Below the pieces are notes generated by a model that saw only the letters and a list, made by a program, of their open reading frames with translations, was not told the DNA's origin and ran no database searches. Shown here in pieces: positions 1-38,896 of a stretch of DNA of 38,896 nucleotides. The DNA comes from Acidimicrobiales bacterium (GTDB lineage Bacteria > Actinomycetota > Acidimicrobiia > Acidimicrobiales > RAAP-2): positions 1 to 38,896 of the forward strand of contig JASHYA010000156.1 of the NCBI GenBank assembly GCA_030043315.1. The letters are read 5' to 3'. The number at the start of each line of letters is the position of its first letter. Within the stretch, counting starts at the first letter, position 1. Position numbers and translations under genes: made by a program.

Positions 1-120
1 GGATCGCCCCTGTCGCGAACGGGCCAGGGACGACGGGCCACTCCTTTCGCCGGGGATCGGCACTCCCACGGGTCGAGCCGTCCCGATCGACGGGTAACGT
101 CGCCGGAGGACCTGCAGACT

Positions 121-1203
121 GTGGCCTTGGCCGAGACCGTGAGCTCACGCGTGGATCGCTCGAATCCCCTTCGTGCGCGGTGGCGCGGCGCCCGCTCGCC
201 CCTTCTCGCGGGTACCGTCCTCGCGGTCGTCGCGACCGCCATCTGGTCAGGCAATTTCGTCGTCGCCAGAGCACTTCGCCAGACGACGTGGCCCGTGGAG
301 CTGGACTTCTGGCGCTGGCTGGTGGGCTTGGCCGTCCTCGTCCCCTTCTCGCTCCGGGGACTTCGCGCTGACTGGCCGGCCATCAAGCGGCACTGGCGAT
401 ACCTGCTCCTCAGCGGAGTCGTCGGGGTGTCCGCATTCAACACGCTGCTGTACTTCGCGGGGGAGACGACGTCCGCGATAAACCTCTCCCTCCTCGCGGT
501 GGCATCGCCCATCTTTCTCGTCCTCCTCACCGCCCTGATCGACCGGAAGCGTCTCAGCTGGCGCCGCGCCGCAGGTCTGTTCATCGGAGCGTGCGGCGTT
601 GTCGTCCTCATCAGCGGTGGGTCCGTGAAGGTGCTGTCCAATCTCTCCTTTCACGAGGGGGACCTCATCATGCTGTTGGCGACCGCGCTCTTCGCGGTCT
701 ACAGCGCCCTCGTCCGTCACAAGCCGGCCGAGGTTCGTGGTCTGTCCTTCCTCGTCGCCTCGATCGCGGCCGGCCTCGTCGTGCTCCTGCCCGTCTACCT
801 CGCTCAGGCGCTCACGACCGCGTCCACGCCCGTCCACGGCGAGACGATCCTCGGCGTCGGCTACGCGGGGATCGGAGCGTCCGCGCTCGCCTACCTTGCG
901 TGGAATCGGTCCATCGCATTGATCGGCACGGCGAGGGCGGGGTTCGTCTACTACCTGATTCCCGTCTTCACCGGCGTGGAAGCGGTGGTGCTGCTCAGAT
1001 CCGGCGTCTCGGTCGCTCAGGCGGTGAGCCTCGTCTTGATCGTGGGCGGCATCGTCATGGGCAGCCGAAATGCCGGGACAGACGCGCGGGGGCCCCAGCG
1101 TGAGCCCCAGGCCCGCACGGCGAATGACGCGGACGACGCTCACGTGGGTACGATCGCCCAGGCGAGCCGTGCGTGCGGCCCCGGCCCGAAGGAGGATCGA
1201 TGA
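121..1203 (+). CDS. EamA/DMT-family transporter
   Basis: GTG-start ORF with about 10 hydrophobic segments; EamA-like motifs (WSGNFVVARALRQTTWPVELDFWRW ... GIGASALAYLAWNRSIALIG). Confidence 0.85.
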   Translation: MALAETVSSRVDRSNPLRARWRGARSPLLAGTVLAVVATAIWSGNFVVARALRQTTWPVELDFWRWLVGLAVLVPFSLRGLRADWPAIKRHWRYLLLSGVVGVSAFNTLLYFAGETTSAINLSLLAVASPIFLVLLTALIDRKRLSWRRAAGLFIGACGVVVLISGGSVKVLSNLSFHEGDLIMLLATALFAVYSALVRHKPAEVRGLSFLVASIAAGLVVLLPVYLAQALTTASTPVHGETILGVGYAGIGASALAYLAWNRSIALIGTARAGFVYYLIPVFTGVEAVVLLRSGVSVAQAVSLVLIVGGIVMGSRNAGTDARGPQREPQARTANDADDAHVGTIAQASRACGPGPKEDR

Positions 1204-1589
1204 TCGGCGAGAAGGTCATGCATTTCCAGGGCAAGGGCACGGACCTTGCAGAGCTGCAACAGAAGATCTCTTCGTACCTCGAGTCCGACGGCTTCACCGT
1301 GCAGAGCTCCGACCCGAGCACACAGGGCACCCTGCTGCAGGCGAAGAAGGGCGGCTTCCTGCGAGGCGTCGTCGACGCCGACCGGGCGCTGTCGATCCTC
1401 ATCTCGGGCACGCCTGAGGACTTCACCTTGAAGATCGGCATCGGCAAGTGGGTGGAGCACCTCGGGGTGATGGCGGTGGAGACGCTGGTCGTCTCGGAAC
1501 TGTTCCTCGTGGTGGACGTGGGGGAGACCGCGTGGAATTTCGAGATCGAGGACAAACTCGCGAAGCAGATCGAGTCGCTCGTGGGATAA
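1200..1589 (+). CDS. Conserved hypothetical protein
   Basis: ATG at 1200 (MIGEKVMHFQGKGTD...) overlaps the upstream stop (ATGA) and is preceded by AGGAGG; family not recognised. Confidence 0.65.
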   Translation: MIGEKVMHFQGKGTDLAELQQKISSYLESDGFTVQSSDPSTQGTLLQAKKGGFLRGVVDADRALSILISGTPEDFTLKIGIGKWVEHLGVMAVETLVVSELFLVVDVGETAWNFEIEDKLAKQIESLVG

Positions 1590-1644
1590 ATCCCTCACCT
1601 TCGACGACGCGCACCGCGTCGCGACCACCCGGCCCGCGCGGGTG

Positions 1645-1917
1645 TCAGCGTGGGCCGGTGGACGATCCTGACGCAAGACGCCGGAGCGGCGGCAACGTCG
1701 GTGGCGGTTGCCGGCGCGGCGGGAGCCGCTCGAGCAGCCGCGTCGTCGCTGCGGCGATCTCCTCCACGGCCTCTCCGAATGCGGCATCGTTCGCGACCGA
1801 GGTCCGCGCGACCCCGCTGACCTTGCGGACGTACTGGCGGGCCGCCGCCTCGATCTCCTCTGCGGTGGCCGCCGGCTCGAGGCCACGCAACGTGGTGATG
1901 TTCCGGCACACGCGCAC
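1645..1917 (-). CDS. DUF2277-family protein
   Basis: VCRNITTLRGLEPAATAEEIEAAARQYVRKVSGVARTSVANDAAFGEAVEEIAAATTRLLERL matches the CRNI...QYVRKISG pattern typical of DUF2277. Confidence 0.75.
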   Translation of the reverse strand: MRVCRNITTLRGLEPAATAEEIEAAARQYVRKVSGVARTSVANDAAFGEAVEEIAAATTRLLERLPPRRQPPPTLPPLRRLASGSSTGPR

Positions 1918-1931
1918 ATCCTAGGTACCGG

Positions 1932-2891
1932 TCACCCCTCGCCGTCGACGAGCTCGACGTCCTGGGGGCCGTCGAACACCGCGACGAACGTGCAGCCGCG
2001 TGCACCCGCGGGCGCGTGGTGCATCACAGTGCCCGCTGGAAAGTGGCAGTACGAGCCGGGCCCGAGCCGTTCGCCCTCGACCTCGAGCTCGCCGTCCAAG
2101 ACGATGAAGGTGTGGGCGGCGCTGTGACGGTGCGACGCGGCCGTCAGTCCCGGCGGGTAGCGGATGAGATAGTGCTCCGCGCCGGTCAGAGGGTGGCGGT
2201 ACAGGAGGTGGACCCCGATGGGCCGGTCGTAGATCTCGAGCGCGGCGTCGCGCAGCTCCCGGCCTGCGAGGTCCGGGATCCGGACGACCGTCGCGGCCAC
2301 CGGGAGCGTCGGGTCGGGACAGCCGTCCACGTGCTGGGCCCGCCACTCCTGCTCGAGGATCGCGAAGTCGAGCTCGTCCGACCACTCCCCTTTGAAGCAC
2401 TCGTTCTCCCTGAGGTGCGCTTCTTCGCGCATCCCGAGCCGTCTTGCCAGCCGCGCCGACGGCGTGTTCCGCAGATCAACCCTGGCGGTGACGCGGTGCA
2501 GCCCCAGGTCGTCGAAGGCCAGGTGAAGCAGGCCGTGGACTGCCTCCGTGGCGTAGCCGTGCCGCGCGTACCCGGGATGGAAGACGTAGCCGACCTCTCC
2601 GCTCCGGTGCTCCTCCGAGGTCCAGCGCAACAGGACGTCGCCGATCAGGACACCTTCGCCGACGAGCTCGACCCCCAGGCCGAGGGACTGCCCGTCTTCG
2701 TCGAGCCCACGCCGCGCCCAGTGGGTCGCGAGCTGCTCGCGTACCGCGTCCGCGTCCATCGGCTCGAACGGCACGTACCGGCACACCTCCGGCAACGACC
2801 GGTAGGTGACGAGCCCATCGAGATCTGCCTGGGTGAGCGGCCGCAGCACGAGCCTCTCCGTACGGATCGGGTAGCGCGGCACGAGGCCCAT
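1932..2891 (-). CDS. GNAT (RimJ/RimL-type) N-acetyltransferase fused to a C-terminal cupin domain
   Basis: N-terminus: IRTERLVLRPLTQADLD...GEVGYVFHPGYARHGYATEAVHGLLHLAFDDLGLHRVTARVDLRN. C-terminus: SHRHSAAHTFIVLDGELEVEGERLGPGSYCHFPAGTVMHHAPAGARGCTFVAVF (cupin). Confidence 0.85.
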   Translation of the reverse strand: MGLVPRYPIRTERLVLRPLTQADLDGLVTYRSLPEVCRYVPFEPMDADAVREQLATHWARRGLDEDGQSLGLGVELVGEGVLIGDVLLRWTSEEHRSGEVGYVFHPGYARHGYATEAVHGLLHLAFDDLGLHRVTARVDLRNTPSARLARRLGMREEAHLRENECFKGEWSDELDFAILEQEWRAQHVDGCPDPTLPVAATVVRIPDLAGRELRDAALEIYDRPIGVHLLYRHPLTGAEHYLIRYPPGLTAASHRHSAAHTFIVLDGELEVEGERLGPGSYCHFPAGTVMHHAPAGARGCTFVAVFDGPQDVELVDGEG

Positions 2892-2906
2892 CGCCCCAGC
2901 GTCCCC

Positions 2907-3491
2907 TCAGGAAGCCACGAGCTCGACGAGGGCAGTGACCGTCGCCCAGTTGCGCGCCGTGCCCTCGCGCATCGGGGTGCGGTTCGTGCCTCCCCGGCCG
3001 AGCTCCACGCCGAGCGCACTGCGTCCGAACCCGTCCGGGGTCCACAGGTAGAGCGCTCGCCCGACGACGCGCGCGTCGTCTCGAGATCCCTTCCCCCGTG
3101 CACGTCCGACGGCGGCGGCGACCGCCGCGACGCCTCCTTCGTCCGGTGGTTGGGGGAGGAACGCGACGTGCAGCAACCGATGGTCGGTCACGCCCGGGAA
3201 CGGGTTGACCCGGACGACGTCCATGAGCTCCGCAGCCCGCACGACGATCACCGAGACGTGCACGCCCAGTCGCTCGGCGATCGTCGCCTCCATGGCTCTG
3301 GCGATCGTCGGGTCCTTGGCGCCGGGCGCTCGTGCAGCGAACACGACGTTGCCGCTCTGGAGGTAGGTGACGACCTCTTCGTGGCCGAGCGACTCGACCA
3401 CCTCGCGCAGGACCGGCATCGAGATCCTGTTGGCGCCCGACACGTTCACGCCGCGGAGCAGCGCGACGTGCGACCGCGCCCTGGCCGTCAT
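2907..3491 (-). CDS. DUF1697 domain-containing protein
   Basis: HVALLRGVNVSGANRISMPVLREVVESLGHEEVVTYLQSGNVVF is the characteristic DUF1697 N-terminus. Confidence 0.85.
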   Translation of the reverse strand: MTARARSHVALLRGVNVSGANRISMPVLREVVESLGHEEVVTYLQSGNVVFAARAPGAKDPTIARAMEATIAERLGVHVSVIVVRAAELMDVVRVNPFPGVTDHRLLHVAFLPQPPDEGGVAAVAAAVGRARGKGSRDDARVVGRALYLWTPDGFGRSALGVELGRGGTNRTPMREGTARNWATVTALVELVAS

Positions 3492-3501
3492 CGCGGCGGC
3501 T

Positions 3502-3879
3502 TCAGCTCCCGTCGGAGTCGGAGGCGTCCCCTCGCAGCCGAGATGCCATCGCCGACATCACCTGGAGGGCGAACATCGGCGTCTCCTGGACGAGGAAGAG
3601 GAACCGCTTTTGGTCGATCGCCGCGAGCACGCAGTCGGTCACCGCAACCGCTGTCGCGGAGCGTGGCGTCTTGTCGATCAGCGCCATCTCGCCGAAGACG
3701 TCGTCGGGGCCGAGCGTCCTCAGCACCTTGCCGGCCGAGCGGAGCTCCAACGTGCCGTCGACGATCCCGTACATCTCCTGGCCGGCGTCACCCTCGCGGA
3801 AGACGGCGGTGCCCGCGGGCACCTCCAGCGTCCGCTGGGCGTTCAAGAACAGGCCCGTGACCCGCATCAGCGCCTCCAC
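3502..3879 (-). CDS. Stand-alone cyclic nucleotide-binding domain protein
   Basis: EVPAGTAVFREGDAGQEMYGIVDGTLELRS...LGPDDVFGEMALIDKTPRSATAVA: cNMP-binding fold without an HTH domain. Confidence 0.8.
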   Translation of the reverse strand: MEALMRVTGLFLNAQRTLEVPAGTAVFREGDAGQEMYGIVDGTLELRSAGKVLRTLGPDDVFGEMALIDKTPRSATAVAVTDCVLAAIDQKRFLFLVQETPMFALQVMSAMASRLRGDASDSDGS

Positions 3880-3956
3880 CGTCTGGGTTCGACCGGATGG
3901 TCGACCGACGTGACGCTACTGCGCTCGACGCCGCCGATCGCACGGTGCTGCGCCGG

Positions 3957-4409
3957 TCAGATGAAGCCCGGCTCACCCAGCTCTTCGTCGGTGACGGTCC
4001 GCGCGCAGGTGGGACAGTACCAGTGGGCCTCGAGCGCCGTTCCGCACTCGTCGTGAACGGGGCCATCGACGGGCGTCCCCGCCTGCTCGGCCCCCCAACG
4101 AGCGAGGAGCCGTACCGCACCGGCGAGGTCCCGTCCCGAGACAGTGAGCCCGTAGCTGTAGCGCGGCGGACGACTCGAGTACGGGGTCGCGACGACCAAC
4201 CCGAGCCCCTCCAAGTGGCGGAGCCGTTGCGCGAGCACGTTCGAGGCGATCGCACCGAGCGACTCCTGCAGCTCGTTGAAGCGCATGGCCCCGCCAAGCA
4301 GGGCGCTCACCACGAGGAGGGACCACCGGTCGCCGATCCGGGTGAGCGCCGCGTCCAGTCCGTCGTCTGGTCGTTCCTGCATGTGCGCCATTTTCGCCTC
4401 CGGTGTCAC
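3957..4409 (-). CDS. HxlR-family winged-helix transcriptional regulator
   Basis: DAALTRIGDRWSLLVVSALLGGAMRFNELQESLGAIASNVLAQRLRHLEGLGLVVATPYSSRPPRYSYGLTVSGRDL, plus a C-terminal Cys-rich ribbon (ECGTALEAHWYCPTC). Confidence 0.85.
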   Translation of the reverse strand: MTPEAKMAHMQERPDDGLDAALTRIGDRWSLLVVSALLGGAMRFNELQESLGAIASNVLAQRLRHLEGLGLVVATPYSSRPPRYSYGLTVSGRDLAGAVRLLARWGAEQAGTPVDGPVHDECGTALEAHWYCPTCARTVTDEELGEPGFI

Positions 4410-4425
4410 GAGTCGCCAGGACCGG

Positions 4426-4445
4426 TAGTAACTTGCAAGTTACTA
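4426..4445. promoter_or_regulatory. Perfect 20-bp palindrome TAGTAACTTGCAAGTTACTA in the hxlR/protease divergent intergenic region; probable operator
   Basis: The sequence equals its own reverse complement over 20 bp. It is AT-rich in a GC-rich window and lies 17 bp upstream of the HxlR start. Confidence 0.7.
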
Positions 4446-4476
4446 GTTACAAGGGATCAGCGAGGGAGGACCTCAA

Positions 4477-5391
4477 GTGGCAGTGATCGAGGAAATGCAG
4501 CAGGCCGTGGAGCAGGTGGCGGATAAGGCGGCGGCGAGTGTCGTGCGGATCGGCCGCGGACCCGGCCGTGGCGCCGGGATCGTGATCGGTGACGGTGCGG
4601 TCCTGACCAACGCGCACAACCTCCGGGGGGCCGAGACGACGGTCAGCTTCGCCGACGGGCGGGTCGAGCAGGGCACGGTCGCCGGCGTCGACGTGGACAG
4701 CGATCTGGCGGTGGTGCACGTGCCGACCGCCGGCGCCCCGGCGCTCGAGTGGCACGAGGGTGACCTCGGCCTCGGGGCGACGGTGTTCGCGGTGACTTCG
4801 CCCGCTGGCGGTGGCGTGCGGGTCACCGTCGGCACGGTCTCGTCCTCGGCCCGACCTTTCCGCGGTCCGAGGGGACGCCTCGTCCCGGCCGGCGTCGAGC
4901 ACACCGCGCCGCTCGCTCGCGGCTCGTCGGGCAGTCCGGTCGTCGACGCGGCCGGCACGTTGGTCGGCGTGAACACCCACCGGATCGGTGAGGGCTTCTA
5001 CCTCGCCATCCCGGCCGACGCCGATCTCCGCCGCCGCGTGGACGCGCTCGCCCGTGGGGAGTCGCCCAGCCGTCGGTACCTCGGCCTTGCGCTGCTGCCG
5101 TCGCGGGCGGCGCGACGCCTGCGGGCGGCGGTCGGGCTCCCCGGGCGCGAGGGTCTGCTCGTGCGGGCAGTCGACGAGGACGGCCCCGCAGCGCGAGCCG
5201 GCGTCCGCGCGGGGGACCTCCTCGTCGAGGCCGGCGGGCAGCCGCTCGGCTCCCCTGACGACCTCTTCGACGTGCTCGGCGCGCTGACGGACGGCGAGGC
5301 GCTGGACCTCCGGGTCGTGCGGGGCGCAGACGAGCTCGACATCCGGGTGACGTTCGTCGAGTCCGGCGGCGAGGAGTCGGGGACGGCATGA
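4477..5391 (+). CDS. Trypsin-like serine protease with C-terminal PDZ domain (HtrA-like, S1C), no evident signal peptide
   Basis: TNAHNL (His), DSDLAVVHV (Asp), ARGSSGSPVVD (Ser), then the PDZ stretch GLLVRAVDEDGPAARAGVRAGDLLVEAGGQPL. RBS gagggagga before the GTG start. Confidence 0.85.
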   Translation: MAVIEEMQQAVEQVADKAAASVVRIGRGPGRGAGIVIGDGAVLTNAHNLRGAETTVSFADGRVEQGTVAGVDVDSDLAVVHVPTAGAPALEWHEGDLGLGATVFAVTSPAGGGVRVTVGTVSSSARPFRGPRGRLVPAGVEHTAPLARGSSGSPVVDAAGTLVGVNTHRIGEGFYLAIPADADLRRRVDALARGESPSRRYLGLALLPSRAARRLRAAVGLPGREGLLVRAVDEDGPAARAGVRAGDLLVEAGGQPLGSPDDLFDVLGALTDGEALDLRVVRGADELDIRVTFVESGGEESGTA

Positions 5392-6404
5392 CCACGGCCG
5401 TCGTCACCGGTCTGGACGGGACGTCCGCGCTCGACGAGGTGGGGACGCCCGACGGGGGCGAGGCGCTCGACGCCTACTCGGCCGTCGTCAGCTCCGTCGT
5501 CCGGACCCTCTCGCCTGCGGTGGCGAGTGTCCGGATCCCCGGCCGCGGGGCAGGTCGCGGCGGGGCGGGCTCTGCGGTCGTGATCGCGCCCGACGGTCTG
5601 CTCGTGACCTCCGCTCACGTGGTCGGTGCAGCGAGTGGCGGCTCTGCTGCGTTCGGCACCGGCACGGAGTGGGAGTTCGACGTCGCTGGGACCGACCCGC
5701 TCTCCGATCTCGCCGTTCTCCGCCTGCGGCTCTCCTCGGCCGATGCGCCGCCGCGGGCCGCGGCGCTCGGTGACGCGGAGGGGCTCGTCGTCGGGCAGCT
5801 CGTCGTGGCCGTGGGCAACCCGCTCGGGTTCGCCGGTTCGGTGAGCGCGGGCGTCGTGAGCGGGCTCGGTCGCTCGCTCGCGACGTCCTCGGGCAGCGCC
5901 ACCCGTGTGGTGGACGACGTCATCCAGACCGACGCCGCCCTGCACCCTGGCAACTCCGGGGGCGCGCTCGCCGACGGCCGCGCACGGGTGGTCGGGATCA
6001 ACACCGCGGTGGTCGGACCGTGGGTGGGTCAGGGACTGGGCATGGCGGTGCCGATCAACGCCACGACGCGACGCATCATCGCGTCCCTCATCAGGGACGG
6101 GCGGGTGAAGCGCGCGCACCTCGGCATCGCGGGTGGACCGAGGCCGCTTCCCCCGGACCTCCGCCGGGCCGACCAGAAGGCGGCGATCGAGGTGACGATG
6201 GTCGTCGGTGCGAGCCCGGCGGCTCGAGCCGGCGTCCGCACCGGCGACGTGCTGCTGTCGGTGGACGGTCAGTCGGTGCAGAGCGTCGCCCAGCTCCAGG
6301 GCCTCATGGGCGAGGGGAGCATCGGGCGTGAGGTACCGGTCACGGTGTGGCGCGGCGGTCGCACCGTCGACCTCGTCGTCGTCCCCGAAGAGCTCCGCGC
6401 CTGA
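5388..6404 (+). CDS. Trypsin-like serine protease with PDZ domain (HtrA-like, S1C), no evident signal peptide
   Basis: TSAHVV, DPLSDLAVLRL, QTDAALHPGNSGGAL, PDZ stretch VVGASPAARAGVRTGDVLLSVDGQSV. The start overlaps the previous stop (ATGA). Confidence 0.88.
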   Translation: MTTAVVTGLDGTSALDEVGTPDGGEALDAYSAVVSSVVRTLSPAVASVRIPGRGAGRGGAGSAVVIAPDGLLVTSAHVVGAASGGSAAFGTGTEWEFDVAGTDPLSDLAVLRLRLSSADAPPRAAALGDAEGLVVGQLVVAVGNPLGFAGSVSAGVVSGLGRSLATSSGSATRVVDDVIQTDAALHPGNSGGALADGRARVVGINTAVVGPWVGQGLGMAVPINATTRRIIASLIRDGRVKRAHLGIAGGPRPLPPDLRRADQKAAIEVTMVVGASPAARAGVRTGDVLLSVDGQSVQSVAQLQGLMGEGSIGREVPVTVWRGGRTVDLVVVPEELRA

Positions 6405-6499
6405 CGCGGGGCACGCCCACGAGCGTACCGGCGGAGCTCACCGTTCCTCGGTGGGTGCCCGGGGGCCGCACCGGACGGGCCGACCCGTTCGGGGTGCCG

Positions 6500-7360
6500 T
6501 CACCGCTCGACGAGCCGAAGCGGTTCACCGAGCGGCGGCATCGCGCCGACGTGCCCGAGACACGCCCGCGCCGAGAGACGCGCAAGCTCGGGACCTCCGA
6601 CTATCCACCCGGCAGCAAACGCGTCACCGGCGCCCGTGGCGTCCCGCACGGTCTCCGCCTCGAGCGCCGCCCAGGTCCTCTGTCCGTCGGCGTCGTGGAG
6701 CACGAACCCGCTACTGCCGAGCTTGACCACCATGGTCGTCCCCTCGATGTGGCCGATGGCTCCGCGCTCCGCGTCGTTCGCGAAGACGACGTCCGGTGAG
6801 CAGGCACCGATCCGCCGGTTCGCCTCGGAGGCGCCGACCGACTCGACGAGCGTCGCCGCGGACACGTCCACGCTGACGGTCGCCCCCATCCCGTGCGCAT
6901 ACCCGGCGGCGACGGTCGCCGCTGCCCCGGCATCCGGACCGAAGAGCGAGTACCCGGAAACGTGCAGCCAGTCGCATCCTCGGAACCACTCCGCCCGGAT
7001 GTCGTCCGCGCACAGTCCCGCCGCCGCTCCCCGGTCCGAGACCATGGACCGCTCTCCCCCCGGAGTGACGAGCGAGACGACCGTTCCCGTCGGTTCCCGA
7101 CCGCCGGTCTCCCGAGACCCGAGCAGCTCCACCCCGTGACGGTCGAGAAGGCCCGCGACCAGGTCGCCGGCGAGATCGTCTCCCACCTTCGACACGACGG
7201 CAGCCCGCGCGCCGAGCGCGCTGCACCAGGCGGCGACGTTGCTCGCCTGGCCGCCGTTGGAGAGCGAGATACGACCGGGAACGTCGTCGTCGACCACCGG
7301 AAGTCTCGAGAGCTCGACGACAACGTCGACGACCGCGTCACCAATCGTGCAGACGAACAT
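6500..7360 (-). CDS. PfkB-family carbohydrate/nucleoside kinase
   Basis: CTIGDAVVDVVVEL...GGQASNVAAWCSALGARAAVVSKVGDDLAGD and the C-terminal DATGAGDAFAAGWI signature. Confidence 0.88.
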   Translation of the reverse strand: MFVCTIGDAVVDVVVELSRLPVVDDDVPGRISLSNGGQASNVAAWCSALGARAAVVSKVGDDLAGDLVAGLLDRHGVELLGSRETGGREPTGTVVSLVTPGGERSMVSDRGAAAGLCADDIRAEWFRGCDWLHVSGYSLFGPDAGAAATVAAGYAHGMGATVSVDVSAATLVESVGASEANRRIGACSPDVVFANDAERGAIGHIEGTTMVVKLGSSGFVLHDADGQRTWAALEAETVRDATGAGDAFAAGWIVGGPELARLSARACLGHVGAMPPLGEPLRLVER

Positions 7361-7374
7361 GCGGCGGGTCCCTG

Positions 7375-7458
7375 CTATCCCAGCTCGTTCACGAGGGCGC
7401 AGACGAGCTCCTCATCCGCGAAGCTCGGGTCGAGCGTCCGGACCGGCCTGCGGTACAT
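7375..7458 (-). CDS. Candidate 27-aa small ORF between the nucleoside hydrolase and PfkB kinase genes
   Basis: MYRRPVRTLDPSFADEELVCALVNELG*. The ATG overlaps the nucleoside hydrolase stop (TGATG) and the ORF ends 14 nt before the kinase ATG. Confidence 0.35.
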   Translation of the reverse strand: MYRRPVRTLDPSFADEELVCALVNELG

Positions 7459-8420
7459 CATGCGAGTTTTCGCAGCGCTTCGATGATCAACTCGTACAAG
7501 GCCTCCGAATCGATGCGCACGGGGACCCGGTGGCGCGGGTCGAGATGCTCGAGGTCGCGACCCGCGGGCGGCTCCCTAGCTTCTGCGAAGCGAACCACGG
7601 TCGTCCCGGCAGTCCAGCGCCCGGTCAGTTCCACATCGATGGCCGCCGACCTCGTCTCGAAGATCTCAGGCGAGAGGACGTATGCGATCGCACACGGGTC
7701 GTGCACAGGTGGGTCGCTCAAATCCGTGTGGCGCAGATAGGCGCCTCGGTAGAACTCGAGCAGCCGCGAGACGAACCCGCCAACGGGAGTGCCGAGCTCC
7801 TCGATCCGCCGCTGCACGTGCCGGGTACAACCGGCCTGGTGGGTCACGTCGAGCGTGACCATCGTCACCGACCACGGCGCGCCGAAGACGATAGCGGCCG
7901 CCTCCGGATCGACGAAGATGTTGAACTCCGCCGTCTGGGTGACGTTCCCGGGCCCGTAGGCGCCGCCCATGATCACGAACTCGTGGACCGCTTGGGCAAC
8001 CCGGGGCTCTCGACGCAGCGCGGCAGCGACGTTGGTGAGCGGCCCGGTTGCGACGAGGCTCACGTCGCCCGGTGATGACATCACGCTCTCGACGATGAAG
8101 TCCACCGCATGGCCCGAGCTGGCGTCGCGGTCCGGAACGATCCTGGACGGGCCGTCCAGCCCGCTCTCTCCGTGGAACCGTGGTGCGGTGCGCAGGGGAC
8201 GGACGAGCGGCCGATCGTGTCCGGCGAAGACAGGGATGTCGCCGATCCGACCGACGGTCGCGACAGCCAGCGCGTTACGGGTCGTCTTGTCCAAGGTCTG
8301 ATTACCGGCGACCGTCGTGATCCCGACGAGCTCGGCCCTCGTCGTACCGGCCGCGAGGAGGATCGCAATGGCGTCGTCGTGGCCGGGATCGCAGTCGAGA
8401 AGGATGCGCTTCGTCGTCAA
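7458..8420 (-). CDS. Nucleoside hydrolase (IunH/RihA-like)
   Basis: RILLDCDPGHDDAIAILLAAG...GITTVAGNQTLDKTTRNAL...VFAGHDRPLVR: canonical DxDPGxDD nucleoside hydrolase signature. Confidence 0.92.
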   Translation of the reverse strand: MTTKRILLDCDPGHDDAIAILLAAGTTRAELVGITTVAGNQTLDKTTRNALAVATVGRIGDIPVFAGHDRPLVRPLRTAPRFHGESGLDGPSRIVPDRDASSGHAVDFIVESVMSSPGDVSLVATGPLTNVAAALRREPRVAQAVHEFVIMGGAYGPGNVTQTAEFNIFVDPEAAAIVFGAPWSVTMVTLDVTHQAGCTRHVQRRIEELGTPVGGFVSRLLEFYRGAYLRHTDLSDPPVHDPCAIAYVLSPEIFETRSAAIDVELTGRWTAGTTVVRFAEAREPPAGRDLEHLDPRHRVPVRIDSEALYELIIEALRKLA

Positions 8421-8659
8421 CGTTGAGCCGTCCAGGGCACGTCTCCACCTCGTCGCACGACGCGACGATTCTGCGTCCTGCCCTCGACCTCAGACTACGC
8501 AGGCGCCCACGTGAGATCCAAGAAGAACCCGACCCCGGACGGCAGGCGATGGTCGAGGACGCAACGTGCGGACCTCACGACCGATGATTGACCGGCCGCC
8601 GATCGAGAACCGACCCGCCACCGGTCTGCACGCGTGGTCGTCTCGGCTATACATGCCCG

Positions 8660-9646
8660 GTGGCCAGGTTCCGCGCGGTTGTCGCCCCCGCCCCCGGTCC
8701 CGCGACGCTCGTCGAACTTTCCGATCAGGACCTGCCGGACGAGGACGTGACGGTTGCGGTCGTCTACTCGTCGCTCAACTACAAGGACGCCCTGGCGGTG
8801 ACCGGCCGTGGAAAAGTGATCCGAACCTTCCCGATGACGTGCGGCATCGACCTTGCCGGGAAGGTCGTCGAGTCGAGGGATCCGTCCCTCGAGCCCGGTG
8901 ACGAGGTCATCGTCACCGGCTGGGGGCTTGGTGAGAGCCATCCGGGCGGCTACAGCGAGCTGCAGTGCGTCCGTCCGGAATGGGTGGTACGACCGCCAGA
9001 AGCCTTCGACTTGCGCAGGTGCATGGCGGTCGGCACGGCAGGGCTCACCGCGATGCTCTGCATTCTCGAGCTCGAAGGAAGGGGGCTCTCGGCTTCGTCC
9101 GATCCCCAGGTGCTCGTCACGGGAGCCGGGGGAGGCGTCGGCAGCTTCGCCGTGGCGCTACTTGCGAGCGCGGGCTACAGGGTCGCGGCCTCCACCGGTC
9201 GCCCCGAACTGGAGGGGTACCTCCGCTCGCTGGGAGCGGGGGAGGTCATCGAACGCGACGTGCTCGCCGTAGCGGTGGAGCGACCACTCCAGTCGGAGCG
9301 TTGGGCCGGTGTGGTCGATACGGTCGGAGGCACCACGCTCGCCAACGCGATCGCGCAGACCCGGTACGGAGGAGCGGTCGCGGCGTGTGGGCTGGCAGGC
9401 GGGAGCGGTCTTCCCACGACGGTGCTGCCGTTCATCTTGCGCGCGGTGACGCTCGTCGGCATCGACTCCGTCATGTGCTCCACGGAACGCCGGGCCGAGG
9501 CGTGGGCCCGTATCGCTGAGCAGCTGCCCGTCTCCCTGGTCGACTCCGTGCACGAGGTCAGGCCGATGGAAGAGGTCGTCGGCCTCTCCGGCGCGGTGCT
9601 CGCCGGGTCGGTACGCGGTCGTATCGTGATCGACACCCGCTCCTGA
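8660..9646 (+). CDS. MDR-family NADPH quinone oxidoreductase / acrylyl-CoA reductase-like (YhdH/AcuI family)
   Basis: VVYSSLNYKDALAVTGRGKVIRTFPMTCGIDLAGKVVESRDPSLEPGDEVIVTGWGLGESHPGGYSE is typical of YhdH/AcuI. GTG start at 8660 chosen over the upstream in-frame ATG. Confidence 0.88.
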   Translation: MARFRAVVAPAPGPATLVELSDQDLPDEDVTVAVVYSSLNYKDALAVTGRGKVIRTFPMTCGIDLAGKVVESRDPSLEPGDEVIVTGWGLGESHPGGYSELQCVRPEWVVRPPEAFDLRRCMAVGTAGLTAMLCILELEGRGLSASSDPQVLVTGAGGGVGSFAVALLASAGYRVAASTGRPELEGYLRSLGAGEVIERDVLAVAVERPLQSERWAGVVDTVGGTTLANAIAQTRYGGAVAACGLAGGSGLPTTVLPFILRAVTLVGIDSVMCSTERRAEAWARIAEQLPVSLVDSVHEVRPMEEVVGLSGAVLAGSVRGRIVIDTRS

Positions 9647-9694
9647 CCAAGGACGTAGGGGGACGCCGCCGGCGATCGGGATGGCGGAGAGAGG

Positions 9695-10699
9695 TCAGTT
9701 CCCGGCGAGCGCCGGCACGACCTGGTCGCCGTAGGCGGTGAGGGTGGCGTCCTGGGCGTCGTGCATCAGGTAGAGCGCGAAGTGCGAGACCCCGAGACCT
9801 TCGAGCTCGCCCAGCTTTGCCACGTGGTCGGCGGTGGTTCCGAGGACGCAGAAGCGGTCCACGATCTCGTCGGGGACGAACTCGGTGTCGGGGTTTCCGG
9901 TCCGACCGTGGTGCGCGTAGTCGTAGCCTCTTCGGCCCTCGATGTACGCGGTCAGCGCCGCCGGGACCGCGCCGGACTCCTGGCCGTAGCGCGCGACGAG
10001 GTCGGCCACGTGGTTGCCCACCATCCCCCCGAACCAGCGCACCTGGTCCCGCTGGTGCGCCAGGTCGTCGCCGATGTAGGCGGGGGCCGCCACGCAGACG
10101 GTAAGGGCATCGGGGTCTCGGCCCGCCTCCTCGGCCGCCGCCCGGAAACGGCCGATCGCCCAGGAGATCACGAAGGGGTCGGCCAGCTGGAGGATGAGAC
10201 CGTCGGCCTCCCGGCCTGCGACGGCGAGCGCCTTGGGGCCGTAGGCGGCCATCCACACCTCGAGCGTCCCGTCTTTCACCCAGGGGAAGCGGACGAGCTT
10301 GCCGTGGAGCTCCACCTCCTCGCCGCAGACCATCGCCCTCACCGTCCGGATGCAGGCGCCGACCTCCTCCACAGTCGTCGGGCGCTCGCCGATCACCCGG
10401 ACCGCGGAGTCGCCGCGTCCGATGCCGCAGATGGTCCGGTTACCGAACATGTCGTTCAGGGTTGCGAACAACGACGCCGTGACGGGCCACTCCCTCGAGC
10501 GTGGGTTCGTCACCATCGGCCCGACCATCACGCGCTCGGTCGCCTCCAGGATGCGGGGGTAGATGACGAAGGGCTCCTGCCAGAGCACCGGTGAGTCGAA
10601 CGTCCACACCGAGGAGAAGCCGAGGCCCTCGGCGCGCTTTGCCAGTTCGACGAGTCGCGTGGCGGGGGGATCGGTCTGCAGGACCAGTCCGAACTTCAT
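9695..10699 (-). CDS. LLM-class (probably F420-dependent) flavin oxidoreductase, TIGR03842-like
   Basis: MKFGLVLQTDPPATRLVELAKRAEGLGFSSVWTFDSPVLWQEPFVIYPRILEATERVMVGPMVTNPRSREWPVTAS. Overlaps the stop of the dihydropyrimidinase gene. Confidence 0.82.
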   Translation of the reverse strand: MKFGLVLQTDPPATRLVELAKRAEGLGFSSVWTFDSPVLWQEPFVIYPRILEATERVMVGPMVTNPRSREWPVTASLFATLNDMFGNRTICGIGRGDSAVRVIGERPTTVEEVGACIRTVRAMVCGEEVELHGKLVRFPWVKDGTLEVWMAAYGPKALAVAGREADGLILQLADPFVISWAIGRFRAAAEEAGRDPDALTVCVAAPAYIGDDLAHQRDQVRWFGGMVGNHVADLVARYGQESGAVPAALTAYIEGRRGYDYAHHGRTGNPDTEFVPDEIVDRFCVLGTTADHVAKLGELEGLGVSHFALYLMHDAQDATLTAYGDQVVPALAGN

Positions 10700-12117
10700 C
10701 GTCCACCTGCCCCACCCCGTGGGACGTCCACTCCCGAGAAGGGCGCCCGTCGGACGAACCGTCCGTGGCCGTCACGCCCCTTGAACGCGCCGTGCTCGAT
10801 CACGACCTCGCCTCGGGAGATCACCGTCTCCACGGCTCCCGTCACCTCCATCCCCTCGTACGCGGAGTAGTCCACCGCCATGTGGTGCGCCGAAACCGAG
10901 AGCGTGTGGGTGCGCGTCGGGTCGTACACGACGAGGTCGGCGTCGGCGCCGGGGAGCAGCGATCCCTTCTTCGGATAGAGACCGAAGAGGCGGGCGGGCG
11001 CCGTCGAGGTGAGCTCCACCCAACGCGCGAGCGAGATCCTCCCCTGGACGACACCCTGGTAGACGAGGTCCATTCGATGCTCCACGCCCGGCAGACCGTT
11101 CGGGATCTTCGAGAAGTCCCCGCGCCCGAGCTCCTTCTGGTCCTTCATGCAGAAGGGGCAGTGGTCCGTCGAGACCACCGACAGGTCGTCGGTGCCGAGC
11201 CCGCGCCATAGCGCTTCGTGGTGGGCGCGCGCCCGGATCGGTGGCGAGCAGACGTACTTCGCGCCCTCGAGGTCCGGGCCCGCCATGAGCGACTCGTCGA
11301 GGAACAGGTACTGGGGGCAGGTCTCCGCGAAGACCTGCCGCCCCGCGTCGCGTGCCGCGGCGACCTCGGCCAACGCTTCCTTGGCCGAGAGGTGGACGAC
11401 GTAGAGGGGACAGCCCGCCACGCCCGCGAGCACGATCGCACGGTGCGTCGCCTCGCCCTCGAGGACCGAGGGCCGCGTCTCCCCGTGCATGCTCGGCTCG
11501 CCCCGACCCGCGGCGAGCGCCTGGGCGACCAGCACGTCGATGGCGATGCCGTTCTCGGCGTGCATCATGACCACGGCACCGGTGTCGGCAGCGGTCTGCA
11601 TCGCCTGCAGGATCTTGCCGTCGTCGGAGTAGAAGACACCGGGGTAGGCCATGAACAACTTGAAGCTGGTGACCCCGTCGGCGACGAGCCCGTGCATCTC
11701 CTTGAGCACCGGCTCGTTGACGTCCGAGAGGATCATGTGGAAGCCGAAGTCGATCGCGCAGTGCCCCTCCGCGCGTGCCATCCAGGTGTCGAGGCCCTCT
11801 CGCGCGGAGCCGCCGCGCGGCTGGATGGCGAAGTCGACGATCGTCGTCGTGCCGCCGTGTGCTGCGGCGCGGGTCCCGGTGAAGAACGTGTCCGCGGAGT
11901 ACGTGCCCCCGAAGGGCATCTCCATGTGCGTGTGGACGTCGATCCCGCCGGGCAGCACGAACTTTCCGACCGCGTCCACACGCGCGAGGTCCGCCGACTC
12001 CGGGGCGCTCCCGGGGGCGAGCAGCGCCGCGACGTGCTCGCCGTCGATCAGCACGTCGGCGGGGGCGATCCCCGACGCGGTGACGACGGTGCCGCCTTCG
12101 ACGAGGAGCCGGCTCAT
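10696..12117 (-). CDS. hydA: Dihydropyrimidinase / D-hydantoinase
   Basis: PGGIDVHTHMEMPFGGTYSADTFFTGTRAAAHGGTTTIVDFAIQP...TSFKLFMAYPG...SVVSTDHCPFCMKDQKELGRGDFSKIPNGLPGVEHRM. Confidence 0.93.
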   Translation of the reverse strand: MSRLLVEGGTVVTASGIAPADVLIDGEHVAALLAPGSAPESADLARVDAVGKFVLPGGIDVHTHMEMPFGGTYSADTFFTGTRAAAHGGTTTIVDFAIQPRGGSAREGLDTWMARAEGHCAIDFGFHMILSDVNEPVLKEMHGLVADGVTSFKLFMAYPGVFYSDDGKILQAMQTAADTGAVVMMHAENGIAIDVLVAQALAAGRGEPSMHGETRPSVLEGEATHRAIVLAGVAGCPLYVVHLSAKEALAEVAAARDAGRQVFAETCPQYLFLDESLMAGPDLEGAKYVCSPPIRARAHHEALWRGLGTDDLSVVSTDHCPFCMKDQKELGRGDFSKIPNGLPGVEHRMDLVYQGVVQGRISLARWVELTSTAPARLFGLYPKKGSLLPGADADLVVYDPTRTHTLSVSAHHMAVDYSAYEGMEVTGAVETVISRGEVVIEHGAFKGRDGHGRFVRRAPFSGVDVPRGGAGGR

Positions 12118-12956
12118 GGCGCTACGAGCGGGCCGTACGCGTCGGGACGCCGGTCACGGTAGAAGGCCCAGAGCTGGCGCACCTCTTCCAAGACCCCCAT
12201 GTCGAGGTCGCGGACGATCACCTCGTCGTCGGTTCCCGACGCGGCGTCCCCGACGAGCTGGCCGCGCGGATCGCAGAAGTACGAGCCGCCGTAGAAGTCG
12301 TCGTCGCCCAGCGGCTCGACGCCCACCCGGTTGATGGCCCCGACGAAGTACTCGTTGGCCACGGCGGCCGCCGGCTGCTCCAGGTTCCACAGGTAGGACG
12401 ACAGCCCACGGCTCGTCGCCGACGGGTTGAAGACGATGCGCGCGCCCGCGAGCCCGAGGGCCCGCCAGCCCTCGGGGAAGTGGCGGTCGTAGCAGATGTA
12501 GACCCCTATGCGGCCCACCGCGGTGTCGAAGACCGGGAAGCCGAGGTTCCCCGGGCGGAAGTAGTACTTCTCGAAGAACCCCTTCACCTGCGGGATGTGG
12601 TGCTTGCGGTAGCGGCCGAGGTCGCGGCCGTCCGCGTCGACCACGACCGCCGTGTTGTAGTAGACGCCCGGCTGCTCCTCTTCGTAGACCGGTGCGATGA
12701 CCACCATCTCGGTCTCCCTGGCGAGCTCCCGCACCCTCTCGGTCGTTGGACCCGGGATCGGCTCCGCGTACGCGTAGTACGTGGGATCCTGGACCTGACA
12801 GAAGTACGGCCCGTAGAAGAGCTCCTGGAAGCAGAGCACCTGCGCCCCCTGCGAGGCCGCCTCCTTCGCCAGCACGAAGCTTGAATCGATCATCGACTCT
12901 TTGTCGCCGGTCCACCTCGTCTGCACCAGCGCGGCTCTCACGATGTCCGCCATCAC
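12114..12956 (-). CDS. Nitrilase-superfamily N-carbamoyl amidohydrolase (beta-ureidopropionase-like)
   Basis: VRAALVQTRWTGDKESMI...FQELFYGPYFCQVQDPTYYAYAEPIPG...KHHIPQVKGFFEKYYFRPGN...GVYICYDRHFPEGWR (Glu-Lys-Cys triad). ATGA overlap with hydA. Confidence 0.9.
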   Translation of the reverse strand: MMADIVRAALVQTRWTGDKESMIDSSFVLAKEAASQGAQVLCFQELFYGPYFCQVQDPTYYAYAEPIPGPTTERVRELARETEMVVIAPVYEEEQPGVYYNTAVVVDADGRDLGRYRKHHIPQVKGFFEKYYFRPGNLGFPVFDTAVGRIGVYICYDRHFPEGWRALGLAGARIVFNPSATSRGLSSYLWNLEQPAAAVANEYFVGAINRVGVEPLGDDDFYGGSYFCDPRGQLVGDAASGTDDEVIVRDLDMGVLEEVRQLWAFYRDRRPDAYGPLVAP

Positions 12957-13124
12957 CCTTCCTCCTTCTCAGATCGGCCCAGCATTCACCCGTGCTCGAC
13001 GCCTGACAAGTGGCTCGCCGCTCAGCTCAGCTCCGCTTCGCTCCTCTCCGGATCCGCCCGGATCGGCCAGGCAAGGCCTGAGGCCGGAGCGCGGTGCACA
13101 CGCCCGGCGCGCGAGCATCGCGCC

Positions 13125-14678
13125 ATGGACGACACGACGCCTCTCCTCCGCCGCGGCCACCCTCGAAATGCGGAAGGGTTCGACTGGCATCCCGAGCCGG
13201 CGATGTTCGACCTCCCGGCGGACGGCGCGCGCAAAGCGCTCGAGGAGCTCGGCCGTGACGCATGGGCGCTCGCCCTCGACTACCTGTACGACGAAGCGCT
13301 CGTCCGTCCCGTCGGTCCCGACTCCTACGAGGAGCTGCGGGCGCGCTTCTTCGGTCCTTCGGGTGGTCCGGCACCCGCCCCGGCGACCCCTCAGTCCTCG
13401 TCGGTGGTGCTCAGTGAGGTCCGTGAGCGGGTCGCGCCCTACGCGTACAACGCCTACCACCCCCGGTCCTTCTCCTACTTCACGCCGCCGCCTCTCCCGA
13501 TGTCGGTCATGGGGGAGCTGCTCTGCCAGGTGTTCCACCAGGGGATCGACGTCTTCCACTCCGGCCCGATCGGCGCGCTCGTCGAGGAGGAGGTGACTCG
13601 CTGGCTCGCGGATCTCGTCGGCGCCGGGCCCGACGGCTGGGCGGTGCTCACCTCCGGCGGGGTGATGGCCAACATCATGGCGATGACGGTCGCGCGCGAC
13701 CGGCACCTCCCCCACCTGGTCGGAGCCGAGGGTCCGCCGCGAGGCCGGACGCTCGAACGCGCCCGGGTCTACGTCTCCGACCAGGCGCACTTCTCCGTCG
13801 GCCGCGCCCTCGACATGCTCGGCTTCGCGCCCGAGGCCCTCGTCGTCGTGGAGAGCGACGAGCGGTACCGACTGCAGGCCGTGCCCGTCGCTCGCCGGAT
13901 CGCCGAGGACCGGGCGGCCGGGCTCGTCCCCTTGTGCATCGCCGCCGTGTGCGGGTCCACCAACACCGGGTCGGTCGACGACGTCCCCGGCCTCGCCGAG
14001 CTGGCCCGACGCGAAGGGCTGTGGCTCCACGTGGACGCCGCGTTCGGGGGTGCGGCGCGGCTGTCGGCGCGCGACGCAGGTCGCGTGCCGGGCCTCGAGC
14101 TCGCCGACTCGGTCACCGTCGACCCGCACAAATGGCTGTTCCAGGCCTACGACATCGGCGGCCTCGTAGTGCGCCACCGTGAGGACCTGCACCGGACCTT
14201 CTCGCGTTCGCCGGAGTACTACCGGTCCGCGATGCCCGAAACCGAGCCGCTCAACTGGCTCGAGTACTCGATGGAGGGCACGCGCCGCTTCCGTGCCCTC
14301 AAGCTCTGGACCTGCTGGAAGCACGTTGGGAGCGAAGGTTTCGCCCGCCTCGTCGAGCACGACAACGACGTCGCGGCCGTCCTCGCCGCCGAGCTCGACG
14401 GTTCCGACGACTTCGAGACCGCCGTGGCGCAGCCCGACCTCTCGGTCGTCTGCTTCCGCCACCTCGTGGCCGGGATGTCCGAGGTACAGCTCGACGAACA
14501 CCAGGACCGGCTGCAGCGTGCCCTCGAGGTCTCGGGCGAGGCATGGGTCTCCACCACGAAGCTGCGCGGGCGGACCTACCTGCGGGCGGGCGTGATGAAC
14601 TGGCTCACGACCGACGACGACGCGCTAGGCATGCTCGAGAGCCTGCGGGAGCTCGCGCGCACACTCTGCGCCGACTGA
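13125..14678 (+). CDS. Group II PLP-dependent decarboxylase (aromatic-L-amino-acid/histidine/glutamate decarboxylase superfamily)
   Basis: Group II architecture: VLTSGGVMANIMAM...LWLHVDAAFGGAARLS...SVTVDPHKWLFQAYDIGGLVVR (PLP lysine in DPHKW). Confidence 0.9.
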   Translation: MDDTTPLLRRGHPRNAEGFDWHPEPAMFDLPADGARKALEELGRDAWALALDYLYDEALVRPVGPDSYEELRARFFGPSGGPAPAPATPQSSSVVLSEVRERVAPYAYNAYHPRSFSYFTPPPLPMSVMGELLCQVFHQGIDVFHSGPIGALVEEEVTRWLADLVGAGPDGWAVLTSGGVMANIMAMTVARDRHLPHLVGAEGPPRGRTLERARVYVSDQAHFSVGRALDMLGFAPEALVVVESDERYRLQAVPVARRIAEDRAAGLVPLCIAAVCGSTNTGSVDDVPGLAELARREGLWLHVDAAFGGAARLSARDAGRVPGLELADSVTVDPHKWLFQAYDIGGLVVRHREDLHRTFSRSPEYYRSAMPETEPLNWLEYSMEGTRRFRALKLWTCWKHVGSEGFARLVEHDNDVAAVLAAELDGSDDFETAVAQPDLSVVCFRHLVAGMSEVQLDEHQDRLQRALEVSGEAWVSTTKLRGRTYLRAGVMNWLTTDDDALGMLESLRELARTLCAD

Positions 14679-14703
14679 TCCGGCCGGGCGGGTCGGCGCC
14701 CCG

Positions 14704-14726
14704 GCCGTGGCGTCGACGTCCACGGC
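14704..14726. terminator. Possible bidirectional hairpin between convergent genes
   Basis: GCCGTGG-CGTCGACGT-CCACGGC, 7-bp stem with a self-complementary CGTCGACG core, between the stops at 14678 and 14752. Confidence 0.4.
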
Positions 14727-14751
14727 GCCGGCGGGGCCGGCGCGCTAGTGC

Positions 14752-15939
14752 TCAACGCCCGGTGGGCGGCGTACGCGCACCGTCCTTCCACGTCGCTCCG
14801 ACGAGCGGGACCCCCGGCCGGTACGGGAGGTGGAGGTACGTCGGTGCGTCGAGCACGGCGAGGTCCGCCCGCGCGCCGTGGCGCAGATGGCCCACGTCGT
14901 CACGCCGGAGCGCCTTCGCCCCGCCCAGCGTCGCGGCGGCGAGCGCCTCCTCCGGCGACATGTGGAGCTCGCGCACGGCGAGCGCGATGCACAGCGGCAT
15001 GCTCGTGGTGTAGCTCGTCCCTGGGTTGCAGTCCGTGGCAAGGGCGACCGTGACCCCCGCATCGAGGAGCCGACGCGCGTCCGGGTACGGGGCACGCAAC
15101 GAGAAGTCGCACGCGGGGAGGAGCGTGGCGACGGTCGCCGAGCCGGCCAACAGCTCGACGTCGTCGTCGCTGAGGTACGTGCAATGGTCGGCGGAGGCTG
15201 CCCGTGCCTTCACGGCGACCCGGACGCCGGGTCCGTGGCCGAGCTGGTTCGCATGGACCCGTGCGCCGAGCCCGCGTGCCCTGCCCGCGTCGAGCACCAC
15301 CCCGGCCTGGTCGGCATCGAACGCACCCTCGTCGCAGAAGACGTCCACCCATCGCGCGAAACGGGCGCACGCGTCGAGCATCGCACCGGCGACCAGCGCC
15401 ACGTAGTCGTCGGCGCGTCCGGCGAACTCGCCCGGCACGACGTGCGCTCCGAGGAAGGTCGTCTCCTCGGTGACCGCGCGCGCGAGCCGGAGGCACCTCG
15501 CCTCGTGCTCGACGGCGAGCCCGTAGCCGGACTTGCACTCGAAGGTCGTGGTGCCGGCGCGCAAGGCCTCCGCCGTCAGCCGCGCGAGCGTCCCTGAGAG
15601 TTCGGAATCGCTCGCCACCCTGGTCGCGGCCACCGTCGTCTCGATGCCGCCCGCCGCGTAAGGGCGTCCGGCCATCCGTGCGGCGAACTCAGTGGCCCGG
15701 TCGCCGGCGAAGACCATGTGCGTGTGGCTGTCGACGAAGCCCGGGACGATCGCGGCGCCGGCAATGTCGACGACCTCGTCCCCCGCACCTTGCGGCGCGG
15801 CGTCGTCCGGGCCGGTCCACGCGACACGCCCTGTCTCGACGAAGAGCGCGGCGTCGTGGAGGACCCCGAGCGGGCCTTCGCCCGCGGCCGGATCGTTCGT
15901 CACGAGCTCTCCGATACGGCGGAAGAGCACCGATCCCAC
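14752..15939 (-). CDS. hutI: Imidazolonepropionase
   Basis: [43 protein letters not shown]...[12 protein letters not shown]-like [16 protein letters not shown]...[16 protein letters not shown]. Confidence 0.95.
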
Positions 15940-15951
15940 GTGGCCCGTGCC

Positions 15952-17310
15952 TCAGCCGTTGCCCGCCGCGCGGACCACGTCGTCGATGACGCGGCCAAGA
16001 TCGCTCGCCACGTCCTCGATCAGCAGGTGGCGTCCCTCGGCGACGACGTGGCGTCCCGAGACCACCACATCGGTGACGTCGGGCGCCCCCGCCGCGAACA
16101 CGACGTGCTCGAGCAGCGTGCCGCGCGCTGCGCCGGCGAGCCGCACCGACGAGAGCGCCACGGTGACCAGGTCCGCGGGCGCCCCGGACTCGAGCCGTCC
16201 CGCCTCCGGCCAGCCGATCGCCCGGTGGCCCGCGGCCGTCGCCGCGTTCAGGAGCGCCGCAGCGCTGAACCGGCCCCGGAGCCCGGACGCCAACCGCTCG
16301 TCGAGCTCGAGTGCACGCGCCTCTTCGAACGGATCCACCACCGCATGGCTGTCGGTGCCGAGGGCGATCGGGGACCCCTCCTCGGCGAGGGTGTAGGCGG
16401 GGCCGATCCCATCGGCGAGCGCACGCTCGGTGGTCGGGCACATGCACACCGTCGTCCCGCTCGCACCCAGCGTCCTCGCACCCTCGGGGCCGAGGTGGGT
16501 CGCGTGGACCGCGGTCGTAGCGGGCCCGAGCGCACCGCCTGCAGCGAGGAGGGCGACCGGTGGCGCGTCGTAGGCGGCGACGACTGCGTCGTTCTCCCCG
16601 GGCTGCTCGGAGACGTGGACGTGGAACGGAACGTGGTGGGCCCCGGCCCAGGCCGCAACCTCACCCGCAGCACTGGGCGGGACCGCGCGCAGCGAGTGGG
16701 CCGCTGCGCCGACCCTGGCCCCGCCCCGGGGCGGCGACCCGGTGAGGGCCTCGACCCGGGACGCCCAGGTCGCCACGTCCCCGTCGGAGAACCGCTCCTG
16801 GACCCCTTCCGCCGGTTCCCCCGGCGCCCGCTCCAGATAGCAGGTGTCGACGAGGGTGAGGCGGATCCCCGCGTCGCGGGCGGCGTCGAAAAGCGCGAGA
16901 CCCATCTCGTTCGGGTCGGCGTACCGCCGGCCGCCGGCCGCATGGTGGAGGTAGTGGAACTCGCCGACCGCGCAGTAGCCGGCCAGCACCATCTCGGCGT
17001 ACACGGCACGCGCGAGCCGCCGGTACAGGTCGGGGTCCAGGACGGCCGCGACCGCGTACATCTCGTCGCGCCAGCTCCAGAAGTCTCCCGGCCGTTCGAC
17101 GCGCCCGCGCAACACGCGGTGGAACGCATGACTGTGCGCGTTGGCGAACCCGGGCAGGGTGAGCCCCGCGAGCCGGGCGTCGCCCGACGCGGGGACAACC
17201 CCACGTTCCACGGCCGAGATGGACTCACCGTCGACGGTGATCGCCACGTCCGCCACGGCCTCGTTCCCCCCCAGGTACGCGAAGTCGCAGTGGTACCGCC
17301 TCACTGCCAC
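15952..17310 (-). CDS. hutF: Formimidoylglutamate deiminase
   Basis: LPGFANAHSHAFHRVLRGRVE...FWSWRDEMYAVAAVLDPDLYRRLARAVYAEMVLAGYCAVGEFHYLHHAAGG, typical of HutF. Lies in the hut operon. Confidence 0.93.
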   Translation of the reverse strand: MAVRRYHCDFAYLGGNEAVADVAITVDGESISAVERGVVPASGDARLAGLTLPGFANAHSHAFHRVLRGRVERPGDFWSWRDEMYAVAAVLDPDLYRRLARAVYAEMVLAGYCAVGEFHYLHHAAGGRRYADPNEMGLALFDAARDAGIRLTLVDTCYLERAPGEPAEGVQERFSDGDVATWASRVEALTGSPPRGGARVGAAAHSLRAVPPSAAGEVAAWAGAHHVPFHVHVSEQPGENDAVVAAYDAPPVALLAAGGALGPATTAVHATHLGPEGARTLGASGTTVCMCPTTERALADGIGPAYTLAEEGSPIALGTDSHAVVDPFEEARALELDERLASGLRGRFSAAALLNAATAAGHRAIGWPEAGRLESGAPADLVTVALSSVRLAGAARGTLLEHVVFAAGAPDVTDVVVSGRHVVAEGRHLLIEDVASDLGRVIDDVVRAAGNG

Positions 17311-18533
17311 ACGAGCTCCTCCAGCACGCGGGAGAGCGCCCGGACACCGTCGACACAGTCCTCGTCGGACGCGTGCTCATCGGGGCTGTGGCTCACCCCC
17401 GTCGGGTTCCGCACGAACAGCATCGAGGTCGGGACCACTTGGGCAAGTACTCCCGCATCGTGGCCCGCGCCGGTCGGCATCTCGGGAGCAGCGTCCCCGA
17501 GCGCGCGGGCGACGCGTGCACGCAGCTCCTCGTCGAACGCGACCGCCGCGGATCGCGACTCCTCGACCACGCGGCACGAGACGCCGTGCTCGGCCGCGGA
17601 TCGCTCCCCTTCCGCGCGCACCTCGCCGACGATCTCTTCGAGCGTCACCTCGGCGGGCGCACGCGCGTCGAGCCACGCCTCCACCGACGCAGCGACGGCG
17701 TTCGTCGCGTTCGGTCTCACTGCGACACGACCGACGGTCGCGAGCCCGCCGCGGCCCGCCGCCGCGGTGCGCGCCGTGGCGACCGCCGCCGCGAACGGCA
17801 ACATCGGGTCCCTGCGGTCCTCCAATCGCGCGGTGCCCGCGTGGTTGGCCTCACCTTCGAGGCAGATCCGCCACCGGCCGTGCGGCCAGATCTCGGTGGC
17901 GATCCCGACGGCCGCTCCCGCGTCCGAGAGGAAGCGGCCCTGCTCCACGTGGAGCTCGACAAACGCCGCGAGTCCTCCCATCCGCTCCTCGTCCCGACCG
18001 AGCGCGCCGGGATCGTTGCCCGCGCCGTGCATGGCGTCGGCGAGCGACGTTCCCGTCGCGTCCAGGAGGGCGCACGCGCGCCCAGGGTCGAGCGCGCCCA
18101 CCGAGAGCTTGCTCCCGAGACACGCCACGCCGAAGCGCGCTCCCTCTTCTTCGGTGAAGCCCACGACCGCGACCGGTCTGCTCGGCGCGGCACCCCCAGC
18201 CCGCAGCTCGTCCAGGGCGAGAAAGGCGGCGACCACCCCGAGGGGCCCGTCGTAAGCGCCGCCCCCCGGCACGCTGTCGAGGTGGCTCCCCGTCGCCAGC
18301 GCGCCAGCCGGAGGTGCGCCCCCGGCGGGGTCGTGTCCCCACCACGCCCAGAGGTTCCCGTTCCGGTCCTGCTCGACCACCAGGTCGCGCGCGGTCGCCG
18401 TGCGACGGAACCACGCCCGAAGCTCCAGATCCGCGCCGGTCCACGCGAAGCGGTCGTAACCGCCATCAGGCCGACGCCCGATCGGGGCGAGCTCCGTCCA
18501 CATGGCCCGGAAGCCCGAGAGGAGGTCGGTCAT
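17301..18533 (-). CDS. M20-family amidohydrolase (allantoate amidohydrolase / N-carbamoyl-L-amino acid hydrolase family) in the hut operon
   Basis: GSHLDSVPGGGAYDGPLGVVAAFLALDEL...VVGFTEEEGARFGVACLGSKL...FVELHVEQG...HAGTARLEDRRDP...AGHDAGVLAQ. Overlaps hutF by 10 nt. Confidence 0.9.
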   Translation of the reverse strand: MTDLLSGFRAMWTELAPIGRRPDGGYDRFAWTGADLELRAWFRRTATARDLVVEQDRNGNLWAWWGHDPAGGAPPAGALATGSHLDSVPGGGAYDGPLGVVAAFLALDELRAGGAAPSRPVAVVGFTEEEGARFGVACLGSKLSVGALDPGRACALLDATGTSLADAMHGAGNDPGALGRDEERMGGLAAFVELHVEQGRFLSDAGAAVGIATEIWPHGRWRICLEGEANHAGTARLEDRRDPMLPFAAAVATARTAAAGRGGLATVGRVAVRPNATNAVAASVEAWLDARAPAEVTLEEIVGEVRAEGERSAAEHGVSCRVVEESRSAAVAFDEELRARVARALGDAAPEMPTGAGHDAGVLAQVVPTSMLFVRNPTGVSHSPDEHASDEDCVDGVRALSRVLEELVWQ

Positions 18534-18557
18534 CTGGGGGTGGTCATCCGGGGTCGG

Positions 18558-20099
18558 TCACCTGATGGGTCCGGCGACCGCCGCGGCCGCCTCGACGACC
18601 GCCCCGGTCGCGACGAACGCCTCGGCGGCGGCCAGCTCCGGAGAGGTGAACCGGTCCGGCCCCGGTCCAGGTACCCGTTCGCGCAGGGCGGCCACCACCG
18701 CCCCCGACGCTGGCGCGAACGCGAGCGGCGCACGCAGCTCGAGCCCGCGCGCGGCCGTCACCAGCTCGACGGCGAGGATCCGCCGGAGGTTGTCGACCGC
18801 GCGCCGAAGCTTGCGCCCCGCGCTCCAACCCATCGAGACGTGGTCCTCCTGCATCGCCGAGCTCGGGATCGAATCGACGCTCGCGGGTGCCGCCAGCCGC
18901 TTGTTCTCCGAGACCATCGCCGCCTGGGTGTACTGGGCCATCATCAGCCCCGAGTCAACCCCGGGGTCCCGAGCCAGAAACGGCGGGAGGCCGTGGGACC
19001 GCGTCCGGTCGAGCAGCCGGTCGGTCCGGCGCTCCGAGATGGAGCCGAGGTCGGCGGTGGCGATGGCGAGGAAGTCCAGTACGTAGCCGAGCGGCGCACC
19101 GTGGAAGTTCCCGTTGGAGGTCACCTCTCCGCTCTCGAGGACGACCGGGTTGTCGATCGTCGCGGCAAGCTCGCGCTGGGCGACCGCCGCCGCGTGCGAG
19201 ATGGTGTCCCGCACGGCACCGGCAACCTGTGGCGCGCACCGGCACGAGTAGGGGTCCTGGACACGCGGATCGCCAGTCCGGTGCGAGGCGACGATCGCAG
19301 AGCCTGCCATCACCCTCATCATGTTGTCCGCGCTCACCGCCTGGCCCGGGTGGGGGCGGAGCGGCGCGTGCAGCTCCGGGCGGAACGCCTGATCGGTCCC
19401 GAGCAGGGCCTCGACGCTCATCGCCGCCGTCACGTCCGCGGTCGCGCAGAGGAGCTCGAGATCCGAGATCGCCAGCACGAGCATCCCGAGCATGCCGTCG
19501 GTGCCGTTGATGAGCGCGAGCCCCTCTTTCGCCGCGAGGCGCACCGGCGCGAGGCCGACAGCCGCGAGGGCCTCGGCGCCAGGGACCCTGGCGCCGCCGT
19601 CCTCGCCGAGGACCTCTCCCTCCCCCATCGCCACGAGCGCGCAGTGCGCGAGGGGGGCGAGGTCGCCGCTGCAGCCGAGAGAGCCCTGCTCGGGCACGAG
19701 CGGGGTGATCCCGGCGTTCAGCATCCGGACGAACGCCTCGGCGACCAGCGGGCGGGCCCCCGTCCGTCCCGACGCCAGGGTCTTCAGGCGGAGGAACATG
19801 AGCGCCCGCACCACTTCGCGCTCCACCGGCGGGCCCATGCCTGCCGCGTGCGATCGGATGAGGCTCACCTGGAGGTCGTCGCGGAGCTCGGGCGGGATGT
19901 GGCGGGTGGCGAGCGCTCCGAAGCCGGTCGAGATGCCGTACGCGGGCTCCGTGGCCGCAGCCAGCCGTTCCACGGCCGCGCGCGACGTCGCCATCGCGGC
20001 GAGCGCGTCCGTCGTGAGGCGGACCGGCGCGTCTTCGCGCGCAACCGCCACGACGTCTGTCGCCGTGACGCCCGAGCTCGAGACCGAGACGGTGGTCAT
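18558..20099 (-). CDS. hutH: Histidine ammonia-lyase
   Basis: YGISTGFGALATRHIPPELRDDLQVSLIRSHAAGMGPPVE...EQGSLGCSGDLAPLAHCALVAMGEG...NGTDGMLGMLVLAISDL. Confidence 0.95.
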   Translation of the reverse strand: MTTVSVSSSGVTATDVVAVAREDAPVRLTTDALAAMATSRAAVERLAAATEPAYGISTGFGALATRHIPPELRDDLQVSLIRSHAAGMGPPVEREVVRALMFLRLKTLASGRTGARPLVAEAFVRMLNAGITPLVPEQGSLGCSGDLAPLAHCALVAMGEGEVLGEDGGARVPGAEALAAVGLAPVRLAAKEGLALINGTDGMLGMLVLAISDLELLCATADVTAAMSVEALLGTDQAFRPELHAPLRPHPGQAVSADNMMRVMAGSAIVASHRTGDPRVQDPYSCRCAPQVAGAVRDTISHAAAVAQRELAATIDNPVVLESGEVTSNGNFHGAPLGYVLDFLAIATADLGSISERRTDRLLDRTRSHGLPPFLARDPGVDSGLMMAQYTQAAMVSENKRLAAPASVDSIPSSAMQEDHVSMGWSAGRKLRRAVDNLRRILAVELVTAARGLELRAPLAFAPASGAVVAALRERVPGPGPDRFTSPELAAAEAFVATGAVVEAAAAVAGPIR

Positions 20100-20175
20100 C
20101 GCACTCTGCCCACCGGGTCTGTCGCGCGGGTGCGGCGGGCCGCGCGAACGTCGGCGATGTGCGAGCGGCGCTCCG

Positions 20176-21867
20176 TCACGCCGGCTCGCCGGACGTCATG
20201 GGTATCCGGACGTGGTGCACGTCGGCGACCGTCCCAGCTTCGGGGTACCCCGCGTCCACGTGACGCAGAACTCCCATCGTCGGATCGTTCGTCAGCACCC
20301 GTTGGAGCTTTGCCGCCGCGAGGTCCGAGCCGTCGGCAAGACACACCTGTCCCGCGTGGATCGACCGTCCGATACCCACGCCGCCGCCGTGATGGATCGA
20401 CACCCAAGAGGCGCCACTGGCAGTGGAGACCAGCGCGTTCAGAAGCGGCCAGTCCGCAATCGCGTCGGAGCCGTCTCGCATCGCCTCGGTCTCGCGGTAC
20501 GGGGAGGCGACCGAGCCGCAGTCCAGGTGGTCGCGCCCGATCACGATCGGCGCGGAGACCTCGCCGGAGGCGACCATCTCGTTGAACCGCCCCCCGGCAC
20601 GGTCACGCTCGCCCAGGCCGAGCCAGCAGATCCGCGCCGGCAGCCCCTGGAAGTGGACCCGCTCGCCTGCGACGCGGATCCAGCGCACGAGCCTGTCGTT
20701 GTCGGAGAAGAGCTCCGTCACTGCCGCGTCGGTGGCCGCGATGTCCTTGGGGTCCCCGGAGAGCGCCACCCACCGGAACGGCCCCTTCCCCTCGCAGAAC
20801 AGCGGTCGGATGTAGGCCGGCACGAAGCCGGGGTAGTCGAACGCGCGATCGAACCCGCCGAGTCGGGCCTCGGCCCTGAGGCTGTTGCCGTAGTCGAAGA
20901 CCTCCGCTCCCCTGTCCATGAGCGTGACGAGCGCCTCGCAGTGGACGGCCATCGCGGCCCGGGCCCTGCGCAGGTACCCGTCCGGGTCGTCGTTGCGCAG
21001 GCGCCCCGCTTCCTCGAGCGAAAGGCCCGGCGGGACGTAGCTGAGCGGGTCGTGCGCGGGGGTCTGATCCGTCGCGATATCGACCGGCACGTCACGGCGG
21101 ACAAGTTCGGGGAGCACCTCGGCGCCGTTGCCGACAAGTCCGACCGACAGGGCCCTTGCGTCACGGCGGGCGTGCTCCGCCAGTTCGACCGCCTCATCGA
21201 GGCTGTGCGCGAGCGTGTCGAGGTAGCCCGTCGACAAGCGTCGCTCGATCCTGGTCGGGTCGACGTCGCAACAGATCACCGCCCCACCGTTGATGGTGAC
21301 AGCGAGCGGCTGGGCGCCACCCATCCCCCCGGCACCCGAGGTGACCGTGACCGTGCCCGCCAGCGTCCCGCCGAAGCGCTTCTCCGCCACCGCAGCGAAG
21401 GTCTCGTAGGTCCCCTGCAAGATGCCCTGGGTGCCGATGTAGATCCACGACCCGGCCGTCATCTGGCCGTACATGGTGAGGCCGAGGGCCTCGAGCCGGC
21501 GAAACTCCTCCCACGTCGCCCAGTCGGGAACCAGGTTCGAATTGGCGATCAGAACCCGGGGCGCCCACTCGTGCGTGGTGACCACACCGACCGGCCGTCC
21601 CGACTGGACGAGGAGCGTCTCGTCTTTCTCGAGCGCGCCGAGGGCCCGCTCGATCGCGTGGAACGAGGGCCAGTCGCGCGCTGCCTTCCCCGATCCGCCG
21701 TAGACGACCAGCTCCTCGGGGTGCTCGGCGACCTCGGGGTCGAGGTTGTTGCGGAGCATGCGGAGCGCGGCTTCCTGCGGCCATCCCTTGCACGTGATCC
21801 TCGACCCCCTCGGCGCGCGAACGGCCTCGGGCCGTCGGCGACCACGTGCGTCCTCGACCACCGTCAC
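20176..21867 (-). CDS. hutU: Urocanate hydratase
   Basis: [43 protein letters not shown]...[17 protein letters not shown]...[36 protein letters not shown]. Confidence 0.96.
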
Positions 21868-21904
21868 CTCCTCAGCTCATCACTCCGCCGCTTGGGGTTC
21901 GCGG

Positions 21905-22726
21905 CTAATGCGCCACCGCGGGGGACACCTTGCTCACCGGCGACAGTCCCCCGAGCCTGGCCGTAGCCCGACCGGCCGCAGCCACCACCTCGGCTGCCAC
22001 TTCGACCGGCGAGGTCCTCGCGTCCATGAGGAAGCTCACGCCCACCGCCCCGCAGCAGGAGTGCAGGTCGAAGACCGGGGCAGCGACGCACTCGATACCG
22101 GACACCGTGTCGCCCTCGTCTACCGCGTACCCGCGGGACCGGATCTCGGCCAACTCCGCGGCGAGCTCGTCACGAGTCCGCCGACGACCGTCACTGCTCG
22201 GCTGCTCCGGGTCCAGGTGAGGTGCGACCTCTTCGGAATCGAGCCACGCGAGGCATGCCTTGCCGACCGAGGTCCATTGCGCGGGGAGCCTCACCCCGAC
22301 CGCGGTCACCAGCTGCACGCCGAGGAGAGGGGGGTCCTCCTTCCAGAGGTAGATGACGTCGGTGCCGGCGAGGACCGCGAAGTGAGACGTGGCTTGGAGC
22401 CGGCGCGTCAGATCCCGAAGTACCGGAGCGATCTCGCTCATCGGATTGGCGCGGTGCAGCAGTGCGGATCCGACCTCGAACGCTTTCACACCGATCTTGT
22501 AGGTCCCCGGCTCGGCCGGCTCGACGAACCCTTCCGAGATCAGGTCCTGGAGCACCGCGTGCACAGAGCTCTTCGGCGCACCCAGCGCCGCGGTGATGCC
22601 GCTGAGCGGCATGGGCCTCTCGGAACCTGCGAGGAGCTCGAGCACTCGCACCGCCCTCGGGACCGCCGTGCCCATGTGCACCCCTTGCACGCCATCACGC
22701 CTCGCCGGGTCGGGTCGGCCGGCCAT
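21905..22726 (-). CDS. IclR-family transcriptional regulator
   Basis: AVPRAVRVLELLAGSERPMPLSGITAALGAPKSSVHAVLQDLISEGFVEPAEPGTYKIGVKAFEVGSALL: IclR wHTH plus effector domain. Confidence 0.92.
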   Translation of the reverse strand: MAGRPDPARRDGVQGVHMGTAVPRAVRVLELLAGSERPMPLSGITAALGAPKSSVHAVLQDLISEGFVEPAEPGTYKIGVKAFEVGSALLHRANPMSEIAPVLRDLTRRLQATSHFAVLAGTDVIYLWKEDPPLLGVQLVTAVGVRLPAQWTSVGKACLAWLDSEEVAPHLDPEQPSSDGRRRTRDELAAELAEIRSRGYAVDEGDTVSGIECVAAPVFDLHSCCGAVGVSFLMDARTSPVEVAAEVVAAAGRATARLGGLSPVSKVSPAVAH

Positions 22727-22777
22727 GGGTGACGCGTCGTCTCACGGCGACGCACGGCGGCGTGGAAGACCCCAGCT

Positions 22778-22793
22778 GTTCCTATATACGAAC
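22778..22793. promoter_or_regulatory. Operator-like palindrome GTTCCTATATACGAAC in the iclR/ABC-operon intergenic region
   Basis: Imperfect dyad (GTTC..TATATA..GAAC); its reverse complement matches a second site at 22920-22935 at 14 of 16 positions. Confidence 0.6.
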
Positions 22794-22919
22794 CCCTTTC
22801 AAGCTACTCGGGGTGCTTCCCCCTCACAATCCGCCCCCGGGGGTACGTCCTCGCCGGATGCCCGGGTTGACCCTCCCCAGAGCCACTGTCATCATGGAGC
22901 CCGTTCATTTTGTAACGGC

Positions 22920-22935
22920 GTCCGTATATGGGAAC
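22920..22935. promoter_or_regulatory. Second operator-like palindrome GTCCGTATATGGGAAC just upstream of the ABC substrate-binding protein start
   Basis: 14/16 identity to GTTCGTATATAGGAAC (reverse complement of site 1); 25 bp upstream of the proposed GTG start at 22961. Confidence 0.6.
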
Positions 22936-22960
22936 GGCCGGACCTATTGGGGGGTGCTGC

Positions 22961-23881
22961 GTGAGGCTCCGGAATTTCTCTGTGTGGTGCCTATTGGCGT
23001 GCCTTGCGGCGACGACCTCGACGTTCGCGGTGAGCGGCCTGGCCGGCGCCTCGCCTCACTCAGGAGGAACGCCTTCCGCCTGGAAGAAGGCGCGGGCACT
23101 CGTCCCGGCGGCAATCCGCAAGAGCGGCGTCGTCACGGTGGCGACGACAGCGTCCTATCCTCCCTACGAGCTCTACGCGTCGAACAACAAGACAATCGTC
23201 GGCGTCGACCCGGACCTCGGGCACGCCATCGGCAAGGTGCTCGGTCTCAAGTTCGAGTTCCACAACGTCACATATGACGACATCCCGACCGAGATCAAGG
23301 ACGGCCACTACGACGTGGGCATGTCGGCAATCGGGGTCTTCAAATTCCGGGAGAAGGTGGTCAACTTCGTCGACTACGCGACGTTCGGCGAGGCGTTCTT
23401 GACGCCCAAGACGAGCTCGTTCAAGGCGGACGACCTCTCGCAGGTCTGCGGCGAGACCATCGCCGCCCAATCGGGGACGAGCGAGTCGATCCAGTTGGGC
23501 AAGCAGAGCAAGATCTGCACCAGCGAGCACAAGAAGGCGGTGACCGCCCTCACGTACCCGAGCGAGAACACCGCGGTGTTGGCCGTGCACAGTGGTCGCG
23601 CACCGGTGTTGTTCGCGGACCTCGCAACGGCCGACTGGGTGCTGAAGGAGAACCCCGGCCAGTACCGGCTCCTCATCGTGCACGACCCCGCGATCAAGGG
23701 GCTCACCGGCCCCTATGGCATCGCTCTGGCGAAGGGCTCCAAGCTCCTCGCGCCGATCGAGGCGGCGGTCAAGATCCTGATCGCCGACGGGACCTACGAG
23801 AAGATCTTCGCCAAGTGGGGCGTGAAGCAGGACGAAGTCCGAACCGTCCAAATCAATCACGGCGTCACAACAACAACATAG
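22961..23881 (+). CDS. ABC transporter substrate-binding protein (polar amino-acid family 3)
   Basis: Hydrophobic leader, then SGVVTVATTASYPPYELYASNNKTIVGVDPDLGHAIGKVLGLKFEFHNVTYDDIPTEIKDGHYDVGMSAIG. GTG 22961 preferred over ATG 22928 because of the GGGGGG RBS. Confidence 0.88.
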   Translation: MRLRNFSVWCLLACLAATTSTFAVSGLAGASPHSGGTPSAWKKARALVPAAIRKSGVVTVATTASYPPYELYASNNKTIVGVDPDLGHAIGKVLGLKFEFHNVTYDDIPTEIKDGHYDVGMSAIGVFKFREKVVNFVDYATFGEAFLTPKTSSFKADDLSQVCGETIAAQSGTSESIQLGKQSKICTSEHKKAVTALTYPSENTAVLAVHSGRAPVLFADLATADWVLKENPGQYRLLIVHDPAIKGLTGPYGIALAKGSKLLAPIEAAVKILIADGTYEKIFAKWGVKQDEVRTVQINHGVTTTT

Positions 23882-23972
23882 GCATCAATACGGTCGACAC
23901 AGGACCGAGCCGGCGAGCAGCAATCTGGCCGAGGAGCCCGACGGACGTGGCTTCTCGGCAGAAGGGAGATCG

Positions 23973-24965
23973 TTGACGCTCGCACCGCCGACGAGCGAGA
24001 GGACCGGGGCAGAAGCCGACGGGGCGCCGGCGCACGACGAGATCATCCCTGTCCGCCATCCAGGACGGTGGGTCGGTGCCGTGGTGATCACCGTGCTGTT
24101 CGCGATGCTCGTGCACTCGCTGGTCACCGACCCGCGGTACCAGTGGGGCGTCGTCGGGCAGTACTTCGGCTCCGATCTCATCCTCAGTGGGCTCAGGCTC
24201 ACGCTCGAGCTCACCGTCCTTTCGATGCTGATCGGGATCGTCGTCGGCGTGACCGTCGCCGTCATGCGACTATCCCCGAACCCGATCCTCTCCAAGGGGA
24301 GCGCCCTGTACATCTGGTTCTTCCGGGGCACCCCGGTGCTCGTGCAGCTCTTCTTCTGGTACAACATCGCGGCGCTCTACCCCCGCGTCTCGATCGGCGT
24401 GCCGTTCGGTCCCGCGTTCGTCGGCGGGTCGACCAACTCGATCGTCACCCCCCTCATCGCCGCGCTGCTCGGTCTCGGGCTCAATGAGGGCGCCTATATG
24501 GCCGAGATCGTCCGCGCCGGCATCCTCTCGGTGGAGCGGGGTCAGATCGACGCTGCCTCGGCGCTGGGTCTGTCCCGACTCAAGACGATGAAGGGGATCG
24601 TCCTCCCGCAGGCGATGAGGGTGATCATCCCGCCGACCGGTAACGAGACCATCGGGATGCTGAAGACCACTTCGCTGGCGAGCGCGCTCTCCTTGTCCGA
24701 ACTGCTGTTCTCGGCCCAGATCGTCTACGAACGGACGTTCCAGACGATTCCGCTGTTGATCGTGGCCAGTCTCTGGTATCTCATCGTCACGACGGTGCTC
24801 ACCGTCGGGCAGATGCGGATCGAGAGCTACTTCGGCAGGAGCGTCGGCACCCCCGGGGGGGGCAGGCGAAAACGCGCTCGCAGCTACCTCCGGGCGGCCT
24901 TGCGTTTTCACGTCGACGCGCAGGAACTCCTCACACTCGGGAACAGCGGGCGACGCGGACGATGA
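23973..24965 (+). CDS. Amino-acid-type ABC transporter permease
   Basis: HisMQ-type: GLRLTLELTVLSMLIGIVVGVTVAVMRL...YIWFFRGTPVLVQLFFWYN...GAYMAEIVRAGILSVERGQIDAASALGLSRLKTMKGIVLPQAMRVIIPPTGNE. TTG start. Confidence 0.9.
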   Translation: MTLAPPTSERTGAEADGAPAHDEIIPVRHPGRWVGAVVITVLFAMLVHSLVTDPRYQWGVVGQYFGSDLILSGLRLTLELTVLSMLIGIVVGVTVAVMRLSPNPILSKGSALYIWFFRGTPVLVQLFFWYNIAALYPRVSIGVPFGPAFVGGSTNSIVTPLIAALLGLGLNEGAYMAEIVRAGILSVERGQIDAASALGLSRLKTMKGIVLPQAMRVIIPPTGNETIGMLKTTSLASALSLSELLFSAQIVYERTFQTIPLLIVASLWYLIVTTVLTVGQMRIESYFGRSVGTPGGGRRKRARSYLRAALRFHVDAQELLTLGNSGRRGR

Positions 24966-25759
24966 TCCAAGCCGCCGGGAACGCCGATCCTGCCAACGCG
25001 CGGCCGATCGTCCAGGCAGTGCGCGTATGGAAGTCCTACGGGGCGACGTCGGTGCTGCGCGGTGTCAGCTTCGACCTCCGGCCGCACCAGGTGCTGTGCA
25101 TCATGGGCGCGTCGGGATCCGGAAAATCGACCCTTCTGCGTTGCATCAATCACCTCGAGCGCGTAGACGCGGGGAGGATCTGGATCGACGGGAAGCTCAT
25201 CGGCTACCGACCCGAGGGCCACAAGCTGTTCGAGCTCCCCGAGCGCGAGGTGTGCAAGCGGCGCGCCGAGGTCGGCATGGTGTTCCAGCACTTCAACCTC
25301 TTCAAGCACATGACGGTGCTCGAGAACGTCTCCTACGCTCCGATCAAAGTGAAGCGCGTCGACGTCGCAAAAGCCAGGGAGCGGGCCAACCAGCTCATCG
25401 CCCGCGTCGGCCTGGCTGACAAGGCTGCCGCGTATCCAAGCCAGTTGTCGGGCGGGCAACAGCAACGGGTGGCCATCGCCCGGGCACTGGCGATGACACC
25501 CAAGCTCATCCTCTTCGACGAGCCGACCTCCGCCCTCGACCCCGAGCTCGTCAAGGAGGTCCTGGACGTCATCCGGGAACTGGCAACCGACGGCATCTCG
25601 ATGATCGTCGTCACCCATGAGGTCGGCTTTGCCCGCGAGGCGGCCGACTGCATCGCCGTCATGCACGAGGGGCTCATCGTGGAGTCGGGTGCCCCCGATC
25701 AGATGATCGACCAGCCAACCCATCCGCGGACGCGCGAGTTCCTCTCGCAGGTCCTCTGA
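24962..25759 (+). CDS. Amino-acid-type ABC transporter ATP-binding protein (GlnQ/HisP-like)
   Basis: Walker A GASGSGKST, signature LSGGQQQRVAIARAL, Walker B LILFDEPTSALDPE. ATGA overlap with the permease. Confidence 0.93.
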   Translation: MIQAAGNADPANARPIVQAVRVWKSYGATSVLRGVSFDLRPHQVLCIMGASGSGKSTLLRCINHLERVDAGRIWIDGKLIGYRPEGHKLFELPEREVCKRRAEVGMVFQHFNLFKHMTVLENVSYAPIKVKRVDVAKARERANQLIARVGLADKAAAYPSQLSGGQQQRVAIARALAMTPKLILFDEPTSALDPELVKEVLDVIRELATDGISMIVVTHEVGFAREAADCIAVMHEGLIVESGAPDQMIDQPTHPRTREFLSQVL

Positions 25760-25783
25760 CACCCTGACAGCGAGGATCCCTGC

Positions 25784-26950
25784 GTGCGCATCACCGACGT
25801 CGTCTTCCACACCGTCGCCGTCCCGTTCCGGACCGAGGAGGTCTGGGCCTTCGGGCGGCGGTCCCATCTCGAGACGGTGGTCATCGAGATGCTCACCGAC
25901 GAGGGGATCGTCGGCCTGGGCGAGGCCGCCGGCTACCCGAGCATCGGCGTCGTCGAACAGGCCATCGTCACCTCGACGCCTCTCGTGGTGGGGGAGAACC
26001 CGCTGGCGATCGAACGGATCTCGAAGAAGCTCTCCATCCTGGGGGCCTGGCACCACATGAAGGCGAGCAACCCCGGGATCGGTGCGATCGAGATGGCCTG
26101 CTGGGACATCGTCGGCAAGGTCTGCGGTCAGCCCTTGGTCACCCTGTTCGGTGGGCCCGTGCGCGAGCAGGTCGAGTACTTCTACTACCTCAGCCAGGGG
26201 GAGCCCGGTGCGATGGCGGAAGACGCCAAGGCGGGGCTCGGGCGAGGGTTCGGCACCTTCTACATCAAGGTCGGTTCGCCCGACATGTCCATCGACCTCG
26301 CCCGCGTGGCCTCGGTCCGCAGTGCGTTGGGCGACGGGCCGCGCATCCGGGTCGACGCCAACGAGGCATGGTCGACGGCCGGCGCGCTCGGCGCGCTCGG
26401 ACGGCTGGCGGAGTACGACATCGAGCTGGCCGAGCAGCCGGTGCTCGGAACGAACCTGTCGGAGATGGCCTACCTACGCCGTCGCCTCCCCATGCCGCTC
26501 CTCGCCAACGAGTCGTCGTGGACGAGACCGATGCAGCTCGAGGTGATCAAGGCCGGCGCGGCCGACGTCGTCTCCGTGGACAACCAGATGGACGGAGGCC
26601 TCGCCAATCTGAAGCGCGGCGCCGACTTGTGCGAGGTTGCGGGGCTCCCGGTGCTCAAGCACAGCCTCGGAGAGCTGGGCATCGCCATGTACGCCGGCGC
26701 GCACGTGATCGCGAGCAGCGCCAACTTCCTCTTCGCCAGCCAGTCGTACGCCTCGTTCCTCGCCGACGACGTGATCGACGGCTGCGATGCCCTGCCATAC
26801 GTCGACGGCAAGCTCTCCCTCCCGACCAGTCCCGGGATCGGGATCACCCTCGATCGGGACAAGCTCGAGCGCTACAAGGAGGCCCACCGCCGCTCGGTGC
26901 CGTCATCGCCTGTGGGACGGGACTTCTCGCCCATCTGGCCCCGGTGCTGA
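25784..26950 (+). CDS. Enolase-superfamily enzyme (mandelate racemase/muconate lactonizing type)
   Basis: VIEMLTDEGIVGLGEAAGYPS...GIGAIEMACWDIVGKVCGQPLVTLFGG...RVDANEAWS...ELAEQPV...VVSVDNQMDGGLANLKRGADLCEVAGLPVLKHSLGELGIA. Confidence 0.88.
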   Translation: MRITDVVFHTVAVPFRTEEVWAFGRRSHLETVVIEMLTDEGIVGLGEAAGYPSIGVVEQAIVTSTPLVVGENPLAIERISKKLSILGAWHHMKASNPGIGAIEMACWDIVGKVCGQPLVTLFGGPVREQVEYFYYLSQGEPGAMAEDAKAGLGRGFGTFYIKVGSPDMSIDLARVASVRSALGDGPRIRVDANEAWSTAGALGALGRLAEYDIELAEQPVLGTNLSEMAYLRRRLPMPLLANESSWTRPMQLEVIKAGAADVVSVDNQMDGGLANLKRGADLCEVAGLPVLKHSLGELGIAMYAGAHVIASSANFLFASQSYASFLADDVIDGCDALPYVDGKLSLPTSPGIGITLDRDKLERYKEAHRRSVPSSPVGRDFSPIWPRC

Positions 26951-26961
26951 GGGGGGGTGCC

Positions 26962-28128
26962 ATGAACGTGGGCGCGGTGGTCGTGGGTGCGGGTGTCACC
27001 GGCTCGTCGGCGGCCTTCCACCTCACCCGGCTCGGCGTGCGCGAGGTCCTCGTGGTCGACCGCGGCGGACCGGCATCCGGCATGAGCAGCCGCTCGTCGG
27101 CTCTCGTGCGCATGCACTACACGTTCCGACCAGAGGTCGAGTTGGCCGTCCGCAGCGACCGGATGTTCGCGTGCTGGCCGGAGCTGACCGGGAAGCCGCC
27201 GTGCGTCACGCGCACGGGCTTCGTCCGCCTCGTCCGCACGGGCGACGTGGAACGATTGCGCCACAACGTCGCCATGCAACGGGACGTCGGTGCCGACGTC
27301 CGGCTCGTGACCGGAGACGAGCTGAGGAGCCTGGCTCCCGGCATGCGCACCGACGACGTGGCCGTGGCCGCCTACGAGCCCGACGGCGGCTTCGGGGACG
27401 GCGCCGTCGTCGCCGGTGACTTCTTGGCCGCTGCGCGTGAAGCCGGCGCGCGGTTCACAGCAGGCACCGAGGTGCGGGACCTGCTCGTACGGCGGGGAAG
27501 GGTGGAGGGCGTGCTCACCGACAGCGGCCGGGTGGAGGCGGATACGGTCGTCCTCGCAACCGGCCCTTGGTCCCCCCCACTGCTGGCACGACACGGTGTC
27601 TCGCTGCCCATCGAGGCCGAGCTGCACCACGTCGCAGTGGTCCGCCACGTACCCGGCGGAGGCGCGCCCCTGGCCTGCATCGACTCGACCACCTCCACCT
27701 ACTTCCGCCCGGAGGGCACCGGCAACACCACGCTCATCGGCACCCTCACGGGGGAGCGCCCGGCGGCACCCGAAGACGCACTGGCAACCCCGGGGCCCGA
27801 GCAGCTGGCCGAAGTCGTCGGGGCGGCAGCTCGTCGGATACCCGCCCTGGAGCACGCGGGGATCGGTCGGGGCCTCTCCGGCGTCTACGACATGACGCCG
27901 GACGGTCGCCCGCTCCTCGGGGCTGTCGACGGTCTCGAGGGGCTGGTGCTCGCGGTCGGGTTCTCCGGCACCGGCTTCAAGATCTCCCCCGCCGTGGGCG
28001 AGGCCCTCGCCGAGCTGGTCGTGCACGGCAAGAGCCTGAGCGTCGATCTCCGGCCATTCCGACCGAGCCGGTTCGACGAAGGTGCGCCGATCAGCCCTGC
28101 GTGGTCCTATTCCGACGAGTACGACTGA
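26962..28128 (+). CDS. FAD-dependent oxidoreductase (DAO / sarcosine oxidase beta-like family)
   Basis: GAVVVGAGVTGSSAAFHLTRLGVREVLVVDRGG (Rossmann FAD site) and C-terminal DMTPDGRPLLGAVDGLEGLVLAVGFSGTGFKISPAVGEALAELV. Confidence 0.9.
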   Translation: MNVGAVVVGAGVTGSSAAFHLTRLGVREVLVVDRGGPASGMSSRSSALVRMHYTFRPEVELAVRSDRMFACWPELTGKPPCVTRTGFVRLVRTGDVERLRHNVAMQRDVGADVRLVTGDELRSLAPGMRTDDVAVAAYEPDGGFGDGAVVAGDFLAAAREAGARFTAGTEVRDLLVRRGRVEGVLTDSGRVEADTVVLATGPWSPPLLARHGVSLPIEAELHHVAVVRHVPGGGAPLACIDSTTSTYFRPEGTGNTTLIGTLTGERPAAPEDALATPGPEQLAEVVGAAARRIPALEHAGIGRGLSGVYDMTPDGRPLLGAVDGLEGLVLAVGFSGTGFKISPAVGEALAELVVHGKSLSVDLRPFRPSRFDEGAPISPAWSYSDEYD

Positions 28129-28176
28129 CCCACCGCGACCGAGGGATCACCGTACCCGCCTATGCCATAGTGCGGC

Positions 28177-29205
28177 ATGGTCGACTTCGATGTCGTCGAG
28201 TACCGTCCGGACGCACGCGAGCTCGCGTGGACGTTCGGCGGCGTGCCACCGGTGCGCACGGTCGCACCGGGCACCGTGCTCGAGCTGTGGACCGAGGACG
28301 CGTTCGCGGGCAAGGTGCGCGCCGAGACGGACCTCGTGAGCCGGGTCTGTGAGTTCCCCTTCGTGAACCCGCAGACCGGGCCCTTCCAGGTCGAGGGCGC
28401 GGAGCCGGGCGACACCCTCGCCGTGCACTTCGTCTCGATCGAGCCCTCGCGCGACTGGGCGGTCTCTACCACGGTGCCGCTGTTCGGCGCGCTGACCGCA
28501 ACGCACATCACCGCGATGCTCCACGAGCCGCTACCCGAGGTGGTGTGGGTGTGGCAGCTCGACCGCGCCACGCGCACCTGCCGATTCCGCGCCCGGGACG
28601 GCGGGTGGGCAGTCGACCTCCCGATGGACCCGATGCACGGGACCCTGGGCGTCGCCCCTGCCAACCTCGAGGTCCGCAGCTCGCTCGTGCCGGACGCCTT
28701 CGGGGGCAACATGGACACCCCCGAGCTGCGCACCGGTGTCACCTGCTACCTCGGGGTGAACGTCCCTGGCGCGCTCGTATCCCTGGGCGACGGCCATGCG
28801 CGCCAGGGCGAGGGCGAGACCTGCGGGGTCGCGGTCGAGTGCGCGATGGACACCGTGGTCGTGCTCGACCTCGTGAAGGGGGCGCCATGCCCCTGGCCGC
28901 GCATCGAGAGCGACACCCACATCATGTCGACCGGGTCCGCCCGGCCACTCGAGGACGCCTTCCGGATCGCGCAATCCGACATGGTCTCCTGGCTGCATGC
29001 CGACTTCGGGCTCGACGTGCTCGACGCCTACCAGCTGGTCAGTCAGGCGGTGGAGGCGCCACTCGCCAACGTCGTCGACGTGAACTACACGTCCGTCGCC
29101 AAGATGGCGAAGCGCTGGCTGCCGCCGCGCGAGGTCTTCGCCGGCACCCACGGCAAGCTCCGCGCGGCGGCAGAGGAGTACCGCAAGCGGCGGGGCCGGC
29201 CTTGA
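28177..29205 (+). CDS. Acetamidase/formamidase family amidohydrolase
   Basis: VEGAEPGDTLAVHFVSIEPSRDWAVSTTVPLFG...PMHGTLGVAP...GGNMDTPELRTGVTCYLGVNVPGALVSLGDGHARQGEGETCGVAVECAMD. Confidence 0.9.
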   Translation: MVDFDVVEYRPDARELAWTFGGVPPVRTVAPGTVLELWTEDAFAGKVRAETDLVSRVCEFPFVNPQTGPFQVEGAEPGDTLAVHFVSIEPSRDWAVSTTVPLFGALTATHITAMLHEPLPEVVWVWQLDRATRTCRFRARDGGWAVDLPMDPMHGTLGVAPANLEVRSSLVPDAFGGNMDTPELRTGVTCYLGVNVPGALVSLGDGHARQGEGETCGVAVECAMDTVVVLDLVKGAPCPWPRIESDTHIMSTGSARPLEDAFRIAQSDMVSWLHADFGLDVLDAYQLVSQAVEAPLANVVDVNYTSVAKMAKRWLPPREVFAGTHGKLRAAAEEYRKRRGRP

Positions 29206-29221
29206 AACGGCCGGCCCCGCC
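29189..29221. terminator. Strong GC hairpin between convergent genes, overlapping the amidohydrolase stop codon
   Basis: Perfect 13-bp inverted repeat GGCGGGGCCGGCC-region / GGCCGGCCCCGCC-region around the 7-nt loop TTGAAAC; the stop codon TGA (29203-29205) lies in the loop. No T-tract. Confidence 0.65.
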
Positions 29222-29291
29222 ACTGATGGTGAACCACCCCGATGGTCTGCGACGCGTCGGTAGACGATGCGGCGCCACCTGCCGGATGCGA

Positions 29292-31055
29292 TCAGTCCGG
29301 CGGACCTGTCGCCAGCGTGATCGTCGCTGTCTCGGTCTGGCCGGAGGTCGTCCTCCAGACGACCTTCACCGAGTCGCCTGGGTGGTACCCGAGCATGATC
29401 TTCATGAGCCCGCTCGGGCTCGTGACGGCCGTTGTGCCGATGCTCGTGATGACGTCTGTCTGCGTGAGCCCTGAGCCCTCCGCCGGCGTGCCCGAGATCA
29501 CCCCTTCGACGACCGCGCCGCTCGTCGTCGTCGTGGGCACTGTCGTGGCTGTGAGTGTCGTTGTGTTACCGAAGCCGAAGTTGTTGGACCGTGTCTCTTT
29601 CGAACCCACGTAGACGCCCAGGAACGCCGTCCCGCCGATGTGCACCGATGTGGAGGCCTTCCCCGCGATGATCCGGTGTGCCGTCGAGATGGCCTCGTTG
29701 ATCGGGATCGAGTAGCCCTGGCCTGTGGACGCGCCCTGGAAGCTGTAGCCCTCCTGCTCCGACGCTGCGGTGTCCATCCCGACGACTGCGCCCGAGGTGG
29801 TCACGAGGGGTCCGCCCGAGTCGCCGGGGATGATGTCCGCGTTGCTCTCGATGAGCCCCTTGAGGTGCTCGGTGGTGGTGCCGAGCGACCCCTCGTCGCT
29901 CGCTGTGATCGACTGGTCGAGGTCGGTGACCGAGCCGCCCGCGGCGCTCGGCTCCCCGCCGGTGCCGCCTGCGTTCCCGATCCCGACGATCGCCTCACCC
30001 ACCTTGACCGACGAGGAGTTGCCGAGGTGCACCGTCTTGAGGCCAGAGGCCCCCTTCAGCTGGATGACCGCGATGTCGTCTGTGCGCGTGTAGCCGAGCA
30101 CGCTCGCCGAGTAGGTCTTCTTGTTACCGAGGTCGGTGACCGAGATCGTGGTCGCCCCCTCGATCACGTGGTTGTTCGTGAGGACCTTGCCTGTGGACGT
30201 GAGGACCATGCCGGTGCCGGCCGCCTCCTCTGTCTCGTACTTGAGGACCGTGTTGATGTCCACGAGCTCCGGCTCCACCTTGGCCCTGATTGTCGAGATG
30301 TCCGAGGGCGCGCCGGTGGCCGACGACACCTTTGTGCCCAATGTGCCGCTCGACGATGTCGCCGACGATGTCGTTGTGAATGTCGACCTCGATGTGGCAC
30401 CGCCCGGGAGGAGGGAGCGGTTCGACGCCGGGGTGTTGCTCCCGCTGCTCCAAACGCCGTAGCCGATCCCGACACCGATGAGCAGCGCGAGCACCATGAG
30501 ACCGGCGCCGAGGGCGGCGGCCAAGCCCTTACGCCGGGACCGGTCGCCGGACGTCGCCGGTTGCTGGGGCCCCCACCCGCCGCCCGAGGGGCCCCACCCC
30601 CACGGCCCGCCGGACCAGTGGCCTCCGTGCCACCCACCTGGACCGGATGGGCCGGCGGGCCCGCCCGGGCCGTACCCGTAGGAGCCGTAGCCACCCTGCG
30701 GGTAGCCGCTCTGCGGGTAGCCGCCCTGCGTACCTCCGGCGTCACCCTGCGCGCCCCCCGCGGCCGGTTCGGAGCTCGGCCAGTGGCTGGCAGGACCCGG
30801 CGTCCCATAACCCCCCCACGCCGCCGGCCCCGTATGCGGCTGCTGCCACCAGGGAGCGTCCGATCGAGGCGCAGGAGGAACCTCTTCGGTCGGGTCGGAC
30901 GCCGCGATCGGGTCGGGGCCCGTCGTCATCTCGGTCGGCGTGGTCGGGTCGGTCGGTCCGGTCGACTCGGTCGGCGTGGTCGGGTCGGGGGACGCGGCGG
31001 CCCCGGTCGACCCAACGTTCTCGGGACTGCTGTCATCCGCAGGGCGGTCGCTCAT
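29292..31055 (-). CDS. HtrA/DegP-like membrane-anchored serine protease with PDZ domain and low-complexity N-terminus
   Basis: Pro/Gly/Tyr-rich cytosolic N-terminus, TM GLAAALGAGLMVLALLIGVGIGYGVW, then VLTNNHVIEG (His), RTDDIAVIQL (Asp), IIPGDSGGPLVT (Ser), C-terminal PDZ. Confidence 0.9.
   Translation of the reverse strand: MSDRPADDSSPENVGSTGAAASPDPTTPTESTGPTDPTTPTEMTTGPDPIAASDPTEEVPPAPRSDAPWWQQPHTGPAAWGGYGTPGPASHWPSSEPAAGGAQGDAGGTQGGYPQSGYPQGGYGSYGYGPGGPAGPSGPGGWHGGHWSGGPWGWGPSGGGWGPQQPATSGDRSRRKGLAAALGAGLMVLALLIGVGIGYGVWSSGSNTPASNRSLLPGGATSRSTFTTTSSATSSSGTLGTKVSSATGAPSDISTIRAKVEPELVDINTVLKYETEEAAGTGMVLTSTGKVLTNNHVIEGATTISVTDLGNKKTYSASVLGYTRTDDIAVIQLKGASGLKTVHLGNSSSVKVGEAIVGIGNAGGTGGEPSAAGGSVTDLDQSITASDEGSLGTTTEHLKGLIESNADIIPGDSGGPLVTTSGAVVGMDTAASEQEGYSFQGASTGQGYSIPINEAISTAHRIIAGKASTSVHIGGTAFLGVYVGSKETRSNNFGFGNTTTLTATTVPTTTTSGAVVEGVISGTPAEGSGLTQTDVITSIGTTAVTSPSGLMKIMLGYHPGDSVKVVWRTTSGQTETATITLATGPPD
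30930..30988. repeat. 23-bp direct repeat (CTCGGTCGGCGTGGTCGGGTCGG) present twice within the HtrA N-terminal coding region
   Basis: Copies at 30930-30952 and 30966-30988 (36-bp period), encoding the repeated peptide DPTTPTE. Confidence 0.8.
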
Positions 31056-31114
31056 CGTGTCTCCTCGGTCGCTGTCGCGATCTTGGGGGCTCGTTCGAAG
31101 GCTACGGGCTCCCC

Positions 31115-31129
31115 GTACTGTGCCAGTAC
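31115..31129. promoter_or_regulatory. Inverted repeat GTACTG-TGC-CAGTAC upstream of the HtrA-like gene
   Basis: Perfect 6-bp arms with a 3-nt spacer, 60 bp upstream of the minus-strand ATG at 31055. Confidence 0.45.
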
Positions 31130-31194
31130 ACCGGACCTACCTAAGAGTTCGCGAAAGACCGGCTAAGGACTCGCCGAAATTTCGTCTTCCCAGG

Positions 31195-32205
31195 TCAACC
31201 GTCGTGACCTCCCCGCGCACCTGGCGTTGCCGGTACGCGTGTGTCTTCGGTCAACAGATCACCGTCACCGCCCTCCCCCCGGACGTCACGCGCGAGCGAC
31301 GCGGCCCTCGGATGTCGCGCGCGTACGTGCGAATCGTCGACCTCGACGATGGGGCTCCTGGTGAGGAGGAGAACGCTCCCGACGAGCAGCGCGAGGAGCA
31401 GCGCTTCCCCACAGAGGTACCCGGCTCCGCTACGAATGTGCTCACCGAAGAGCGTGATCCCGAGCAGGCTCGCGACCAGCGGGTCGACGATCGTGAGCCC
31501 CGGCTGCGACGCGACCAGTGGGCCCGCCTGGAAGGCGTTGGACACGAGGAACATGCCGATCGCCCCGGAGACGATCAGGGCGTACGGCGACCAATTCCCG
31601 AATACCGCTGCCGGCCCCTGTGCGATGTGACCGCTCAGCTCCTTCACCACCGCAGCGACGAAACCCCAGGTGACCGCCGCCGCGATTGCGAGGAACGCCG
31701 CTCTGCGCGCCGGAGTGGGCGGTCGTCCCCGCCGTCCGCGGACCATCGACAGGCCGATCGCGATCGCAGCGGCGAGTGATACCGCACCCGCGGCCTCCAG
31801 CCACTGTGGCAGTCCCGCGTTCGCCGACGAACCTCCCGATGGGTCCGCGACGTACAGAAAGCCGCCGAGCGCCACGGCCATGCCGGCGGCCGCCAGCCAG
31901 TCGCGGCCACGGACACGGGCGCGTTCGCGCAAGGCGAGGTAGCCGAAGACCAGCAGGAGCTCCGAGGCGATGACCGGCTGCACCACCGCGAGCTCGCCGA
32001 AGTGGAGCGCGGTCACTTGGAACACGAATCCGGCGACCATGCACAGGACCGCCAAGAACCACAGCCGACGGTGGAAGAGGAAGGTGAACAGCTTCCAGCT
32101 GAAGCGCAGCTCCCCCGGCGCCGGTGCCGCGGCGACCCGGAACGCGATCGAGGCGGTCGCCGTGAAGAGGCTCGCCGCCAGCGCGAGCGAGATCTCGATC
32201 GTCAT
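31195..32205 (-). CDS. EamA/DMT-family transporter
   Basis: About 10 TM segments; SLALAASLFTATASIAFRVAA...ALHFGELAVVQPVIASELLLVFGYLAL...GPLVASQPGLTIVDPLVASLLGITLFGE. ATG at 32205 preferred. Confidence 0.8.
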   Translation of the reverse strand: MTIEISLALAASLFTATASIAFRVAAAPAPGELRFSWKLFTFLFHRRLWFLAVLCMVAGFVFQVTALHFGELAVVQPVIASELLLVFGYLALRERARVRGRDWLAAAGMAVALGGFLYVADPSGGSSANAGLPQWLEAAGAVSLAAAIAIGLSMVRGRRGRPPTPARRAAFLAIAAAVTWGFVAAVVKELSGHIAQGPAAVFGNWSPYALIVSGAIGMFLVSNAFQAGPLVASQPGLTIVDPLVASLLGITLFGEHIRSGAGYLCGEALLLALLVGSVLLLTRSPIVEVDDSHVRARHPRAASLARDVRGEGGDGDLLTEDTRVPATPGARGGHDG

Positions 32206-32336
32206 GGCCGCACTCCCGGGAAACCCCCCTGCCGGACACGCCGCCCGACCACCCACATTATCGGCGGCATCTCACGGCGCACCCAGGGACGACGGGTGCA
32301 CGCCCCGCGAGGCCCCACGGGGCCGGGGCGGCCTGT

Positions 32337-34844
32337 CTACTCGCTGCCCGAGACCCTCGCGACGGCCGCCACCGTTTGCCCGTCGTCCAGGTTCATCACG
32401 CGGACTCCGGTCGCGTCGCGGCCTTGTGAGGCGATCTCCCGAACGGCGGTGCGGATCACGACCCCTCCCGTCGAGACCAGGAGGATCTCCTCGTCCAGCC
32501 CCACCATGAAGGCGGCCACCACCCGGCCTCTCTTCGCGGTGAGGCGGATGCCCCGTACGCCCTGGCCGCCCCGCACCTGGCGATTGAACCGGTCCACCTT
32601 CGTCCGCTTGCCGTACCCGGCGTCGGTGACCATGAGGATGTCGGAGTCGTCCCTCGCGACGTCGAGCGAGACCAGCTCGTCACCTTCGCGCAGCCGGATG
32701 CCGCGGACGCCCGCAGCATCCCGGCCCATCGGGCGAACGTCGTCCTCAGAGAAGCGGATCGTCATGCCGGTCGTCGTCACCGCGAACAGCTCGTCCGAGC
32801 CGGCCGTCGTCACGACCCGGACCAGCTCGTCGCCGTCGCGCAGGTTGATCGCGATGAACCCCTCCCGGCGCGACTTGTCGTACTCGCTGAACGGGGTCTT
32901 CTTCACCTGCCCGCGAGCCGTCGCGAAGACGAGGTAGTGGTCCGCCGGAAAGTCACGCGTCTCGACCACCGCTTGGACCGTTTCCCCCGTCTCGAGCGGC
33001 AACAGGTTCACGAGGGCGGTCCCGCGTGCCGTGCGCTCCTTCATCGGGATCTCGTGGCCTCGGAGCCGGTAGACACGTCCGCGGTTCGAGAACAGCAGGA
33101 GATAAGAGAGGGTCGTCGTGTGCACGACGTTCGTGACGAGGTCCTCTTCCTTCAGCCTTGCCCCCTGCACGCCGCGTCCACCCCGACCCTGGGTACGGAA
33201 GGCGTCCGCCGAGACCGCCTTGATATAGCCCGCCGCGGTCGTCGTGACCACGATCTCCTCGTCGGCGACGAGATCCTCCACGCCCAGCTCGCCCGGGTCA
33301 TGGGTGATCACCGAACGGCGGGGGTCGGCGAACCTATCTCGGACCGCGGTCATCTCCGTCGCAATGACCCCCCGGAGCTTGGCGGGGTCCGCGAGGATCG
33401 CCTGAAGCTCGGCGATCGTCTCGCGGAGCTGCGCCATCTCCTCTTCGAGCTCCGAACGGCCCAGCCGCGTGAGCCGTCCGAGGGTCATGTCGAGGATGTG
33501 GTTCGCCTGCTCCTCGCTGAACGAGAAGGGCTCCACCATGAGGGCGGCCCTCGCAGCCGGCCGGTCGTCGGACGCCCGGATCGTCGCGATGACCGCGTCC
33601 AGCATGTCGATGGCACGCAGCAGCCCTTCGACAATGTGGGCTCGCGCTTCGGCCTTGCGCAGCCGAAATTCCGAGCGGCGCCGGACGACCTCAACCTGGT
33701 GCGCGACATAGTGGGTAAGCACCTGCGCGAGGTTGAGCGTGCGGGGGACGCCGTCGACCAGCGCCAGCATGTTGACCGCGAAGTTCGTCTGGAGCGGCGT
33801 GTGCTTGTAGAGCTGGTTGAGCACCACGTTCGCGTTGGCGTCGCGCTTCAGGCGGATGATGAGCCGCGTCTGCCGGTTGGCCGAGGAGTCGAGCACCTCG
33901 GCGATACCGTCGACCTCACCGGCGCGGACAAGGTCGTCGATCTTCTGGCTGATGACCGGGACCGAGGTCTGGTAGGGGAGCTCCGTCACGACGATGCGCG
34001 TGGCGTCGCGCCCCTCCTCGATCTCCGCGACCGCGCGCATCTTGACCGACCCCCGGCCCGTTCGGTACGCGTCGAGGATCCCCTGCCGGCCGAGGATCTG
34101 CCCCCCGGTCGGGAAGTCCGGCCCCTTCACGAACTGCATCAGCTCGTCGGACGTGGCCTCCGGATGCTCGAGGAGGTGGGCGGCGGCGTCGATGACCTCC
34201 GCCAAGTTGTGCGGGGGGACATTGGTCGCCATCCCGACCGCGATCCCCTGCGAACCGTTGACGAGCAGGTTCGGGAAGCGCGCCGGAAGGACGGCGGGCT
34301 CCTGGGTGCTGTTGTCGTAGTTCGGCTCGAAGTCGACCGTCTCCTCGTCGATCCCCGCCAGGAGGTCGAGCGCGAGCGCCTGCAGCCGGCACTCCGTGTA
34401 GCGCATAGCCGCGGGACCCTCGTCGGGGCCCGGGCCACCGAAGCTCCCCTGCCCGTCCACCAGCGGGTGGCGCATCGAGAAGTCCTGCACCATGCGGACG
34501 AGCGCGTCGTAGATCGCCGCGTCGCCGTGGGGGTGGAAGGTACCCATCACCTCGCCGACCACCGCAGCGCACTTCACTCGAGGCCTGTCGGGGCGGAGGT
34601 TCTGCTCGAACATCGAATAGAGGATCCGCCGGTGGACCGGCTTGAGCCCGTCCCGCACATCGGGCAGGGCACGCGAGACGATCACCGACATCGAGTACTC
34701 GAGGAACGAACGCTCCATTTCCTCTTGGATCTCGATCGGCTCGATGAAGCCGAAGACCCCGCCGTCGCCGGACCCGTCCCCGTCGGGCGGCGCTCCTGCG
34801 CTCCCGTTCGTGGAGGATCCCCGGGTGGTCGGTCGTCTCGCCAT
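32337..34844 (-). CDS. gyrA: DNA gyrase subunit A
   Basis: [38 protein letters not shown], catalytic [11 protein letters not shown]-terminal GyrA-box-like [10 protein letters not shown]. Confidence 0.97.
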
Positions 34845-34857
34845 CGTGCGCGCCTCC

Positions 34858-37020
<2,163 letters not shown>

Positions 37021-37025
37021 TCACC

Positions 37026-37436
37026 TCAGCGCGCCGGCCGGACCACCACCTCGAGCCGGTCCAGCCGTTCCCCCGTCTCGTGGGTGAGGAGTGCCAGGAC
37101 GCCGGGTGCAAGAGCCCGCATCTGCGTCGCCCACGGCGGCTGGTCGACAGCCACCACCAGCGTGCCGCCCTCGAGTCGCAACGGCCGCGCGTGACGCGCC
37201 ACAGCCGGCCCGACGAGCTGCTCCCACCTGGAGAAGACCGTGCCGAGCGTGGACGCCGAGATGCGGCGCGCCACTGGGTCTGGCGGTGCCGTCTGGTCGC
37301 CTTCGTCTCGGGCGTTCGGCGTCTTCCCGGACGCCCGCGGCGGCGTGAGCCCGCCCACCAGGTCGTCCAGCGACTCCGACACCGGCCGGGGCCCCTTGTC
37401 GACTCCGTCGCGTGAGCGGTGTCCGCGTCGTGTCAC
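37026..37436 (-). CDS. dciA: DUF721/DciA-family protein
   Basis: Between recF and gyrB; ISASTLGTVFSRWEQLVGPAVARHARPLRLEGGTLVVAVDQPPWATQMRALAPGVLALL. GTG start overlaps the recF stop (GTGA). Confidence 0.8.
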   Translation of the reverse strand: MTRRGHRSRDGVDKGPRPVSESLDDLVGGLTPPRASGKTPNARDEGDQTAPPDPVARRISASTLGTVFSRWEQLVGPAVARHARPLRLEGGTLVVAVDQPPWATQMRALAPGVLALLTHETGERLDRLEVVVRPAR

Positions 37437-38551
37437 GCCGAGCACCCCGCGGTCCGGACGTCGACGACCGCACCGACCTCGATACCCTCGGGAAGCACCG
37501 TCGCCGTGGTGAGCAGCGCCTGGCCCGGCGGGAGATGGCGCACGAGCGCGCGGCCGCGATCCGGGTCCAGCTCGGAGAAGACGTCGTCGAGGAGCAAGAG
37601 CGGCGCACCGCCCCGGCGTTCCGTCACGAGCTGATGCAACCCGAGCCGGAGCGCCAGCGCGAGGCTCCGCTGCTCGCCCTGAGAGGCCCGGGTTCGGGCC
37701 TCTCGCCCCTGGATGGACAGGACCACCTCGTCGCGCTGGGGTCCCACGGTCGAAAGAGCTCGGCGGAGGTCGTCTCGTCGGCTCGCCGCGAGTGCGTCGC
37801 CCAGCTCCCCCTCCCAACCGGCCACATAGGACATCGTCACGACTGGCCCGTCGCCATCCGCCCCGGCCAACGCCGCGTAGTCGGCTTCCACCCTGGACCG
37901 GGCGTCCGCAACGAGCGCACTCCTGGCATAAGAGACAGCTTGTCCGTACCTGACGAGCCGCTCGTCCCAGACGTCGAGAGTCGACGCGACCTCCGGAGTG
38001 AGCCGGCCACCCGCCTGCCGAAGCAACGCTGCACGCTGGTGCAGGACCCGGTCCATCGCGTCGAGGTCCGCCGCCGCGCGGTGGTCGAGCAGGCGCAGCG
38101 CGGCATCCAACAAGGTGCGTCGCCTTACGGGTGGCCCTTGCACCAACCCGAGGTCGTCCGGGGAGAAGACCGTGACCGGCACCGCGTCCGCGAGCTCGGC
38201 CCGTCCGTGCACCACCTGGTGGTTGACGAGCGTGCGCGCTCCACCTCGCACCGGCAGCTCGCTCTCGACGAGCACGGGACGAACCTCACGCTCCAGCTCC
38301 GCGCGAACGATCGCCCGATCCTGTCCGCTCCGCACCATCGTCTCGCGCGCGCTCGTGCGGAACGACCGCTGGGACCCGAGGTAGGCGATCGCTTCGAGAA
38401 GGGTGGTCTTTCCGGATCCGTTCGGACCGATCAGCACCGTGGTCGCGTCCGGCACCACGTCGAGCCGGGCTTCCGCGAACAGCCGGACGTCGCGCAGTTC
38501 GAGGTGGCGCAGCTGCGTGCTTGCTTCCCGCGGGTACGTCGCGGCCGTCAT
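37433..38551 (-). CDS. recF: DNA replication and repair protein RecF
   Basis: LRHLELRDVRLFAEARLDVVPDATTVLIGPNGSGKTTLLEAIAYLGSQRSFRTS...SQGEQRSLALALRLGLHQLV...PLLLLDDVFSELDPDR. Confidence 0.95.
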   Translation of the reverse strand: MTAATYPREASTQLRHLELRDVRLFAEARLDVVPDATTVLIGPNGSGKTTLLEAIAYLGSQRSFRTSARETMVRSGQDRAIVRAELEREVRPVLVESELPVRGGARTLVNHQVVHGRAELADAVPVTVFSPDDLGLVQGPPVRRRTLLDAALRLLDHRAAADLDAMDRVLHQRAALLRQAGGRLTPEVASTLDVWDERLVRYGQAVSYARSALVADARSRVEADYAALAGADGDGPVVTMSYVAGWEGELGDALAASRRDDLRRALSTVGPQRDEVVLSIQGREARTRASQGEQRSLALALRLGLHQLVTERRGGAPLLLLDDVFSELDPDRGRALVRHLPPGQALLTTATVLPEGIEVGAVVDVRTAGCSA

Positions 38552-38559
38552 GGCCCGGG

Positions 38560-38896
38560 TTTGACGTCCTCCCCGCCCTGAAGGGCGGGGATTCCTGCCT
38601 CCCCCGTGCTGTCTCTCACGCCGCAATGAGGGTGGTGTGAGCCGTAGGCACGGGTTGTGCAGGGTTCGCCCGAGCAACTCCGTCGCCGCGAGGCCGGTTG
38701 AGCCTCTTGTCGCGGCGCGCCACCGCATGCGGGTGATGCTGCTGCCCGCACCGTGAGCCTCGCTGCTTGCTGATGTTGGACGCCGGGTCCCCACAGACGT
38801 CGTCGCGGGTGAGGAGAGCAAGGGCTGCTTCCTCCACGTCCAACAGGTCGACGACCTTCCCGTCCACCTGGGTGGGGTGGACGTAGAGGGCCAAAA
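38560..38896 (-). mobile_element. Probable right-end remnant of an IS200/IS605-type (TnpB-family) element upstream of recF
   Basis: The minus-strand end ...GGCAGGAATCCCCGCCCTTCAGGGCGGGGAGGACGTCAAA resembles the hairpin and terminal sequence of IS200/IS605/TnpB element ends. No intact transposase is visible within the window. Confidence 0.45.
38571..38590. repeat. Perfect inverted repeat CCCCGCCCT-GA-AGGGCGGGG
   Basis: 9-bp arms with a 2-nt spacer, read directly from the sequence. Confidence 0.85.

Follow-up and report, generated by a model that had tools for sequence, protein, structure and literature searches.

Two operons lie back to back in a stretch of Acidimicrobiales DNA: a histidine-utilization (hut) operon headed by an iclR gene, and a transporter/catabolic operon on the opposite strand. 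The spacer that separates them holds two matching palindromes, and the question is whether one regulator acts on both operons through these sites. We refer to the whole stretch, 38,896 nucleotides in length, as the window. Its source genome (G000) is a 2.8-Mb Acidimicrobiales MAG, 59% complete; further sites may be missing from it. The genes concerned are the following.

14752–15939, minus strand: hutI, imidazolonepropionase (TIGR01224 above cut-off)
15952–17310, minus strand: hutF, formimidoylglutamate deiminase (TIGR02022 above cut-off)
17301–18533, minus strand: M20-family amidohydrolase, allantoate amidohydrolase-like, inside the hut operon (NF006770 above cut-off)
18558–20099, minus strand: hutH, histidine ammonia-lyase (TIGR01225 above cut-off)
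20176–21867, minus strand: hutU, urocanate hydratase (TIGR01228 above cut-off)
21905–22675, minus strand: iclR, IclR-family regulator (HTH_IclR and IclR_C above Pfam cut-offs); revised start ATG 22675, longer reading beginning at 22726
22961–23881, plus strand: family 3 solute-binding protein, SBP (PF00497 above cut-off); start GTG 22961 with GGGGGG, and a signal-peptide-like N-terminus, both read from the sequence
23973–25759, plus strand: ABC permease (23973–24965, PF00528) and ATPase (24962–25759, PF00005), polar amino acid type (amino-acid importer models, below equivalog cut-offs)
25784–26950, plus strand: enolase-superfamily enzyme (PF13378/PF02746)
26947–28128, plus strand: FAD-dependent oxidase (PF01266)
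28177–29205, plus strand: acetamidase/formamidase (PF03069)

The genes from iclR through hutU, hutH, the M20 gene and hutF to hutI are separated by 37, 76 and 24 nt, an overlap and 12 nt, and because these gaps are short we took them as one operon. The M20 gene, placed between hutH and hutF, may provide the deformylase step after HutF. The divergent operon closes with a gene of the acetamidase/formamidase family, though the hut operon uses HutF, a route on which formamide is not released.

The iclR product belongs to the IclR family (PF09339, 47 bits at a cut-off of 22; PF01614, 93 bits at a cut-off of 24), and at least three more genes of this family are present in the assembly. Of the two candidate starts, ATG 22675 is probably the true one. 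It is preceded by the Shine-Dalgarno sequence AAGGGG and aligns with the likely start of the ortholog in genome G011, whereas ATG 22726 has no evident Shine-Dalgarno sequence.

The palindromes and their rarity

22778–22793, minus strand: site 1, putative operator of the iclR-hut transcript, GTTCGTATATAGGAAC on this strand; rare, and conserved at the iclR promoter of the ortholog
22920–22935, plus strand: site 2, putative operator of the SBP/ABC transcript, GTCCGTATATGGGAAC; rare, with the same TTGAC-hexamer offset as sites in G011 and G163

On the forward strand site 1 reads GTTCCTATATACGAAC. Reverse-complemented, site 2 reads GTTCCCATATACGGAC and is identical to site 1 at 14/16 positions, so that both the positions and the degree of matching given in the original prediction were borne out. 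Self-symmetry amounts to 14/16 for site 1 and 10/16 for site 2. Site 2 ends 25 bp before GTG 22961, the distance that had been claimed. The distance of about 52 bp claimed between site 1 and iclR has to be revised: it is 51 bp from ATG 22726, yet site 1 lies 102 bp upstream of iclR if the gene starts at the likelier ATG 22675.

With up to 3 mismatches, GTTCSTATATASGAAC matched the window twice, against 0.02 matches expected, and none of 100 shuffles reached two. A genome-wide search, proposed as a check on the original prediction, found the motif not to be frequent: at ≤2 mismatches only the two window sites match in the whole 2.8-Mb assembly, and eight further places, each with 3 mismatches, lack the TATAT core. 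The sites are rare because the arms are combined with the ATAT core; by themselves, the arms (GTYC-N8-GRAC) are common, with 11 occurrences in the window. Only four occurrences of TATAT or ATATA are found in the 38.9 kb, and the palindromes account for two.

Conservation of the motif

IclR orthologs were searched in the genus (13 genomes) and in sampled genomes of the family, order and phylum. One close ortholog was found, in G011 (83% identical). Its iclR-hutUH-M20-hutF-hutI operon is syntenic with that of the window, at 74–90% identity, but beside it there is no counterpart to the window's divergent ABC operon. The alignment upstream of iclR retains the palindrome (GTTCGTATATGGGAAC), the −35/−10 pair and the translation start, and much else is poorly conserved. 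G011 has three sites, all on the hut contig, one of them upstream of the iclR-hut operon. The other two lie about 10 kb away, each with a single mismatch to GTTCSYATATRSGAAC, on either side of the divergent start of an SBP5/Opp oligopeptide ABC operon and a HisC-like aminotransferase gene; this transporter operon is non-orthologous to the ABC operon of the window. Thus, a check of orthologous loci found the motif kept at the iclR-hut promoter of G011 and recurring there at a different transporter operon. At ≤1 mismatch, the motif is present in G000 and G011 and absent from the other 11 genus members.

The conservation test rests on this close ortholog and one distant ortholog, the IclR protein of G163 (45% identical). 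The G163 genome contains a single exact GTYCNNATATNNGRAC site, located 124 bp ahead of an operon for an NMT1-type SBP, a permease, an ATPase, IclR and an aminotransferase. Its hutU gene lies on a separate contig with no such site reported there, which indicates that the link between the regulator and hut is not universal. At the G163 site (contig C26, L076:6494–6509, and 20 nt beside it) two perfect GTTC-N8-GAAC palindromes are adjacent, a spacing that has been reported for IclR-family sites in tandem; a second perfect GTTC-N8-GAAC 20 nt away was seen only in G163.

Across the order, the exact motif GTTCNNATATNNGAAC occurs in 11 of 394 genomes and stands beside an IclR gene in G000, G163 and G445. 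The G445 site (contig C105, L111:4478–4493) is a perfect palindrome, GTTCGGATATCCGAAC, located where a different IclR gene (30% identical) starts, and a TTGACG hexamer begins 49 nt earlier. Around the other matches (G016, G028, G082 and eight of the 11 order-level genomes), profile searches detected no IclR homolog within ~1.5 kb, except for a weak G142 match, and tblastn detected no related neighbours beyond generic ABC ATPases. Lacking such neighbours, these matches were set aside as background rather than counted as regulon sites. The G401 site is identical in its letters to the SBP5 site of G011, yet has no related neighbours.

Predicted promoters and sign of control

22801–22829, minus strand: predicted iclR-hut promoter, −35 TTGTGA (22829–22824), 17-nt spacer, −10 TAGCTT (22806–22801); weak, 7/12
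22867–22895, plus strand: predicted SBP-operon promoter, −35 TTGACC, 17-nt spacer, −10 CATCAT, 24 nt before site 2; 9/12

The SBP-operon promoter is the only promoter-like site in 22700–22990, with 0.0 expected from shuffles. The hexamers of the iclR-hut promoter line up with TTGCAA/TAGTCT of the G011 ortholog; in both genomes this predicted promoter is the weaker one, with 7 nt between its end and the operator. Outside iclR-hut, all five cases show a TTGACV hexamer that begins 49–53 nt ahead of the site (53 nt in G000, 52 and 50 nt in G011, 52 nt in G163 and 49 nt at the G445 iclR gene), and 50–53 nt ahead at the four transporter/aminotransferase promoters. Per strand, one TTGACV is found roughly every 2.9 kb; the chance per coincidence is ~0.003 in an 8-nt interval that was picked after the data had been seen. 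Each promoter therefore appears to own an operator, at or just past the predicted start, which would be a repressor geometry. Repressors typically have their operators at or after the start point; the sites of activators are normally found ahead of the −35 element.

We consider it very probable that the palindromes are operators of the adjacent IclR protein, which would repress both iclR-hut and the transporter operon until a ligand releases it. The original prediction of a single regulator for the iclR-hut transcript and the catabolic operon is in this respect supported computationally, by the rarity and the conservation of the motif; binding by this IclR and repression as the sign of control are what we infer from the sequence. 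An IclR dimer, or a pair of dimers, would bind each GTTCnnATATnnGAAC-like site. Site 1 would sit where the iclR-hutU-hutH-M20-hutF-hutI transcript is predicted to start, and site 2 approximately 18–33 nt into the divergent transporter/catabolic transcript. When inducer is missing, IclR would repress in two ways: at its own gene and hut it would keep the promoter from opening, and at the transporter operon it would stop promoter clearance or early elongation. A ligand derived from an amino acid, in the simplest case histidine or urocanate, would release IclR and switch on uptake and breakdown together; naming these two compounds as the inducer is a guess, and one for G000 and G011 only. With an operator at every promoter, looping would not be needed. 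Looping between sites is also not favoured by the site pairs, which show no conserved phase: the centre distances are 142 bp here (13.5 turns, computed at 10.5 bp) and 376 bp in the divergent pair of G011 (35.8 turns). The iclR site of G011, which has no divergent partner site, likewise speaks against looping.

Could the same IclR protein act at these sites as an activator or dual regulator, in the manner of PcaU and PobR? The family includes activators, and the weakness of the iclR-hut promoter would suit one, but at every promoter examined the operator is found at the predicted start or downstream of it, and we regard this reading as unlikely. The sites might instead be operators of a different regulator encoded elsewhere, for instance by one of the further IclR-family genes of the assembly, with the adjacent IclR incidental. 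We give this little credence, as the motif tracks this IclR through the genus, turns up next to IclR genes of G163 and G445, and fits the IclR-family consensus. That the TATAT cores are −10 elements and their palindromy a coincidence is scarcely credible. A TATAT stretch does look like a −10 hexamer and is an unusual find at 70% GC; however, neither core has a good −35 element at 16–19 nt and better promoters lie upstream, for which reasons the cores were rejected as −10 elements. Moreover, the genomes share conserved GTTC/GAAC arms, which a −10 function would not call for. Repression by the adjacent IclR protein is thus the reading we retain.

Relation to known IclR systems

The main IclR-family (group 1) motif is GKTYCRYW3-4RYGRAMC and includes an even-length subgroup (Suvorova and Gelfand 2021, PMC8222616). 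By comparison with this consensus, each window site fits the 16-bp core GTYCRYW4RYGRAC at 15/16. As for group 1 operators, the site centres lie near or upstream of gene starts. The even-length subgroup has RA-W4-TY around the core, whereas the window sites are nearer to RY-W4-RY. They also differ from group 1 in having no tandem pair at 18–22 nt spacing; within 45 nt of the window sites, no tandem or three-box sites were detected at ≤1 mismatch.

The closest analogue is corynebacterial HutR, which the window system resembles in its logic and from which it differs in operator arms and gene set. An IclR-type hutR has been described in corynebacterial hut clusters (C. resistens genome paper, PMC3350403), and the window likewise has an IclR-type gene inside an actinobacterial hut cluster. 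The motif of Corynebacterium resistens HutR, as quoted in PMC8222616 from Schroder et al. 2012, is GTCTGWWATWCCAGAC, again a 16-bp palindrome with an A/T core; its arms are GTCTG/CAGAC, whereas both window sites have GTTC/GAAC arms. In the window, iclR is the first gene of the hut operon, with an ABC-importer operon opposite it, and in place of the HutG of C. resistens there are hutF and the M20 amidohydrolase gene. Over its HTH and effector domains, the window IclR belongs to the same family as BhcR, PcaR/PcaU/PobR, KdgR and IclR of E. coli. All named IclR regulators scored far below their equivalog cut-offs (best, BhcR, 120 bits vs 350), so none of them is shown to be an ortholog. A literature text search for the exact motif in an IclR context returned only an unrelated ArgR paper.

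The operator pair appears to be a well-supported yet ordinary bacterial gene switch of a known kind. It gives the histidine-utilization system of uncultured Acidimicrobiales a candidate regulator, operators and a testable regulon, and predicts histidine or a related amino compound as the substrate class of the importer. Because hutU of G163 lies on a different contig without a reported site, we take the theme common to G000, G011 and G163 to be the uptake and catabolism of amino compounds. There is, in our estimate, an even chance that these genomes share a small lineage-specific IclR regulon, in which the operator and its near-fixed spacing (TTGAC 50–53 nt ahead) are kept, unrelated importers (SBP3, SBP5/Opp, NMT1) are swapped between genomes, and the hut operon has been taken over in some. 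One operator at three unrelated transporters would be a small example of a regulator that stays constant while its target importer is replaced. HisC-like aminotransferases accompany the operator in G011 (L074:18281–19363) and G163 (L076:627–2648) and are 43% identical to each other; a second breakdown route for histidine or imidazole compounds is possible.
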